From the NCBI RefSeq assembly GCF_000359745.1, contig NZ_AQHN01000011.1:62001-126000 (forward strand): DNA of 64,000 nt, read 5' to 3'. The position numbers and the translations under genes are program-made. Numbering within the stretch: position 1 is the stretch's first letter; every line of letters begins with the position of its first letter. The stretch comes from Rhizobium freirei PRF 81 (GTDB lineage Bacteria; Pseudomonadota; Alphaproteobacteria; Rhizobiales; Rhizobiaceae). Positions 1 to 64,000 of this stretch are shown one piece after another. A model generated the notes under the pieces. It ran no database searches. It was not told the origin of the DNA and worked only from the letters and a program-made list of their open reading frames with translations.

Positions 1-1
1 G

Positions 2-883
2 GGCGACGCCATGGATCGGGCTGTCGAGGCCTTGCGGATCTGCGCCGCCAAGCTGAAGACACGGGAAATCCGCCGTATGCGGCTGATCGCGACCGAGGCC
101 TGCCGGGCGGCGGACAACGGCGAGGCCTTCCTTGAGCGCGTCACCACCGAGACTGGACTGCAGCTTGAGATCATCGATCGCGAGACCGAGGCTCGGCTTG
201 CCGTTTCCGGCTGTTCCTCGCTGGTGGGACCGGAGGCGCGCTCCGTCGTGCTGTTCGATATCGGCGGCGGCTCTTCCGAGATCGCCGTTATCCGCATCGG
301 CGAGAATCGCTCCAGCCGGCTTGCCAATCACATCACCCATTGGACCTCGCTGCCCGTTGGCGTCGTGACGCTCTCGGAACGGCACGGCGGGCGCGATGTG
401 ACGCCGGAGCTGTTCGAGACGATGGTGTGCGAAGTTCAGCGCATGCTCGAGCGTTTCGATTGCCCGCCCGTGCAGGGAGCGGCGCGCGACAGCGCCGACT
501 TCCATCTGATCGGTACGTCCGGTACGGTGACGACGCTTGCCGGCGTTCATCTCGATCTGCCGCGCTACGATCGGCGCCGGGTGGACGGTGTCTGGCTGTC
601 GGACGACGAAGTGAGCGCGATGCAGGCCAAGCTGCTGTCCTGGGATTTCGCCGGCCGCGCCGCCAATCCCTGCATCGGTCCGGATCGCGCCGACCTGGTT
701 CTGGCGGGCTGCGCCATTCTGGAGGCGATCCGCCGCCGCTGGCCGAGCCCACGCATGCGCGTTGCCGATCGCGGCCTGCGCGAAGGGTTGCTGACTGACA
801 TGATGGCGGACGACGGTGTGTGGCGGCGAGGCCGCTCGCGCCGGGGTCATCGACCGAGGGATATGAAGGGGCCGCAGACGTGA
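2..883 (+). CDS. Ppx/GppA family phosphatase, 5' truncated by the window edge
   Basis: This is the C-terminal part of an exopolyphosphatase/guanosine pentaphosphate phosphatase of the ASKHA superfamily. These enzymes hydrolyse polyphosphate or pppGpp in the cytoplasm. The reading frame is already open at base 2, before the first ATG at 11, so the true start lies outside the window. A glycine-rich phosphate-binding motif, [13 protein letters not shown], lies near residue 85 of the visible part. A second nucleotide-contact region, [13 protein letters not shown], follows, and the end, [10 protein letters not shown], is typical of rhizobial Ppx/GppA proteins. The stop codon overlaps the likely GTG start of rlmE, so the two are probably co-transcribed. 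Whether polyphosphate or pppGpp is the substrate cannot be told from sequence. Confidence 0.92.
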
Positions 884-1599
884 CCAAGCCAACCATCGCC
901 GGCAACCGGACGGGCCGAAAGCTCGGCCAGCGCGTCAAGAAAAAGAAGCTGAAGGCCTCGTCGCGGCAATGGCTGCAGCGGCACATCAACGATCCCTATG
1001 TGCAGCGCGCCCAGCTCGAAGGCTACCGCGCCCGTGCCGCCTTCAAGTTGCTGGAGATCGACGAGAAGCATCAGATCCTGAAGGGCGCGCGCCGCATCAT
1101 CGACCTGGGGGCAGCTCCGGGCAGCTGGTCGCAGATTGCCGCCAAGGTGACCGATTCGACCGAAGAGGATATCCGCGTCGCGGCCATCGACTTCCTGGAA
1201 ATGGCGCCGATCCCCGGCGTAACGATCCTGCAGCTTGATTTCCTTGATCCGGAGGCGCCGCAGCGGCTGATCGATGCGGTCGGCGGCACGCCGGATCTTG
1301 TCATTTCCGATATGGCGGCGCCGACGACCGGCCATCACCGCACCGATCACCTGCGGACCATGCATCTTTGCGAAGTCGCAGCCCATTTCGCCGTCGAGGT
1401 GCTGGCGGAAGGCGGGCATTTCCTTGCCAAGACATTCCAGGGTGGCACGGAGCGCGATCTCTTGACCTTCCTCAAGCAGAATTTCCGCCAGGTCATCCAT
1501 GTGAAGCCGGGGGCATCCAGAGCCGAATCGGTCGAAATGTTCCTGCTGGCGAAGGGCTTTAAGGGACGCAAGGCAGATGAGGAAATAGCAGAGGCTTGA
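880..1599 (+). CDS. rlmE: 23S rRNA (uridine2552-2'-O)-methyltransferase RlmE (FtsJ/RrmJ)
   Basis: The predicted enzyme uses S-adenosylmethionine to methylate the ribose of U2552 in the 23S rRNA A-loop, a late step of 50S assembly. The 239-residue protein has a basic N-terminal extension, then [13 protein letters not shown], the SAM-binding motif [12 protein letters not shown], the [14 protein letters not shown] segment with a conserved catalytic Asp, and LAKTFQGG with the catalytic Lys. I chose the GTG at 880 because it overlaps the preceding TGA stop (GTGA), has an AAGGGG-like ribosome-binding site about ten bases upstream and gives the [12 protein letters not shown] start expected in rhizobia. 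An ATG at 820 in the same frame would overlap the phosphatase gene by 64 bases. Coupling with the upstream phosphatase is inferred from the overlap. Confidence 0.95.
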
Positions 1600-1621
1600 T
1601 CTGACAGTCTTTTTCGTTCGA

Positions 1622-1644
1622 TGATGCCGCTTCCCAAGGCATCA
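1622..1644. other. short inverted repeat between rlmE and the VOC gene
   Basis: TGATGCC and GGCATCA (7 bp) flank a nine-base loop 22 bases after the rlmE stop. There is no T-run, so it is either a weak terminator or chance. Confidence 0.25.
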
Positions 1645-1664
1645 CGGACGATCAAGACACAATC

Positions 1665-2048
1665 ATGCTTCTCTACATAACGCTCGGTTCCAACGACATC
1701 CCTCGCTCGCAAGACTTCTACGACGCGGTTCTGCCCGTGCTCGGCTATCGGCGTCAGCGCGAATCGGACGAGGAAATCGGCTACGCCGCCGATGGCGACA
1801 CCCGTTGCAGGTTCTGGGTGGTGAGGCCTTATAATCAAAAGGCGGCAACCATCGGAAACGGCTCCATGGTCGCTTTGCACGCGGAAAGCCGTGCTGATGT
1901 CGATACCTTCTACGCCGCGGCTCTCGCCCATGGCGGCACGGATGAGGGCAAGCCGGGCCTGCGCTCCTTCCATGCCAATTTCTACGCGGCCTATGTCCGC
2001 GATCCTGACGGCAACAAGCTGAGCGCCGTCTGCGAAAGGCCGGAATAG
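1665..2048 (+). CDS. VOC superfamily (glyoxalase/bleomycin-resistance fold) protein
   Basis: This 127-residue protein is one vicinal-oxygen-chelate domain. It opens with a beta strand carrying LLYITLGSNDIPRSQDFYDAVLPVLGY, the usual N-terminal betaalphabetabetabeta module. It ends with HANFYAAYVRDPDGNKLSAVC, where the YVRDPDGN turn is characteristic of the family. Such proteins include glyoxalases, dioxygenases and antibiotic-binding proteins. The substrate cannot be assigned, and possible metal ligands are not clear enough to name. It stands alone downstream of rlmE, 65 bases away, and a rhizobial dispersed repeat begins at its stop codon. Confidence 0.85.
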   Translation: MLLYITLGSNDIPRSQDFYDAVLPVLGYRRQRESDEEIGYAADGDTRCRFWVVRPYNQKAATIGNGSMVALHAESRADVDTFYAAALAHGGTDEGKPGLRSFHANFYAAYVRDPDGNKLSAVCERPE

Positions 2049-2136
2049 AGCATTTCCAGGAAAGTGCGCAGCGGTTTTCCGTCCGGAATGCGGCAAGAAA
2101 CAAGACGATTGAGCGTTTTCGCGATTCGAAGAAAAG
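2046..2136. repeat. rhizobial dispersed intergenic repeat, copy 1
   Basis: Starting at the VOC stop codon, the run TTCCAGGAAA, then GTGCGCAGCGGTTTTCCGTC, then CGGAA recurs almost exactly at 23284-23319, in an unrelated gap. It continues with GAGCGTTTTCGCGATTCG, which I recognise from many rhizobial intergenic regions. It lies between convergent genes. Its outer limits are approximate. Confidence 0.7.
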
Positions 2137-2184
2137 CGGAAAGGCTCGCGATCCCGATTGCGCCGGAGCGCAATCGAGACGGCA

Positions 2185-3621
2185 TCATTTTGCAACCCGC
2201 TGCTCCACCTGCGGCTCCAGGGCGGCGACGCGCTTGAGGCCGGCCTTGTGACCAGAGACCATGGCACCGGCGCTGCGATCCATCCGGATGAAGGGGATGG
2301 TGGCGAGCACGGTCAGCACCGAGATGCAGAAGAAGGCGATGTGGAAATCGTGAACTTGCAGTTCCGTGCCACTGAAGAAGGTCGAGGTTTCCAGGATCAT
2401 GGCGGCGACCGCGACGCCGAGCGCGAGGCTGATTTGCTGCATGACCGAGCTCATCGACGTCGCCTGGCTGGCCTGCCTATCGCTGATATCGGCGAAGGCG
2501 AGCGCATTGATGCCGGTGAAGAAGAACGAGCGCGAGAAGCCGCCGATCAGCAGGATGCCGACGATGATGAGATGCGGCGTCCAGGGCTGGAAGAAGCCGG
2601 TGCAGATCGTGGTGATTGTCGTGATGGCCGCCGCCGAAAGCAATGCCGTCTTGAAGCCGACGGCGGTAAAGACCCGGCGAGCGATGAACTTGGTGGTGAT
2701 CGCACCGATCGCACCGGCAAAGGTGATGAGGCCCGACTGGAACGGATTGAGGCCGAAGCCGAGCTGCAGCATCAGCGGCGTCAGGAATGGCATCGCGCCG
2801 ATGCAGATGCGGAAGAGCGTGCCGCCGGTCACCGAGGCGCGGAAGGTCGCGTTCCTCAGCAGCGACAGATCGAGGATCGGAGCCGCATGATGGCGCGCAT
2901 GGCCGATATACAGGAAACCGCAGGCGAGGCCGATGACGACGGCCGAGATGCCGACGACCGGCGGCAGGGCCGGCAGGCTGATCACGGACATGCCGAAGAC
3001 GACGCCGGAGGCTGCGAATGAGGTCAGCAGAAAGCCTGTCACATCGAGCTTCGGCGGCATGGTCGCTTCCACATCGGGCAGATAGATCGTCGACAGGATG
3101 ACGCCGAGAACGCCGACGGGAACGTTGATCAGGAAGATCCAGTGCCAGGAGGCATAGGTGGTGATGAAGCCGCCGAGCGGCGGGCCGGCAAGCGGGCCGA
3201 CGAGCGCCGGAATGGAAAGCAGCGCCATCGCCGAAACCAGGTCGCTCTTCTGGGTGGTGCGCACCAGCACCAACCGCCCGACCGGCGTCATCATCGAGCC
3301 GCCGACGCCCTGCAGGAAGCGGGCGAAGACGAATTCCGGCAGGCCGCCGGAAAAGGCGCACATGATCGAGCCGATGACGAAGACGCAGATGGCGATACGG
3401 AAGATGTTCTTCGCCCCGAAGCGATCCGCCATCCAGCCGCTGATCGGGATGAAGACCGCGAGCGACACCATGTAGGACGTCAGCGCCAGCTTGAGCGTGA
3501 TCGGGCCGACATGGAGGTCGTTGGCGATGGCCGGCAGCGCTGTCGCGATAACGGTGGAATCCATCTGTTCCATGAAGAGAGCGACTGCGAGGATCAATGG
3601 AACGATGCGATTCATAGGCAT
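2185..3621 (-). CDS. MFS multidrug exporter, DHA2 (EmrB/QacA-like) family
   Basis: A 478-residue inner-membrane transporter, predicted to export drugs or metabolites with the proton gradient. The first helix carries the DHA2 signature LFMEQMDSTVIATALPAIA. Motif A is seen as GWMADRFGAKNIFR and motif C as GPLAGPPLGGFITTYASWHW. Many further hydrophobic segments follow, consistent with about 14 helices. The start at 3621 (or the ATG six bases later) directly precedes the first helix and has AAGG just upstream. An in-frame ORF extends to 3864 but its N-terminal 81 residues look non-coding. The gene is divergent from the metallo-beta-lactamase gene at 3957, and a tandem operator-like repeat lies between them. 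No dedicated regulator gene is adjacent. The substrate is unknown. Confidence 0.9.
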   Translation of the reverse strand: MPMNRIVPLILAVALFMEQMDSTVIATALPAIANDLHVGPITLKLALTSYMVSLAVFIPISGWMADRFGAKNIFRIAICVFVIGSIMCAFSGGLPEFVFARFLQGVGGSMMTPVGRLVLVRTTQKSDLVSAMALLSIPALVGPLAGPPLGGFITTYASWHWIFLINVPVGVLGVILSTIYLPDVEATMPPKLDVTGFLLTSFAASGVVFGMSVISLPALPPVVGISAVVIGLACGFLYIGHARHHAAPILDLSLLRNATFRASVTGGTLFRICIGAMPFLTPLMLQLGFGLNPFQSGLITFAGAIGAITTKFIARRVFTAVGFKTALLSAAAITTITTICTGFFQPWTPHLIIVGILLIGGFSRSFFFTGINALAFADISDRQASQATSMSSVMQQISLALGVAVAAMILETSTFFSGTELQVHDFHIAFFCISVLTVLATIPFIRMDRSAGAMVSGHKAGLKRVAALEPQVEQRVAK

Positions 3622-3785
3622 CTGCCTTGATGGTCTGTCTTCGGGAAGGCTGCCGCTTGAGCGCGGTCGCCGCTCTGTAGTCCTATGCGAGGCTGCTGCC
3701 AATCCCGGATTTTGCGTCATGACGGCTTGAGGATCACGTCTTCGTGATGTCCGCTGCCGCAAGGCGCGAAAGCAAGATTTGACAT

Positions 3786-3815
3786 ATGCTAAGAGCATGG
3801 AAATGCTAAGCGCAT
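3786..3815. promoter_or_regulatory. tandem operator-like repeat between divergent MFS and MBL genes
   Basis: ATGCTAAGAGCAT (3786-3798) and ATGCTAAGCGCAT (3803-3815) are direct repeats with one mismatch, spaced 17 bases. Each has inverted ATGC/GCAT ends. TTGACA at 3779-3784 just upstream could be the -35 box of a promoter toward the MBL gene, so a bound regulator would cover that promoter. The regulator is not identified. Confidence 0.6.
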
Positions 3816-3956
3816 AAAACGTCGTCGGCTTATTAGCGGATTCGCAAAGGGTTGTCATGGCCAAATCGCCGGTCAGGCAAGATCACCTTCCGGATCGTTC
3901 TCACGGTGGCGATGACAGGCGCGGCTCACGCTGCGGCAAGCATAAGGAGTGAGACC

Positions 3957-4829
3957 ATGACTGCTGTTCTGCCCCCGGACATGCATCGGTTCAAACTGGG
4001 ATCCTGCACCATCACCGTCGTCAGGGACGGTGCCAGCGTCATGGACAACCCTTGGGAAACCTTCGGCTCGAATCAGGCGCCCGATACCGTCCGCAAGCTT
4101 TTGGAGCAGAATTTCCTGCCGACGGAAAAGCTGGTGAACAGCTATGCTCCGGCCATCATCGATACCGGCTCCGACGTGATCGTCGTCGATACCGGTTTTG
4201 GCGCAGCCGGCAGGGTTCGCGGCCTCGGCCGTTTTCGCGAGGGATTGAAGGCTGCTGGTTACACGCCGGAGCAGGTGACCGTCGTCGCGCTGACGCATCT
4301 GCATGGCGATCACATCGGCGGCTTGATGGAGGAGGGTGCGCCTGCCTTTCCGAACGCCCGTTACGTCACCGGCGAAATTGAGTATGCATTCTGGACGGAC
4401 AAGGCACGCGAGGGAACGCCGGCTGAAGGCGGTCACAGGACCGTTCTCGCCAATGTCGTGCCCTTCGCCGGGAAGATGACTTTTTTGAAGGACGGTGGCC
4501 AGATCGTCAGCGGCATGACCGCCATGCTGGCGCCTGGCCACACGCCCGGCCATCTCGTCTTCCATCTCGAATCGGATGGCAAGCAACTCGTCATGACCGG
4601 CGATACCGCCAATCACTATATCCTCTCGCTCGGCCGCCCAGATTGGGAAGTCCGCTTCGATACAGATAAGGCCCAGGCCGCCAAGACTCGCAGGCGCATC
4701 TTCGACATGATCGCCGCCGACCGCATCCCCTTCCTCGGCTTCCACATGCCGTTCCCCGCCGTCGGCTTTGTCGAGAAGCAGGCTGAAGGCTTCCGCTACA
4801 TTCCGAAAGCCTATCAGTTTGAGCTGTGA
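3957..4829 (+). CDS. MBL-fold metallohydrolase
   Basis: A 290-residue metallo-beta-lactamase-fold hydrolase, a family that includes lactonases, glyoxalase II and other esterases. The metal-binding motif is ALTHLHGDHIGG (HxHxDH). A later histidine occurs in LAPGHTPGHLVFH, an Asp in MTGDTANHY, and a last His in FLGFHMPFP, so the full di-metal ligand set is present. I chose the ATG at 3957 because an AAGGAG ribosome-binding site lies eight bases upstream (3944-3949). The frame is open further upstream from a TTG at 3852, and that extension contains a signal-peptide-like stretch ending AAHAAA. Periplasmic export is therefore possible but less likely. The gene is divergent from an MFS exporter. 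The substrate is unknown. Confidence 0.88.
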   Translation: MTAVLPPDMHRFKLGSCTITVVRDGASVMDNPWETFGSNQAPDTVRKLLEQNFLPTEKLVNSYAPAIIDTGSDVIVVDTGFGAAGRVRGLGRFREGLKAAGYTPEQVTVVALTHLHGDHIGGLMEEGAPAFPNARYVTGEIEYAFWTDKAREGTPAEGGHRTVLANVVPFAGKMTFLKDGGQIVSGMTAMLAPGHTPGHLVFHLESDGKQLVMTGDTANHYILSLGRPDWEVRFDTDKAQAAKTRRRIFDMIAADRIPFLGFHMPFPAVGFVEKQAEGFRYIPKAYQFEL

Positions 4830-5001
4830 CGCGAAGGGAGTTGTCTCCTGTCCCCAATCACCGATAATTTTCGCGGGATTTGGGATTCGCGCGATGAGGG
4901 TAGTGGCCTCTGCAGGTATGGGGGATAGCGATAAATCTCTTCAGAGCTGCATGCCAAGCGGAGCGTATTTTTGTGCCGTTGCCGATTTCCCTATGCGAGA
5001 C

Positions 5002-6051
5002 TTACGGACCTGTCTTTAGCGCGCGGCTGAAGGCAGCGATGGTCATGCTAATCAGCTGCGCGTGAATCTCTTTCCGCGGCCGGCCTCCGCCGTCCGTGCA
5101 GATTGGATCACCGATCTTTTCAGATAAGACGATCGCCGACGCACCGGGTTTGCAGTCAGCGAACATGCTGTAATGGCTCGCATCCTCGATCGTCGTATAG
5201 CGCGCCGTCGGAATTGCTTTTGCTACCTTGGAAGCGTCTGCCGTCAGCGGAATTTTTCCAGGCTGACCAAGGTTTACAATATCGACCGGAATCGAAATGT
5301 CGGAAAAACTCTTGAAGTCGAATATGTCGATCGGGGCGGGATCGATTGCCATGGCAAAACGAATGCGCTTATCTTCGTTGTCCCGTCCGGCGAGCTGTAA
5401 ATTCATGGCGTGAAGATCAACGCCGCTTTGCCTGATCCACCCGCAAAGGGAAGGATTGAGCTTGTCCGTATCACAATAGCTCGCCAGGAGCTTTGGCTCC
5501 ATGCGGGCGCCCGCTATTGCCAAAGCCGTACTGCCACCCATGGATAGACCAAGAGCACCGATTTTGCCCTGGCTGAGGTTGGTTTTGAAAAGAGCTTCCG
5601 TCTCCATTGCATTCAAGGTTTCAGTGAGATCGTCAGGTCGCAACCAGACCTTCATCGTTTCAGCTGCTGACCTGTTCTTTCCCGAATTTCCCGGATGCGT
5701 TGGACTTGCTACTACGAATCCCTGCTGAGCAAGGGGTGTTGCGATCCAACTCATAGCTTCTGGGTTTCCAGCCAGACCAGCACCGTGCGAAAGCAGGATC
5801 AGCGGAAATTTTCCGTCGGAGATTGGCGCGTCGCGCATGGCTGGCGTGCCTACAAAGAACATGCTCTCGCCTAGTACTGCTGCCGTACCACCTGATTTTG
5901 CCGGATACCACACCGTGACATCGAGATTATTGCCGCGCTCTTTTGACGGCACCACGATTTGATGCACGCCAACGCTCTCGTTAGCGCCGGCTGGGTATTG
6001 CATCATCAGCATGGGGGTTACGGCGACGCAAAACATGGCTCGGACTTTCAT
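5002..6051 (-). CDS. secreted alpha/beta hydrolase, dienelactone hydrolase/PAF-acetylhydrolase-like
   Basis: This 349-residue serine hydrolase resembles the predicted dienelactone hydrolase group (COG4188) and platelet-activating-factor acetylhydrolases. A signal peptide (MKVRAMFCVAVTPMLMMQ, cleavage near AGANES) indicates the periplasm. The core shows LILLSHGAGLAGN as the oxyanion region, GALGLSMGGSTAL as the nucleophile elbow with Ser, and DASHYSMFADC carrying the probable catalytic His. A pair of cysteines (DCKPG, DPICTDGG) near the C-terminus could form a disulfide. It lies 192 bases downstream of the membrane AraC regulator gene on the same strand. Control by that regulator is a guess from position only. 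The physiological ester substrate is unknown. Confidence 0.85.
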   Translation of the reverse strand: MKVRAMFCVAVTPMLMMQYPAGANESVGVHQIVVPSKERGNNLDVTVWYPAKSGGTAAVLGESMFFVGTPAMRDAPISDGKFPLILLSHGAGLAGNPEAMSWIATPLAQQGFVVASPTHPGNSGKNRSAAETMKVWLRPDDLTETLNAMETEALFKTNLSQGKIGALGLSMGGSTALAIAGARMEPKLLASYCDTDKLNPSLCGWIRQSGVDLHAMNLQLAGRDNEDKRIRFAMAIDPAPIDIFDFKSFSDISIPVDIVNLGQPGKIPLTADASKVAKAIPTARYTTIEDASHYSMFADCKPGASAIVLSEKIGDPICTDGGGRPRKEIHAQLISMTIAAFSRALKTGP

Positions 6052-6243
6052 CGGAATCTCCTATCCAGCAACATGGGGCAACGTGCAGGCTCGTTTGCCG
6101 CGCAGCTTCCGCCAGCGAAGCGCTCGCCTCGATGAGTCTGCGGTCGTGTTCCATGAGCACGTTCATGCCGCTAGCATCGGCGGATCAGGCCTAAACTCGA
6201 CCTCGAACATGTTTTTGATCGTACTGAATCGCGATTTCGTACG

Positions 6244-7290
6244 TCAGGAAGGCCGGCTTAAGGTTGGGCTTGGTCGCATCTGTCGCCATTGCACCGGCGT
6301 CATATCTGTCACACGGCGGAATTCGCGATTGAAATTGGATTTGGTCTGGAAACCGACTTCAAGCATGACCTCGGTTACGGATTTGTCTGTTTCGGTAAGT
6401 AACCGACATGCATCGGCGATACGGAAGTCATTGACGAACTGGGAGACATTCTTGCCGGTGGCACGATTGATTGCCGTCGAAATCTGCCGGGTTGGAAGGA
6501 CAGCTTTGCGCGCCAGGCGATCGAGATTGAGATCTGGGTCACGGTAGAACCGCTTTGTCTCCATAAGCGACCGAATTGTGCCGAGCGTTTCTTTGTCCGT
6601 CTGCTCGGCGATTGAGGGGATCACTTCATCAGTCTCGGCGGTCGCCCGGCCGCGAACGGCCATTGCGCTAGCGATCGATAATATGATCAGCGCGAGGAGG
6701 TTGCCGACCGCCACCATGGCTGCCGCGTGCTTGCCGTGGGTCCAGGAAAAGTCCAGGGCTACGAGGAGGTCGAGTGCTGCCGATAGAAACAGCGTCGCGG
6801 CAGCGAAAATCAGCGCGCGATAGACTGATGGCGCACTCTCGAATGGAGTTCGCCTTAGAGCGTCTGGGCCCGGCTGCATCAAATGCAGGATCGCTGCGGC
6901 GTACCCAGTGAAGATTGCAGGAAGGACGACGTCGATTGCGTTTCGCCGCACAACTATCAGCAGAATGATAAGTGCGGCGGGGAGCGCATGCAGGCTGAGA
7001 CGAGCAACGGCGAAGATGCGACGCTTCTGAACCAGTTTGGCCGCACCGCAATAGGCCAGCGGTGGCACGAGAGCTGCGCCCACCGGAGAGATATACGTCA
7101 CAGCCTCGATGCTGTACCCCCACCGCAACCCTGAAAAAAACGCTTGGAACGCGCTGAGCAGGATCAATAGGAGAAAAGGGGAGTTACGCGCTCTCCCAAT
7201 CGATGCTGGTCCGTCATTGTCGTTCGACATCGTGACGAACAAGATGAGGAGCAGAATGGCGACGACAAAGGAAAGCGGGATGAGTGGCAT
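6244..7290 (-). CDS. AraC-family regulator with N-terminal multi-helix membrane domain
   Basis: A 348-residue protein in two parts. The first 220 or so residues contain about six or seven hydrophobic segments, for example LSFVVAILLLILFVTM, FLLLILLSAFQAFFSGL, and LLALIILSIASAMAV, so the protein sits in the inner membrane. The last 100 residues are an AraC/XylS DNA-binding domain: LNLDRLARKAVLPTRQISTA as the first helix-turn-helix and VTEVMLEVGFQTKSNFNREF as the second, ending with the usual TPVQWR. Membrane-bound AraC regulators are thought to sense external or membrane signals. I chose the ATG at 7290, directly before the first helix; the frame is open to 7359. The likely target is the neighbouring secreted hydrolase gene, but this is inference. 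Confidence 0.87.
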   Translation of the reverse strand: MPLIPLSFVVAILLLILFVTMSNDNDGPASIGRARNSPFLLLILLSAFQAFFSGLRWGYSIEAVTYISPVGAALVPPLAYCGAAKLVQKRRIFAVARLSLHALPAALIILLIVVRRNAIDVVLPAIFTGYAAAILHLMQPGPDALRRTPFESAPSVYRALIFAAATLFLSAALDLLVALDFSWTHGKHAAAMVAVGNLLALIILSIASAMAVRGRATAETDEVIPSIAEQTDKETLGTIRSLMETKRFYRDPDLNLDRLARKAVLPTRQISTAINRATGKNVSQFVNDFRIADACRLLTETDKSVTEVMLEVGFQTKSNFNREFRRVTDMTPVQWRQMRPSPTLSRPS

Positions 7291-7626
7291 CCGGTCATCT
7301 CTCTCTGAAAGAAGCTTTCTGACTGACACCGTCTCCGCTTCAAAAATCCTTTGTCGCAAAATTCCCGATCAAAGCAACAGTTTGGCTTTTGATTTTTGCA
7401 CCATTGCGAAGTCAGGCTGTCCCGGCGATCGTGCTAAGCAGCATTCCGCGTGAAAACTATCCTTGGCGCTGGAATGCGTACGACGGGACGAAGTTCGCAG
7501 CTTCAATCTCGGCGCAGCAATTGAAGGCTTAAAGTTAGCATATCTGCCCAGCGCTTTTTGCTATTCCCTTCCTGTCATAGACGTGTTACCAGCCCTCGCC
7601 AACTTCCAAGCAACACTTGCAAGATC
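7291..7626. other. gap upstream of guaB without a recognisable gene
   Basis: About 335 bases between the divergent AraC gene and guaB. One frame crosses it (from 7463) but runs through the guaB start, has no family resemblance and looks like a shadow. It presumably holds the promoters of both genes. I could not identify a known riboswitch here. Confidence 0.5.
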
Positions 7627-7665
7627 GCCCGGTAGACGATTCGTTCCGGGCTTTCCTGTTTTTCA
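7627..7665 (+). promoter_or_regulatory. terminator-like hairpin in the guaB leader
   Basis: GCCCGG (7627-7632) pairs with CCGGGC (7646-7651), with an internal ACG/CGT pairing, and is followed by TTTCCTGTTTTT. It sits directly upstream of the guaB ribosome-binding site at 7671-7676. It could end upstream transcripts or act as an attenuator of guaB. Confidence 0.4.
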
Positions 7666-7683
7666 CAGACGAAGGAATTGGCC

Positions 7684-9168
7684 ATGGCACGCATCATTGA
7701 AACGTCAACCGGGTTGGATGCTCTCACATTCGACGACGTGCTCCTGCAGCCGGGGCACTCCGAGGTCATGCCGGGCCAGACGAATATCGCCACCCGCATC
7801 GCCCAGGACATCGAGCTCAATCTGCCGATCCTCTCCGCCGCCATGGACACGGTGACGGAAAGCCGCCTCGCGATCGCCATGGCCCAGGCCGGCGGCATGG
7901 GCGTTATCCACCGCAATCTGACACCGGTGCAGCAGGCTGAAGAGGTCCGCCAGGTCAAGAAGTTCGAAAGCGGCATGGTGGTCAATCCGGTCACCATCGG
8001 CCCGGACGCGACGCTTGCCGAAGCGCTCGCCCTGATGAGGGCGCACGGTATTTCCGGCATTCCGGTCGTCGAAAAGTCGCATCGCCTCGTCGGCATCCTC
8101 ACCAACCGCGACGTCCGCTTCGCCTCCGATCCTCAGCAGAAGATCCATGAGCTGATGACCCGCGAAAATCTCGTGACGGTCACGGACGGCGTGCAGCAGC
8201 ATGAAGCCAAGCGCCTGCTGCACACGCATCGCATCGAAAAGCTGCTCGTCGTCGATGGCGACGGCCGCCTCGTCGGCTTGATCACGGTCAAGGATATCGA
8301 GAAGTCGCAGCTCAACCCGAATGCTTCGAAGGACGCGCAAGGTCGTCTGCGCGCCGCTGCGGCCATCAGCGTCGGCGATGACGGCTTCGAACGCGCCGAA
8401 CGCCTGATCGAGGCCGGCGTCGACCTTCTGGTCGTCGATACCGCTCACGGTCACTCGCAGCGCGTTCTCGATGCCGTCGCCCGCGTCAAGAAGCTTTCCA
8501 ACTCGGTGCGTATCATGGCCGGCAACGTTGCCACCTATGACGGTACGCGGGCGCTGATCGATGCCGGCGCTGATGCAGTCAAGGTCGGTATCGGCCCCGG
8601 CTCCATCTGCACGACGCGTATCGTCGCCGGCGTCGGCGTGCCGCAGCTTGCTGCCATCATGTCGGCTGTGCAGGCCGCGCAGGACCAGAACATCCCGATC
8701 ATCGCCGATGGCGGCATCAAGTTCTCCGGCGACCTGGCAAAGGCGATCGCCGCCGGCGCATCCGCCGCCATGATCGGCTCGCTGCTGGCCGGCACGGACG
8801 AAAGCCCGGGCGAGGTCTATCTCTATCAGGGCCGCTCCTTCAAGGCCTATCGCGGCATGGGCTCCGTCGGCGCCATGGCGCGCGGCTCGGCCGACCGCTA
8901 TTTCCAGGCCGAGGTCCGCGACACGCTGAAACTCGTTCCGGAAGGCATCGAAGGCCAGGTTCCCTACAAAGGCCCTGTCGCCGGTGTGCTGCATCAGCTC
9001 GCAGGCGGCCTCAAGGCTGCCATGGGCTATGTCGGCGGCGCCGATCTCAAGCAGTTCCAGGAGCGTGCGACCTTCGTCCGCATCTCCGGCGCCGGCTTGC
9101 GCGAAAGCCATGCCCATGACGTCACGATCACCCGTGAAAGCCCGAACTATCCGGGCGCAGGCGGCTGA
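7684..9168 (+). CDS. guaB: inosine-5'-monophosphate dehydrogenase
   Basis: GuaB oxidises IMP to XMP with NAD, the committed step of guanine nucleotide synthesis, in the cytoplasm. The 494-residue length is normal. The N-terminus [17 protein letters not shown] is typical. A CBS-domain pair is inserted at about residues 95-215 ([18 protein letters not shown] and [14 protein letters not shown]). The NAD site shows [12 protein letters not shown], and the active-site loop [15 protein letters not shown] carries catalytic Cys309. The mobile flap [12 protein letters not shown] is intact. The start at 7684 follows an AAGGA ribosome-binding site (about 7672-7676), whereas an in-frame TTG six bases earlier would sit on it. 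A small membrane protein gene starts four bases after the stop. Confidence 0.98.
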
Positions 9169-9171
9169 TCG

Positions 9172-9762
9172 ATGGCGGATCGCGCTTCTGGCAACGTCAG
9201 GTCCCTAGGGGGCCTGACGGCGATCCTCGCAGTGCTTTCGCTGGCACTATTTGCCTGGATCTATGCCGGCTTCGTCCGCGCGTTCAGCGATGCCGCGGCC
9301 GGCCAGCAGATGCTCGATGCGCGCATTGGCGGCTATGAGCGCGACGATGTCGTCGCCATGCTGCTCTACCTCAAGGATCATCCCGATCCGGCCGCGATCC
9401 TGCATTCCATGTATCTCGGGCCGGAGCTGATCTTCCCGCTTGTGTTGGGCGGGCTGCTGTTTTGCCTGATGCGCCTGATCGGTCCGGGCGGCTTTTTCTT
9501 CGGCCGGCCGATCCCGCCCGGCGCGACTGCAGTTATTTTTTGCCTGCCGATCTTCTATACGATTGTCGACTATGCCGAGAATATCGCCGGCCTGATACTT
9601 TACCCGCCGGCAACGCCCTCCGATGCCACGGTGTCGCTGCTGGCGAGCCTGTTGCCTATCGTCGTCAGGCTGAAGTTCCTGACGCTGGTGGTCACCGTTA
9701 TTCTACTGGCCCGGTTTGCCATTTTTCGCTACCTCTCGCCGGACGGCTCGCGGCCGTCCTGA
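9172..9762 (+). CDS. small integral membrane protein of unknown function
   Basis: A 196-residue protein I do not recognise as a named family. Four hydrophobic segments are visible: LTAILAVLSLALFAWIYAGF near the N-terminus, ELIFPLVLGGLLFCLMRLI, TAVIFCLPIFYTIVDYAENIAGL, and a last one around VVRLKFLTLVVTVILLARFA. An acidic loop lies between the first two. It begins three bases after the guaB stop codon, so it is probably co-transcribed with guaB, and a MAPEG-family gene follows 42 bases later. The guaB link suggests co-expression rather than a purine function. Confidence 0.8.
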   Translation: MADRASGNVRSLGGLTAILAVLSLALFAWIYAGFVRAFSDAAAGQQMLDARIGGYERDDVVAMLLYLKDHPDPAAILHSMYLGPELIFPLVLGGLLFCLMRLIGPGGFFFGRPIPPGATAVIFCLPIFYTIVDYAENIAGLILYPPATPSDATVSLLASLLPIVVRLKFLTLVVTVILLARFAIFRYLSPDGSRPS

Positions 9763-9804
9763 TCGACCCTATCGGCATTCTGGCATTCCAAAGGAGTTGG
9801 CGAC

Positions 9805-10227
9805 GTGACAGGCTATGAAATATTCTGGCCCATGGTGGCGCATGCGGTGCTGGTCTTCATCCTCTATGCGCTCCTGGGGTGGCGTCGCCGCGTTCTGGTG
9901 AAAGCGGGCCTTATTCAGCCCGCAAGCTTTCGCGAGAACCACGCCGCAAACGAACCGGCCGGAAGCTTGGTGGTACGAAACAGCCTCGCCAATCAGTTCG
10001 AGCTTCCTTTGCTCTTCCACGTCTGCTGCATCCTGCTTTATACGACGCAGGCGGATAATCTGCCTTCGGTGATCCTCGCCTGGATATTCGTCGTCACGCG
10101 CTACGCCCATGCTTTCGTGCATGTGACCAGCAATAACCTTAGCTACCGCAGCCCGCTCTTCGCTCTCGGCTTCGTGGCGCTGGTCGGCATGTGGGTCTGG
10201 CTCGGCATCTGGCTCGCCTTCTCCTGA
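9805..10227 (+). CDS. MAPEG-family membrane protein
   Basis: A 140-residue, four-helix membrane protein of the MAPEG family (membrane-associated proteins in eicosanoid and glutathione metabolism). The family hallmark is the stretch NSLANQFELPLLFHVCCILL with the conserved Asn-Gln-Phe-Glu, followed by VTRYAHAFVHVTSNNLSYR. It starts with GTG at 9805, nine bases after a strong AAGGAG site (9791-9796). Bacterial members are often glutathione-dependent enzymes, but no substrate is known here. It ends the presumed guaB transcript, with a hairpin-T-run terminator nine bases after its stop. Confidence 0.88.
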   Translation: MTGYEIFWPMVAHAVLVFILYALLGWRRRVLVKAGLIQPASFRENHAANEPAGSLVVRNSLANQFELPLLFHVCCILLYTTQADNLPSVILAWIFVVTRYAHAFVHVTSNNLSYRSPLFALGFVALVGMWVWLGIWLAFS

Positions 10228-10235
10228 GTCGCATG

Positions 10236-10276
10236 CGTGACCGCGGGCGCAGCCGACGGTCACGTCTTTGTGTTTT
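10236..10276 (+). terminator. Rho-independent terminator after the MAPEG gene
   Basis: CGTGACCG (10236-10243) pairs perfectly with CGGTCACG (10257-10264) across a 13-base loop, followed by TCTTTGTGTTTTT. It closes the guaB transcript. Confidence 0.8.
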
Positions 10277-10295
10277 TCCTTTACCGCTACGTCGC

Positions 10296-10324
10296 CATCC
10301 GCTGACCTATCTTGTCAGCGGATG
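10296..10324. promoter_or_regulatory. perfect 11-bp inverted repeat before the exported dienelactone hydrolase gene
   Basis: CATCCGCTGAC (10296-10306) and GTCAGCGGATG (10314-10324) surround a seven-base loop. No T-run follows and the preceding gene already has its own terminator, so an operator or a leader-RNA hairpin for the gene at 10372 is more likely. Confidence 0.5.
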
Positions 10325-10371
10325 GCTGGCTGTTTGCGCCTGCCGCGCGGAAGAATAGGGAGAATAGGATC

Positions 10372-11253
10372 ATGAGCACGGAAAAGCCCGTCGTGACGCA
10401 GGCGATGATCAACGCCTATGACGAGTACACGCATCTGACGCTCGATCGTCGCGGCTTCATGGAAAAGCTGACCAAGCTTGCAGGGTCTGCCGGCGCGGCG
10501 GCCGCCATCGCGCCGCTACTCGCCGCCAATAAGGCGAGCGCTGAGGTCATTGCCGCTGGCGACACCAGGCTGGAGGCGAAGGATGTGACCTTCGCCGGCA
10601 GCAGGGGCGAGATGAAGGGCTATCTCGTTCGGCCCAAGGACGCGGCCGGCAAGCTCGGCAGCATCATCGTCATCCATGAAAATCGCGGCCTCAATCCGCA
10701 TATCCGCGATGTCGCGCGCCGCATGGCGCTGGAAGGCTTCGTGGCGCTTGCACCGGATTTCCTTTCCCCGCTCGGCGGCACGCCCGAGGATGAGGACAAG
10801 GCACGCGACCTGTTCACCAATCTCGATCCGGCGCTGACGGCAGCCAATGCCGAGGCGAGCCTGACTTACCTTTCCAAGCTTGACGGGAGCAACGGCAAGG
10901 TCGGTGCGATCGGCTTTTGCTGGGGTGGCGGCGTCGTTAACCGTTTTGCGACGATCTCGCCAGAATTGAAGGCGGGGGTCGCCTATTACGGCGCGCAGCC
11001 GCCGGCAGGCGATGTGCCGAAGATCAAGGCTGCCTTGCTGCTGCACTACGCCGGCCTGGACGATCGCATCAATGCCGGCATCGACGCCTATCGCAAGGAG
11101 CTGCAGGCGGGCGGCAAGACCTTCGAGATCTTCGTCTATGACGGCGTCAATCATGCCTTCAACAACGACACGTCGGCTGCCCGCTACGACAAGAAGGCGG
11201 CTGATCTGGCCTGGGGCAGGACGGTTGAGTTCTTGAAAAAATACCTGTCCTAG
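10372..11253 (+). CDS. Tat-exported dienelactone hydrolase family protein
   Basis: A 293-residue alpha/beta hydrolase of the dienelactone hydrolase family, cleaving lactones or esters. The N-terminal region carries LDRRGFMEKLTKLAG followed by an alanine-rich hydrophobic stretch ending NKASAEV. This is a twin-arginine signal set about 20 residues in, so the protein is probably exported folded to the periplasm. The catalytic region shows VIHENRGLNPHIRDVARR, the nucleophile elbow IGFCWGGG with Cys as in dienelactone hydrolases, and YDGVNHAFNND with the catalytic His. I chose the ATG at 10372, which follows GGGAGAATAGGATC; the frame is open from 10312. It is the first of two DLH-type genes in this region. 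Confidence 0.88.
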   Translation: MSTEKPVVTQAMINAYDEYTHLTLDRRGFMEKLTKLAGSAGAAAAIAPLLAANKASAEVIAAGDTRLEAKDVTFAGSRGEMKGYLVRPKDAAGKLGSIIVIHENRGLNPHIRDVARRMALEGFVALAPDFLSPLGGTPEDEDKARDLFTNLDPALTAANAEASLTYLSKLDGSNGKVGAIGFCWGGGVVNRFATISPELKAGVAYYGAQPPAGDVPKIKAALLLHYAGLDDRINAGIDAYRKELQAGGKTFEIFVYDGVNHAFNNDTSAARYDKKAADLAWGRTVEFLKKYLS

Positions 11254-11462
11254 AACGAGACGAATCGTCGATATCGGCCTGCCGTCCACAGGTTGATTAC
11301 CGGGTCGAAACCATGTTTCGGCCGCGGTTCCGGGGCTTTGCCACGGTTCCTAACTAATGATTAAAATTGGACTTTTCCCGTTTACGCGCATTGAACGTGT
11401 CGGATGTCATAGCGTCTGCCGCGCCTAGGCGTCGTTCAGTATGATAATGAAACGGGCAAAGA

Positions 11463-12095
11463 ATGAATTCGAATAACCCCGACCGCATCACGTTTCGAAA
11501 GAAGCCACAGCAGGAGCGGAGCATTCAACGTGTCGATGCTATCCTGTCGGCGGCGGCCGCGCTGATCGCCGAGAAGGGGGTCAGCGGCATGAAGATGACG
11601 GAACTGGCTGTGGTGGCCGGAATCCCAATCGGTTCCGTCTATCAATATTTCCCCGACAAGGCGGCGATTGTCCGGGCGCTGCTCGACCGCCATGCCGATC
11701 TCATTCAGCAGAAGGTCGAGGAGGCTTTCGCCGGCGTCAAGTCGCGCGATCACGCCATCGAACTCGTCTGCGGCATGATCGATTGGTACTATCGCGAATT
11801 TCGCGGCGATCCCGCCTATCTCGGCGTATGGCTTGGCACGGATATCGACAGGGACATCCTGCAGCTCAACATATTGCACAGCAATCGCGTCGCCGGCATA
11901 TTCCGGGAGAGCATTCGGCCCTTCCTGCCGGCTGAAAGCCGGATCGACCTAGAGGCGCGCACCCAACTCTTCAGCCATCTGATCGGTGCATCGATCCGCT
12001 TTGCCATCATGAGCGACGATGACATGGCCTTGCGCGCGTTGAACGAATGGAAACAGGTGATCCGCGTCACCCTGCTGGCGGAGCCGATATCGTAA
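11463..12095 (+). CDS. TetR/AcrR family transcriptional regulator
   Basis: A 210-residue TetR-type repressor. The N-terminal DNA-binding domain covers residues 15-65: RVDAILSAAAALIAEKGVSG, then MKMTELAVVAGIPIGSVYQYFPDKAAIVRALL with the recognition helix at IGSVYQYF. The C-terminal half is helical and divergent, as usual for the ligand-binding part. It stands alone, 209 bases after the dienelactone hydrolase gene and convergent with a LysR gene. The target and ligand are unknown. The ribosome-binding site (GGGCAAAG) is weak. Confidence 0.9.
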   Translation: MNSNNPDRITFRKKPQQERSIQRVDAILSAAAALIAEKGVSGMKMTELAVVAGIPIGSVYQYFPDKAAIVRALLDRHADLIQQKVEEAFAGVKSRDHAIELVCGMIDWYYREFRGDPAYLGVWLGTDIDRDILQLNILHSNRVAGIFRESIRPFLPAESRIDLEARTQLFSHLIGASIRFAIMSDDDMALRALNEWKQVIRVTLLAEPIS

Positions 12096-12131
12096 CGGCG
12101 GCCGAAGAAGATCGGTTGGTGGGCAGTCGGT

Positions 12132-13085
12132 TCACCAACCCGGCAGAATTTGGCCGGCGCGCTGCCGCGGATAGATGCGCGCGTAGGTCTTCACATCGCC
12201 ATCGAGATCGTCATCCACGGCTGCCGGCGTGATATTGTCCAGGCAGGCGGAGATATGGGCCGTGATGGCGTTCATCAGCGACACCGAAAGTCCGGGCCTC
12301 TTCATGATACCGATCTGCACTGGCGGCAGAGGCGGGAAGCCGTCGGCCTGCGTCAGCACCTTCATGCCGGTGCGCAACGCCGATTCCGGCATGACCGAAA
12401 CCGCCATCCCAGCCAAGACGGCCGCAGCGACGACGGTGCAGGACCAGCTGGTGAACAGGATCTGATAGTCGCGGCCGCCCGCATCGAGCGCCGAGCAGGC
12501 AAGCTGGCGCCACTGGCAGTCTCGCCGCCCGACGGCAAGCGGAATGGGCGCGTCGTCGCGCAGCGGATGGTTGGCAGAGCCGACCCAGCAGAGCGGTTCC
12601 GTCCGCACCACATCCGACATCCGTTCGCGCGGATTGTGAGTGACGAGCGCGATATCGAGCTCGCCGCGATGCATACGCTCGGCGAGATCCACCGAAGGCT
12701 CGCAGACGATATAGAGCTCGACATTCGGATGCGTCTTGGCGAAGCGGCCGATGATCTCAGGCATGTAGCGATCGGCATAGTCGTCCGGCGTGCCGATGCG
12801 CAGCGTACCTTCCAGCCGATTGTCGTCGAAGGCGGCGATGGCTTCATTGTTGAGGCGAATGATGCGGCGAGCATAGTTCAGGAGCTTTTCGCCCTCGGCC
12901 GTCAGGCGGTTACCGCGGCCGTCCTTGATGAAAAGCTGCTTGCCGACACGCTCTTCCAGCCGGCGCATCTGCATGGAAACGGCAGATTGCGTCTTGAACA
13001 CCCGGTCGGCCGCCTTGGTAAAGCTGCCGGAATCCACGATTGCGATGAAGGTCTGCAACTGATCGATATCAAGCGGCGCGGACAT
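12132..13085 (-). CDS. LysR-family transcriptional regulator
   Basis: A 317-residue LysR regulator. The winged helix-turn-helix is at residues 5-65: LDIDQLQTFIAIVDSGSFTKAADRVFKTQSAVSMQMRRLEE. It is followed by the co-inducer-binding domain, starting near GTLRIGTPDDYADRYMPEII. It lies divergent from the DUF1127 gene with 200 bases between. Many LysR proteins act on the divergent neighbour, but a DUF1127 gene is an unusual target, so its regulon may lie elsewhere. Inducer unknown. Confidence 0.92.
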   Translation of the reverse strand: MSAPLDIDQLQTFIAIVDSGSFTKAADRVFKTQSAVSMQMRRLEERVGKQLFIKDGRGNRLTAEGEKLLNYARRIIRLNNEAIAAFDDNRLEGTLRIGTPDDYADRYMPEIIGRFAKTHPNVELYIVCEPSVDLAERMHRGELDIALVTHNPRERMSDVVRTEPLCWVGSANHPLRDDAPIPLAVGRRDCQWRQLACSALDAGGRDYQILFTSWSCTVVAAAVLAGMAVSVMPESALRTGMKVLTQADGFPPLPPVQIGIMKRPGLSVSLMNAITAHISACLDNITPAAVDDDLDGDVKTYARIYPRQRAGQILPGW

Positions 13086-13221
13086 GGGCTCACCTATAAA
13101 GGAGTTTGATAGTTATCATTAGAAACATTCGTTGGACTGATCAATAGGGCTTTGGCATCTTCTGAATGCAATTCAGCATACCAATCGAACAGATATTCCT
13201 GTCGAACTCCTCCCGGCCTGT

Positions 13222-13249
13222 GCCCCTTCCCAGATCTCTGGGAAGGGGC
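13222..13249. promoter_or_regulatory. perfect 13-bp inverted repeat upstream of the DUF1127 gene
   Basis: GCCCCTTCCCAGA (13222-13234) and TCTGGGAAGGGGC (13237-13249) are exact inverted repeats separated by two bases. The element ends 36 bases before the DUF1127 start codon. There is no T-run. It could be a leader hairpin or a diverged relative of the GC-rich palindromes in the RIME-like repeats seen later in the window. Confidence 0.5.
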
Positions 13250-13285
13250 TTGGCTGACGTGTGCCTCAAGGAAAGGACTACGGAA

Positions 13286-13585
13286 ATGCGCACGACAGAT
13301 CAGACCCTTGACCTCGGCCTTGCAACGCCATCGCTGTCTTTGACGGCGCGTATGATGCTTGCTTTCCGCAAAGTGGCATTCGTCTGGCGCGCTCTCCGCA
13401 ATCGACGCGAGATCAATTACCTGAATGAGCTGGACGACAGCCAGCTGCGGGACCTCGGCCTGACCCGCCAGGACCTCAATGCCGCGCTGACCACGTCGAC
13501 CTTCTTCGAGGATCCGTCCGCTCATCTGACCCAGTCCGCGCGCCGCTGCGCGCGACCCTCCGCCTTCGGCAGCATGCGCAGCTGA
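13286..13585 (+). CDS. DUF1127 domain small protein
   Basis: A 99-residue protein with a C-terminal DUF1127 motif: VWRALRNRREINYLNELDDSQLRDLGLTRQDL. This arginine-rich helical motif occurs in many small alphaproteobacterial proteins. Some family members in Rhizobiaceae have been linked to RNA turnover and to phosphate or carbon metabolism; the role of this one is unknown. The start at 13286 has AAGGA about eight bases upstream. A longer frame from 13166 would run through the 13-bp palindrome and is unlikely. A strong terminator follows 53 bases after the stop. Confidence 0.82.
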   Translation: MRTTDQTLDLGLATPSLSLTARMMLAFRKVAFVWRALRNRREINYLNELDDSQLRDLGLTRQDLNAALTTSTFFEDPSAHLTQSARRCARPSAFGSMRS

Positions 13586-13637
13586 GCGCGGACACTCGTT
13601 TCCCCGCAGGGTGATAGCCAATAAGCCCTGCTTCTTT

Positions 13638-13674
13638 CCCGGTGTTCGGCCCAAGGGCCAGCACCGGGTTTTTT
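13638..13674 (+). terminator. Rho-independent terminator after the DUF1127 gene
   Basis: CCCGGTG (13638-13644) pairs with CACCGGG (13662-13668), with an inner GGCCC/GGGCC pairing, followed by six T residues. Confidence 0.88.
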
Positions 13675-13774
13675 CTTTCTGGAGATGCCGTTCCGCAGCA
13701 GACCATGCGCGGAGAAGTTGCTTCCGACAACAACTGCCTTATCTTAAAGCCGATCGAAACAGCAGGATGCCACG

Positions 13775-14353
13775 ATGGCCACGGTGATCTTCTTTCACTC
13801 CGTCTACGGTTTGCGTTCGCTCGAGCATGAGGCAGTCGAGCGCGTGCAGGCGGCAGGGCACAAGGCTTTCGCCCCGGATCTCTACGACGGGCTGATCGCC
13901 CGATCGATCGAAGAGGGCTTCGAATTCAAGGACGAGATCGGCTGGCCGACGATTTGCGAACGCGCGGAATGGGCGCTGGCGGGGTTGCCGGCCGCCACCG
14001 TGCTTGCCGGATTTTCGATGGGCGCCGCCGTTGCGGCAAGTCTCTGGCCGAAGCGGGAGAAGACCGCCGGCGTGCTGTTCCTGCATGGCATTGCGGCCAT
14101 CGCAGACAATGCCCGCAAGGGTCTGCCGCTGCAGCTTCATCTTGCCGATCCCGACCCGTTCGAGCCAGAGGAAGACGTCGCTACGTGGCGGCAAGCCACT
14201 GCACGATCCGGCACCGCTGCGGAGATCTTCAGATATCCCGGCGGCGGCCATCTCTATACCGATGCCAGCCTGCCCGACTACGATGCCAAGGCAGCCGACC
14301 TCACCTGGAAGCGCGTTATCGGCTTCCTGGATGCAATCGACACCCGAACTTAA
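13775..14353 (+). CDS. dienelactone hydrolase family protein (cytoplasmic)
   Basis: A 192-residue small alpha/beta hydrolase. It has no signal peptide: it opens with MATVIFFHSVYGLRSLEHEAVER, in which VIFFHS corresponds to the oxyanion strand. The nucleophile elbow is LAGFSMGAAVA, with Ser in place of the Cys used by classical dienelactone hydrolases. PGGGHLYTD supplies the catalytic His, and an Asp in LADPDPFEP is a candidate third member. It is similar in fold, but not in location or nucleophile, to the exported homologue at 10372. The substrate is unknown. Confidence 0.85.
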   Translation: MATVIFFHSVYGLRSLEHEAVERVQAAGHKAFAPDLYDGLIARSIEEGFEFKDEIGWPTICERAEWALAGLPAATVLAGFSMGAAVAASLWPKREKTAGVLFLHGIAAIADNARKGLPLQLHLADPDPFEPEEDVATWRQATARSGTAAEIFRYPGGGHLYTDASLPDYDAKAADLTWKRVIGFLDAIDTRT

Positions 14354-14429
14354 GCGATCCCGACTTGAAACGGCGCAACTTGTCGCTTAGTTTATAGGCA
14401 TCGTTGATACCAACAGGATGTGTGCAGCA

Positions 14430-14534
14430 ATGGATTTCACCTCGACCGCAATGCCGTTCAGCCTTGCCATCGAGGAAATCCGTATTCATGCCCATATCCA
14501 TCGTTCTATCCAATCTTTCGTGGTCCACGCCTGA
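14430..14534 (+). CDS. possible 34-codon leader ORF overlapping the ABC-F start
   Basis: An ATG at 14430 opens a 34-codon frame that ends at a TGA at 14532-14534, overlapping the first 47 bases of the ABC-F gene in another frame. AGGA lies 11 bases upstream. Short leader ORFs control several ribosome-protecting ABC-F genes in Firmicutes, so this could be a regulatory upstream ORF. Without conservation data it may equally be chance. Confidence 0.25.
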   Translation: MDFTSTAMPFSLAIEEIRIHAHIHRSIQSFVVHA

Positions 14535-16092
14535 CGGCCGGCCGCTCCTTTCCCATCTCGATCTGAGTTTCGGCGCCGAGCGCACCGGCCTTGTCGGCCG
14601 CAATGGCGTTGGCAAGACGACGCTGATCAAGCTTGTCTCCGGAGAGTTGCAGCCGCAATCCGGCAGCGTCTCCTTCAACGGCAGGCTCGGTATCCTGCGC
14701 CAGAGCGTTCAGGTGCAGACCGATGAAACCGTCGCCGATCTCTTCGGCGCGAGCGACGCACTTGCCATACTGAAACGGGCGGAGGCCGGCGAGGCGACGA
14801 ATGAGGAACTCGCCTCGGCAGATTGGACGCTCGAGCAGCGCATCGCTTTGGCGCTTGACCGCGTCGGGCTCGACGTTTCGCCGGAAACGCGTCTCGTGAC
14901 CCTGTCGGGTGGACAGCGCACGCGCTGCGGTCTCGCCGCCCTCATCGTCGATGACCCCGATTTCCTGATCCTCGACGAACCCACCAACAATCTGGATCGC
15001 GACGGTCGCAAGGCTGTGATCGATCTCCTCTCGGGCTGGCGGGCAGGGGCTATCGCCATCAGCCATGACCGGGAACTGCTCGATACGATGGATGCGATCG
15101 TCGAGCTGACGTCGCTCGGCGCGTCGCGCTATGGCGGCAACTGGAGCCGGTATCAAGAACGCAAGGCGCTGGAGCTTTCAGCAGCCGAACATGATTTCGC
15201 CGAGGCGGAGAAGCGCGTCGCCGAAGTCGAAAGAAACGCGCAGGCAGCCGTCGAGCGCCAGGCAAGGCGTGATAAGATCGGCCGTAAACTAGCGGCCAAG
15301 GGCGGCATACCGCGCATCGTGCTCGGAGGGATGAAAGAGCAAAGCGAGATGACGGGCGGCGAGAACAAGCTGCTCGCCGAACGGCGTCGCGGCCAGGCCC
15401 TTCAAGATGCTGCCGCCGCTCGGGAAAGGATCGAGATCCTGCAGCCCCTGACAGTCAAGGTTCCGGCATCGGGATTGCCTGCGAACCGGATCGTCCTGAA
15501 GATGGAGGGCGTCAGCGCCGGCTATGACCGGGAACGGCCGATCTTCCACGACTTCGATTTCGTCATGACCGGGCCGGAGCGCGTCGCAATCACAGGGCCG
15601 AACGGCTCAGGCAAGACAACGCTGCTGGCGCTGATTTCCGGCGCACTGGAACCCTGGAAAGGGACGGTGCGCGTCGTCTCATCCGCTCTATTGGACCAGA
15701 GGGTGAGTTTTCTCGACCCGTCGCTTTCGATCCGCGACAATTTCCGCAGGATCAATTCGGACGCGGACGAGAATGCCTGCCGGGCCGCCTTGGCGCGTTT
15801 CATGTTCAGAGCCGATGCCGCGCTGCAGATCGCTTCCAGCTTAAGCGGCGGGCAGCTTTTGCGCGCGGGGCTTGCCTGCGTGCTCGGTGGCTCGTTGCCG
15901 CCGTCTCTGCTCATCCTCGATGAGCCGACCAACCATCTGGATATCGATTCCATTGCGGCGGTCGAAGCCGGGCTGCGCGCCTATGACGGGGCGCTTCTGG
16001 TCGTCAGCCATGATGAAGTGTTTCTCGACAATATCGGCACAGAGAGACGGCTCGAGCTGGCCGCACGAGCCGTTTCATCTTCTGACCGATAG
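14488..16092 (+). CDS. ABC-F family ATPase (ribosome-associated, Uup/EttA-like)
   Basis: A 534-residue soluble protein with two ABC ATPase domains and no membrane segments, the layout of the ABC-F family, which acts on the ribosomal E site. Domain 1 has Walker A GRNGVGKTT (about residue 40), signature LSGGQRTR and Walker B LILDEPTNNLD. A charged linker (residues 215-320) follows. Domain 2 has Walker A GPNGSGKTT, signature LSGGQLLR and Walker B LILDEPTNHLD. It is closer in style to antibiotic-resistance or stress ABC-F proteins than to EttA, but I cannot place the subfamily. The ATG at 14488 follows GAGGA by 11 bases. It is convergent with the aldo/keto reductase gene, with two bases between stops. 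Confidence 0.92.
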   Translation: MPISIVLSNLSWSTPDGRPLLSHLDLSFGAERTGLVGRNGVGKTTLIKLVSGELQPQSGSVSFNGRLGILRQSVQVQTDETVADLFGASDALAILKRAEAGEATNEELASADWTLEQRIALALDRVGLDVSPETRLVTLSGGQRTRCGLAALIVDDPDFLILDEPTNNLDRDGRKAVIDLLSGWRAGAIAISHDRELLDTMDAIVELTSLGASRYGGNWSRYQERKALELSAAEHDFAEAEKRVAEVERNAQAAVERQARRDKIGRKLAAKGGIPRIVLGGMKEQSEMTGGENKLLAERRRGQALQDAAAARERIEILQPLTVKVPASGLPANRIVLKMEGVSAGYDRERPIFHDFDFVMTGPERVAITGPNGSGKTTLLALISGALEPWKGTVRVVSSALLDQRVSFLDPSLSIRDNFRRINSDADENACRAALARFMFRADAALQIASSLSGGQLLRAGLACVLGGSLPPSLLILDEPTNHLDIDSIAAVEAGLRAYDGALLVVSHDEVFLDNIGTERRLELAARAVSSSDR

Positions 16093-16094
16093 TG

Positions 16095-16973
16095 TCAGGC
16101 GTGGCTTGGGCCGGCGATACGATCGAGTTCGGCGATCGCATCTTCCGGCAGCTCCAGCTCGGCGGCCGCGATATTCTGCCTAAGGTGGGCAAGCGACGAG
16201 GTGCCCGGAATGAGCAGGATGTTCGGCGCTCGATGCAGCAGCCAGGCGAGCGCCACCTGCATCGGCGTCGCCTTCAGCCGGGCGGCGACGTCGGAGAGCG
16301 CCGAGGATTGCAGCGGCGTGAACCCGCCGAGCGGGAAGAAGGGCACATAGGCGACGCCATCACGGGCAAGCGAGTCGATCAGCGCGTCGTCCGCACGATG
16401 GGCGAGATTATATTGGTTTTGTACGCAGACGATCTCTGTGATCCTGCGACCCTCGGCAATCTGGTTGGCGGTGACGTTGCTGAGCCCGATGTGACGCACG
16501 AGGCCCTCTTGCTGGAGACCAGCCAGAATTGTCAGCGGCGCTTCGATGGATCCTTCAGCGGGGCCATGCACATCGAGCATGATGCGCAGGTTGACGACAT
16601 CGAGCACGTCCAGTCCCAGATTGCGCAGATTGTCGTGCACCGCCTGCTTCAGCTCGTCGGGCGAGAAAGCCGGCAGCCAGGAGGCGTCCGCACCGCGCCG
16701 TGCGCCGATCTTGGTGACGATGACGAGATCGTCGCGATAGGGATGGAGCGCTTCTCGAATCAGTCGGTTGGTCACATGCGGACCGTAGAAATCGCTGGTG
16801 TCCATGTGGTTGACACCCGAGTCGATGGCTTCTCGCAGAACCGCAAGCGCCGTCTCATGGTTTTTCGGCGGGCCGAAGACGCCGGGGCCTGCGAGCTGCA
16901 TGGCGCCATAGCCGAGCCGTTTGACCTTGAGGTCACCGAGGGTAAAGCTGCCGGATTGATCGATTTTGGACAT
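16095..16973 (-). CDS. aldo/keto reductase lacking the catalytic histidine
   Basis: A 292-residue NAD(P)H-dependent oxidoreductase with an aldo/keto reductase TIM barrel. Three residues of the catalytic tetrad are visible: Asp58 in NHMDTSDFYG, Tyr63, and Lys88 in VIVTKIGAR. At the place of the usual His, the sequence reads LDVVNLRIM, so Asn takes its position. This substitution is seen in a recognised subgroup (YdbC-like proteins) that can still reduce pyridoxal-like substrates. The NADPH site near the C-terminus includes LLIPGTSSLAHLRQN. It has its own start 207 bases from the LysR gene. Function beyond the family is unknown. Confidence 0.88.
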   Translation of the reverse strand: MSKIDQSGSFTLGDLKVKRLGYGAMQLAGPGVFGPPKNHETALAVLREAIDSGVNHMDTSDFYGPHVTNRLIREALHPYRDDLVIVTKIGARRGADASWLPAFSPDELKQAVHDNLRNLGLDVLDVVNLRIMLDVHGPAEGSIEAPLTILAGLQQEGLVRHIGLSNVTANQIAEGRRITEIVCVQNQYNLAHRADDALIDSLARDGVAYVPFFPLGGFTPLQSSALSDVAARLKATPMQVALAWLLHRAPNILLIPGTSSLAHLRQNIAAAELELPEDAIAELDRIAGPSHA

Positions 16974-17180
16974 GCCTGTCTCCTTTCAAGATGAAAGCAC
17001 AAATAGGCTGTATTTTAGTGTAAGATAACTGAGCGCAATGTGCACGGGCTGTGCGATACGGCGAACAATGCACCTCAGCCATGACGCGATACTTCTACAG
17101 GTCATCGTGATGTCGAGCCGGTTGAACCTGTCCGAGCGACCTGCTCACGTACCCCGCTAACAGCGGGATGAAGCATGCGA

Positions 17181-18056
17181 TCATACTTCGCGAAGCCGTT
17201 CCCGCAGGAACTCGATAAAGCGTTGTGTCTTGGCGGGGAGCAGGCGTGTTTCGGTGACTGCATAGACCGAAGTGGCAGCCAATTGCCATTCCGGCAAGAT
17301 ACGCCGCAGTTGTCCGCTCGCCAGCTCTTCCATGACGACTCTCTCTGGAAGGGCGCTAATGCCCATCTCCAACACCGCGAGCCGTCGGATCATGGCGACG
17401 CTATTGCCGCGAAAGCGACTGCCCACCGTGGTCTCAACGCTTTCCGCTTCGCGATGGAGGACCCAGCTGCCGATATTCTGCATCGTCAGACATTGATGCT
17501 GCTTCAGCTCAGACGGATGGTGCGGTTCGCCGTTTTGTTCAAGATAGCCGGGCGCAGCATAGAGCCGGGGCGTAAGCCGGGCGATGACCCGTGCGATCAG
17601 GTTTGACGCTTGAGGGGCTGCCATGCGGATTGCCAGATCAAAAGGTTCGGCAACGAGATCGACGTTGCGGGGCGTCAAGTCGAAATCGAAGTCCATACCC
17701 GGGTAAAGCGCGGCGAACTCCGGCAGCAGCGGCGCCAGATATGTCGTCGCGAAGTCCACGGGCAAGGAAACTCTGAGCACGCCGCTTGGTCGCGCAACCA
17801 TCTCCCCCAACTGTTCATGAGCTATCCTCGCCTCTTCGACGATGCGTTTGCTGCGCTCATAGTAGAGCTGCCCTGCTTCGGTAAGTTCGATCCGACGCGT
17901 CGTGCGATGCAGAAGACGCAATCCGATCGACTTCTCGAGAAAGCTGATCCTGCGGGAAAGCGTGGAGTTCGGCATGCCAAGCGTCTCCGCTGCACGGCGA
18001 AAGCTTCGGGCTTTCACCACCTCAACGAAAAGAGCCATGTCATTCAGGTATTCCAT
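17181..18056 (-). CDS. LysR-family regulator divergent from the Old Yellow Enzyme gene
   Basis: A 291-residue LysR regulator of the group that includes DsdC- and AaeR-like proteins. The DNA-binding domain is MALFVEVVKARSFRRAAETLGMPNSTLSRRISFLEKSIGLRLLHRTTRR. The effector domain begins near GVLRVSLPVDFATTYLAPLL. It is divergent from the OYE gene, with 101 bases between start codons. That gap contains ATTGGAATAATC at 18072, followed by an imperfect inverted copy ending at 18094, a plausible LysR site. By the usual LysR pattern it probably controls the reductase gene in response to an electrophile; this is inference. Confidence 0.93.
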   Translation of the reverse strand: MEYLNDMALFVEVVKARSFRRAAETLGMPNSTLSRRISFLEKSIGLRLLHRTTRRIELTEAGQLYYERSKRIVEEARIAHEQLGEMVARPSGVLRVSLPVDFATTYLAPLLPEFAALYPGMDFDFDLTPRNVDLVAEPFDLAIRMAAPQASNLIARVIARLTPRLYAAPGYLEQNGEPHHPSELKQHQCLTMQNIGSWVLHREAESVETTVGSRFRGNSVAMIRRLAVLEMGISALPERVVMEELASGQLRRILPEWQLAATSVYAVTETRLLPAKTQRFIEFLRERLREV

Positions 18057-18157
18057 AAAGATTGCGCCATCATTGGAATAATCATTTCCACAATAGCCCG
18101 TTTATGCCATCACGGAAAAGTCCCATGTCTTGTCCGAACAGACAGAAAGGACGTTCC

Positions 18158-19219
18158 ATGAGCAAGATTTTCACATCCACTCGCCTCGGCCGCATCGAGA
18201 TTGCCAATCGCCTTGTCATGGCGCCGATGACCCGTTCTCGCGCCGATGATGACGATGCCGTGCCGGGAGACTTGGTCGCTACCTACTATGCGCAACGCGC
18301 AAGTGCGGGCCTGGTTATCACCGAGGGCGTCTTCCCCACATCTGGCGGCAAGGGTTATGTGCGTACGCCCGGTATCCAAACCGAGGCACAACTCAAGGCA
18401 TGGAAAGCCGTGGTCGATGCCGTTCACGCTGCGGGTGGGCACATTTTCCTGCAGCTGATGCATACGGGCAGAATCTCCCATCCCCTATTGCTGCCTGCCG
18501 GCGAACTGCCGGTCGCTCCTTCGGCCATCCGTCCGAACGGGCAGACCTGGACCAATGAGGGTCAAAAGGATTTTGTCACGCCCCGCGAGCTCTCGCTCGC
18601 CGAGATCAGGGAGATTGTCGGAGGTTATCGCGTCGCAACACAAAATGCACTTGCCGTCGGCTTTGACGGCGTCGAACTCCATGGCGCAACGGGTTATCTT
18701 CCAGAGCAGTTCCTTTCGTCAGGCAGCAACCAGCGCACGGATGAATATGGTGGCTCTGTCGCTAACCGCGCCCGTTTCATGCTCGAAGTCCTGGCAGCGA
18801 TGATCGAAGAGGCCGGGGCCGGCCGGGTCGGTCTGAAGATTTCGCCGGAGATGAATTTCAATGATATATCGGACGCCGATCCGAAGGAGACCTATTCCTA
18901 TCTGGTTGAGCATCTTCCGGCTTCGGACATGGCCTATCTCCATGTCGCATTGTTCGGAGCGACGGTGAATTATCATGAGCTGCTGCGTCCGCGTTTTGCC
19001 GGAGCTTATATCATCGGCGGTGGGCTCACGCGGACAAGCGCTGATGACCTCTTGAAGGAAGACAAAGCCGACGCTGTGGTTTTCGGCAGCGCGTTTCTTG
19101 CCAATCCGGACCTGGTGGAGCGCTTCCGCCGCAACGCGCCTCTAAATGAACCGGATCGTTCGACCTTCTATACCCCCGGAGCCGAAGGCTACATCGATTA
19201 TCCAACGCTCGCAGGATAG
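18158..19219 (+). CDS. Old Yellow Enzyme-type alkene reductase
   Basis: A 353-residue FMN-dependent ene reductase of the NemA/OYE family, reducing activated C=C bonds or nitro compounds with NAD(P)H. The N-terminus IFTSTRLGRIEIANRLVMAPMTRSRA is characteristic. QLMHTGRISHP carries the FMN contacts, and GFDGVELHGATGYLPEQFLSS, NQRTDEYGGS are the hallmark sequences of the barrel. The flavin phosphate site is seen as YIIGGGLT and VVFGSAFLANPDLVERF. The ATG at 18158 is preceded by AAAGGA; the frame is open to 18062. A LysR regulator is divergent upstream. Role in detoxification of electrophiles is inferred. Confidence 0.94.
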   Translation: MSKIFTSTRLGRIEIANRLVMAPMTRSRADDDDAVPGDLVATYYAQRASAGLVITEGVFPTSGGKGYVRTPGIQTEAQLKAWKAVVDAVHAAGGHIFLQLMHTGRISHPLLLPAGELPVAPSAIRPNGQTWTNEGQKDFVTPRELSLAEIREIVGGYRVATQNALAVGFDGVELHGATGYLPEQFLSSGSNQRTDEYGGSVANRARFMLEVLAAMIEEAGAGRVGLKISPEMNFNDISDADPKETYSYLVEHLPASDMAYLHVALFGATVNYHELLRPRFAGAYIIGGGLTRTSADDLLKEDKADAVVFGSAFLANPDLVERFRRNAPLNEPDRSTFYTPGAEGYIDYPTLAG

Positions 19220-19281
19220 GGGCACGCGAGCCGCCTGTGCATCCGCAGCTGGCTGCTCCATTCCTGACACGGACAGCGCGG

Positions 19282-20154
19282 CTAAGACTTGCTTTCGGGC
19301 GTCTTGGCCGGGCTGCTGTTTTGCATGTAGCTGTCGAAGATCGATTCCATGTTCTTCTGATAGCTCTTCTGCACTTCCAGACCGCTGTCGAACATCGCGT
19401 TGAACATCTCGGTATATGCGGCCATGTCGACGCCGGCAGGTTTTGGCTTCGGCTCTTCCTTCGGCGGCTCGGCCGCCATCGGGAAGTTCTTCATCATGTC
19501 CTGGAAGGCCTTGGCAAAGGGATTGTCGAGGAACGGATTGGTCTGCGCCGGCTTATCATGCTTGACGCTATCGGCGCCGAACATCAGTTCCATCGCCTGC
19601 GTGAAGGGATTGTCGAAGATGCTCGCCTGTGGCGTGGGCTTCTGCTTCGGCGCAAAACCGATGGTCTGCAGCCAGCCCTGCATCATCTCGCCCATGGCCG
19701 TGTTGAGGAAGGGATTGACCATTGGCGGGATCTGGCCGCTTGTCTCCTTGAAGAGGCCGCCCATCAGCGTATCGGCCATGGCAGGCAGCATGCGCTTGTA
19801 GATTTCCTGACCGATACCGGTCATCTGTGCGGCTTGTGCCGCGATCGCGCGGGAAACATCCTTGGAGCCGAACAGCCGCGCCAGGACGCTGTTGCCGTCA
19901 GCGACGCCTTCAGGCGTGAAGGCCTTGCTCATGTCCTCGAAATACTTGGCGTAGCTGCCCGACGAGATGTCCTGCATCACGCCCATAAAGTTGTAGGGGT
20001 CGGTGGCACTGCGTTTGAAGCCGGTCGAGAAGGCCGGCATCAGCGCGGCCATCGCCTTGGTCGCCTGTTCCTGCGCGAGATTGAACTGCTTGGCCATGGC
20101 CTCCGTGGCGGCGCCGTTCTGTGCCTGCATCATCATGTCGAAGAGTGGCAGCAT
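19282..20154 (-). CDS. DUF937 domain protein
   Basis: A 290-residue protein rich in Met, Ala, Gln and Phe with no signal peptide or clear membrane segments. The N-terminal half (MLPLFDMMMQAQNGAATEAMAKQ onward, with MAALMPAFSTGFKR) matches the DUF937 (YidB-like) domain widespread in rhizobia. The C-terminal half repeats NPFLNTAMGEMMQGW, DNPFTQAMELMFG, DNPFAKAFQDMMKNF: three related NPF-plus-helix motifs. A Pro/Lys-rich linker (PKEEPKPKP) follows, and the tail contains DSGLEVQKSYQKNMESIFD. The tail resembles phasin-like helices slightly, but the function is unknown. It lies in the same direction as gshA, 137 bases downstream. Confidence 0.8.
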   Translation of the reverse strand: MLPLFDMMMQAQNGAATEAMAKQFNLAQEQATKAMAALMPAFSTGFKRSATDPYNFMGVMQDISSGSYAKYFEDMSKAFTPEGVADGNSVLARLFGSKDVSRAIAAQAAQMTGIGQEIYKRMLPAMADTLMGGLFKETSGQIPPMVNPFLNTAMGEMMQGWLQTIGFAPKQKPTPQASIFDNPFTQAMELMFGADSVKHDKPAQTNPFLDNPFAKAFQDMMKNFPMAAEPPKEEPKPKPAGVDMAAYTEMFNAMFDSGLEVQKSYQKNMESIFDSYMQNSSPAKTPESKS

Positions 20155-20291
20155 CGAAGTCCCTTTCCCCGCAATGAGGCCGCGTCGGAATCAGGCGGCG
20201 CTTGATTCCGGTAGTATAGCGGGAAAAAAGAGGGCGCATACCGGTTTCTGCCCTCATGCTATCCAGGCTATGAAGGCAGACGATCCAACGA

Positions 20292-21665
20292 TCAGTATTG
20301 ATATTCCTCGAAGATCGGCTCGACCGACTGGTTCCAACGGCCGTTGTAGAGCATCAAGAGATCGTCGGCGAGCGTGCCCTTCTTTGCAAGCACTTCGTCG
20401 AGCGGTGCGAGGAAGACCGTTTCGTCCTGCCCGTCGCCATTCACGCGGCCGCGGTTCTTCAGGCCGAGGCGGGAAATGCCGACGACTTCGCGCGCCACAT
20501 CCATGAGGCTGTGGCCGTTGATCGAAGCTTTCAGGCCCTCTACCGGCACGACGTCGCGCAGCGCGTTGACCTCGTCGAAGCTCCAGTTCTTGGTCAGCTC
20601 GTCGGCTGCCGTCAGCGCCTCGTCGTCATAGAGCAGACCGACCCAGAAGGCCGGCAGCGCACAGATGCGACGCCAGGGGCCGCCGTCTGCGCCGCGCATT
20701 TCCAGGAAGCGCTTGAGACGCACGTCCGGGAACAGCGTCGAAAGATGGTTCGTCCAGTCGCCCATCGTCGGCTCCCAGTCGGCGATCTCGCCCTTCAGCG
20801 CACCGTCCATGAACTGGCGGAAGGTAACATGGGTACAGTCGTGGTAGTGCCCGTCGCGGACGACGAAATACATGGGAACATCAAGCGCCCACTTCACATA
20901 GTCTTCAAAGCCGAAATCGTCGCGGAAGGTGAAGTCGAGCAGGCCGCTGCGGCGGTTGTCGGTATCGCGCCAGATGTCGCCGCGCCAGGAGGACAGCCCG
21001 TTCGGCTTGCCTTCCGTGAAGGGGGAGGAGGCGAAGAGCGCCGTTGCCAGCGACTGCAGCTTCATCGAGACGCGCATCTTGCGGCGCATGTCCGCTTCCG
21101 AGGAGAAATCGAGATTCACCTGGATCGTACAGGTGCGATACATCATGTCGAGACCCTTGGTGCCGACCTTCGGCATGTAGTGGGTCATGATCTCGTATCG
21201 CGATTTCGGCATGCGCGGCGTTTCGGCCAAGGTCCATTTCGGGCTGCCGCCGACGCCGAGGAAGCGAATGCCCATAGGCTCTGCGATCTCGCGCACCGTC
21301 GCCAGATGGGCGTTCGATTCCTTGCATGTCTCGTGGATGGTTTCGAGCGGCGCGCCGGAGAGTTCGAACTGGCCGCCGGGCTCGATCGAGATCGCACCCA
21401 TGCCGGTGGGTTCGCCGAGCCCGATAATGTTCTCGCCATCCATGATCGGCTCCCAGCCGCTCTTTGCCTGCAGCCCCTTGAGGAGCGCGGAAATGCTGGC
21501 ATCGCCGAAATAGGGCACGGGGCTGTTGTCGGCGCGGAAGAATACGAATTTCTCATGCTCCGTGCCGATGCGGAATTTTTCCTTCGGCTTGTTGCCGGCG
21601 GCCAGATAGGCCGTCATTTCCGAGACCGAGGAGAGCGGAGTCTGGTCGGTAGTGTCGCGCGCCAT
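20292..21665 (-). CDS. gshA: glutamate-cysteine ligase (alphaproteobacterial/plant type)
   Basis: The enzyme joins glutamate and cysteine with ATP, the first step of glutathione synthesis, in the cytoplasm. The 457-residue length and sequence match the plant/alphaproteobacterial class rather than the E. coli class. Diagnostic stretches are KFRIGTEHEKFVFF (glutamate/metal site), ISIEPGGQFELSGAP, SRYEIMTHYMPKVGT, MMYRTCTIQVNLDFSSEADM and SWRGDIWRDTDNRRSG. Plant homologues are redox-switched by disulfides; whether that applies here is not clear. A LysE-type exporter gene is divergent 242 bases away. Rhizobia need glutathione for stress resistance and symbiosis. Confidence 0.95.
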   Translation of the reverse strand: MARDTTDQTPLSSVSEMTAYLAAGNKPKEKFRIGTEHEKFVFFRADNSPVPYFGDASISALLKGLQAKSGWEPIMDGENIIGLGEPTGMGAISIEPGGQFELSGAPLETIHETCKESNAHLATVREIAEPMGIRFLGVGGSPKWTLAETPRMPKSRYEIMTHYMPKVGTKGLDMMYRTCTIQVNLDFSSEADMRRKMRVSMKLQSLATALFASSPFTEGKPNGLSSWRGDIWRDTDNRRSGLLDFTFRDDFGFEDYVKWALDVPMYFVVRDGHYHDCTHVTFRQFMDGALKGEIADWEPTMGDWTNHLSTLFPDVRLKRFLEMRGADGGPWRRICALPAFWVGLLYDDEALTAADELTKNWSFDEVNALRDVVPVEGLKASINGHSLMDVAREVVGISRLGLKNRGRVNGDGQDETVFLAPLDEVLAKKGTLADDLLMLYNGRWNQSVEPIFEEYQY

Positions 21666-21907
21666 GGTATTACCTTAGATCTCGGAGGATAACCCGCGCC
21701 AGTCGCAGGTCAATTGGAGGGTGATTGACGCGGATTGAGGTACGGTGCAAGTGAATTTCTTTCAAGGGTCGTTCAAAAAAATAGGATTTTATGTCTCGCA
21801 AGTGCATCACAGTCGTGACAGCGACCGGCATATTTGCACAAGCGTTCAAGACGTCTCGCTATTAGCACCGATAATTCGCTTCGACTGACGGCAAGCGGAG
21901 CATATCG

Positions 21908-22522
21908 ATGAACGGTCCAGACGGCCTTTACTATCCTATGTTGACGCTGCTTGTGGCCTCGCTGGTGATCATGGGAAGCCCTGGCCCCTCGACGATCAGC
22001 GCCACGGCGATGGGCGCGGCCTATGGCTTCCGGCGGTCGCTCGGCTACGTTTCCGGCCTTATCGCAGGCACGGTGGCGGTCTTGCTGGCTGTCGCAGCCG
22101 GCATCGTTGCGATCCTTTTGTCGGTGCCGCATGGCGCCTTCCTGCTGACGGTGGTCTCGGCCATCTATATCCTCTATCTCGCCTTCAAGATCGCCACCGC
22201 GCCGCCGCTGTCGCGCCGCAATGATCAGGCGGCAGCACCGGCCTTTTCAGGCGGCTTTCTGCTGGCGGTGGCCAATCCCAAGGCCTATCTGGCGATTGCC
22301 GCCGTCTTTGCCGACGTCAACCTGTTTCAGGACCAGAGACTACTCGACGCCACGGTCAAGATCGCACTGCTGACGGGAATGATTGTCGCCATTCACTTGA
22401 TTTGGCTTCTTGTCGGCGCGTCGCTCTCACGCTTCCTGCAGCATCCGACGATTTCGCGGATCGTCAACATTTCGCTGGCGATCCTGCTGATCGCTGCAAC
22501 CATGGTTGCAGTCCTGGAGTGA
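21908..22522 (+). CDS. LysE/RhtB family amino-acid exporter
   Basis: A 204-residue inner-membrane exporter with about six helices. The family signature is the first helix LTLLVASLVIMGSPGPSTISAT, followed by the GAAYGFRRSLGYVSGLIAGT loop. A further conserved motif, GFLLAVANPKAYLAIAAVF, includes the NPK turn. Members export lysine, threonine, homoserine or related compounds; the substrate cannot be predicted. It is divergent from gshA and convergent with rsmE, with four bases between the stop codons. Confidence 0.9.
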   Translation: MNGPDGLYYPMLTLLVASLVIMGSPGPSTISATAMGAAYGFRRSLGYVSGLIAGTVAVLLAVAAGIVAILLSVPHGAFLLTVVSAIYILYLAFKIATAPPLSRRNDQAAAPAFSGGFLLAVANPKAYLAIAAVFADVNLFQDQRLLDATVKIALLTGMIVAIHLIWLLVGASLSRFLQHPTISRIVNISLAILLIAATMVAVLE

Positions 22523-22526
22523 AGAC

Positions 22527-23264
22527 TCAGTTCCAGTCGCCGATCGCTGCCTGGATCACCGCCATGGCGGCAACGGCTGCCGTGTCGGCACGCAGGATGC
22601 GCGGTCCGAGCGGAATGGCGGTGACGAAATCGAGGCTGCGGAGCAAAGCGCGCTCCTCTTCGGAGAAACCGCCTTCGGGGCCGACCAGCAGCGCCAGATG
22701 CTTCTCCTTCACCTGCTTCAACAGCGGCAGCGGATTCTGGCCGGCATCGCCTTCGTCGCAATAGATGATGCGCCGCTCGTGCGGCCAGCCGGCGAGCAGG
22801 TCGGTCAGCTTCACCGGTTCGGCGACATCGGGAATGCCGAGAATGCCGCATTGTTCCGCCGCCTCGATGACATTGGCTTTGACCTTGTCCAGATTGGTGA
22901 TCTTGCCCTGCACATGCTGCGTCATGACCGGCTGCAGCAGGCCGGCACCCATTTCGACGGCCTTCTGCACGAGATAGTCGAGCCGCCCCACCTTCAGCGG
23001 CGCGAAGAGATAGTGCAGGTCGGAGGGGGCTGGCTGCGGCCGCGTTTCTTCGACAGGCGTCAGCAGGATGCGCTTGCGGGAGGGGAAGGAAACGCCGGCC
23101 TTCCATTCGCCGTCGCGGCCATTGAAGATCAGCAGCTCGGCGCCGTCTTCCATGCGCAGCACATTGGCGAGGTAGTTGAACTGATCCTGCTCGGCCTCGA
23201 TGGCCAGGTTTGCCTTGATATCTGACGTCACGAACAGCCGCTGCATGCGGAAATTGGCGCGCAT
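22527..23264 (-). CDS. rsmE: 16S rRNA (uracil1498-N3)-methyltransferase
   Basis: RsmE methylates N3 of U1498 in helix 44 of the 16S rRNA, using SAM and a SPOUT trefoil-knot fold. The 245-residue length is typical. An N-terminal PUA-like domain starts [20 protein letters not shown]. The SPOUT core shows [30 protein letters not shown], the knot motif [13 protein letters not shown], and [18 protein letters not shown]. The start codon at 23264 precedes a rhizobial repeat. It has no obvious operon partner. Confidence 0.95.
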
Positions 23265-23274
23265 GAATTACCCC

Positions 23275-23350
23275 CTAAAGCAGTTCCAGGAAAAGTGCGC
23301 AGCGGTTTTCCGTCCGGAATTGCGTAAATACAAAAAGATGAAGCAGTTCG
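23275..23350. repeat. rhizobial dispersed intergenic repeat, copy 2
   Basis: Positions 23284-23319 match 2054-2088 with one inserted A. It continues with TGCGTAAATACAAAAAGATG, the more common rhizobial form. It lies between rsmE and the phosphate transporter gene, both on the minus strand. Confidence 0.7.
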
Positions 23351-23376
23351 AATATGCGGTGAGAAGCCGAACCGTT

Positions 23377-24912
23377 CTAAATGAAGAGCGCGACCATAAC
23401 CCAATATACGCCGGCGGCAAGCAGGGCTGCGACCGGAACGGTGATCGCCCAGGCGGCGATGATGGTCATGAAGTGCGAGCGGCGCACCAGGCGGCGGCGA
23501 TGGATTTCGTCGGGATTGCGCTCGTCGGCAGTTTCCGGCTCGGTCCAGGGGATGCCGGCGGCTTCGGCTCTCTTGCGCATATAGGCGAAGCGCCGTTTTG
23601 AACGGACGGTCGACCATTCGCGGAAGAAGCCGACCCCGAAAACCGCTCCGACGGCAATATGGGTCGAGCTCACCGGAAAGCCGAACCATGCGGCGACAAT
23701 AACGGTGAGCGCCGCAGATACGGCGACGCAATAAGCCCGCATCGGATTGAGCTTGGTGATCTGTTCGCCGAGGAGGCGGATCAGGCGCGGTCCATAAAGC
23801 AGCACGCCCACTGAGATGCCGCAGCCGCCGATCATGACCACCCAGAAGGGAGCCTTATGCGTCGTTGTTTCGGTCAGTACGTTGAGCGAGCCGCCGAGGC
23901 CGATATCGCGGACGATTGCCGCGAGTGGGCCGATGGCGTTGGCGACGTCGTTGGCGCCGTGCGCGAACGACATCAAAGCCGCAGAACAGATCAATGGCAG
24001 GCGGAAGAGCTTGCGCAGCGCGCTGTTCTTGTTTTCGAGCCCAACGGATTGCGCCGCCACAAAGGGACGAGCGCCAAACCAGGCGATGACGCCGACGCCG
24101 ATACCGATCGCGAGGTTCACGATATTGGGGACCGTGCCTTTGGGCTCCAGCTGAACGACGAGATAGCCCGTGAAGGCGCCGGCCATAAGCCCGATCAGGA
24201 TCGGGATCCAGTATCTGGCGGCGGCGATCTTGTCGTCGCGATAGACGATGAAGGTCTCGATGAAATAAAGGATGCTGGCGGCGATGGTGCCACCAAGGAA
24301 GGGCGTTATCACCCATCCCGCCGAGATTGCCGCCAGCACATGCCAGTTCACGAGTTGCGGGCCGACCGCGGCCGCACCCGCGCCGACGACCGCCCCGACA
24401 ATCGTATGCGTCGTCGAGACCGGCGCTTTCAGCCAGGTGGCGAAATTGATCCAGAGCGCTGCGGCCAGCAGTGCGGCCATCATCAGCCAGGCAAGCTTGC
24501 CGATACTCACGATGCGGTTGGTATCGACGATCTGGCTCGATATGGTGCTGATGACCGGGCCGCCGGCGATCGCCGCGCCGAGGACCTCGAAAATGGCCGC
24601 CATGACCAGCGCCTGGGTCATGGTGATCGCGCGCGCGCCGACGGCGGCGCCGACGTTGTTGGCGACATCCTTGGCGCCGATGTTCATGGCCATGTAGCCG
24701 GCAAGCGCGACGGCTGCGAAGATCAGCGTGGCCCGCGGCTGGTCGAAGACATAGATGCCGGCAAAGACCATGGCCAGGCCGAGAAAGACAAGCCCGATGC
24801 CCGGCGCCACCAGGCGCCTCGCAACGTGATGGGTCGCATCCTCGACATAGGTGAACTTGTCGAGATCCTTATCGAGCGTCCTCTTTACTGGTGTAGCCGG
24901 TCGGTCGGGCAT
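23377..24912 (-). CDS. pit: PiT-family inorganic phosphate transporter
   Basis: A 511-residue inner-membrane, low-affinity phosphate (metal-phosphate) symporter. The two inverted-repeat signature motifs are present: AMNIGAKDVANNVGAAVGARA near residue 80 and ALMSFAHGANDVANAIGPLAAI near residue 320. PVSTTHTIVGAVVGAG and PVSSTHIAVGAVFGVG mark the matching helices in each half. The N-terminus is a soluble 45-residue segment. It lies 96 bases downstream of a Nudix gene on the same strand. In rhizobia Pit works alongside the high-affinity Pst system; no PhoU-like pit accessory gene is adjacent here, in contrast to the common orfA-pit arrangement. Confidence 0.95.
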   Translation of the reverse strand: MPDRPATPVKRTLDKDLDKFTYVEDATHHVARRLVAPGIGLVFLGLAMVFAGIYVFDQPRATLIFAAVALAGYMAMNIGAKDVANNVGAAVGARAITMTQALVMAAIFEVLGAAIAGGPVISTISSQIVDTNRIVSIGKLAWLMMAALLAAALWINFATWLKAPVSTTHTIVGAVVGAGAAAVGPQLVNWHVLAAISAGWVITPFLGGTIAASILYFIETFIVYRDDKIAAARYWIPILIGLMAGAFTGYLVVQLEPKGTVPNIVNLAIGIGVGVIAWFGARPFVAAQSVGLENKNSALRKLFRLPLICSAALMSFAHGANDVANAIGPLAAIVRDIGLGGSLNVLTETTTHKAPFWVVMIGGCGISVGVLLYGPRLIRLLGEQITKLNPMRAYCVAVSAALTVIVAAWFGFPVSSTHIAVGAVFGVGFFREWSTVRSKRRFAYMRKRAEAAGIPWTEPETADERNPDEIHRRRLVRRSHFMTIIAAWAITVPVAALLAAGVYWVMVALFI

Positions 24913-25008
24913 GCAATTCTCTGGATCAAATCTCTCGTATTGCGCTGGCCGATGAGGCGCGCAACGTCAGCCACATATCCTGGCACAGTTTTTTGTGAGT
25001 AATGTGGC

Positions 25009-25518
25009 TTACTTGGCCTGGATTGCGGCGGGAGCAGCCGCAATCCGCTGTGCGAAGGCGAGAATGAGATCGCGCAGCTCAGGTTCCCGCACGCGCCCGG
25101 CGGCCTCCTCGCAGGAAACCCATTCCATCGAGCGCTCGCCCTTCTCCTTGAAGGTCTTGGCGAGTTCGCCGACTTCGAGTGCGTAGACCTGTACGCGGCA
25201 TGGCACCTGAATGCCGTCCTTCAGCACCTTGTCGTAGCCGAATGTGCCGAGCGGCTCCATCTCAACAGCGCCGCGCACGCCGGCTTCTTCATAGGCTTCG
25301 CGCGCCGCGACCTCGTGGGAGAGCTTGCCCGGCATCGGCCATCCCTTGGGGATCACCCAGCGGCCGGTGTCGCGGCTGGTCAGCAGCAACACTTCCAGAT
25401 CGCCGGTCTTCTTCTTCAGTCGATAACAGAGCGCAGCATATTGCTGTCGCGGCGGGCGCCGAAACATGAGTTGCACATCATTTGCTACACGGCTGAGAAA
25501 GGCCAATTGTCGGGTCAC
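25009..25518 (-). CDS. Nudix hydrolase
   Basis: A 169-residue Nudix hydrolase, cleaving a nucleoside diphosphate linked to another moiety. The Nudix box is intact: GKLSHEVAAREAYEEAGV, preceded by WVIPKGWPMP, which marks the group close to diphosphoinositol-polyphosphate phosphohydrolases. The N-terminus QYAALCYRLKKKTGDLEVLLLTSRDTGRW is the usual first strands. It could therefore act on dinucleoside polyphosphates or similar compounds. A 19-bp palindrome lies 20 bases upstream of the start, and pit follows downstream. Confidence 0.92.
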   Translation of the reverse strand: MTRQLAFLSRVANDVQLMFRRPPRQQYAALCYRLKKKTGDLEVLLLTSRDTGRWVIPKGWPMPGKLSHEVAAREAYEEAGVRGAVEMEPLGTFGYDKVLKDGIQVPCRVQVYALEVGELAKTFKEKGERSMEWVSCEEAAGRVREPELRDLILAFAQRIAAAPAAIQAK

Positions 25519-25538
25519 CTTCAGGGATTCAAAACGCT

Positions 25539-25557
25539 GTTACGATTCAATCGTAAC
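25539..25557. promoter_or_regulatory. 19-bp palindrome upstream of the Nudix gene
   Basis: GTTACGATTCAATCGTAAC is a perfect palindrome apart from its central base. It sits between the divergent Nudix and LysR genes, about 20 bases before the Nudix start, in AT-rich sequence. It has the size and symmetry of a dimeric repressor site. The binding protein is unknown. Confidence 0.55.
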
Positions 25558-25772
25558 ATGGTGTGGAAAAAATTTGCGCTCTATATGCTAATATATGGTA
25601 TTTCCCCACAAATTTATTGAGTGGTGAATAGATAAAAATAAATGGGTTTGCTCACTGATATTCGCCAGTGATTGTGTTGAAAGCGACATTCAACAGCATT
25701 TTCATGCCGCAGATGGCGCAGTTGCTTGGGCCGAGCCTGCTATTGCACTGGAAAGAAAGATAAAAACTTGCC

Positions 25773-26675
25773 ATGTCTGAACGCAATATGCCTGGACGCC
25801 TGCCACCTCTGAATGCATTGCGGTCCTTTGACGCCGTGGCGCGGCGCGGCAGCATTTTGAAGGCGGCGGATGAACTCGGCGTCGTGCGCGGCGCTGTCCG
25901 GCAGCAATTGAATCTGCTCGAAGCCTATTTCGGCGTACCTCTGTTCGAGCGGGAGAACGGTCGGCTCGTATTGACGGCCAAGGGCGGGGCGTTTGCCGAT
26001 TCCGTCGGTATCGCTTTCGGCATTCTTGCGCGCGCTGCCGCGGAGCTATCTGAGGGAGGCCGGCGCGTCCTCCGTCTCGGCGTTCCCTCTGCCTTTGCCG
26101 TCTGGTGGCTGATGCCGCGTGTTGCCGATCTGCAGGCCGCCCTTGAAGGCATCGATATAGACATCGTGCCGATGGCGACCGTCGAGCCTCTGGCCAGACG
26201 CGCCGATCTCGAAGCAGTGATCATGGGTGGAGAATACAGGCCAACGCGCGATATCACCGCCATACGCTTCATGGAGGATGAGTTCGGTCCCGTCGCCGCG
26301 CCGGATGTCGCGGCACGCCTCGTCCTTGGCACCGGCGTTGCGGCCTTGGCCGGCGCGATGGCGCTGGGCAGCCGTTCCGCACCGAGCCTCTGGGATGACT
26401 GGTTCGCGGAAAGCGGCCACGCACCTGTTCGCTTCGCGGCCAAACGAGAATTCGAGGATCTGCTGCTCGCGATCGGTGCCGCCCGCTCGGGCCTCGGCGT
26501 TGCCATTGCCCCGCGTACGGCCGTTGGCGACGATCTCGGACGTGGCACGCTGATCGCGCCTTATGGTTTCATTCGGCGGCCAGCCGGGTATAGCCTCAGC
26601 ATTCGCAGCAGCGACACGAAGGATCCCGCGCTCGTCCGGCTGGCGGATTGGTTGAGCGGGGCAGGGGCTGGATAA
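25773..26675 (+). CDS. LysR-family (GcvA-like) regulator
   Basis: A 300-residue LysR regulator of the GcvA type, recognisable from GRLPPLNALRSFDAVARRGSILKAADELGVVRGAVRQQLNLLEAYFGVPLFERENGRLVLTAKG in the DNA-binding part, where the usual SAVS recognition residues read RGAVRQQ. The effector domain starts near RRVLRLGVPSAFAVWWLMPRV. It is followed 145 bases downstream, on the same strand, by a S-adenosylhomocysteinase paralogue. Control of that gene is plausible but inferred from position. Confidence 0.9.
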   Translation: MSERNMPGRLPPLNALRSFDAVARRGSILKAADELGVVRGAVRQQLNLLEAYFGVPLFERENGRLVLTAKGGAFADSVGIAFGILARAAAELSEGGRRVLRLGVPSAFAVWWLMPRVADLQAALEGIDIDIVPMATVEPLARRADLEAVIMGGEYRPTRDITAIRFMEDEFGPVAAPDVAARLVLGTGVAALAGAMALGSRSAPSLWDDWFAESGHAPVRFAAKREFEDLLLAIGAARSGLGVAIAPRTAVGDDLGRGTLIAPYGFIRRPAGYSLSIRSSDTKDPALVRLADWLSGAGAG

Positions 26676-26820
26676 CTTTTTCTGGCAATGCATCAGTCCC
26701 GAGTCAGAGGGTTGATGGGAATGGCAGATTTTCTGCCATATGACGCATTCCAATGTTCATCGACAGGTTGCTGCCCGTCGTGCCAGATCGCCACATCGAA
26801 GCAGCAGCCAGGAGCACATC

Positions 26821-27984
26821 ATGGATCAATCCTCTTCTCTGTCCCGTATCGATTGGGTTGCCCAAAGCTGCCGGCTGCTGGTTGCAACTGCCGCGGAGTT
26901 TCGCGGGACGAAACCCTTTGCCGGCTTGACGATCGGCACCGGCATTCATCTGGAGCCGAAGACGGTCGCGTTGCTGATGACGCTACGCGCCGGCGGTGCG
27001 AGCCTCGTCTGCACCGGCAATCTCAACAGCACCCAGCCGGAAACGGTGGATTATCTGCGGGCGCGGGGCATCAAGGTCTTTGCCACACAGACCCGCGATG
27101 CCGATGAGCATGGCGCAAGCCTCGATGTGATCCTGGCGGAAAAGCCGGATCTACTGCTCGACAATGGCGGCGATCTCTTTGCCCGTGCCGCCGACAAGCC
27201 CTATCCCAGCCTGCTTGGCGGCACGGAGGAAACCACCTCCGGCCGCACCCGGCTGCTGCCGATGCGCGATAGGCTCAACATGCCGATCCTCGTCATCAAC
27301 GACAGCCCGATCAAGCAATTCGCCGAAAACCGGCATGCCGTCGGACAGAGCCTATTCGAGAGCTATCTGCGCTTCACCAATCGCTCCACCAACGGCAAGC
27401 GCGTCACCGTCTTCGGTTATGGCGCCTGCGGTAAGGGAACGGCAGCGTGCTTCCGCAACGCCTTTTCCGCTGTCAGCGTCGTCGATATCGATCCGGTCAC
27501 GACGCTCGAAGCGCATCTCGATGGCTTCACGACGCCGCTGCGCGAAGCGGCGATCCGTTCCGCCGATATTCTCGTAACAGTTACCGGCTATCCGAATATC
27601 ATCACGGTGGCTGATCTGCCTTTGATCAGAGATGGCGCGATCCTGATGAATGGCGGCCACTTCCCGCATGAGATCGACGTCGAGGCATTCCGCAGCAGCC
27701 TCGAGGTCGCCGGCATCGATCGTTACGAGGCTGAACATATCGAGACCGTGCGTATGCGCGACGGCCGCGCCTTCCACATTCTCGGCGGCGGCCATATGGC
27801 CAATCTCGCCGGCCCGCGCCCGCTCGGCAATACGGTCGAATCCATGGACCTTGGCTTCACCCTGCAGGCTCGCTGCCTCGAGCGAGTCGCCAAGGGCGGG
27901 CTTGGCAGCGAGGCTTGCGTCATCCCGGTCCCCGCCGATATCGACGCCGTGGTCGCCTCCGCCTATCTGGATCTGGCGCGCTAG
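26821..27984 (+). CDS. S-adenosylhomocysteine hydrolase-like protein with altered active site
   Basis: A 387-residue NAD-dependent protein related to S-adenosylhomocysteinase but shorter than rhizobial AhcY (about 466). Residues 38-55 (TIGTGIHLEPKTVALLMTL) hold the His equivalent. LLLDNGGDLF (residues 111-120) corresponds to the canonical DDGGD but has Asn115. TEETTSGRTRL retains the Glu. NDSPIKQFAEN retains Lys165 but has Glu169 where Asp is usual. The NAD-binding loop is VFGYGACGKG (residues 197-206). The C-terminal tail ending in KPxHYRY, which reaches the neighbouring subunit's NAD in true AhcY, is absent. The ATG at 26821 follows AGGAG by six bases. A LysR gene lies upstream. The substrate may differ from S-adenosylhomocysteine. 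Confidence 0.85.
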   Translation: MDQSSSLSRIDWVAQSCRLLVATAAEFRGTKPFAGLTIGTGIHLEPKTVALLMTLRAGGASLVCTGNLNSTQPETVDYLRARGIKVFATQTRDADEHGASLDVILAEKPDLLLDNGGDLFARAADKPYPSLLGGTEETTSGRTRLLPMRDRLNMPILVINDSPIKQFAENRHAVGQSLFESYLRFTNRSTNGKRVTVFGYGACGKGTAACFRNAFSAVSVVDIDPVTTLEAHLDGFTTPLREAAIRSADILVTVTGYPNIITVADLPLIRDGAILMNGGHFPHEIDVEAFRSSLEVAGIDRYEAEHIETVRMRDGRAFHILGGGHMANLAGPRPLGNTVESMDLGFTLQARCLERVAKGGLGSEACVIPVPADIDAVVASAYLDLAR

Positions 27985-27997
27985 CAAAAAAGAGCGG

Positions 27998-28561
27998 TCA
28001 GGCCCCGGCCAGCGCCTCCGGCAGTAATCGATCGTAAAGCCCGGCCATCTCATCGCCGAAGCAGCAGAAAATGATCTCGCCGAAAGCGCCATCGGCGCTT
28101 TCGGCAACGGCGATGCGCGTGGCGATCCCTGCTGCTGGCGTAGCTGGAAAGCGATAGATGCCCGTGGAGATGGCAGGGAAGGCGATGGTTCTGAGGCCAT
28201 GTTCGCGGGCAAGGCCTAAGCTGTTGCTATAGCAGCCCGCCAGCAGCTCGTCCTCGCCATTGGCGCCGCCGTTCCAGAGGGGGCCGACCGTGTGGATGAC
28301 ATGCCTCGCCGGCAGGCGATATCCCTTGGTGATCTTCGCTTGCCCGATCTTACACCCCTTCAGCATCCGGCATTCGGCGACAAGGTCCGGCCCCGCGGCT
28401 CGGTGGATCGCGCCATCGACGCCGCCTCCGCCGAGAAGGCTGCTGTTGGCGGCATTGACGATGGCATCGACGGAAAGCCTGGTAATGTCGCCGAGAACGA
28501 CGGTGAAGCGTGTCCCGGTCGTACCTGAGAGATCGGAGCGAATGGTTTCAAGCGCGGACAT
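27998..28561 (-). CDS. macrodomain protein, O-acetyl-ADP-ribose deacetylase-like
   Basis: A 187-residue protein that is almost entirely one macrodomain of the YmdB/MacroD type, hydrolysing O-acetyl-ADP-ribose or removing mono-ADP-ribose. Motifs: [37 protein letters not shown], with the Asn/Asp pair and glycine loop that bind ADP-ribose, then [12 protein letters not shown], and [13 protein letters not shown], the distal-ribose/phosphate loop. It converges on the SAHH-like gene (13 bases between stops) and lies 30 bases downstream of a LysR gene on the same strand. Confidence 0.92.
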
Positions 28562-28591
28562 GCTGATCTCCTCGATTTTCGAAGACCTCTC

Positions 28592-29488
28592 CTATCGCTC
28601 CCAATAGGGCACAGGGCCATAAAGTTCCGTCAGGAAGTCGATAAACACGCGAACCTTCGCCGGCAGGAACTGCCTGGTCGGATAGACGGCGGAAAGCGTC
28701 ACGTTATGCGATCCTTCATAGGCCGGCAGCACCTGGACGAGACGGCCGTCGCGCAGCTCCGGACCGATGTCCCAGGTGGAGCGCAGCGCAATGCCGAAAC
28801 CGGCAATGACCGCTTCGCGGATCACTTCGCTGGAATTGGTGATGAGCTTACCCTCCGGGCGGAAGGTGAGGCTTCCGTTGGGGCCGTCCAGCCGCCAGGG
28901 ATCGTGATTGTGCGCCGGCAGGCAGACATGCCGGCGCAGATCCTCGATGTCTCCGGGCATGCCGTGGGTTTCAATATAGGAGGGTGCGGCGCAGAGCACC
29001 CGGCGCACGGGCGCCAACCGTCGGGCGACAAGGCTGGAATCGGTAAGCTCGGCAATACGGATGGCAAGATCGAAGCCACCGCCGACGATGTCGACGAACT
29101 CGTCGCTGAGCACCAGATTGATCGCCAGGTCCGGATGTGCCTGCATGAAGGATTTCAGGTGCGGGGCGATGTGCAGCCGGCCGAAGGAGGTGGGCGCGGA
29201 GATCTTCAGCGTACCCTGCATCTGCGCCGAGCGGCCGGCAATATAGGCTTCCGCCTCTTCCAGTCCCGCCAGGATGGCAAGCACCCGGTCGTAGAAGCCC
29301 TGGCCGGCCTCCGTTAGCGAAATCTGCCGTGTCGTGCGTTGCAAGAGCCGCGTGCCGAGCCTGTCTTCCAGGCGCTTGATGCGCTTGGAAATGACGGCCG
29401 GAGAAAAGCCGAGCGCGCGGCCGGCCAGCGACATGCTGCCTGTGGCAACGACGCTGGCGAAGATTTCGAGATCCCCAAGATTGGTCAT
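28592..29488 (-). CDS. LysR-family regulator near glcDEF
   Basis: A 298-residue LysR regulator. The DNA-binding domain: LGDLEIFASVVATGSMSLAGRALGFSPAVISKRIKRLEDRLGTRLLQRTTRQ. The effector domain starts near GTLKISAPTSFGRLHIAPHLK. It is divergent from glcD with 225 bases between, and upstream of the macrodomain gene on its own strand. Either may be its target. In Escherichia coli glc is controlled by a GntR protein, so LysR control here would be a difference; evidence is positional only. Confidence 0.92.
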   Translation of the reverse strand: MTNLGDLEIFASVVATGSMSLAGRALGFSPAVISKRIKRLEDRLGTRLLQRTTRQISLTEAGQGFYDRVLAILAGLEEAEAYIAGRSAQMQGTLKISAPTSFGRLHIAPHLKSFMQAHPDLAINLVLSDEFVDIVGGGFDLAIRIAELTDSSLVARRLAPVRRVLCAAPSYIETHGMPGDIEDLRRHVCLPAHNHDPWRLDGPNGSLTFRPEGKLITNSSEVIREAVIAGFGIALRSTWDIGPELRDGRLVQVLPAYEGSHNVTLSAVYPTRQFLPAKVRVFIDFLTELYGPVPYWER

Positions 29489-29564
29489 GCACGATTATTT
29501 CCCGTTTTGGAATAAATGCCTATCATTTGCGCCCAATTTGGGAAAGCGCTAAGCCTGTAATGTG

Positions 29565-29671
29565 CTAAAGCGCATCGCGAATTTTCAGATTCGCGTCTTG
29601 CGCTTTAGGTCTTTGATTTTACTTATGTCGTTATCGCAAAACCGCTCAACACTTTTGCGCGACATGCGTTA
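29565..29671. repeat. rhizobial dispersed intergenic repeat (AAAGCGCA type)
   Basis: CTAAAGCGCA (29565-29574) pairs with TGCGCTTTAG (29599-29608), and inside it CGCGAAT pairs with ATTCGCG, giving one long hairpin. A tail with CTTATGTCGTTATCGCAAAA then CCGCTCAACACTTTTGCGCG follows. I recognise this combination from many rhizobial intergenic regions. It fills most of the gap between the LysR gene and glcD, so the glcD promoter must lie in or beside it. Confidence 0.75.
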
Positions 29672-29713
29672 ATAGGAGGCGACGCCTCAAATCGGAGGCA
29701 GGAGGAGGACGGC

Positions 29714-31153
29714 ATGGCCGAGGCTATTTCATTCATGGAGCCGCGCGCGGATGTACTTGCCCGCCGCAGCACGATCGTTGCCGATCTCTCTGATCTCCTC
29801 GCGCCCGAATGCCTGATTCACGAGGCGCGCGAGCTCGTCCCTTTCGAAACGGATGCCTTCGTATCCTATCGCCGCGTGCCGCTTGCGGTCGCATTGCCGC
29901 GCACGACGGCCGAAGTGGCTGCCGTCATGAAATATTGCCATCGCTACGGCATTCCCATCGTGCCGCGCGGGGCCGGCACCTCGCTTTCCGGCGGCGCCAT
30001 CCCGCAGGAGGACGCCGTCGTTCTCGGGCTTTCCAAGATGAACCGCATCCTTGATATCGATTATGCCAATCGCACGGCGACGGTGCAGGCAGGTGTCACG
30101 AACCTGAACGTTTCCGAAAGCGTGTCGGCCGATGGCTTCTTCTATGCGCCCGACCCGAGCTCGCAGCTTGCCTGCACCATCGGCGGCAATATCGGCATGA
30201 ATTCCGGCGGCGCGCACTGTCTGAAATACGGCGTCACGACAAACAATCTGCTCGGCGTGAAGCTCGTCCTGACCGATGGCACGATCATCGATCTCGGCGG
30301 CAAGGCGCTGGATTCAGCCGGATACGATCTGCTCGGCCTCGTTTGCGGTTCCGAAGGCCAACTCGGGATCGTCACCGAAGCGACGGTGCGGCTGATCGCC
30401 AAGCCGGAAGGCGCCCGGCCGGTGCTGTTCGGCTTCGATACCTCGGAAGAAGCGGGCGCCTGCGTTGCCGATGTCATTGCGGCCGGCATCATCCCGGTCG
30501 CCATCGAATTCATGGACAAGCCGGCAATCGAGATCTGCGAGGCTTTTGCAAAGGCGGGCTATCCCCTCGATGTCGGCGCGCTGCTGATCGTCGAGGTCGA
30601 AGGCTCGGAGGCGGAAATGGATGATATGCTTGCTAGCATCGTCGAGATCGCCCGCAGCCATAGCGTCAAGACGGTGCGGGAATGCCAATCGGCGACGGAA
30701 GCGGCCTTGATCTGGAAGGGCCGGAAATCCGCCTTCGGCGCCACCGGCCGCATCGCCGATTATATCTGCATGGACGGCACCGTGCCGCTCAGCCAGCTGT
30801 CCTATGTGCTGAAGAAGACGGCGGAAATCGTCCACGGCTACGGCCTGCGCGTCGCCAATGTCTTTCATGCCGGCGACGGCAATATGCACCCGCTCATCCT
30901 GTTCAATGCCAACGATCCCGAGGATGCCGCCAAGGCCGAGGCGGCCGGCAACGACATCCTGCGGCTCTGCGTCGATGCCGGCGGCTGCCTCACCGGCGAG
31001 CACGGCGTCGGCATCGAGAAGCGCGACCTGATGCGGCATCAATATGCCAAGGTCGATCTCGACCAGATGATGGCGGTTCGGGCCGCCTTCGATCCCGGCT
31101 GGATCCTCAATCCTTCCAAGGTGTTTCCGCTGGATGGGCGCGACGCCGCATGA
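29714..31153 (+). CDS. glcD: glycolate oxidase subunit GlcD (FAD-linked)
   Basis: GlcD is the FAD subunit that oxidises glycolate (or D-lactate) to glyoxylate. The 479-residue protein has an FAD-binding PCMH domain at about 55-230: PIVPRGAGTSLSGGAIP and SQLACTIGGNIGMNSGGAHCLKYG. The C-terminal FAD-oxidase domain shows VANVFHAGDGNMHPLILF with the metal-binding histidines and GCLTGEHGVGIEKRDLM. A strong GGAGGAGG site precedes the ATG. Its stop overlaps the glcE start by four bases (ATGA). Together with GlcE and GlcF it forms the membrane-associated enzyme that passes electrons to the quinone pool. Confidence 0.96.
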   Translation: MAEAISFMEPRADVLARRSTIVADLSDLLAPECLIHEARELVPFETDAFVSYRRVPLAVALPRTTAEVAAVMKYCHRYGIPIVPRGAGTSLSGGAIPQEDAVVLGLSKMNRILDIDYANRTATVQAGVTNLNVSESVSADGFFYAPDPSSQLACTIGGNIGMNSGGAHCLKYGVTTNNLLGVKLVLTDGTIIDLGGKALDSAGYDLLGLVCGSEGQLGIVTEATVRLIAKPEGARPVLFGFDTSEEAGACVADVIAAGIIPVAIEFMDKPAIEICEAFAKAGYPLDVGALLIVEVEGSEAEMDDMLASIVEIARSHSVKTVRECQSATEAALIWKGRKSAFGATGRIADYICMDGTVPLSQLSYVLKKTAEIVHGYGLRVANVFHAGDGNMHPLILFNANDPEDAAKAEAAGNDILRLCVDAGGCLTGEHGVGIEKRDLMRHQYAKVDLDQMMAVRAAFDPGWILNPSKVFPLDGRDAA

Positions 31154-32349
31154 GTGAGTTTCATCCCACGGCCGAGGCGGAAGCCGCCTCCATCATCAGC
31201 GATCATGCGGCCCGCGGCGCGGCTCTTGCGGTCGTCGGCGGCAACACGCGATCCGGCTTCGGCAATGCGGTTGCTGCCGAGGCGGTGCTGTCATCCCGCG
31301 GCCTTGCCGGCATCGTTGCCTATAATCCAGGTGAGATGGTCATGACCGCGCGTGCCGGCACGCCGGTTGCCGAGATCGAAGCGGCGCTGGCCGAAGGCGG
31401 CCAGATGATGACATTCGAGCCCATGGATCATCGCGCGCTGATGGCGACCGAGGGCGAGCCGACGATCGGCGGGGTGTTTGCGGCGAATGTCTCCGGTCCG
31501 CGCCGTTTCGTCAGCGGTGCCGCGCGCGACAGCCTGCTCGGCGTTCGCTTCGTCAATGGCAGGGGCGAAATCGTCAAAGCCGGCGGGCGGGTGATGAAGA
31601 ACGTCACCGGCCTCGACCTCGCCAAGCTGATGGCCGGCTCGCACGGAACGCTCGGCCTTCTGACCGAGGTGACCTTTCGCGTGCCGCCTCGGCCGAAAAC
31701 CGAGGAGACGATCGTCGTTACCGGCCTTAATGATGCCGAGGCAGCGCGAGCGATGGCCGCCGCCATGGCATTGCCGCTGGAAGTATCGGGGGCAGCCCAT
31801 CTGCCGCTTACCGTCGGCTGGTCCTTCCTCGACGGCAAGCTGCCGAGAGGGGAGGCGACGGTCCTGCGTATCGAGGGGCTTGCCGGCTCCGTTTCGGTGA
31901 GAGCCAAGAAGCTGGCCGCCGCCATGAGCCGCCTTGGCTCGGTGACGCATCTCGCGGAGGATGACAGCCGCAGGCTTTGGCGGGAAATCCGCGACGTGAA
32001 ACCGTATTGCGATGGCACGATGCGCCCCATCTGGCGCGTGTCGGTGGCACCCGGCACCGGCCACCAGCTTGTCGCCGCCCTTCGCCTCGAAGCGGGGGTC
32101 GATGCCTATTATGATTGGCAGGGCGGCCTCGTCTGGATGCGAATGGAATCCGAGCCGGAGGGCGATGTGCTGCGCCGCTACATTCACGCCCTGGGTGGCG
32201 GACACGCGACCCTGCTGCGCGCCACGCCGGCCCACCGGGCGACGACACCGGCCTTCCAGCTGCAGCCCGAGGCTGTGGCGCTGCTTTCGGCGCGCGTGAA
32301 GGAAAAGTTCGATCCGGCCGGGATTTTCAACCCGGGCAAGATGGCGTGA
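31150..32349 (+). CDS. glcE: glycolate oxidase subunit GlcE
   Basis: GlcE is a second FAD-binding subunit of glycolate oxidase, homologous to GlcD but shorter. The 399-residue protein has VVGGNTRSGFGNA and MVMTARAGTPVAEIEAALAEGGQMM in the PCMH fold, GGVFAANVSGPRRF and VMKNVTGLDLAKLMAGSHGTLG as the later FAD contacts, and ends with the typical FDPAGIFNPGKM. The ATG at 31150 lies in the ATGA overlap with glcD, indicating translational coupling. A longer in-frame opening from 30682 lies inside glcD and is excluded. A RIME-like repeat separates it from glcF. Confidence 0.95.
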   Translation: MSEFHPTAEAEAASIISDHAARGAALAVVGGNTRSGFGNAVAAEAVLSSRGLAGIVAYNPGEMVMTARAGTPVAEIEAALAEGGQMMTFEPMDHRALMATEGEPTIGGVFAANVSGPRRFVSGAARDSLLGVRFVNGRGEIVKAGGRVMKNVTGLDLAKLMAGSHGTLGLLTEVTFRVPPRPKTEETIVVTGLNDAEAARAMAAAMALPLEVSGAAHLPLTVGWSFLDGKLPRGEATVLRIEGLAGSVSVRAKKLAAAMSRLGSVTHLAEDDSRRLWREIRDVKPYCDGTMRPIWRVSVAPGTGHQLVAALRLEAGVDAYYDWQGGLVWMRMESEPEGDVLRRYIHALGGGHATLLRATPAHRATTPAFQLQPEAVALLSARVKEKFDPAGIFNPGKMA

Positions 32350-32374
32350 TGCGGATGACTTCTTATCTGTGGCA

Positions 32375-32534
32375 GCCCCTCACCCTAACCCTCTCCCCGC
32401 AGGCGAGGAGAGGGAACAACCTCGTCTGCAACGCTTTTTCGGGTCGAGAAAGGTTGAGGGACGACGGAGGGTGCGTCAATCTCCTTCTCCCCGTTAAAGC
32501 GGGGAGAAGGTGGCCGATAGGCCGGATGAGGGGC
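32375..32534. repeat. RIME-like mosaic palindromic element inside the glc operon
   Basis: The element starts CCCCTCACCCTAACCCTCTC and ends GGCCGATAGGCCGGATGAGG. Two palindromes are seen: CCCTCTCCCCGCAGGCG with GAGGAGAGGG, and CCTTCTCCCCG (32483-32493) with CGGGGAGAAGG (32500-32510). Related copies lie at 45012 and 48511. The layout fits the rhizobial intergenic mosaic elements (RIME). It occupies almost the whole gap between glcE and glcF. Confidence 0.85.
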
Positions 32535-32564
32535 TGGACCTTGCTCGAACGGGGACGTGCATAG

Positions 32565-33884
32565 ATGCAAACCAATTTCACTCCCGAACAGCTTGCCGAT
32601 CCGCATGTGGCCGAGTCCGAGGCGATCCTGCGCAAATGCGTGCATTGCGGCTTCTGCACCGCCACCTGTCCCACCTATGTGACGCTCGGCAACGAACTCG
32701 ACAGCCCGCGCGGCCGTATCTATCTCATCAAGGACATGCTGGAAAACGGCAGGCCCGCCGATGCCCAGGTGACGACGCATATAGACCGCTGCCTTTCCTG
32801 CCTTGCCTGCACGACGACCTGTCCCTCGGGCGTCGACTATATGCACCTGATCGATCACGCCCGCGCGCATATCGAGAACACGTATAAGCGGCCGCTGATG
32901 GACCGGTTTACGCGCAACGTGCTGGCCGCGGTCCTGCCGTATCCCGGCCGCTTCCGGTTGGCTCTGCGGCTTGCGCGCCTCGGCAGACCATTCAAGGGTC
33001 TGTTGAAGCGTATTCCCGCGCTGAAGGCATTTGCCGCCATGCTCGATCTTGCGCCGCGCAGGGTGCCGGCACCGCCCCCCTTTGCCAGGCCCGGCCGGCA
33101 TGAGCCGCAGGCAGAACGGCGCGGCCGCGTGGCGATCCTGACCGGCTGCGCCCAGCCGGTGCTCGATCCCGGCATCAACGAAGCGACCATCCGCTTGCTG
33201 ACGCGCCTCGGCATCGAGGTCGTGGCGCCGGAGGGAGAAGTCTGCTGCGGCTCGCTGGTCCACCACATGGGGCGCGAAGAGCGGGCGCTTGCCGCCGCCC
33301 GCGCCAATATCGAGGTATGGACGCGCGAGATCGACGCTGGCGGGCTCGACGCGATCATCATCACCGCATCCGGCTGCGGCACGACGATCAAGGATTACGG
33401 GCACATGCTGCGCCTCGATCCGGCCTATGCCGAAAAGGCGGCAAGGGTTTCCGCGCTCGCCAAGGATATCACCGAATATCTGACTGGCCTCGAGCTGCCC
33501 TCGCATATGCCGCGCGGCATCGCCGTCGCCTATCATTCCGCCTGTTCCATGCAGCATGGGCAGAAGATCACAATGGCGCCGAAGCTCCTGCTCAAGGCCG
33601 CCGGCTTTACCGTGCGCGACCCGGCGGAAGGGCATCTCTGCTGCGGTTCGGCCGGGACCTACAACATCATGCAGCCGGAAATCTCGGCCGAGCTGAAGGC
33701 CCGCAAGGTCAGGAACCTCGCAGCGACGAAGGCCGATATCATCGCCACAGGCAATATCGGTTGCATCACGCAGATCGCCACGGCAACGGGCATCCCCATT
33801 CTGCATACCGTCGAATTGCTGGACTGGGCCTATGGCGGCGACATGCCGGCTAAGCTTAAGGGGCTGGAGCCGACTGCCGCCTGA
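32565..33884 (+). CDS. glcF: glycolate oxidase iron-sulfur subunit GlcF
   Basis: GlcF carries two 4Fe-4S clusters that move electrons from the GlcDE flavins toward the membrane quinones. The 439-residue protein shows both CxxCxxCxxxC(P) motifs: Cys25, 28, 31, 35 in CVHCGFCTATCP, and Cys76, 79, 82, 86 in CLSCLACTTTCP. Two cysteine-rich CCG domains follow: GEVCCGSLVHHMG and EGHLCCGSAGTYN, with GCGTTIKDYGH and YHSACSMQHGQK as their partners. It is 215 bases after glcE, the gap being filled by a RIME-like element, but the three genes clearly form one functional set. Confidence 0.96.
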   Translation: MQTNFTPEQLADPHVAESEAILRKCVHCGFCTATCPTYVTLGNELDSPRGRIYLIKDMLENGRPADAQVTTHIDRCLSCLACTTTCPSGVDYMHLIDHARAHIENTYKRPLMDRFTRNVLAAVLPYPGRFRLALRLARLGRPFKGLLKRIPALKAFAAMLDLAPRRVPAPPPFARPGRHEPQAERRGRVAILTGCAQPVLDPGINEATIRLLTRLGIEVVAPEGEVCCGSLVHHMGREERALAAARANIEVWTREIDAGGLDAIIITASGCGTTIKDYGHMLRLDPAYAEKAARVSALAKDITEYLTGLELPSHMPRGIAVAYHSACSMQHGQKITMAPKLLLKAAGFTVRDPAEGHLCCGSAGTYNIMQPEISAELKARKVRNLAATKADIIATGNIGCITQIATATGIPILHTVELLDWAYGGDMPAKLKGLEPTAA

Positions 33885-33932
33885 GGGAGGCCGGGAGGCT
33901 GACACAGCAGCCTTCGACGGCTCTGCAGCGCC

Positions 33933-34280
33933 CTAATGCAGCTTTTTGGATTTGGTTACGCGATAGGCCTGCCATTCCATCTCGAATTTATCGGCGGCGA
34001 TGCGCGTCATGGCGATGCGCTCCTGGCCCTCCTCGAAGAAAAAGCCATCCACCAAACCCGCGATACCGTCATAGAACGAGCCTTCGATGAGGCTGGGGAT
34101 GCGTCGTCCGTCGCGCCCGAACAAGGCAAGATCGACGACCGACATGCATTGCCGGTGGCCATCAGCAAACACGTCGATAAGCCGCGGAACGTCACCGGCG
34201 ACATCGACCTCGTAATAAACGACGACGGGATCCTCGTTTTCCGGATGGATCCAGTCACATCGATAATAGGAAAGGCTCAT
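33933..34280 (-). CDS. DUF6881-like small protein
   Basis: A 115-residue cytoplasmic protein. The opening SYYRCDWIHPENEDPVVVYYEVDVAGDVPRLIDVFADGH follows the pattern of DUF6881 proteins, in which an aromatic strand is followed by ELD/EVD and a VFADG turn. Family members are often found in polymorphic-toxin immunity settings, but no toxin gene lies nearby here. No signal peptide or helices. It converges on glcF with 48 bases between stops. Function unknown. Confidence 0.7.
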   Translation of the reverse strand: MSLSYYRCDWIHPENEDPVVVYYEVDVAGDVPRLIDVFADGHRQCMSVVDLALFGRDGRRIPSLIEGSFYDGIAGLVDGFFFEEGQERIAMTRIAADKFEMEWQAYRVTKSKKLH

Positions 34281-34296
34281 AGGCCAATAATAGCAT

Positions 34297-34329
34297 AAAA
34301 TCCCCCAGGCCTGAACCGGTTTGGGGGAT
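34297..34329 (-). terminator. terminator after the LpxQ-like gene
   Basis: On the minus strand ATCCCCCA pairs with TGGGGGAT (plus positions 34322-34329 and 34300-34307) around a 14-base loop containing AACCGGTT, followed by TTTATG. It sits 27 bases after the stop at 34357. Confidence 0.65.
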
Positions 34330-34356
34330 CGATTATGCCCTCGACAGGCGCGATTT

Positions 34357-35028
34357 TTAGAAGTTGTACGAGACGCCGAAGTTGATGGCGTGAGTGAAGA
34401 CGTTGGTCTTGAGCGTAGCGCCGCTATCGATCGAGACGTTGTTCACGAAATTGTAGTTGCCCTTGTATTCGACGAAGGTCGACCAGTGCTGGGCGAACTG
34501 GTAGCTGACACCGGCCTGCGCCTGTAGCGACGCGCCGCCGAACTGGTAGTCGAAGGTCGTGCCTGAAGCGCGGGTGACTTCGACATGCGGCACGTTGATG
34601 CCGGCGCCGAGGCCGAGATAGGGCGTCCAGTTGCGGCTCGGATCCTGGAAGCGGTAGAGCGCATTCAACGTTAGCATGTTCAAGCCGTCGGTGAACTCGA
34701 AATGCGACCAGCCGGGCGTGTTGCCAAGATTGCCGTAAACCTTCGCATGGCTGTAGTCGAGCGATACGCCCCAGTTCGACTTGCCGAAATCGTCAAGCCA
34801 CCAGATGCCGCGGAAGCCGAAATAGGGCGGCATCTTGAAGGATTTGCCGGACCAGTCTGGATCGAAATCGGCGCCGTCCGAGGTTTTCACATTGCCGCCG
34901 GTCGCGCCTTGAAAGCCACCATAGGCCGAGAACTGCATTTCCGCCGAAGCAGAGCCGGCAGCGAACAAGAAGGCCGAAATCGCAAGGGCGGACACGGCCG
35001 GCTGTTTGAAACGAAATGCGCGATGCAT
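34357..35028 (-). CDS. outer membrane beta-barrel protein, LpxQ (lipid A oxidase)-like
   Basis: A 223-residue outer membrane protein. Residues 1-29 are a signal peptide ending GSASAEM. The rest alternates in the manner of an eight-stranded barrel and ends with Phe (VSYNF), the BAM signal. It resembles the rhizobial lipid A oxidase LpxQ, which converts the proximal glucosamine of lipid A to 2-aminogluconate: stretches such as FKMPPYFGFRGIWW, SLDYSHAKVYGN, FEFTDGLNMLTLNALYRF and WTPYLGLGAGINVPHVEV follow the pattern I recall for that family. Related barrels without this activity exist, so the enzymatic role is tentative. It has its own terminator. Confidence 0.7.
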   Translation of the reverse strand: MHRAFRFKQPAVSALAISAFLFAAGSASAEMQFSAYGGFQGATGGNVKTSDGADFDPDWSGKSFKMPPYFGFRGIWWLDDFGKSNWGVSLDYSHAKVYGNLGNTPGWSHFEFTDGLNMLTLNALYRFQDPSRNWTPYLGLGAGINVPHVEVTRASGTTFDYQFGGASLQAQAGVSYQFAQHWSTFVEYKGNYNFVNNVSIDSGATLKTNVFTHAINFGVSYNF

Positions 35029-35247
35029 GTAAATTCCCCGAATGGCAGAGTGCCGCTAGCTAAGCACGCTTCAGTCACGCGTCCCTCGCAGTCGCTGGCA
35101 AGCAGCGACGGCTTAGGTAGAAGAGCTGACATGAAACTGAATGTAAATGACCCTTATTGGTAGGGTAGTGCGATAGGTTCGCGGCTGTAACAATGGCGCA
35201 ACAGTGCGTGTAGTGGCGGAGGACACGCGGTATTTGTGCGAGCTCGC

Positions 35248-35296
35248 GAGCGCCCCGAGCCTGCCGGCCGCTGCCGTGTCATTGCTCGGGGCGCTC
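35248..35296. other. 13-bp perfect inverted repeat between ldt and the LpxQ-like gene
   Basis: GAGCGCCCCGAGC (35248-35260) and GCTCGGGGCGCTC (35284-35296) enclose a 23-base loop. It lies 45 bases after the stop of the L,D-transpeptidase gene (minus strand) and may end its transcript, although no T-run follows on that strand. The rest of the 313-base gap holds no gene that I can see. Confidence 0.5.
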
Positions 35297-35341
35297 TTTA
35301 GTGGTCGGATCTGCCGGGAATTGGCGGATCGGCCGGCTTTA

Positions 35342-36040
35342 TTAGCCGCCGAACAAGGTCCTCAGCAGGTCGATGCCGCGATCCTGATAGCTGACTTCAC
35401 CCTGCTTGTTGCCGGGGCCGACGACGATCACCTTGGTGCCGATCGGAACGCGGTCGTAGAGATCCACGACATCCTTGTTCATCATGCGGATGCAGCCGGA
35501 CGACATGTTCAGGCCGATGCTCCAGGGCTGATTCGTGCCGTGAATGCGGAAGGCGGTGTCGCTGCCGTTGTGATAGAGATACATGGCGCGCGCGCCGAGC
35601 GGATTGTCTTCGCCGCCTTCCTGGAAGGCCGGCAGCTTGTGGCCCTTCTTGGCTTCGCGCACGCGCATTTCCGGCGGCGGCGTCCAGCCCGGCCATTCCG
35701 CCTTGCGGCCGACCTTGACCACGCCCGACCATCCGAAACCTTCGCGACCGACGCCGATGCCGTATCGTCTCGCGCGGTTGTCGCCTTCGATGAGATAGAG
35801 ATACTTGTTGTTGGTATCGATGATGATTGTGCCGGGCGCTTCATTGGTCGAGAGCCTGACCATCCGGCGCTGGAATTGCGGCTTGACCTGGCCCTGCGGT
35901 TCCACCGCAACCCGAACCACGTCACTGCGTGTGGTTGGCGCTGCGGAAGGAGCGGAAGCGGTAAAGGCTGCGGCGTTCGAGGCCGCAAGAAGAAGTGTCG
36001 CGACGGCACCTGCCGCCACAACGGATAGACCTGTTCTCAT
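35342..36040 (-). CDS. L,D-transpeptidase (YkuD domain), first of a tandem pair
   Basis: A 232-residue periplasmic enzyme that makes 3-3 crosslinks in peptidoglycan or attaches outer membrane proteins to it. Signal peptide at residues 1-25 (ending SNAAAF). The YkuD domain spans about 70-210: TIIIDTNNKYLYLIEGDNRARRYGIGVG, then IHGTNQPWSIGLNMSSGCIRMMNKD with His167 and catalytic Cys183. No peptidoglycan-binding domain is present. A close paralogue lies 223 bases upstream on the same strand. In Rhizobiales, L,D-transpeptidases also drive polar growth and fix outer membrane barrels to the wall; the LpxQ-like barrel gene next door is a neighbour but not a proven partner. Confidence 0.93.
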   Translation of the reverse strand: MRTGLSVVAAGAVATLLLAASNAAAFTASAPSAAPTTRSDVVRVAVEPQGQVKPQFQRRMVRLSTNEAPGTIIIDTNNKYLYLIEGDNRARRYGIGVGREGFGWSGVVKVGRKAEWPGWTPPPEMRVREAKKGHKLPAFQEGGEDNPLGARAMYLYHNGSDTAFRIHGTNQPWSIGLNMSSGCIRMMNKDVVDLYDRVPIGTKVIVVGPGNKQGEVSYQDRGIDLLRTLFGG

Positions 36041-36263
36041 ATGGCATTTCCCTCGCTGATTTCGGCAAGAAACTACCGAAACCTACGAGGGGATCAAGAT
36101 CAAAATGTCGGTTGCAAAGATTGGCCGGGAAAAACAGGCCATTCTTCTATCAATGATTGAGGAATAGCTGCATCAATAGTGTAGGCAGAGGTGAGATCGG
36201 CGCGGGGAGCTTCGAGGCCTCCATCGGCCCTGCTCACCGCGCGGTTCTCCGACGGCAGGCCGA

Positions 36264-37043
36264 TCACATCACGATGACGCGCGTTCCGATTTTCACGCGG
36301 TTGTAGAGGTCGGTGACGTCTTCGTTGCGCAGGCGAATGCAGCCGGAGGAAACGGCGCTGCCGATCGTCCAGGGCGCGTTGGTGCCATGGATGCGATAGA
36401 GTGTGGAGCCGAGATACATGGCGCGCGCGCCGAGCGGATTGGCTTCGCCGCCTTCCATATGAGCCGGCAGATAATGTCCCTTCACTGCCTCTCGTGCCAC
36501 CATCTCGGATGGCGGCGTCCAGTCCGGCCATTCCTGCTTGCGCGTGATGGTATGAGCGCCGGCCCATTCGAAGCCGGGCTTGCCGACGCCGACGCCGTAG
36601 CGGCGTGCCTTGCCGCCTTCCATCACCAAATAGAGGAAGCGGTTGTTGGTGTCGATGACGATGCTGCCGGGCCTTTCCTTCGTCTGGTAGTCGACGATCT
36701 GCGGTAGGAATTGCGGATCGACCTGACCGCGGACTGCCGGATATTGCGGACGGGTCATGGCAACCTGCTGCACGACGGGGCGCGAGAACAGCCCGCGCGG
36801 CTGCACGACCTGGCGCACCTGCGGATTGGCCTGCTGCTCCATTCTGGGATCGGCGGCGCGGCGCGCCATCGGGCGGGGGTAGACGACCGGCTGCACGCCG
36901 CCACCGAGCTGCGTCACCCAGGGGGCGGTCAGATCGGGACTGACGATGACGGGCGGACGCGACTGGTAGCGATCGCTGGCAAAGGCGGTGGAGGCAAGCA
37001 GGCTCAGGGCGCCGGCGGCGCACAGAACGGCATGTTTCATCAT
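36264..37043 (-). CDS. L,D-transpeptidase (YkuD domain), second of the pair
   Basis: A 259-residue periplasmic L,D-transpeptidase. The signal peptide ends near TAFASDRY. A 95-residue Pro/Gln/Arg-rich linker follows, and then the YkuD domain: GSIVIDTNNRFLYLVMEGGKARRYGVGVGKPG, and RIHGTNAPWTIGSAVSSGCIRLRNEDV with His219 and Cys235. It shares long stretches with the downstream paralogue, for example IDTNN, EGG.NPLGARAMYL and HGTN.PW.IG, so the two arose by duplication and diverged mainly in the N-terminal linker. Separate promoters are likely, as the gap is 223 bases. Confidence 0.93.
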   Translation of the reverse strand: MMKHAVLCAAGALSLLASTAFASDRYQSRPPVIVSPDLTAPWVTQLGGGVQPVVYPRPMARRAADPRMEQQANPQVRQVVQPRGLFSRPVVQQVAMTRPQYPAVRGQVDPQFLPQIVDYQTKERPGSIVIDTNNRFLYLVMEGGKARRYGVGVGKPGFEWAGAHTITRKQEWPDWTPPSEMVAREAVKGHYLPAHMEGGEANPLGARAMYLGSTLYRIHGTNAPWTIGSAVSSGCIRLRNEDVTDLYNRVKIGTRVIVM

Positions 37044-37345
37044 CGGACAAACTCTCTACACATGGGCCGAGGATGGGCGCGGCAGCACCCGGTCGAAACT
37101 ATGGTGCCACCTGCGCGCGAGCGAATGGTAAACATCTGTTCATCAAAATGCCGAGAAGCCGATAAAGCTTTATCAGGGTTACCGCCTGGTTTGGAAATGT
37201 GGTTTGCAAATGGTAAATCAGAAATCGGAATGCGCGCTCGTTGAAATCAGCCTATGATTTTAAACGTTTGATTGATCTGTTTTTATCCGATAGTTGCTTG
37301 CCGGTTTCCGGCGGTGCGCGCTGAAATGGGAGACGAATCGCTAAA
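37044..37345. other. divergent intergenic region between ldt and tag
   Basis: About 300 bases, more AT-rich than the flanks, presumably holding both promoters. I found no gene and no strong palindrome in it. Confidence 0.5.
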
Positions 37346-37975
37346 ATGGCTGAAACGGGCATCATTACCGGCGAGGATGGCAGGGATCGCTGCTTCTGGC
37401 ATGGCAACCTGCCGGAATATCAGCGCTATCATGACGAGGAATGGGGGCGCCCCGTCGTCAACGATATCAGGCTGTTCGAGAAGATCTGCCTCGAGGGCTT
37501 TCAATCCGGCCTGTCCTGGCTGACGATCCTGCGCAAGCGCGAGAATTTTCGCGCCGCCTTTGCAGGCTTCGATTTCGAGAAGGTCGCCAGGTTCGACGAG
37601 GCCGATATCGAGCGCTGCGTCGCCGACGCCGGCATCATTCGCCATCGCGGCAAGATCGTCTCCACCATCAACAATGCCCGCCGCGCCATCGAGCTGCGTG
37701 ACGAATTCGGATCGCTCTCCCGTTACTTCTGGAGCCATGAGCCCGGTGCAGCCGAACGTCCGAAGGTCTTCGACTTCGCGCATCTTCGTGCCAACCCGAC
37801 GACACCGGCCTCCGTGCGGATTTCGAAGGATCTGAAAAAGCGCGGCTGGACCTTTGTCGGCCCGACCACAGTTTATGCCTTCATGCAGGCCATGGGCCTT
37901 GTCAACGATCACATCGAAGGCTGCTATTGCCGGAAAGAGGTGGAGGCGATGCGCTGTGCATTGGTGCGGCCATGA
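37346..37975 (+). CDS. tag: DNA-3-methyladenine glycosylase I
   Basis: Tag removes 3-methyladenine from alkylated DNA, the first step of base-excision repair. The 209-residue protein has the zinc ligands of the family: Cys16 and His29 in RCFWHGNLPEYQRYHDEEWG, and the C-terminal His and Cys in VNDHIEGCYCR. The binding pocket region FQSGLSWLTILRKRENFRAAF and the glycosylase helix-hairpin-helix (ADAGIIRHRGKI) are intact. Its stop overlaps the start of the following exported-protein gene by ATGA, so the two are coupled. Confidence 0.95.
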   Translation: MAETGIITGEDGRDRCFWHGNLPEYQRYHDEEWGRPVVNDIRLFEKICLEGFQSGLSWLTILRKRENFRAAFAGFDFEKVARFDEADIERCVADAGIIRHRGKIVSTINNARRAIELRDEFGSLSRYFWSHEPGAAERPKVFDFAHLRANPTTPASVRISKDLKKRGWTFVGPTTVYAFMQAMGLVNDHIEGCYCRKEVEAMRCALVRP

Positions 37976-38493
37976 GAGGTATGTTGCTCGGCCTTTCGGT
38001 AGCGATGCTCACTCTGGTCGGCCCCGCAGCCGCCAGCGCCGAGGATGCCGCCCAACAAAGGCTGCCACAGCTCGATCGCGGCGAGAAGATCGAGAAACTC
38101 GGTTTCCCGGCCGTCCTCGAAAAATTGACGGGCTGGACGAAGTTCGGCAAGGGCAAGGTCTATACGCTGCCGCTCAAGAAGGGCCAGCACGTACGCATCA
38201 CCTTCAGCTCGAAAAGCAAATACACCTTCATGGCGATTTTCGATCTGTCGTCGAACGACGATGAGTCCTTTTTCGGCACGGACGAGGATGGCGATACGGC
38301 CGACGTCACCCTCAACGAAGATACCACCTGGCTGATCAAGCCTTATTATTCTCGCGTCACCCGCCGTCGCGGTCTCGGCGCTCCTTACGAGATCCTCATC
38401 GATCCCAACCCGCCGGCCACGCAGCAGCCTGCCGATCAGCAGAAGGATCAGGGGCCGACGCTTTTCCCGTCGCGCTCCAAGCAGGGGCAATGA
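37972..38493 (+). CDS. exported protein of unknown function
   Basis: A 173-residue protein that I do not recognise. Residues 1-23 form a signal peptide (MRGMLLGLSVAMLTLVGPAAASAED). The mature part has alternating strands: KGKVYTLPLKKGQHVRITFSSKSKYTFMAIFDLSSN, then an acidic turn EDGDTADVTLNEDTTWLIKPYYSR. This resembles a small beta-sandwich, as in bacterial pre-peptidase C-terminal domains. The last 35 residues are Pro/Gln-rich and disordered. It overlaps tag by four bases (ATGA), which suggests co-expression but not a shared job. Confidence 0.8.
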   Translation: MRGMLLGLSVAMLTLVGPAAASAEDAAQQRLPQLDRGEKIEKLGFPAVLEKLTGWTKFGKGKVYTLPLKKGQHVRITFSSKSKYTFMAIFDLSSNDDESFFGTDEDGDTADVTLNEDTTWLIKPYYSRVTRRRGLGAPYEILIDPNPPATQQPADQQKDQGPTLFPSRSKQGQ

Positions 38494-38496
38494 CGT

Positions 38497-39201
38497 CTAC
38501 GACAGGGCCTCGATCACGCGGTACAACTCGCCGAGATGACCGATCTTGCGGAAGCGCGGCGCTTCGGTCGGCTCTTCGACATGTTCGAAGGACCATGTAA
38601 GCTCGTGCGGCACGAAGACGCCGTAGCTGCCTGCTGCGAGCGCCGGCACGATGTCCGATTTCAGCGAGTTGCCGATCATCATCGCTCGCTCAGGCCCGTC
38701 TCCCACCTTGGAAAAGATGCGACGATAGGTGGAGGCGTTCTTGTCCGAGACGATCTCGATCGCATCGAAAAGATCGCCGAGGCCGGATTGGGCAAGCTTG
38801 CGCTCCTGGTCGAACAGGTCGCCCTTTGTGATCAGCACCAGCAGATAGTTGCCGGACAGGGCCTCCAGCGTCTGGCGCACATGCGGCAGCGTTTCGACGG
38901 GGTGAGCGAGCAGATCGCGGCCGATATCGAGGATCTGGGCGATGACGGTCGCCGGCACCTCGCCCTCCGTGATCTCGATGGCCGTTTCGATCATCGACAG
39001 CGTGAAGCCCTTGATGCCGAATCCGTAGTGGCGCAGATTGCGCTTCTCGGCTTCGAGCAGCCGCGCCGAAATATGGTCGCTGTCGGCATGATCGATGAGC
39101 AGATCGGTGAATTGCAGTTCCGTGAGCCGGTAGAACCGTTCGTTCTGCCAGAGCGTGTCGTCGGCATCGAAGCCGATCGTGGTGAGCGGGCGTTGCGTCA
39201 T
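38497..39201 (-). CDS. HAD-superfamily hydrolase
   Basis: A 234-residue HAD phosphatase. Motif I is TTIGFDADDTLWQNE with the nucleophile Asp and second Asp. Motif II is VLITKG (Thr). Motif III and IV appear as Lys in IVSDKNASTYRRIF and GDGPERAMMIGNSLKSDIVPALAAG. An alpha-helical cap lies between motifs I and II. The sequence is of the YjjG/Gph-like type, which act on small phosphorylated compounds or nucleotides; the substrate is unknown. It converges on the exported-protein gene with three bases between stops. Confidence 0.88.
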   Translation of the reverse strand: MTQRPLTTIGFDADDTLWQNERFYRLTELQFTDLLIDHADSDHISARLLEAEKRNLRHYGFGIKGFTLSMIETAIEITEGEVPATVIAQILDIGRDLLAHPVETLPHVRQTLEALSGNYLLVLITKGDLFDQERKLAQSGLGDLFDAIEIVSDKNASTYRRIFSKVGDGPERAMMIGNSLKSDIVPALAAGSYGVFVPHELTWSFEHVEEPTEAPRFRKIGHLGELYRVIEALS

Positions 39202-39506
39202 CGTGTTTCCGTTCCGCTTAAGGGATCAACTCCGGAGTCTATCCTCCGCCGCCTGGGACGCAAGAGTAAGTGCTGGTAACCGCATCGTGATCGATCGGAG
39301 GTCTCGCGTTGAAATCGGATTCCGGTGCATTATGTCGATGCTGTCGCGATCGTGCCGGCTGCAGAGCCGGGCTTCGACGACTGTCTTCTGACCTCTCCAA
39401 GGCGGCGCGGACAAGCCGCCGCCGTGCCGAGGCCAAATTATAGCCAAGAGATAAGAACTCATCGGCCGGAAGCCTCTTCCAGCCGGCTACAAGGGAATTC
39501 TCTCCT
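39202..39506. other. divergent gap with no gene
   Basis: About 305 bases between the HAD gene and the aldo/keto reductase. Some open frames cross it but none resembles a protein. AAATCGGATTCCGGTGC (around 39309) is a phrase I know from rhizobial repeats and may be a remnant of one. Confidence 0.4.
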
Positions 39507-40559
39507 ATGCGTTACAATCAGCTCGGTAATACCGGCATGTTCGTCTCCGAACTTTGCCTGGGCACGATGACCTTCGGCGAAGCCAGCCCCAACAACAGCC
39601 TCTGGGGTGCGATCGCCGATGTCGACCAGGCGCTGGCCGACAAGATCGTCGAAAGCTCGCTGGCAGCCGGCATCAATTTCATCGATACGGCCGATGTCTA
39701 CTCCTTCGGCAACTCCGAGAAGCTGCTCGGCCAGGCCCTGAAGAATCTCGGCGTTCCCCGCAAGGATGTCGTCATCGCCACCAAGGTCTACGGCGTCATG
39801 GGCGACAAGCCGAACGACCGTGGCGCCTCGCGCGGTCATATCATGGATTCGGTCCAGGCGAGCCTCGACCGCCTGCAGACCGATCACATCGACCTCTATC
39901 AGATCCACGCCACGGATTCGGTCACTCCCATTGAGGAGACGCTGCGCGCGCTGGACGATCTCGTTTCGCGCGGCCTCGTTCGCTATGTCGGCGTGTCCAA
40001 CTGGCAGGCCTGGCGCATCGCCAAGGCGCTCGGCCTTTCCGAACGCCGCGGCTTTGCCCGTTTTGAGACGGTGCAGGCCTATTACTCCATCGCCGGCCGC
40101 GATCTGGAACGCGAGATCGTGCCGCTGATGGCGGAAGAAAAGCTCGGACTGATGGTCTGGTCGCCGCTTGCCGGTGGCCTGCTGTCCGGGAAGTATGGTC
40201 CGGGCGCTCCCGGCAACGGCGAGGGGCGGCGTGCAAGCTTCGATTTCCCGCCGGTCGACAAGGATCGCGCCTGGGCCTGCGTCGCCGCCATGCGCGAAGT
40301 TGCGGAAAAGCATGGCTCCAGCGTTGCAACCGTGGCGCTTGCCTGGATCCTGGCGAAGCCTTTCGTCACCAGCATCATCATCGGCGCCAAGCGTCTCGAT
40401 CAGCTCGATCAGAATCTCGCCGCCGTCAAGCTGAAGCTCGATGCCGACGATATGGCCAAGCTCGATGACGTCAGTGCGCTTGCGCCCGAATATCCCGGCT
40501 GGATGCTCGCCCGCCAAGGCGCTCAGCGCGTGCCGCAGCCCTTCGAACCGAAGGCCTGA
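39507..40559 (+). CDS. aldo/keto reductase
   Basis: A 350-residue NADPH-dependent aldo/keto reductase of the YajO/Tas-like group. All four catalytic residues are visible: Asp60 and Tyr65 in INFIDTADVYSFGNSE, Lys93 in VIATKVYG, and His134 in LYQIHATDS. The barrel also shows VRYVGVSNWQAW and the cofactor segment SIIIGAKRLDQLDQNL. Its substrates are probably aldehydes; no more can be said. A 12-bp GC-rich hairpin separates it from the convergent MDR oxidoreductase gene. It differs from the aldo/keto reductase at 16095, which lacks the histidine. Confidence 0.93.
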   Translation: MRYNQLGNTGMFVSELCLGTMTFGEASPNNSLWGAIADVDQALADKIVESSLAAGINFIDTADVYSFGNSEKLLGQALKNLGVPRKDVVIATKVYGVMGDKPNDRGASRGHIMDSVQASLDRLQTDHIDLYQIHATDSVTPIEETLRALDDLVSRGLVRYVGVSNWQAWRIAKALGLSERRGFARFETVQAYYSIAGRDLEREIVPLMAEEKLGLMVWSPLAGGLLSGKYGPGAPGNGEGRRASFDFPPVDKDRAWACVAAMREVAEKHGSSVATVALAWILAKPFVTSIIIGAKRLDQLDQNLAAVKLKLDADDMAKLDDVSALAPEYPGWMLARQGAQRVPQPFEPKA

Positions 40560-40571
40560 TATCGTGGGCAA

Positions 40572-40602
40572 GCCGGGCCGCCATTTCTCGTGGCGGCCCG
40601 GC
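40572..40602. terminator. bidirectional hairpin between convergent oxidoreductase genes
   Basis: GCCGGGCCGCCA (40572-40583) pairs perfectly with TGGCGGCCCGGC (40591-40602) across a seven-base loop. It lies between stops at 40559 and 40608. There is only a weak T-run, so termination is likely from position and stem strength. Confidence 0.6.
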
Positions 40603-40607
40603 GACGA

Positions 40608-41633
40608 TTAAAGTTCGATAACGATCTTGCCAAAGGCACCGCGATCGAGATGATCGAAGGCTGCCGGAACCTCACCGAGGCCGTAGCGATGGTCGATGAC
40701 CGGCTTCAGGCCGATGCTGTCGACTGCGCGCACGAAGTCTTCGAGCGCGCGGCGATGGCCGACGCCGATGCCCTGTACGACCGGAGACTTCAACAGCAGC
40801 GGTGCCGCCGGGCCGGTGATGTCGAAGCCTTCCAGAACGCCGATGACGGAAATCCGGCCATGCGGCGCCACCGCCTTCAACGATTGGGCGAAATTCGGTC
40901 CGCCGGCGATTTCAATGATATGGTCGATACCGCGATCGTTGGTGAGGCGATAGACTTCCTCCACCCAATCGCTCGTGTTGCGATCGATGCCGTGATGGGC
41001 TCCGAGCGCCTTTGCCCGGGCAAGCTTCTCCCGCCCCGAGGAGGTCACGAACACCTCGGCTCCCTGTGCGGCGGCGATCTGCAGGCCGAACAGCGCCACG
41101 CCGCCCGTTCCCTGCACCAGCACGCTGTCACCGGGCTTTATCTTGCCGCGTTCCACCAGGGCAAACCAGGCCGTCAGTCCAGCGCAGGGCAAGGTGCTTG
41201 CCTCGGCATAATCGAGGCTCTTTGGCGCCGATGCGAGCCAGTCCTGCGGCACGGCGATATATTCGGAAAGCACGCCGGCATAGAAACCGCCAAGCGTCTT
41301 ATAGGGAGGAGTACGGGCATCGCCGAGCGGCTTGCCGTCGATCCAGCCGGGATGGAAGGTGGAAATGACCCGGTCGCCGACAGAGAATCTCGTCACGTCC
41401 TCGCCCACCGCTTCGATGACGCCCGCCATATCCGAGGCCGGCACGAAGGGAAATTGGATCGGCAGCCCCATGCCGGTCTCGCGCACGAGCTTGTCGCGAT
41501 AATTCAGTGAGACGGCTTTGATCCGCACGAGCACTTCGCCGCGCGCAGGCGCGGGAACTGCCGTTTCGGTGAGGTTCAAGGGGGCGCCGACGGCGATCGT
41601 CTCGAGGGTCCAGCGCTTCATGGTCTTCGTCAT
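40608..41633 (-). CDS. zinc-independent MDR-family oxidoreductase
   Basis: A 341-residue medium-chain reductase of the quinone oxidoreductase type. The segment VSLNYRDKLVRETG has Asn-Tyr-Arg-Asp where alcohol dehydrogenases carry the catalytic zinc Cys, so it is zinc-independent. The NADPH-binding Rossmann motif is VQGTGGVALFGLQIAAAQG, followed by ASTLPCAGLTAWFAL just before it. The ATG at 41633 has AGGAG six bases upstream; an ATG directly before it (41636) is also possible. The frame opens at 41738 but that extension is not protein-like. A LysR gene is divergent, 110 bases away. The substrate is probably a quinone or enone; this is a family-based guess. Confidence 0.9.
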   Translation of the reverse strand: MTKTMKRWTLETIAVGAPLNLTETAVPAPARGEVLVRIKAVSLNYRDKLVRETGMGLPIQFPFVPASDMAGVIEAVGEDVTRFSVGDRVISTFHPGWIDGKPLGDARTPPYKTLGGFYAGVLSEYIAVPQDWLASAPKSLDYAEASTLPCAGLTAWFALVERGKIKPGDSVLVQGTGGVALFGLQIAAAQGAEVFVTSSGREKLARAKALGAHHGIDRNTSDWVEEVYRLTNDRGIDHIIEIAGGPNFAQSLKAVAPHGRISVIGVLEGFDITGPAAPLLLKSPVVQGIGVGHRRALEDFVRAVDSIGLKPVIDHRYGLGEVPAAFDHLDRGAFGKIVIEL

Positions 41634-41672
41634 CATGATCTCCTGAGAGGGATTGAAAGCAATGGACGCACT

Positions 41673-41705
41673 ATATCGTTGCCTTTGTGTCGCCAGTGGC
41701 GATAT
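41673..41705. promoter_or_regulatory. possible LysR site in the MDR/LysR divergent gap
   Basis: ATATCG at 41673-41678 and CGATAT at 41700-41705 form an interrupted inverted repeat near the middle of the 110-base gap. Weak evidence on its own. Confidence 0.3.
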
Positions 41706-41743
41706 TATTTCCGCTAACTGGTTCCCTCTAGGAAGCAATCATC

Positions 41744-42646
41744 ATGAATGACATGCTCAACGGCATTCCGGAATTCGTGGAGGCGGTCGAGGCCGGCGGC
41801 TTTTCGGCGGCGGCGGTGCGCATGAACCTGTCGCGCTCGGCGATCGGCAAGACCATCGCGAAGCTGGAGAGGCGCCTGAACACGCGCCTGTTTCATCGCA
41901 CCACCCGCATGCAAAGCCTGACCGACGAAGGCCAGGCCTTTTACGAGCGCTGCCGCCGGGCTCTGGACGAGATCCAATCGGGCGAGGCCATGCTGGAATC
42001 GGGCAAGCGTGAGGTCACGGGCCGCCTGCGCATCTCCATGCCCGTACTCTTCGGGCGCCGTTGCTTAGCGCCGCTGCTTTTGGAACTCGCCCGCATGCAT
42101 CCCAAGCTCGAACTGGATCTCTCCTTCAGCGATCGCGTCGTCGATCTCTTCGACGAGGGGTTCGATCTTGCCATTCGCAACGGTATCCTGCGGGACGAAG
42201 CCGGCCTTGCCGCGCGCAAGATCGCCTTCCATCGCATGACGCTGTGCGCATCGCCGGATTATCTTGCCGCAAGAGGCGAGCCACAGACCATTGCCGATCT
42301 TGGAGACCATGATCTGGTCGTCTACGCCAGATCCGGCGAAGCGAAGAAATGGACCTTCCTGCAGGATGACGGCACGGCCGTCGACTATTTTCCGCAAACT
42401 CGGCTACGCCTTGACGATCTGGAAGTCATTGCAGGCGCCGTAGTATCGGGGATGGGGATCGCTTGGCTTCCCTGCTGGCTAGTGCGCGACTACGTTTATG
42501 CCGGCACGCTCGCGCAGGCGCTGAAAAACGTTTCCAGCCGGCCCGTCAATGTCTATGCCGTCTGGCCACAGACACCCCAGCTCCCGATGAAGATGCGCTC
42601 GATCATCGACCTGCTGGCAGCGCGCCTGCCTGGCATCATGGACTGA
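41744..42646 (+). CDS. LysR-family regulator divergent from the MDR oxidoreductase
   Basis: A 300-residue LysR regulator. DNA-binding domain: IPEFVEAVEAGGFSAAAVRMNLSRSAIGKTIAKLERRLNTRLFHRTTR; effector domain begins near GRLRISMPVLFGRRCLAPLLLEL. It is divergent from the zinc-independent oxidoreductase gene, the usual layout for a LysR regulator and its target. Inducer unknown. About 175 bases downstream hold no gene that I support. Confidence 0.93.
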   Translation: MNDMLNGIPEFVEAVEAGGFSAAAVRMNLSRSAIGKTIAKLERRLNTRLFHRTTRMQSLTDEGQAFYERCRRALDEIQSGEAMLESGKREVTGRLRISMPVLFGRRCLAPLLLELARMHPKLELDLSFSDRVVDLFDEGFDLAIRNGILRDEAGLAARKIAFHRMTLCASPDYLAARGEPQTIADLGDHDLVVYARSGEAKKWTFLQDDGTAVDYFPQTRLRLDDLEVIAGAVVSGMGIAWLPCWLVRDYVYAGTLAQALKNVSSRPVNVYAVWPQTPQLPMKMRSIIDLLAARLPGIMD

Positions 42647-42822
42647 GCGGGAAGAGAGGCGACGCTTAAGTGCCGGCTCCCATGATCGGATGAATTACTT
42701 GCCGAGCTTCTTCAGCCAGGCAATCAACATCGTCAGGATCGTAAGCAGGCGCATGAACCGGAACCGAGCTGCGCCGGCCGGCAAGGCAAGCGCAAATTGC
42801 AACTTGGGACACTGCGAGGCGA

Positions 42823-43350
42823 TCAAGGCAGCAGCTTGACCTCATTCAGAATCTCGACCGGCGGAAAGCTTATGCAATCCACCGTATCGAAGGTAAGCGT
42901 AAATCGGGCGGGCGTTCCCGCGGCCCATTTCAGCGCCTGTTCCGCCATGCTTGCGGGGATCTTCATCGCAATGGTGCAATGCGGCTGCCAGCGATCCGGA
43001 CGGGAATGCTCATGGCAAAGGGCGGGATCGATCTCGTCGTGAATGGCGGCGTGTATTTTCCTTAAGATTCGATCGTCTTTGGGGCGCGCCCAAAGCACCA
43101 GCATCTCATTTGCGAAATGGTCGATGCCGGAGAACTCGATCGACAGGGATGACATCTGGCTGAAGACTTTTTGAACAGCAGCGAAAAGCGAGGGGGGAGC
43201 GATATCAGCATAGACGGCAAGGGTGAGATGCGGCGAATAGTTCAGCGCCTCCATCGACGGCGCGGTTTCGAACCGGCTCGCCTCGCGCCAGAGATCCCAA
43301 ACCGGGGCGGCGCTGTCGTTGGCGCATTTCAGAACGATCGCATGTGGCAT
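42823..43350 (-). CDS. 2'-5' RNA ligase/2H phosphoesterase family protein
   Basis: A 175-residue protein with both histidine motifs of the 2H phosphoesterase superfamily: SPHLTLAV (His41, Thr43) and QPHCTIAM at about residue 122. Known relatives (LigT/ThpR) act on 2',3'-cyclic phosphates or 2'-5' linkages in RNA. The natural substrate of such bacterial proteins is not settled. It is divergent from hisS. Confidence 0.85.
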   Translation of the reverse strand: MPHAIVLKCANDSAAPVWDLWREASRFETAPSMEALNYSPHLTLAVYADIAPPSLFAAVQKVFSQMSSLSIEFSGIDHFANEMLVLWARPKDDRILRKIHAAIHDEIDPALCHEHSRPDRWQPHCTIAMKIPASMAEQALKWAAGTPARFTLTFDTVDCISFPPVEILNEVKLLP

Positions 43351-43475
43351 GGTATCTATCTCGCCTCGTCTGGCTTTTTGTCCGTTTGTCCGTCGTTAGC
43401 ATAGAACAATCCTTGCCGCACTCAGCCCAATCCGCTAGTTAACCGCGACTGTTCCCGTACCGGATTACCCAAGAT

Positions 43476-44999
43476 ATGAGCGACAAACAGAAGAAACCGC
43501 AGAAGCTCAAGGCCCGCCTGCCGCGTGGCTTTGTCGATCGTTCGGCCAGCGACATTCGCGCCGTCAACGAGATGACCTCCAAGATCCGGGCGGTTTACGA
43601 GCATTATGGTTTCGATCCTGTCGAAACGCCGCTGTTCGAATACACCGATGCGCTCGGCAAATTCCTGCCCGACAGCGACCGGCCGAACGAAGGCGTGTTC
43701 TCGCTTCAGGATGACGACGAGCAGTGGATGTCGCTGCGTTACGACCTGACGGCGCCGTTGGCCCGTCATGTCGCCGAGAATTTCAACGAGATACAGCTTC
43801 CTTACCGCACCTATCGCGCCGGCTATGTTTTCCGCAACGAAAAGCCAGGCCCGGGCCGCTTCCGCCAGTTCATGCAGTTCGATGCAGATACCGTCGGCGC
43901 GCCGGGCGTGCAGGCGGATGCCGAGATGTGCATGATGATGGCCGACACGCTGGAAGCTTTGGGCATCAAGCGCGGCGACTATGTGATCCGCGTCAACAAC
44001 CGCAAGGTTCTCGACGGTGTCTTGGAAGCGATCGGTCTTGGCGGCGATGACAAGGCTGCTCAGCGGTTGAACGTGCTGCGCGCCATCGACAAGCTTGACA
44101 AATTCGGCCCGGAAGGTGTGGCGCTGCTGCTCGGCGCCGGCCGCAAGGACGAATCCGGTGACTTCACCAAGGGCGCCGGTCTTAACGCCGATCAGATCGA
44201 GAAGGTGCTCTTCTTCGTCGGCATCAAGGATTACGCCAAAAGCGCCGTTCGTCTTGCCGAACTGGTTGCCGGCACGTCCAACGGCGTGGAGGGCGTCGAC
44301 GAGCTGAATTTCATCGGCAGCCTCGTTACCAGCGCCGGCTATCAGGACGATCGCATCAAGATCGATCCGTCCGTCGTGCGCGGCCTCGAATATTATACCG
44401 GTCCGGTTTACGAGGCCGAGCTGCTGTTCGACGTCACCAACGAGAAAGGTGAAAAGGTCATCTTCGGTTCGGTTGGCGGCGGCGGCCGTTATGACGGGCT
44501 CGTCTCGCGCTTCATGGGCCAGCCAGTGCCGGCCACCGGCTTCTCCATCGGCGTGTCGCGCCTGATGACGGCGCTGAAGAACCTCGGCAAGCTCGGCACG
44601 GAAGAGGTGATCGAGCCCGTGCTTGTCACTGTCATGGATGGCGATGTCGATGCCATGGGGCGCTACCAGCGCTTCACGCAGCAGCTGCGCGCCGCCGGTA
44701 TCCGCGCCGAGATGTTCCAGGGCAACTGGAAGAAGTTCGGCAACCAGCTGAAATATGCCGATCGCCGCGGCTGCCCGATCGCCATCATTCAGGGCGGCGA
44801 CGAGCGCGCCCAGGGCGTCGTCCAGATCAAGGATCTGATCGAGGGCAAGCGCCTTTCCGGCGAGATCGAGGACAATGCCAGCTGGCGCGAGGCCCGCGTG
44901 GCACAGGAAACCGTGCCGGAAGCCGAGCTTATCGCCAAGGTGCAGGAAATATTGGCGGCGCACGCGGAAGACCGGAAGAGGGCGCTCGGCAATGTCTGA
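43476..44999 (+). CDS. hisS: histidyl-tRNA synthetase
   Basis: HisRS charges tRNA-His in the cytoplasm. The 507-residue protein is longer than the typical bacterial form (about 420). The class II motifs are present: [12 protein letters not shown] (motif 2 region), [20 protein letters not shown], the His-binding [16 protein letters not shown], and GGGGRYDGL (motif 3). A C-terminal anticodon-binding domain begins near [10 protein letters not shown]. Rhizobial HisRS belongs to an alphaproteobacterial group whose tRNA-His lacks the usual extra 5' G; the length fits this but the tRNA is not in the window. It starts the hisS-hisZ-hisG cluster. Confidence 0.96.
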
Positions 45000-45011
45000 G
45001 CGTGTGGCTTT

Positions 45012-45170
45012 GCCCCTCACCCTAGCCCTCTCCCCGTTGACGGGGAGAGGGGACGACCTTTTTTGTTGCGGTCCATCGGCTCCCACAGAAGTGAGGGGAG
45101 ATAGAAGGCGCGCCCATCTCCTTCTCCCCGTCCAAACGGGGAGAAGGTGGCCGACAGGCCGGATGAGGGG
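45012..45170. repeat. RIME-like mosaic palindromic element between hisS and hisZ
   Basis: CCCTCTCCCCGT (45026-45037) pairs with ACGGGGAGAGGG (45040-45051), and CCTTCTCCCCGT (45120-45131) pairs with ACGGGGAGAAGG (45136-45147). It starts GCCCCTCACCCTAGCCC and ends GGCCGACAGGCCGGATGAGG. It is the best-preserved of the three copies and fills the 192-base gap within the his cluster. Confidence 0.88.
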
Positions 45171-45191
45171 TTTTAGTGGAGTTCTTACCCC

Positions 45192-46310
45192 ATGCCCCTG
45201 ATCAACCTTCCGGGTTTTGCCGGCGATCTGCTGGACGAATTCACCGTTCGCGGGACGGAGAGGGTGGATACGCCCATCATCCAGCCGGCCGAACCCTTTC
45301 TAGACATGGCGGGCGAAGATCTTCGCCGCCGCATCTTCATGACCGAAAGCGAAACCGGCGCCAGCCTTTGCCTGCGTCCGGAGTTCACCATTCCGGTCTG
45401 CCTGCGCCATATCGAAACCGCGACCGGCACGCCGAAGCGTTATTCCTATCTCGGCGAGATCTTTCGCCAGCGCCGCGAAGGCGGTCATGAGTTCTATCAG
45501 GCCGGCATCGAGGATCTGGGTGACGGCGATACGGCCAGCGCCGATGCGCGCGCCATCGGCGATGCCATCGGTATCCTGAACCGGCTCGTGCCCGGCAAGT
45601 CGCTTTCGGTGACGCTTGGCGATCAGGCCGTGTTCGAGGCTGTGGTCCAGGCGCTCGGGCTGCCGTCCGGCTGGCAGAAGCGGTTGATCCACGCTTTCGG
45701 CAACATGATGCAGCTCGAAACCCTGCTGACACGACTTGCAAGCCCGCAGCCTGTTACCGGGCTCGACGCGCATGTGCTCGATTTCCTCAATCGCGGCGAC
45801 GAGCAGGGGCTCGTCAAGCATATCGACGCCACCATGCATGCAACCGGCTATTCCGCCAATGCCAGCCGCTCGCCGCAGGAAATCGCCCGCCGCCTTCGCG
45901 AGAAGCTGGTGCTGTCGGAAACGCGGCTTGATGATGCCGCTTTCCTCGTATTGGAAGAATTCCTGTCCTTGAGCGTGCCCCTGGCGGACGCCTCCGCAGC
46001 ACTGGCCGGTTTTGCCGATGCGGCAGGCCTGAAGCTGGGCAAGGCATTGGAAAGCTTCGATGCCCGCGTCGCCGCATTGGCCAAGGCCGGTGTCGATGCC
46101 TCGCAGATAGACTACCGCGCCGCCTTCGGCCGTCCCCTTGATTATTATACCGGCCTCGTCTTCGAAGTGACGGTGGAAGGATCGAGCGCGGTGCTTGCCG
46201 GCGGTGGCCGTTTCGACCGGCTGATGACCCTGCTCGGCGCCAAGGACCATATCCCGGCCGTCGGCTTCGCGCTCTGGCTCGATCGTATCGAAAATGCGAG
46301 GGCCGCCTGA
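45192..46310 (+). CDS. hisZ: ATP phosphoribosyltransferase regulatory subunit
   Basis: HisZ is a catalytically inactive HisRS paralogue that combines with short HisG to form the histidine-sensitive ATP phosphoribosyltransferase. The 372-residue protein keeps the class II core: [60 protein letters not shown] and [14 protein letters not shown]. It lacks the C-terminal anticodon-binding domain, as expected. It starts at 45192 and its TGA overlaps the hisG ATG (TGATG), indicating coupling. Confidence 0.95.
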
Positions 46311-47005
46311 TGACCATCACCATTGCGCTTCCCTCCAAGGGTCGGATGAAGGACGATTGTTCGGCTGTTTTCGAGCGTGCCGGCATGCCCATCGTCGCCG
46401 TCGGCAATGATCGCTCCTATCGTGGCCGCGTCGAAGGCTTAGAAGGCGTTGAAATCGCCTTCCTGTCGGCCTCGGAAATCTCCCGTGAGATCGGCAATGG
46501 CAGCGTCGATTTCGGCATTACCGGCGAGGATCTCGTGCGCGAAGGCATGGCCGAGGCCGACCGCCGCGTCGAATTCTGCGCAAGGCTTGGCTTCGGTCAC
46601 GCCGATGTCGTCGTCGCCGTGCCGGAAATCTGGCTCGATGTCGATACGATGGCCGATCTCGGCGACGTCGCCGCTGATTTCCGCGCCCGTCATGGCCACA
46701 GGCTGACGGTTGCGACGAAATACTGGCGCCTGACGCAGCAGTTCTTCTCCAGCCAGCACGGCATCCAGCTCTACCGCATTGTCGAAAGCCTCGGCGCGAC
46801 GGAGGGGGCACCCGCTGCCGGCTCTGCCGACATCATCGTCGACATCACCTCGACCGGCTCGACCCTTCGGGCGAACCATCTGAAGGTCCTGTCGGACGGA
46901 ATCATCCTGCGCTCGGAGGCTTGCCTGGTGCGCGCGCGCAAGGAGGGCCACGAAGGCGATCCGATGGTTCAGCGCATCATTTCGGCGGTGCGCGGCGCGC
47001 TCTGA
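46310..47005 (+). CDS. hisG: ATP phosphoribosyltransferase, short form
   Basis: HisG joins ATP and PRPP, the first step of histidine synthesis. The 231-residue protein is the short form, which needs HisZ and lacks the C-terminal regulatory domain. Motifs: [25 protein letters not shown] at the start, [28 protein letters not shown], and the PRPP loop [19 protein letters not shown]. Its start overlaps the hisZ stop by one base. A strong terminator follows. Confidence 0.97.
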
Positions 47006-47034
47006 CTTTCCAGTTTCCTGTTCACGCAAAAAAA

Positions 47035-47064
47035 GGCCCGCCGGAATTCCGGCGGGCCTTTTGT
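47035..47064. terminator. bidirectional terminator between hisG and the DoxX gene
   Basis: GGCCCGCCGGAA and TTCCGGCGGGCC (47035-47058) form a fully self-complementary 24-base stem, with AAAAAAA before it and TTTTGT after it, so it can end transcripts from both convergent genes. Confidence 0.9.
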
Positions 47065-47083
47065 CTTGGGAAGTATGCGGCAA

Positions 47084-47527
47084 TCAGGCGGCTGCGTAGG
47101 CACCGCGGCGTGCATCGACCGAGTAGACGCCTGCGCCGTTGGTAGCGAGCATGACGTATGCGCCGGCGAGCGTGATGTTCTTCAGGAAGTTGACGAAGTT
47201 CAGGCCGTTGATCCAGCCGTTGGCGGCAGCCGGGAAGTCCGGAACATTGACCGTTCCCAGATGGAAGACGATACCGGTGAAGACACAGAAAGCGGCGAGC
47301 AGCCAGCCGACGATGCGGATCTGGAAGCCGATCAGCACGCAGACGCCGGTGACGAATTCAAACGCGCCGGCAAGATAGGTGAGCAGCGTCGCTGCCGGCA
47401 TTCCGGCGCCGGCGATCATGCCGGCCGTGCCTGCCGGATCGGTCAGCTTGCCGAAGCCGGCGAAGATGAACATGAAGGCGAGCAGGATGCGCGCCACGAG
47501 AATGATGATGTTGTTGCTATTGGACAT
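47084..47527 (-). CDS. DoxX-family membrane protein
   Basis: A 147-residue four-helix inner-membrane protein of the DoxX family: IIILVARILLAFMFIFAGFGKLTDP is the signature first helix, followed by AGMPAATLLTYLAGAFEFVTGVCVLIG and two more helices with FHLGTVNVPD between. Relatives serve in terminal oxidase or thiosulfate systems and in oxidative-stress complexes, but most are uncharacterised. The ATG at 47527 precedes the first helix; the upstream frame to 47686 is not protein-like. It is divergent from a GST gene. Confidence 0.9.
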   Translation of the reverse strand: MSNSNNIIILVARILLAFMFIFAGFGKLTDPAGTAGMIAGAGMPAATLLTYLAGAFEFVTGVCVLIGFQIRIVGWLLAAFCVFTGIVFHLGTVNVPDFPAAANGWINGLNFVNFLKNITLAGAYVMLATNGAGVYSVDARRGAYAAA

Positions 47528-47742
47528 GACGGTCTCCAGTGAATTGGGTTTGGACTGAGTGGCGACAATTTCTGGAGACAGATATTCGTGATTTTTCGGA
47601 GGTTGAAAAGATAAACAACTGCGTACAATTAGTTCACAATCATTGAACAATGGTGAGGTTGCGACCCCTCTTTCCATCGGCGGCATATCGGTTATGGTGG
47701 CGGCAATTCATCGCCAAATCATACTCTTAAGGAGCGAATCCT

Positions 47743-48450
47743 ATGGCCGATCTCTCGTCATTTCCGATCACCAAGCGCTGGCCTGCCAGCAATCCGGACG
47801 TCATCCAGCTCTATTCATTGCCGACGCCGAATGGCGTGAAGGTCTCGATCGCGCTGGAGGAGCTCGGTCTGCCCTATGAGCCGCATCTGGTCTCATTCAG
47901 CACCAATGATCAGAAGTCGCCGGAATTCGTTTCGCTGAACCCGAACGGCCGCATCCCAGCGATCATCGACCCGAATGGCCCGGACGGCAAACCGATCGGC
48001 CTGTTCGAATCCGGTGCGATCCTCGTCTATCTCGCCGAGAAGACCGGCAAGCTCATGCCTCAGGACGCCGCCAAGCGCTACGGGACGCTGGAATGGGTCT
48101 TCTTCCAGATGGCAGGCGTCGGCCCCATGTTCGGTCAGTTCGGCCATTTCTTCAAATTTGCCGCCGACAAGGTCGCCAACAATTCCTATCCGGTCGAGCG
48201 CTATCGCGATGAGGCCAAGCGCCTCCTCGGTGTGCTGGAAGAGCGCCTGAAAGGGCGCCAGTGGATCATGGGAGACGACTATACAATCGCCGACATCGCG
48301 ACATTTCCCTGGGTTCGCGGTGTCGACGTCTTCTATGGCGGCCGCGAGATTCTTGAACTCGAGAGCTTCCCGGTAGTCATGGCCTGGCTGGAACGCGCCC
48401 TTGCGCGCCCCGCAAGCCAGGTTGGCCTGAACATTCCGAAGCGGGATTGA
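47743..48450 (+). CDS. glutathione S-transferase, Nu-class (YghU/YfcG-like)
   Basis: A 235-residue GST. The thioredoxin-fold N-terminal domain has IQLYSLPTPNGVKVSIALEELGLPYEPH, NPNGRIPAIIDPNGPDG with the cis-Pro, and GLFESGAILVYLAEKTGKL with the Glu-Ser that binds the gamma-glutamyl group. The helical C-terminal domain shows WVFFQMAGVGPMFGQFGHF and DDYTIADIATFPWV. YghU-like enzymes reduce organic peroxides or disulfides with two glutathiones. Glutathione is supplied by gshA at 20292. It is divergent from DoxX. Confidence 0.93.
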   Translation: MADLSSFPITKRWPASNPDVIQLYSLPTPNGVKVSIALEELGLPYEPHLVSFSTNDQKSPEFVSLNPNGRIPAIIDPNGPDGKPIGLFESGAILVYLAEKTGKLMPQDAAKRYGTLEWVFFQMAGVGPMFGQFGHFFKFAADKVANNSYPVERYRDEAKRLLGVLEERLKGRQWIMGDDYTIADIATFPWVRGVDVFYGGREILELESFPVVMAWLERALARPASQVGLNIPKRD

Positions 48451-48510
48451 TTGGTTCTTCGGGGCTCGGCAGGTCAGGCGGGTCCTTCTCGATCGGCGTC
48501 TATGTGCCTG

Positions 48511-48656
48511 GCCCCTCACCTCAGCCCTCTCCCCGTAAACGGGGCGAGGGGGCCGGTTGGCTTTCTTGGCAGGTTTGCCTTCAGCAACGAAGGTGTCGAT
48601 TTTGGAAGAGGGGACTCCCTCTCGCCGCAAGCGGGGAGAGGGCTGGGGTGAGGGGG
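48511..48656. repeat. RIME-like mosaic palindromic element after the GST gene
   Basis: It begins GCCCCTCACCTCAGCCCTCT and ends with the inverse, AGAGGGCTGGGGTGAGGGGG, so the two ends are inverted repeats. Inner palindrome: CCCTCTCGCCGC (48617-48628) with GCGGGGAGAGGG (48631-48642). It differs from the other two copies in having inverted termini, consistent with mosaic assembly. It lies between convergent genes. Confidence 0.82.
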
Positions 48657-48700
48657 ACAAGCGCACAAGTGCGACGATGACGAACTCACCTGACAATCAT

Positions 48701-49162
48701 CTACTGCCGGGCCGCCAGCTGGCTCCCCGGCTCCAGCTTGAAGCGCGGAAACAGGAAGACGCCGACCATGCTGCCGGCATGGTGATTATCCGCCGCGACG
48801 GATTCGCCGACGCAGAAGATCGGTTGGCGATGGCCGTTGGCACCAAGGGTCGTGGTGGAATAGCAGAAGCTGGATGCGGCGGTCGACGCCCGTTCAAAAA
48901 GATCGAGGATGCGCGCGCGATCCGTCGCGTCATAACAATGCATCAGGCTCAGGAGGCCGCACTCCGAAGAGTTTAGCCCATGCAGCATGGTGCTCCACTG
49001 CCCGAGCTTGATAAGGCCGCTCGACAGGTCGCCGGTCCAGCCTTCGGAAACGCAGAATTGCGCGAGGAGGTCGGGATCATGGCTATCGAACGACAGCGAA
49101 CCAGGCGCAAACGGTGCGGCAAAATTTGCTTTGGCAATCTTGAACAAGCTGATCCCCACCAC
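48701..49162 (-). CDS. protein of unknown function, possible PAS-like fold
   Basis: A 153-residue protein with a GTG start. I do not recognise its family. The C-terminal part, FCYSTTTLGANGHRQPIFCVGESVAADNHHAGSMVGVFLFPRFKL, has the strand-loop-strand pattern of the last strands of a PAS domain, and the middle (ARILDLFERASTAASSFCYS) could be the helix before them. The start is uncertain: no clear ribosome-binding site is seen, and a 64-codon frame (49083-49277) overlaps it upstream in another frame. It lies downstream of groESL on the same strand. Confidence 0.55.
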   Translation of the reverse strand: MVGISLFKIAKANFAAPFAPGSLSFDSHDPDLLAQFCVSEGWTGDLSSGLIKLGQWSTMLHGLNSSECGLLSLMHCYDATDRARILDLFERASTAASSFCYSTTTLGANGHRQPIFCVGESVAADNHHAGSMVGVFLFPRFKLEPGSQLAARQ

Positions 49163-49550
49163 TTGGGCGCATCGGCCCTTGCGCGTCCCGTTTGAATTTC
49201 AGATGAACCGGGTGGAAGGTCTGTTTGCCCGCCGCACCGTCATGAAGAAAACAGAGCCGCCTCTCTGTTGTTGTCATTTCTCAACAATGTTTTCGGATGG
49301 TGATCCGGCCTGCGAAGTCATTTCAAGTAATAAATCCGGACGATTCCAACCCGTCAAGGTCATGGCCGAGCCAAGCCGTAGGTTAATCCTATCCAAAAGC
49401 AATAAAATTTGCGTGCATTGCAGCCAACTCTCCAAAATCGCTGCGCTGCGAGTTATAGGGGCTTTTCTTAAAACGGCAATGGGGAGGTTGCATAAATTTG
49501 CACTGCCAGAGAAACTTGCCAGACTTGCGCAAGGGCCGTTTTGGCACAAC
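49163..49550. other. long gap between groEL terminator and the unknown gene
   Basis: About 390 bases, more AT-rich than the flanks. Frames at 49274-49552 and 49083-49277 (minus) exist but neither resembles a protein nor has a good ribosome-binding site. It probably holds the promoter and leader of the downstream gene. Confidence 0.45.
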
Positions 49551-49576
49551 AAAAAAGGGCGGCCCGAGAGCCGCCC
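49551..49576 (-). terminator. Rho-independent terminator of groESL
   Basis: On the minus strand GGGCGGC and GCCGCCC (plus 49570-49576 and 49557-49563) form a stem with a six-base loop, followed by six T residues. It lies beyond the two duplicated groEL-tail units, so it is presumably the original terminator displaced by the duplication. Confidence 0.88.
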
Positions 49577-49625
49577 TTCGTCAATTCCGGATGCCGGATT
49601 GAACAGTCGTAATAAGGCTAAAACC

Positions 49626-51518
<1,893 letters not shown>

Positions 51519-51549
51519 TCAGCTTTATCGGAAAAGGGAACCGGCCGGA

Positions 51550-51846
51550 TTAGCCGATGATGCCCATGATGTCGGCTTCCTTCATGATCAGAAGGTCTTC
51601 GCCGTTGAGCTTTACTTCGGTGCCCGACCACTTGCCGAACAGAACGCGATCGCCAACCTTGACGTCGAGTGCTACGACCTTGCCGGATTCATCGCGAGCG
51701 CCGGAACCGACGGCGACGATTTCGCCTTCCTGCGGCTTTTCCTTGGCGGTATCGGGAATGATGATGCCACCCTTGGTCTTTTCTTCCGACTCGACGCGAC
51801 GAACGACGACACGGTCATGAAGGGGGCGGAAATTGGTGCTTGCCAT
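51550..51846 (-). CDS. groES: co-chaperonin GroES
   Basis: The 98-residue co-chaperonin caps the GroEL ring. Typical sequence: [44 protein letters not shown] with the mobile loop around [10 protein letters not shown], and [26 protein letters not shown] at the end. It is the first gene of the groESL operon. A CIRCE site lies 59 bases upstream of the start and a heat-shock type promoter just beyond. Confidence 0.98.
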
Positions 51847-51905
51847 TGTCTAATCCCTCGATCAAATGACATTCACGGATCAGCGGGGGATCCGTATGGA
51901 CTTTG

Positions 51906-51932
51906 TTAGCACTCAGCATTGGCGAGTGCTAG
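51906..51932 (-). promoter_or_regulatory. CIRCE operator (HrcA site) of groESL
   Basis: TTAGCACTC (51906-51914), nine spacer bases, then GAGTGCTAG (51924-51932): eight of nine positions of each arm fit the CIRCE consensus. HrcA repressor binding here represses groESL until heat shock. Confidence 0.95.
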
Positions 51933-51940
51933 CGACGGTG

Positions 51941-51969
51941 ATTTAGGGGTGCCTACAGGGCGAGTCAAG
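51941..51969 (-). promoter_or_regulatory. groESL promoter, RpoH-like
   Basis: On the minus strand CTTGAC (51969-51964) and CCCTAAAT (51948-51941) are separated by 15 bases (17 to CTAAAT). This fits alphaproteobacterial RpoH (sigma-32) promoters as well as the housekeeping type. The CIRCE site lies at the expected transcription start, so both controls probably apply. Confidence 0.65.
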
Positions 51970-52271
51970 AACAGCACTGTGAAATTTTTACGGCGCCGTT
52001 CGGCTCATTCCGAGGATGATTAACGGCGATGGCCCTCGCGGGTAGCATGTCGTTGCAGCGGTTCCCTCATTTTGATCCCGTACGGAAGGCCTTCGCAACG
52101 CCCTTTCTCGCTCATTCCGCCGAGGTCTCCGCCACATCTTTCTGCCGCTCACCGCTGCGGCTTTCGTTCGCCCTCCGAGCCTTGTGCGGCGCAAAAACCT
52201 CGTGCGTCGCTCTTGTAATTTGCCGGCCGGTTTGCGATGTCAGCCCGTGATTTATTTGATGCGAGGACGGC

Positions 52272-53120
52272 ATGGGCAAACGGATCGAAAGCTTTCGCGA
52301 TATCGGCGGACTTTATGACGTTGCGCTCTGCGATGTCTGGGGCGTGCTTCACAACGGCGTCACCGCCTACAAGGAAGCCTCGGTCGCGCTCGAAGCTGCC
52401 CGCGCCGAAGGGCTGACCGTGGTCCTGATCACCAACTCTCCGCGCGTTGCTCCGAAGGTCGTCGAGCAACTGCGTGCGATCGGCGTACCCGACAGCGTTT
52501 ACGATCGCATCATCACCTCGGGCGACGTGACGCGCAAGCTGATCGCCGAAGGCCCGAAGAAGGTATTCCTCCTCGGTCCCGAGCGGGATATCGGCATCCT
52601 TGAAGGGCTGGACGTCGAACGTGTCGACGCCGGCGAGGCCGAAAGCATCGTCTGCACCGGTTTCTTCGATGATGAGACCGAAACGCCCGACGACTATACC
52701 GATATGCTGATGGCCTGGTCGGCCCGCAATGTGCCGCTCATCTGCGCCAACCCGGATCTCGTTGTCGAACGCGGCCATCGGATGATCCCCTGCGCCGGCG
52801 CCATGGCCGCCTATTATGAGCGCCTCGGCGGCCGGACTCGGATCGCCGGCAAGCCGCACCAGCCGATCTACGAGGCAGCGCTCGCCGCTGCCCGCGAGGT
52901 GAAGAGCGAATTCCCGCTGTCGCGCGTCGTTGCCATCGGCGACGGCATGCCGACCGACGTGCGTGGCGCGCTCGATTACGGCCTCGATCTCCTTTATATC
53001 AGCCATGGCATCCATGCCCGCGAATATGTCGTCGAAGGGCATACGGACGAAGCTGCACTTGGCGCCTTCCTGGCGCGCGAACAGGCTTCGCCGAAGTGGT
53101 GGATGCCGCGCCTTGTCTGA
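52272..53120 (+). CDS. HAD-superfamily class IIA hydrolase (TIGR01459 type)
   Basis: A 282-residue phosphatase of the NagD-like HAD class IIA group, in the alphaproteobacterial TIGR01459 set. Motif I is ALCDVWGVLHNG, motif II VVLITNSPR, motif III around IAGKPHQPIYEAAL with Lys, motif IV VVAIGDGMPTDVRGALDYG. The large C2 cap is intact. Relatives hydrolyse nucleotides or sugar phosphates; the substrate is unknown. It is 16 bases upstream of ribF and likely co-transcribed. Confidence 0.92.
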   Translation: MGKRIESFRDIGGLYDVALCDVWGVLHNGVTAYKEASVALEAARAEGLTVVLITNSPRVAPKVVEQLRAIGVPDSVYDRIITSGDVTRKLIAEGPKKVFLLGPERDIGILEGLDVERVDAGEAESIVCTGFFDDETETPDDYTDMLMAWSARNVPLICANPDLVVERGHRMIPCAGAMAAYYERLGGRTRIAGKPHQPIYEAALAAAREVKSEFPLSRVVAIGDGMPTDVRGALDYGLDLLYISHGIHAREYVVEGHTDEAALGAFLAREQASPKWWMPRLV

Positions 53121-53136
53121 GGGGATTTGGTAGACG

Positions 53137-54120
53137 ATGACCGTTTTCCATCGCAATGAGACGCGCGAACCGCTTCCAGACGCTCTCAAGGGCGGGGTCG
53201 TCGCCATCGGCAATTTTGACGGCGTACATCGCGGTCATCAGTCGGTGCTCAGTCGCGCGCTGGAGATTGCGCGGGAACGCGGTGTTCCGGCCCTCGTGCT
53301 GACCTTCGAGCCGCATCCGCGCACCGTGTTCAAGCCGGATCATCCGGTCTTCCGCCTGACGCCGGCGCCGCTGAAGGCCCGCCTGCTGGAAGCTCTCGGC
53401 TTCAACGCCGTCATCGAATATCCGTTCGATCGCGCCTTTTCCCAGCGCTCCGCGGATGAGTTCGTTCACTCGATCCTCATCGATTGGCTGCACGCCTCCG
53501 AAGTCGTCACCGGTTTCGATTTCCATTTCGGCCACGACCGTCAGGGCGGCCCCGCCTTCCTGATGAATGCCGGCAGCCACAACGGTTTTGGCGTGACCCT
53601 GATCGACGCGTTCCGCGACGAAAATACCGAGGTCATCTCCTCGAGTCGTATTCGCACGCTTTTGGCCGAAGGGGAGGTGGCCCAGGTCGCCGGTTTGCTG
53701 GGCTATCGCTATACCGTTGAAGCGCCCATCATCGGTGGCGAGAAGCTTGGCCGCACGCTGGGCTTCCCGACCGCCAACATGCAGCTTCCGCCGGAAACAT
53801 CGCTGAAGGCCGGCATCTATGCCGTCAAGTTCCGCGCAGCCGATGGCGTCATCCGCGACGCCGTTGCGAGCTACGGCCGCCGTCCGACGGTGACCGACAA
53901 CGGTGCGCCGCTGCTCGAGACCTTCGTCTTCGATTTCAGCGGCGATCTCTATGGCCAAAACTGTTCGGTTTCCTTCTTCGGCTATCTTCGTCCCGAACTG
54001 AAGTTCGACGGCCTGGATCCGCTGGTCGCGCAGATCCGCAAGGATGAGGAAGAGGCGCGCACCTTGCTGGCCGGCGCCCGCCCGCTCAGCGACCTCGATC
54101 GGGTCATCGCGTTCGACTGA
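53137..54120 (+). CDS. ribF: bifunctional riboflavin kinase/FAD synthetase
   Basis: RibF phosphorylates riboflavin to FMN and adenylylates FMN to FAD. The 327-residue protein has an N-terminal FAD synthetase domain (GNFDGVHRGHQSVLSRA with the nucleotidyltransferase HxGH-type motif, GFDFHFGHDRQGG, and SSSRIRTLLAEG) and a C-terminal kinase domain (GRTLGFPTANMQLP, GIYAVKFRAADG, NGAPLLETFVFDFSGDLYG). It follows a HAD phosphatase by 16 bases. FMN and FAD are needed by flavoproteins in this window such as GlcDE and OYE. Confidence 0.96.
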   Translation: MTVFHRNETREPLPDALKGGVVAIGNFDGVHRGHQSVLSRALEIARERGVPALVLTFEPHPRTVFKPDHPVFRLTPAPLKARLLEALGFNAVIEYPFDRAFSQRSADEFVHSILIDWLHASEVVTGFDFHFGHDRQGGPAFLMNAGSHNGFGVTLIDAFRDENTEVISSSRIRTLLAEGEVAQVAGLLGYRYTVEAPIIGGEKLGRTLGFPTANMQLPPETSLKAGIYAVKFRAADGVIRDAVASYGRRPTVTDNGAPLLETFVFDFSGDLYGQNCSVSFFGYLRPELKFDGLDPLVAQIRKDEEEARTLLAGARPLSDLDRVIAFD

Positions 54121-54272
54121 TATTTCCAAAGTGGATGCTGTTCGAATACGGCACCTTGCCGTTTCGAGGGAAGCTCTCCGATTGCGGGTGTGCATCGACA
54201 CCGCCGACAAGCTGTTGAATTCGCGTCCGACAAGGGCCATTGTTCCGCGCCGGTTCTTGGGAGGAGCAATCG

Positions 54273-55649
54273 TTGACATTACGCAATCAGATTATTGCGC
54301 TCGCGCTCGTGCCTCTCGTTGTTTCGATCCTGGCAATTACCGCCTTCATTACCTGGCAGTCGACCAACCTCACCAAGAGCAATATCGAGACCTTCGAACA
54401 GAACATGCTGAAGGCGAAGGAAACGGAAATCGTCAATTTGACGGACCTCGCCGTGTCGGCCATTCAGGCGATCTATCGGGACGCAGCGCCAGACGACCAG
54501 GCCGCAAAGGACAAGGTGGCAGCGATCCTCACGTCACTTGAATACGGCCCGGACGGATACTTTTTTGTCTACGACTATGATGGGAACAACATCGTTCATC
54601 CACGTGAGGGATTTCGTAACGGGCGTAATTGGCTCGATTTGACCGATCCGGACGGTGACAGGGTCATAGCAGAACTCATCAAGACGGCAAAGGGCGGCGG
54701 AGGTCTGCACCAATACAAATGGGAGAAGCCCTCTACCGGCCGCATCGCCGATAAGCTCTCATTTGTGGTCGGCCTGGATAAATGGCACTGGGTTGTCGGA
54801 ACCGGTGTCTATCTGGACGATATTTTCACCCAGACTGCGGCCGCCAATGCCGCCATGCGGGCAAACATCAAAAGAACCTTCATCGTCGTCACTTTGATAG
54901 CCGTTCCTGCCGTTCTGGTCGTCTTCACGACCTGTATGCTGCTGACGTTCCGTGAGCGACGCATGGCCGACGGCCGGCTCAAGGAGCTGACGCAAAGGGT
55001 GATCGATACGCAGGAGGAGGAGCGCGCCCGGCTTGCCCGCGAATTGCATGACGGCGTGTCGCAGAATCTCCTCGGCGTGCGCTACGTCATGGACCTTGCC
55101 AACCGCAAGGTGCGAAACCAGGTCGATGATGCCGCCACGACGATCGAAAAGGGTGTTGAAGCGCTCAACAGCGCGATCAAGGACATCAGGCGGCTCTCGC
55201 ATGATCTTCGCCCCCGTGTGCTCGATGATCTCGGCTTGACGGCCGCGCTTACCGCACTCGCGAACAATTTCGCCGAACGGACCGGGATCGCAACCGAGAT
55301 CGAGGCCTCGGGCTTCACCAGTATGCTGAAGCCAGAAGCCAATACCGCGCTCTACCGTGTCGCGCAGGAGGCCTTGAGCAACGTGGAACGTCATTCCGGC
55401 GCGACAGCTCTTGCGATCAAACTTTGGAGCGATCGGGGGAGTGCACGCTTGAGAATTTCGGACAACGGCGTTGGTTTCGAGGGTGCCGGAGACGGCAAGG
55501 GCGGGCTCGGGCTCAGGAATATGCAGGAACGAATGGCGCATTTTCGCGGCCTGCTTCTCGTTCAAAGTACGGCCGACGGCACGACGCTCATTGCGATGCT
55601 GCCGAAATCGGCCAATGCTTCGCCAAGGGCAAAGGTGGATGCGGCATGA
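54273..55649 (+). CDS. mctS: sensor histidine kinase MctS (Cache domain, NarL-type)
   Basis: A 458-residue membrane kinase. Helix 1 is NQIIALALVPLVVSILAITAFI, followed by a periplasmic Cache-type sensor domain (about 30-190: EYGPDGYFFVYDYDGNNIVHP, LDKWHWVVGTGVYLDDIF). Helix 2 is TFIVVTLIAVPAVLVVFTTCM. The HisKA_3 box is ERARLARELHDGVSQNLLG with His259, and the ATPase domain has SDNGVGF and GLGLRNMQERM. I chose a TTG start at 54273 because GGGAGGAG lies six bases upstream; an earlier in-frame TTG at 54240 lacks one. In R. leguminosarum the MctSR pair is required for expression of mctP, so pyruvate or another monocarboxylate is the likely signal. Its stop overlaps mctR (ATGA). Confidence 0.88.
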   Translation: MTLRNQIIALALVPLVVSILAITAFITWQSTNLTKSNIETFEQNMLKAKETEIVNLTDLAVSAIQAIYRDAAPDDQAAKDKVAAILTSLEYGPDGYFFVYDYDGNNIVHPREGFRNGRNWLDLTDPDGDRVIAELIKTAKGGGGLHQYKWEKPSTGRIADKLSFVVGLDKWHWVVGTGVYLDDIFTQTAAANAAMRANIKRTFIVVTLIAVPAVLVVFTTCMLLTFRERRMADGRLKELTQRVIDTQEEERARLARELHDGVSQNLLGVRYVMDLANRKVRNQVDDAATTIEKGVEALNSAIKDIRRLSHDLRPRVLDDLGLTAALTALANNFAERTGIATEIEASGFTSMLKPEANTALYRVAQEALSNVERHSGATALAIKLWSDRGSARLRISDNGVGFEGAGDGKGGLGLRNMQERMAHFRGLLLVQSTADGTTLIAMLPKSANASPRAKVDAA

Positions 55650-56287
55650 AAAGAGACAGGATCAGCGTTCTACTGATCGACAATCATCCCGTGGTGCTCG
55701 ACGGACTGAAAGCCGTGCTGGAGACTTTCGACCACATAGAAGTGGTTGGGACGGCAAGCCTTGCGCAAATCGGCTTGGAGGTCGGTCGGCGGACGCTGCC
55801 GCAAGTGACCCTGATGGATATCAACATGCCGAAGCTCAGCGGCATTGATGCGATCGAGCTCTTCCGCCGGGAGCTTCCGGAGACGCGGATCGTGATGCTG
55901 TCCATGCATGATAGCCGCGAATACATCTCCTCGTCGATCATGCGCGGTGCGGTCGGATATATCCTCAAGGACGTTTCGACCGACGAAGTCGTCTGCGCCA
56001 TCGAAACCGTGGCGGCCGGCGGAACTTATTTTTCGTCCGGCGTTCACGACATATTGGTGGCGGACAAGGTACAAAAAGAGGCCGACCCTCTGACGCCGCG
56101 TGAGCGTCGCATTCTGGGCTTGATCGTTGCAGGCAGGAGCAATCGCGAGATTGCCGAAGAGCTTGAGATCACCCCTGCGACGGCGGAAACGCATCGCAAG
56201 AATTTGAAGAAGAAGCTCGGCATCGCAACGACGGCCAGCCTGATCCGCTATGCTCTTGATCATGGCATCGCAACGACAGCATTGTAA
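55646..56287 (+). CDS. mctR: response regulator MctR (NarL/FixJ type)
   Basis: A 213-residue response regulator. The receiver domain has VLLIDNHPVV (acid pocket), Asp58 in LMDINMPKLSG as phosphoacceptor, and Lys108 in GYILKDVS. The LuxR-type helix-turn-helix is at 148-195: LTPRERRILGLIVAGRSNREIAEELEITPATAETHRKNLKKKL. It overlaps mctS by four bases. The palindrome CTACCCA-CTTC-TGGGTAG starts seven bases after its stop and upstream of mctP, a good candidate for its binding site. NarL-type regulators prefer TACC-like half-sites, in agreement. Confidence 0.9.
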   Translation: MKRDRISVLLIDNHPVVLDGLKAVLETFDHIEVVGTASLAQIGLEVGRRTLPQVTLMDINMPKLSGIDAIELFRRELPETRIVMLSMHDSREYISSSIMRGAVGYILKDVSTDEVVCAIETVAAGGTYFSSGVHDILVADKVQKEADPLTPRERRILGLIVAGRSNREIAEELEITPATAETHRKNLKKKLGIATTASLIRYALDHGIATTAL

Positions 56288-56294
56288 CGCCCGT

Positions 56295-56312
56295 CTACCC
56301 ACTTCTGGGTAG
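56295..56312. promoter_or_regulatory. candidate MctR operator
   Basis: CTACCCACTTCTGGGTAG is a perfect 7-4-7 inverted repeat in the 267-base gap before the DUF3311-mctP transcript. It has TACCC half-sites of the kind bound by NarL/LuxR-type response regulators. No T-run follows, so a terminator is less likely. The rest of the gap shows no gene. Confidence 0.6.
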
Positions 56313-56554
56313 GTTCGAAGATTTCGCATCAGCTAATATCTTGTTCAGGCGGCGGACTCGCCGTAGGACTTTACCAGCGGCTGGCCTCAGGCGAGCCGTT
56401 GGGAGGAATTCACATTCGTTGGTCTGGCTCTGCATATCCAAAGCTCCTCGGCTTCGGCCCTCGAGCGCATATTGCAATCGCAGGCTGACGCACCCCTTCC
56501 ACTCTGACAACTGCAACAAGGTGGCGCGCAGACACCGCGTGAGAGGTATCGGAT

Positions 56555-56752
56555 ATGGACAAACGCTTTGGGACGGCGGCCTGCTGGCTGCTCGTCATTC
56601 CCTACATAGGCTTGCTTTGGGTTCCCTTCTACAACAGCCATGATCCGGTTCTGCTCGGGTTCCCCTTCTTCTACTGGTATCAGCTGGCCTGGGTGCCGAT
56701 CACCGCCACCCTGACGTGGATTGCCTATCGGAGCATGCGCAATGACGACTGA
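56555..56752 (+). CDS. DUF3311 small membrane protein
   Basis: A 65-residue protein with two transmembrane helices (TAACWLLVIPYIGLLWVPFY and YWYQLAWVPITATLTWIAY). This is the DUF3311 family, which occurs directly upstream of sodium/solute symporters in many bacteria. It overlaps the mctP start by 11 bases. Its constant pairing with SSS transporters suggests an accessory subunit like YhdT or YhjB, but this is not proven here. Confidence 0.9.
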   Translation: MDKRFGTAACWLLVIPYIGLLWVPFYNSHDPVLLGFPFFYWYQLAWVPITATLTWIAYRSMRNDD

Positions 56753-58217
56753 GATCGATACGACCGCACTCGCCGTCTTCATCTTCTTTTTGGCGCTCGT
56801 CACGGTCATGGGCTTTGTCGCCGCCCGTTGGCGCAGACCGAAGACCCTTGCCCATATCGACGAATGGGGCCTTGGCGGACGCACCTTCGGCACCTGGATC
56901 ACCTGGTTCCTCGTCGGCGGAGATTTCTACACGGCCTACACCGTGATCGCCGTCCCGGCTTTGGTCTATACGGTCGGTGCCTACGGCTTCTTCGCGCTGC
57001 CCTATACGATCGTCGTTTATCCCTTTGTCTTCATGGTCATGCCGCTTCTCTGGAAGCGCGCGAAGGATCATGGCTATGTCACGGCGGGCGACGTGGTGCA
57101 CGGCCAATACGGCTCGCGTGCACTCGAATTGGCGGTTGCGCTCACCGGCGTCATCGCCACCATGCCCTACATCGCGTTGCAGCTGGTCGGCATGACCGCG
57201 GTGTTCAAGGCGCTCGGGCTTCATGGCGAACTGCCGTTGGCAGTGGCCTTCATCATTCTGGCGCTCTATACCTATTCGGCGGGCCTTCGTGCCCCGGCGC
57301 TGATCGCCTTCGTCAAGGATATCATGATCTACATCGTGGTGATCGCCGCCATCGCGCTCATCCCGGCCAAGCTTGGCGGCTACGCCAATGTCTTTGCCGC
57401 GGCCGATGCGGATTTCAAAGCCAAGGGGGCGGGTAGCCTGCTGCTCGGCGGCAACCAGTACGTCGCCTATGCGACGCTGGCGCTCGGCTCGGCGCTTGCG
57501 GCCTTCATGTATCCGCACACGCTGACCGGCATCTTCGCGTCCAACAGCGGCAACACCATTCGCAAGAATGCCGTGCTGCTGCCTGCCTATACGCTGCTGC
57601 TCGGCCTGCTGGCCCTGCTTGGCTATATGGGCCACGCTGCAAATCTGAAGCTGGAAAGCGCCAATGATGTCGTTCCGGCGCTGTTCCAGACGTTGTTCTC
57701 GAGCTGGTTTGCGGGCTTCGCTTTCGCAGCCATCGCCATCGGCGCCCTCGTTCCCGCTGCCGTGATGAGCATTGGTGCCGCCAACCTCTTCACCCGCAAC
57801 TTCTGGAAGGCCTACATCGATCCGCAGGTTTCCGATGCCGGAGAGGCAAAGGTCGCCAAGATGACCTCGCTCATCGTCAAGATCGGCGCGCTTCTCGTCA
57901 TCATTTTCCTGCCGACACAATTCGCGCTCGATCTCCAGCTTCTGGGCGGAATCTGGATCTTGCAGACGCTGCCGGCTCTGGTCTTCGGCCTCTATACCAG
58001 ATGGTTCCGCGCGCCCGCGCTGCTTGCCGGCTGGGCAGTCGGCTTCTTTGGCGGCACCTATCTCGTCTGGGATGCCGGCTGGAAGCCGCTGCATATGGTT
58101 CCCCTCGGTGAAGCCGGCTTCACCGTCTATACGGGGTTGATCGCGCTTCTCGCCAACGTCGTCGTATCCGTCATCATCAACGCAGTCATGCCGGCACGGG
58201 CGGCAGCACGGGCCTGA
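56742..58217 (+). CDS. mctP: monocarboxylate transporter MctP (SSS family)
   Basis: A 491-residue sodium/solute symporter with about 13 helices. In R. leguminosarum MctP takes up lactate, pyruvate, propionate and similar acids, and also alanine. Typical stretches are EWGLGGRTFGTWITWFLVGGDFYTAYTVIAVPAL, RAKDHGYVTAGDVVHGQYGS, YPHTLTGIFASNSGNTIRKNA and PAAVMSIGAANLFTRNFWKAY, which match MctP. The ATG at 56742 overlaps the DUF3311 gene and has GGAG upstream. Upstream mctSR and the palindrome at 56295 suggest inducible control. A terminator follows. Confidence 0.93.
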   Translation: MTTEIDTTALAVFIFFLALVTVMGFVAARWRRPKTLAHIDEWGLGGRTFGTWITWFLVGGDFYTAYTVIAVPALVYTVGAYGFFALPYTIVVYPFVFMVMPLLWKRAKDHGYVTAGDVVHGQYGSRALELAVALTGVIATMPYIALQLVGMTAVFKALGLHGELPLAVAFIILALYTYSAGLRAPALIAFVKDIMIYIVVIAAIALIPAKLGGYANVFAAADADFKAKGAGSLLLGGNQYVAYATLALGSALAAFMYPHTLTGIFASNSGNTIRKNAVLLPAYTLLLGLLALLGYMGHAANLKLESANDVVPALFQTLFSSWFAGFAFAAIAIGALVPAAVMSIGAANLFTRNFWKAYIDPQVSDAGEAKVAKMTSLIVKIGALLVIIFLPTQFALDLQLLGGIWILQTLPALVFGLYTRWFRAPALLAGWAVGFFGGTYLVWDAGWKPLHMVPLGEAGFTVYTGLIALLANVVVSVIINAVMPARAAARA

Positions 58218-58236
58218 TCGGATCGACCTTCGACCG

Positions 58237-58265
58237 GCCGCAGGCGGAAACGCCTGCGGCTTTTC
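58237..58265 (+). terminator. terminator after mctP
   Basis: GCCGCAGGCG (58237-58246) pairs perfectly with CGCCTGCGGC (58251-58260) across GAAA, followed by TTTTCTG. Confidence 0.88.
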
Positions 58266-58513
58266 TGTGGGCAGTTGCGACGGTTTCCTCTTCCTTTTCG
58301 TGGAAAAAACGCCTATGAACCGGCGATCATGACCCAATTTCGGCTGAGCCTATCGATACGAATTATTGGCCCGGCCTTCCGCGCGCTTTGAGCTGCCGGA
58401 AGGTCCGGGTTTCCGGCGCCCGCTCCCAGGGCGCTTCCGCCGCCGAAAATCCCCATATGGCTGCGCCAGATGAGGCGCAAGACGCCCGAGACACCGAGGC
58501 AATTGTCACGACT

Positions 58514-61396
58514 ATGACCGATACCGCTGAAAAGATGGATTACTCCAAGACCCTTTACCTGCCGGAAACCGATTTTCCGATGCGCGCCGGGCTGCCCCAG
58601 AAAGAGCCGGAGCTGGTGAAGCGCTGGGAGGAGATGAATCTCTACAAGAAGCTGCGTGCTTCCGCCGCCGGCCGCGAAAAATTCGTCCTGCATGACGGCC
58701 CGCCCTATGCCAACGGCCACATCCATATCGGCCATGCGCTGAACAAGATCCTGAAGGACGTCATCACCCGCTCGTTCCAGATGCGCGGCTATGACAGCAA
58801 CTATGTTCCGGGCTGGGATTGCCACGGCCTGCCGATCGAGTGGAAGATCGAGGAAAAGTACCGCGAAAAGGGCAAGAACAAGGACGAGGTTCCGGTGAAC
58901 GAGTTTCGCCAGGAATGCCGCGACTTTGCCGCCGGCTGGATCAAGATCCAGTCCGAGGAGTTCAAGCGCCTCGGTATCGTCGGTGATTTCGACAATCCCT
59001 ATCTCACCATGAACTTCCATGCCGAATCCCGCATCGCCGGCGAACTTCTGAAGATCGCTCGTACCGGCCAGCTCTATCGTGGTTCGAAGCCGGTCATGTG
59101 GTCGGTGGTCGAGCGCACGGCGCTCGCCGAAGCCGAAGTCGAATATGCCGACGTCGAGAGCGACATGATCTGGGTGAAGTTCCCGGTGGCCGAAGGCTCT
59201 GCACATCTTGCCGGCGCCTTTGTCGTTATCTGGACGACGACCCCCTGGACCATCCCCGGCAACCGCGCGATCGCCTATTCCTCGCGCGTATCCTATGGGC
59301 TTTACGAAGTCACGGACGCCGCCAACGACTTCGGTCCGCGTCCCGGCGAGAAGCTGATCTTCGCCGACAAGCTCGCCGAGGAAGCCTTCGCCAAGGCTAA
59401 GCTGCAGTACAAGCGCGTGGCCGACGTCACTGCCGCCGATCTGGCGGCTCTCATCTGCGCCCATCCGCTGGCAGCGCTTGGCTATGGCTTCAAGGTGCCG
59501 CTGCTCGACGGCGATCACGTGACCGACGATGCCGGCACTGGCTTCGTGCATACCGCACCCAGCCACGGTCGCGAGGACTTCGATGCCTGGATGTCGCATT
59601 CCCGGGCCATCGAAGCGCGCGGCATCTCGTCCACCATCCCGTTCCCGGTCGATGACGCCGGCTTCTACACCGCGGATGCGCCCGGCTTGGAGGGTGGCCG
59701 CGTCATGGACGACAACGGCAAGAAGGGCAACGCTAACGAGCTGGTCATCAAGGCCTTGATCGAAGCGAACATGCTGTTTGCGCGCGGCAGGCTGAAGCAT
59801 TCCTACCCGCATTCCTGGCGGTCGAAGAAGCCGGTCATCTTCCGCAACACGCCGCAATGGTTCGTCCATATGGACAAGGACTTTGCGGATGGCTCGACGC
59901 TGCGTTCGCGCGCCTTGAAGGCCATCGACGACACTCGTTTCGTGCCGGCCGCCGGCCAGAACCGCCTGCGCGCCATGATCGAGCAGCGCCCGGATTGGGT
60001 GCTCTCGCGCCAGCGCGCCTGGGGCGTGCCGATCGCGATCTTCGTCGACGAGCACGGCAACATCCTGCAGGATGATGGTGTTGACGCCCGCATCCTCGAA
60101 GCCTTTGAGCAGGAAGGCGCCGATGCCTGGTTCGCGGAAGGTGCGCGCGAGCGCTTCCTCGGCGAAAAGGCCAAGGAACCCTGGACGCAGGTCATGGATA
60201 TCCTCGACGTGTGGTTCGACTCGGGCTCGACCCACACCTTCACGCTGGAAGACCGCCCGGACCTGAAATGGCCGGCGGACGTCTATCTCGAAGGCTCCGA
60301 CCAGCATCGCGGCTGGTTCCATTCGTCGCTGCTGGAAAGTGCGGCGACCCGTGGCCGCGCGCCGTACGACACGGTCGTCACGCACGGCTTCACCATGGAC
60401 GAGCAGGGCCGCAAGCAGTCGAAGTCGCTCGGCAACGTCGTCGCGCCGCAGGACGTGATGAAGGACGCCGGCGCCGATATTCTGCGCCTCTGGGTCATGA
60501 CCACGGACTATTGGGAAGACCAGCGCCTCGGCAAGGCCATCATCCAGACCAATGTCGATGCCTATCGCAAGCTGCGCAACACCGTCCGCTGGATGCTCGG
60601 CACGCTGGCGCACGACAAGGGCGAAATCATCGCCTATGCAGACATGCCGGAGCTGGAGCGGCTGATGCTGCACCGTCTCGCCGAACTCGACGAGCTGGTG
60701 CGCGAAAGCTACGACGCTTTCGATTTCAAGCGCATTGCCCGCGCCTTGATCGATTTCGCCAATGTCGAGCTTTCGGCCTTCTACTTCGACGTTCGCAAGG
60801 ATGCGCTCTACTGCGATGCCCCGTCGAGCCTGCGCCGCCGCGCTTCGCTCGCCGTCATCCGCACGATCTTCGATTGCATGGTGACGTGGCTGGCGCCGAT
60901 GCTGCCGTTCACCACCGAAGAAGCGTGGCTGTCGCGCAATCCGTCGGCGACCTCGGTTCATCTCGAGCAGTTCGTTGCCGTATCAGCCGAATGGAAGAAC
61001 GAAGCGCTGGCGGAGACGTGGAAGAAGATCCGCGCCGTGCGCAGCGTCGTCACCGGTGCTCTGGAGATCGAGCGTAAGGATAAGCGCATCGGCTCCTCGC
61101 TGGAGGCCGCCCCGGTCGTCTACGTTGCCGATCCGGAGTTGCTGAAGGTGCTCGAAGGACAGGATTTCTCGGAAATCTGCATCACCTCGGGCATCACCAT
61201 CGAGGCTGGCGAAGGCCCGGCGGATGCATTCCGTCTCGACGATGCCGCCAAGGTCAGCGTGTTGCCGAAGCTTGCCGAGGGCCGCAAATGCGCTCGCTCC
61301 TGGCGCATCACGATGGATGTCGGCTCGGACCCGGCATACCCGGATGTGTCGGCGCGCGACGCTGCGGCGCTGCGCGAACTCGCGGCTGTAAACTGA
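58514..61396 (+). CDS. ileS: isoleucyl-tRNA synthetase
   Basis: IleRS charges tRNA-Ile in the cytoplasm and edits misactivated valine. The 960-residue protein has the class I motifs: HIGH as [27 protein letters not shown] as [15 protein letters not shown], and the CP1 editing domain with [15 protein letters not shown] and [12 protein letters not shown] chose the start [13 protein letters not shown] at 58514, the form usual in rhizobia; the frame is open back to 58388 and the ribosome-binding site is weak. The C-terminal region ends without a zinc-finger motif, as in many alphaproteobacteria. Confidence 0.96.
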
Positions 61397-61402
61397 AGAA
61401 TA

Positions 61403-61440
61403 TTACCGGGTGAATTGCCTTTGCGGCACTCATCCGGTAA
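61403..61440 (+). other. hairpin after ileS
   Basis: TTACCGG (61403-61409) and CCGGTAA (61434-61440) flank further pairing (GTGA/TCAT, TGCC/GGCA). It lies seven bases after the ileS stop and may end its transcript, although no long T-run follows. Confidence 0.45.
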
Positions 61441-61530
61441 AAGCTGCCTGAAAATGGCCTGATTTTTACGGCAGTTGCCGTCGAATGGGGTCCTGTTAAG
61501 TTTATTCCGGCATGGCTGGGAAGGGTTTTC

Positions 61531-62160
61531 ATGAGAGCGATGCATAGCGTTCGTGTCGGCGTCAGCCTGGCGGCACTTGTGATTGGCTGTGGCGTGATGT
61601 CCGGTTGCCTCAGCAGCCCGACTTACGGCACCGACAAGACGGCTGGCACGCAGCTTCTGGACGATATCGGGGACATGGCTTCCATCTCGGCCGCAACGGC
61701 CAAGGACAAGGGTGTAAAGTATCCGAATCGCCCCGGCTTGGTTGTGGCTGGCGATAAGGACAATCTGGCCGCGCCGCAGCAGTCGCTGGCAAGCAAGGAC
61801 AATCCGGCTTGGCTGGAATCGCCTGAAGACGCCCGCAAGCGTCTTGCCGAAGAAGCCGACCAGAAGAAAAACGACGTCAACTATCGCTCGCCGCTGGCTC
61901 AGGCCGACAGCGCCAAGAGCCAGATGACCGAAGCGCAGCAGACGGCGGCCTATCGCGCCGCGCGCCAGGATCAGGCAGGCACCTACATCGACCGGCGCCG
62001 CTATCTGATCGACCCGCCGCAACAATATCGCCAGGTTTCCGACCCTGCCGCCCTCAACGATGTCGGCGAGCCAGAATCGAAGAAGGAAAAGAAGCGCAAG
62101 AAGGATGCGGAGGCCGCGCAGCAGACCAACAACAGCAGTTGGTGGAAGCCCTTCCAGTAA
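61531..62160 (+). CDS. putative lipoprotein
   Basis: A 209-residue protein with a lipoprotein signal peptide: hydrophobic SLAALVIGCGVMSG followed by the lipobox VMSGC with Cys26. The mature part is hydrophilic and probably disordered, with a Lys/Glu-rich segment ESKKEKKRKKDAEAA and a conserved SWWKPFQ end. It resembles short alphaproteobacterial lipoproteins of unknown role found after ileS; no function can be named. It should be anchored in a membrane on the periplasmic side. Confidence 0.8.
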   Translation: MRAMHSVRVGVSLAALVIGCGVMSGCLSSPTYGTDKTAGTQLLDDIGDMASISAATAKDKGVKYPNRPGLVVAGDKDNLAAPQQSLASKDNPAWLESPEDARKRLAEEADQKKNDVNYRSPLAQADSAKSQMTEAQQTAAYRAARQDQAGTYIDRRRYLIDPPQQYRQVSDPAALNDVGEPESKKEKKRKKDAEAAQQTNNSSWWKPFQ

Positions 62161-62235
62161 GCAATTAGCAGAGCGGCGGCTTACAGCGTCCTTAACGCGT
62201 CTTGAAAGACTCGTAACGCTGCAAGCCGCCGCTTT

Positions 62236-62694
62236 TCAGTCTTCGGAGCGTTTCGATTGAAAGAAATCTCTGAGGATGTCGGCGGACGCCGTTTCCCCGA
62301 TGCCTGAGTAGACTTCCGGTGCATGATGGCAGGTCGTTTGATTGTAAAATCGCACGCCATTGTCGACAGCGCCGCCCTTTGGGTCCTCGGCGCCGTAATA
62401 GAGGCGGCGGATGCGCGCAAACGAAATGGCGCCAGCGCACATGGTGCAAGGCTCCAGCGTAACGTAGAGATCGGCGCCGGTAAGTCGCTCTTGCCCCAGT
62501 TCCTCGCAGGCCAGGCGGATGGCGACGATTTCGGCATGGGCGGTGACGTCGTTGAGCTCGCGAGTGCGGTTGCCGGCCTTGGCGATGATGGTGTTGTCAA
62601 GCACGAGAACAGCGCCGATCGGCACTTCGCCACGCTCGCCGGCGCTGCGCGCTTCGGCCAAAGCAAGCTCCATGAAAAGATTTGTAGCCGCCAT
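62236..62694 (-). CDS. tadA: tRNA-specific adenosine deaminase TadA
   Basis: TadA deaminates A34 to inosine in tRNA-Arg(ACG). The 152-residue protein carries the zinc-dependent deaminase motifs HAEIVAIR (His53, Glu55) and EPCTMCAGAI (Cys83, Cys86). The C-terminal VRFYNQTTCHHAPEVYSGI follows the usual pattern. It is divergent from an rluB-like pseudouridine synthase gene, the common order in rhizobia. Confidence 0.95.
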   Translation of the reverse strand: MAATNLFMELALAEARSAGERGEVPIGAVLVLDNTIIAKAGNRTRELNDVTAHAEIVAIRLACEELGQERLTGADLYVTLEPCTMCAGAISFARIRRLYYGAEDPKGGAVDNGVRFYNQTTCHHAPEVYSGIGETASADILRDFFQSKRSED

Positions 62695-62766
62695 TCAAGA
62701 TTTTCCACTTAACCGCAGGGGCGCGACCTGATAGGAACACGCCTTAAAAATTCAGGCAAACAACAA

Positions 62767-64000
62767 ATGACAATGAATGACAAGCCCAAGCGGCCTGGGT
62801 CGAAACCCTTTAGCGGCGACAAGAAGACGATAAAGCGCGATGGCGCGAAACCGGCAAAGGCCTCTGCCGCCGGTGTGGCGGCTGAAGCGGCGGCCGGAGA
62901 TGGAAAGGCCGAGCGCATTTCCAAGGTGATGGCACGCGCCGGCGTGGCTTCGCGCCGCGACATCGAGCGCATGATCATGGACGGACGCGTCACGCTGAAC
63001 GGCGTGCTGCTTGATACGCCCGTGGTCAACGTGACCCTTTCCGACAAGATTGAGGTCGATGGCGTGCCGATCCGCGGCATCGAACGCACGCGTCTGTGGC
63101 TCTATCACAAGCCGGCCGGTCTGGTGACCACCAATGCCGATCCGGAAGGGCGCCCGACCGTTTTCGACAATCTGCCGGAAGACCTGCCGCGTGTCATGTC
63201 GATCGGCCGCCTCGACATCAATACCGAAGGTCTGCTGCTGCTGACCAATGACGGTGGCCTGGCACGCGTTCTCGAATTGCCGACGACCGGCTGGCTGCGC
63301 CGCTATCGCGTCCGTGCCCATGGCGAGATCGATCAGGAAGCGCTCGACAAGCTGAAGGAAGGCATTGCCGTCGACGGCGTGCTCTACGGCTCGATCGAAG
63401 CGACGCTCGACCGCACGCAAGGGTCCAACGTCTGGATCACCATGGGCCTGCGCGAAGGTAAGAACCGTGAAATCAAGAATGTGCTCGGCGCGCTTGGCCT
63501 TGAGGTCAACCGCCTGATCCGCATTTCCTACGGCCCGTTCCAGCTCGGCGAGCTGCCGGAAGGCCGTGTGCTCGAGGTGCGCGGCCGCACGCTGCGCGAT
63601 CAGCTCGGTCCGCGCCTGGTCGAAGATGCCAAGGCGAATTTTGAAGCACCGCTCTATAATGCTCCGGCTGTCGCCGATGCAGAAGAGGCGGAGGCTAAGC
63701 CTGTGCGCGCGGCCAAGGAGGAGCGCCTGCGTCGCGAGCGTCCCGAAGACAAGCGCGAGCGCGCCCTGAGCCGCCTGGACACCAAGCGCGACGACCGTCG
63801 AGATGAGGGGCGCCGCGAAGGCGGCCGCAAGGATGATGATCGGCCGAAGCATCAGCCGGCTGGCCCCCGCCGCAGCGCCAACGTCTGGATGGCGCCCGGC
63901 GCCCGTCCGCTCGGCGAAAAGGCAGCTGCAAAGGCGGCCAAGAATGCAAGGACCGCCGCAAAGCGCGGCGAGCCGGAACGCCCGCAGCGCAGCGGCTTCG
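62767..64000 (+). CDS. rluB: 23S rRNA pseudouridine synthase RluB-like, cut by the window end
   Basis: An RsuA/RluB-family pseudouridine synthase isomerises a uridine in rRNA. The reading frame from 62767 stays open to the end of the window (411 codons). Residues 35-120 hold an S4 RNA-binding domain (KAERISKVMARAGVASRRDIERMIMDGRVTLNG). The catalytic region has IGRLDINTEGLLLLTNDGGLA, with the catalytic Asp in GRLD, and EGKNREIKNVLGALGL. The C-terminal part beyond about residue 290 is rich in Lys, Arg and Glu and looks disordered, much longer than in E. coli RluB. ATG at 62767 or 62773 could be the start; no clear ribosome-binding site. Confidence 0.88.
   Translation, partial: MTMNDKPKRPGSKPFSGDKKTIKRDGAKPAKASAAGVAAEAAAGDGKAERISKVMARAGVASRRDIERMIMDGRVTLNGVLLDTPVVNVTLSDKIEVDGVPIRGIERTRLWLYHKPAGLVTTNADPEGRPTVFDNLPEDLPRVMSIGRLDINTEGLLLLTNDGGLARVLELPTTGWLRRYRVRAHGEIDQEALDKLKEGIAVDGVLYGSIEATLDRTQGSNVWITMGLREGKNREIKNVLGALGLEVNRLIRISYGPFQLGELPEGRVLEVRGRTLRDQLGPRLVEDAKANFEAPLYNAPAVADAEEAEAKPVRAAKEERLRRERPEDKRERALSRLDTKRDDRRDEGRREGGRKDDDRPKHQPAGPRRSANVWMAPGARPLGEKAAAKAAKNARTAAKRGEPERPQRSGF

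Follow-up and report, generated by a model that had tools for sequence, protein, structure and literature searches.

What does a protein of the S-adenosylhomocysteine (SAH) hydrolase type do when it stands apart from AhcY, a family usually treated as having one reaction? The question is raised by a gene of Rhizobium freirei PRF 81, here called SAHHp (SAH-hydrolase-like paralogue; Table 1), in a 64,000-nucleotide stretch of contig NZ_AQHN01000011.1 (hereafter the window). A preliminary description, made from the letters of the window, had read the gene as a paralogue with changed catalytic aspartates and no C-terminal tail, and had proposed, with a LysR gene upstream, a new substrate or a regulatory role in place of methyl-cycle service. 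The clade to which SAHHp belongs lacks the C4′ acid/base, is under purifying selection, sits in varied nucleoside-gene clusters of Rhizobiaceae and Vibrionaceae and is present also where AhcY was not found, and it offers a clear test of whether the 3′-ketone trick of SAH hydrolases was reused for other chemistry. Methyl-cycle reconstructions may miscount the gene; the clade members of Vibrio nigripulchritudo and V. fortis are annotated as adenosylhomocysteinase in database records.

Table 1. Features of the SAHHp locus, in window positions
Feature	Position	Strand	Details
SAHHp (SAH-hydrolase-like paralogue)	26821..27984	+	387 aa; H43/E45/K47, D114-N115-G116, E137-T138, K165...E169-N170, GxGxxG 199-204, H280
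LysR-family regulator, GcvA-like	25773..26675	+	168.7 bits, below model cut-off 288; immediately upstream of SAHHp
Palindrome ATGGCAGA-TTT-TCTGCCAT	26721..26739		Between LysR gene and SAHHp; likely LysR operator (predicted)

Family assignment and active-site residues of SAHHp

The reading frame of SAHHp is free of internal stops. An alternative in-frame ATG upstream, at 26740, would give a protein of 414 aa, but the homologues start near residue 1 of the 387-aa version. Two Pfam domains were matched, AdoHcyase (4e-14) and AdoHcyase_NAD (7.9e-29), and the closest solved structures were the SAH hydrolases of Thermotoga (5tov, 8.8e-67; 3x2e, 9.8e-67) and Pyrococcus (7r37, 3.6e-64), matches that exclude a chance resemblance. 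Copies 93-94% identical to SAHHp are present in Rhizobium lusitanum and R. miluonense (among the best 80 of 174 GTDB contigs), and dN/dS against four Rhizobium orthologues was 0.06-0.10, indicating purifying selection. A structure predicted with 27 close Rhizobium sequences reached a mean pLDDT of 74.2 and a pTM of 0.72, with low confidence at the active site (pLDDT <50 at 162-175 and 323-338). Foldseek placed SAH hydrolases at the top (3x2f, 1.0e-31), yet at a TM of just 0.54; thus the model supports the SAH-hydrolase fold but not the active site.

Residues were mapped by alignment to the Pyrococcus chain, for which the offset to the published numbering was constant and was verified on Glu57, Lys59 and His298. 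Asn115 of SAHHp aligns with Pyrococcus Asp128, that is, mammalian Asp131, the C4′ acid/base, and K165-Q-F-A-E169-N170 is the mammalian Lys186/Asp190/Asn191 motif, with Glu169 at the Asp190 position. E137, T138, K165, H43 and H280 are retained (Glu156, Thr157, Lys186, His55 and His301, respectively), as is the GxGxxG motif for NAD. The earlier claims of Asn and Glu in place of the two aspartates, and of an intact Glu, Lys and NAD site beside them, were thus borne out by the alignment. Mutagenesis of Asp130/Asp189 has reportedly been carried out on rat SAH hydrolase. According to the available text of PMC4647836, Asp131 performs the C4′ proton transfer, Asp190 and Glu156 bind the 2′-OH, Lys186 and Thr157 the 3′-OH, and His55, Asp131 and His301 the 5′-OH; among the catalytic residues given there, Asp131 and Asp190 are the only ones changed in SAHHp. 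By these roles, the parts for 3′-oxidation are kept and the part for C4′-C5′ elimination is gone.

H43, E45 and K47 make up the HxExK base motif (E45/K47 are Pyrococcus Glu57/Lys59, and H280 is His298), which is the motif of hypoxanthine-preferring enzymes and whose Glu/Lys pair contacts inosine N1 and O6 (PMC10978960). The Lys/Tyr tail described as missing is indeed absent: the match to 5tov stops at residue 386 of its 407-residue chain, and beyond it 21 residues follow in 5tov and three in SAHHp. As a special feature, however, this absence did not hold, since it is normal in archaeal-type SAH hydrolases (PMC10978960) and thus not diagnostic.

With the archaeal-type SAH and S-inosylhomocysteine (SIH) hydrolases (Thermotoga maritima 5tov, Pyrococcus furiosus 7r37/7r38 and the Methanocaldococcus SIH hydrolase), SAHHp has in common the fold, the NAD domain, HxExK, the short C-terminus and the Lys/Glu/Thr/His site. 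It differs from them in Asp131 to Asn, Asp190 to Glu and His353 to Asn337, in a length ~18 residues below even that of the Thermotoga chain, and in the nucleoside-gene contexts of several of its branches. AhcY (TIGR00936, with the copy in the R. freirei genome) is of the same superfamily, and from it SAHHp differs in lacking Asp131/Asp190 and the Lys/Tyr tail, in having HxExK for HxTxE and in forming a separate clade. As it fails the Asp131/Asp190 feature of both, SAHHp was filed neither as AhcY nor as SIH hydrolase.

The two substitutions are linked and define a clade

The homologue set consisted of 187 distinct sequences from 249 loci, among which 127 carry Asn plus Glu, 59 carry Asp plus Asp and one (Klebsiella) has other residues at both sites; a single one of the two changes was found in none of the 187. 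Because this 127/59/1 split is defined by the two residues themselves, a tree was made with both diagnostic columns masked (IQ-TREE, 73 rows, 43 Asn/Glu representatives), and it is this tree and the complete linkage that provide independent evidence. The Asn/Glu representatives formed a single clade (support 99/98; 98% of 200 bootstrap trees), with a long-branch warning from the program that includes the V. nigripulchritudo member. E45, K47, T65, G66, V174, G175, C203, N328, E340 and G345 are invariant in all 127 members, and the His353 equivalent is Asn337 in 126 and Asp in one. A clade separate from AhcY, with conserved residues of its own, was thus recovered as the preliminary description had envisaged. 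No paper on the Asn/Glu clade was found in full-text searches, whose coverage excludes most subscription journals, and the terms paralog, Asp131 and D131 are absent from the accessible part of a 2026 review of SAH hydrolases (PMC13406329).

Distribution of the clade relative to AhcY

The survey covered sampled Pseudomonadota genomes, GTDB contigs with near-identical peptides (the best 80 of 174) and plasmids, using a five-sequence profile on which clade members scored at least 418 bits and the other proteins listed at most 278. At this threshold of 418 bits, members were found in 2 of 337 genomes class-wide and 7 of 398 phylum-wide (the R. freirei genome counted in both), in 12 of 247 Vibrionaceae genomes and in 20 of 247 Rhizobiaceae genomes from 13 of 109 genera (again with R. 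freirei counted). Five of the Rhizobiaceae copies are on large plasmids. Within the genus, SAHHp is present in 48 of 59 genomes (E <1e-100), in one of them split over two frames (G018), and missing from 11, two of which keep remnants (G034:C38:49008-49361 and G056:C10:114610-114804), a pattern of occasional loss in Rhizobium.

The R. freirei genome (7.08 Mb, 96 contigs) encodes an ordinary AhcY on a separate contig (G000:C91), which is 34% identical to SAHHp over residues 129-379. With a standard AhcY query, full AhcY was detected in all nine non-Vibrio clade-bearing genomes tested, whereas in each of the 11 Vibrionaceae tested SAHHp was the sole close homologue of SAH hydrolase, two further weak matches (24-25% identity) being to another protein. 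SAHHp is thus either redundant with AhcY or alone. Given the separate clade, the AhcY of the same genome and the Vibrionaceae members without AhcY, methyl-cycle service is unlikely and a different substrate likely, in support of the earlier proposal.

A LysR gene and a palindrome upstream of SAHHp in Rhizobium

The LysR gene is the steadiest neighbour of SAHHp within the Rhizobium branch, lying directly upstream on the same strand at 67 of 80 Rhizobium-type loci (best 80 of 174). The palindrome between the two genes contains the sole exact occurrence of TGGCAGANNNTCTGCCA in the 7.08-Mb genome. Its core site, at 11 or more of 12 bases, was found at 54 of 68 loci with LysR (window included) and at 2 of the 13 that lack it (p 1.9e-5 by Fisher's test, a value to be taken as indicative since the loci are related); at 10 of 12 bases the counts were 65 of 68 and 2 of 13, respectively. 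Among shuffled controls, 4 of 1620 reached 11 of 12. The core is absent from the clade copies on plasmids and from those outside Rhizobium. The LysR link suggested earlier is therefore real in Rhizobium, where the palindrome tracks the LysR gene. The LysR protein is likely a dedicated regulator of SAHHp with one local target, and the palindrome its putative operator.

A role of the palindrome as terminator was rejected, no T-run following it in the window or at four further loci. Around it (26711-26749), the bases flanking the core vary among Rhizobium species and often remain complementary, extending the pairing past the core at many loci; such flanks could point to a hairpin in RNA in addition to an operator in DNA.

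The other genes around SAHHp in Rhizobium (nudix-, Pit- and glycolate-oxidase-like, identified by eye) represent local synteny, and a panel of nucleoside genes (see below) gave no match at any of the 80 Rhizobium-type loci (best 80 of 174). Just downstream of SAHHp, on the opposite strand, lies a macrodomain gene of the O-acetyl-ADP-ribose deacetylase type (27998-28561), present at only some Rhizobium loci.

Nucleoside genes adjoin SAHHp in several lineages outside Rhizobium

The fixed panel of proteins from such contexts was applied to 47 SAHHp loci, of which 42 came from outside the GTDB and same-genus sets (nearly all other loci with flanks) and only five from the genus Rhizobium. Among them, one Rhizobium-genus locus (L018) is just 4.2 kb long, L117 and L233 represent one plasmid, as do L122 and L235, and L223 and L224 share a genome. 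Nucleoside genes (for a deaminase of adenosine or cytidine, NupC, a nucleoside hydrolase or a ribokinase) were found beside SAHHp at 15 of the 47 loci, in five lineages, and at none of 10 ordinary ahcY loci from clade-bearing genomes (p = 0.049), a statistically weak difference given that the loci are non-independent and the panel was drawn from the positive loci themselves. The remaining 32 SAHHp loci had no such genes, and since only five of the 47 are of the genus Rhizobium, the share is far lower over both locus sets (47 + 80). The weight of the context evidence rests not on the p-value but on the variety of the neighbours: three families of transporters and two of deaminases, spread over five deep branches of the tree.

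In V. nigripulchritudo, genes for a nucleoside hydrolase, SAHHp, an adenosine deaminase and a ribokinase stand in a row (families checked), followed past the ribokinase by a DeoR gene on the opposite strand, a hypothetical gene and then NupC. NupC lies directly downstream of SAHHp at five other Vibrionaceae loci from four genomes. At five Rhizobiaceae loci, LacI-like and ABC-transporter-like genes (by eye) and a cytidine deaminase gene precede SAHHp, the ABC binding protein resembling PotD weakly; at two others, the opposite strand carries a cytidine deaminase gene along with one for a sodium symporter, and an IclR gene is behind SAHHp. An adenosine deaminase gene precedes SAHHp at locus L247, and a 2′,3′-cyclic-nucleotide phosphodiesterase-like gene is nearby at three loci (456.9 against a cut-off of 486 for the copy at L223). 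At four loci of the Photobacterium type, of which two represent one plasmid, Na+/H+-antiporter-family and alanine-dehydrogenase-family genes take the place of nucleoside genes.

The cytidine deaminases beside SAHHp at L193:6194-6637 and at L245 (7353-7784, SAHHp turned to +) carry PCAEC, the more usual motif being PCGAC, and reached 101-102 bits on TIGR01354, whose cut-off is 113.65; these adjacent deaminases may have a substrate other than cytidine. An unlinked cytidine deaminase as partner in Rhizobium was rejected: there was one match per genome in 18 genomes (35-41% identity), 10 with and eight without SAHHp, and thus no co-occurrence. The presence of adenosine deaminase was uninformative, as it was found in 8/8 other clade-bearing genomes checked. 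No link of 2′-O-methyl nucleosides to SAHHp emerged from the accessible part of PMC12709175.

Proposed function and its alternatives

The explanation that we consider best, and hold with about even confidence, is that SAHHp would be a nucleoside-catabolic enzyme derived from an archaeal-type (HxExK) SAH hydrolase and switched by LysR in Rhizobium, not a second AhcY. Its chemistry probably differs from its database name, as judged from a separate branch without the key catalytic acid and from the nucleoside genes adjoining it in several other lineages. We infer that a 6-oxo (deaminated) or 5′-substituted nucleoside would bind via the HxExK pocket and that bound NAD+, with Lys165/Thr138, would oxidise its 3′-OH. 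With the C4′ acid/base replaced by Asn throughout the clade, C4′-C5′ elimination would be disfavoured, and the 3′-ketone would most likely drive chemistry at C2′/C1′, either release of the base or an altered configuration at C2′, with Glu169 oriented toward the 2′-OH; NADH would finally reduce the ketone back. The full version of this proposal, a redox nucleoside enzyme in which 3′-oxidation was kept, the C4′ base removed and the ketone put to releasing the base or inverting a sugar carbon, is a tentative suggestion. To our knowledge, no nucleoside-cleaving or -epimerising enzyme is known in the SAH-hydrolase superfamily, and none was found in literature searches. NAD-dependent glycosidases of family GH4 use a 3-keto intermediate and C2 elimination; they serve as a working analogy only (3-OH oxidised, C1 group lost, re-reduction), with no homology claimed. 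Nucleobase was a side product of SAH hydrolase in every set-up of PMC10978960.

Several observations count against this explanation. The branch of the window has no adjoining nucleoside genes, and a nucleoside role there would be an extrapolation from the other branches. In V. nigripulchritudo, release of the base would be redundant, since a nucleoside hydrolase is already there. The geometry points to no obvious residue for a C2′ step, with Glu169 on the 2′-OH side and the H2′ of a ribonucleoside toward the NAD face. Furthermore, the gene is missing or a remnant in 11 of 59 same-genus genomes.

The strongest rival is that SAHHp hydrolyses SIH (or another 5′-thio-inosine) in the classical way, the part of Asp131 being taken by a water or a different residue: a deaminase would make the inosine form of SAH or of a thioether nucleoside, which SAHHp would split into inosine and a thiol. 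Present data leave both readings standing, and this one we rate as rather unlikely. It would account for the E45/K47 pair that 127/127 members have within HxExK, the motif of SIH-preferring enzymes, for a C-terminus as short as in archaeal-type enzymes, and for the V. nigripulchritudo operon, in which adenosine deaminase, SAHHp, nucleoside hydrolase and ribokinase would be given one step each. Yet the clade has Asn/Glu throughout where the aligned SIH-preferring enzymes (Thermotoga and Pyrococcus) have Asp/Asp, and the neighbouring cytidine deaminase, NupC and cyclic-nucleotide phosphodiesterase-like genes suit plain nucleosides better. Human AHCYL proteins are described as dead or regulatory paralogues of SAH hydrolase, and SAHHp might likewise be a catalytically dead or regulatory NAD/nucleoside-binding protein, for example a sensor or a modulator of AhcY. 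We consider this improbable, although the acid used in the mechanism given in the available text of PMC4647836 is lost, the R. freirei genome also encodes AhcY, SAHHp has a LysR gene of its own and its Rhizobium branch is without nucleoside neighbours. The NAD motif and the 3′-oxidation residues are retained and the gene is under purifying selection, so a purely regulatory, non-catalytic role, one of the two options of the preliminary description, is not supported; moreover, the tested Vibrionaceae have no AhcY to modulate, and the contexts outside Rhizobium contain metabolic enzymes and transporters. An ordinary second AhcY for the methyl cycle, its substitutions tolerated, would agree with the same fold and domains and with a score of 289.8 bits on NCBIfam NF004005 ('adenosylhomocysteinase'), above the cut-off of 275, but is very unlikely: on TIGR00936, the ahcY equivalog, SAHHp scored 254.2 bits against a cut-off of 497.6, the clade is separate, standard AhcY is present in the R. 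freirei genome and in 9/9 non-Vibrio genomes tested, the motif is HxExK and not HxTxE, and the contexts are common to 0/10 ahcY loci.

SAH-hydrolase-like genes outside the clade

Paralogues of Paenibacillus, Roseateles, Klebsiella, Rubrobacter and Nonomuraea fall outside the clade. On a plasmid of Roseateles sp. XES5, two tandem genes of the Asp/Asp type with a degenerate DDGGD (L118:6676-9188) adjoin genes for a LacI protein, an ABC transporter of the sugar type, an amidohydrolase and a nucleoside hydrolase, and represent another branch of SAH hydrolases in a nucleoside-gene cluster. A very divergent gene on a Klebsiella pneumoniae plasmid (L120:7974-9083; CEMGAD, KEGLHN), flanked by an HPP-family gene and cobT, is without the catalytic aspartates by a different route from the SAHHp clade.
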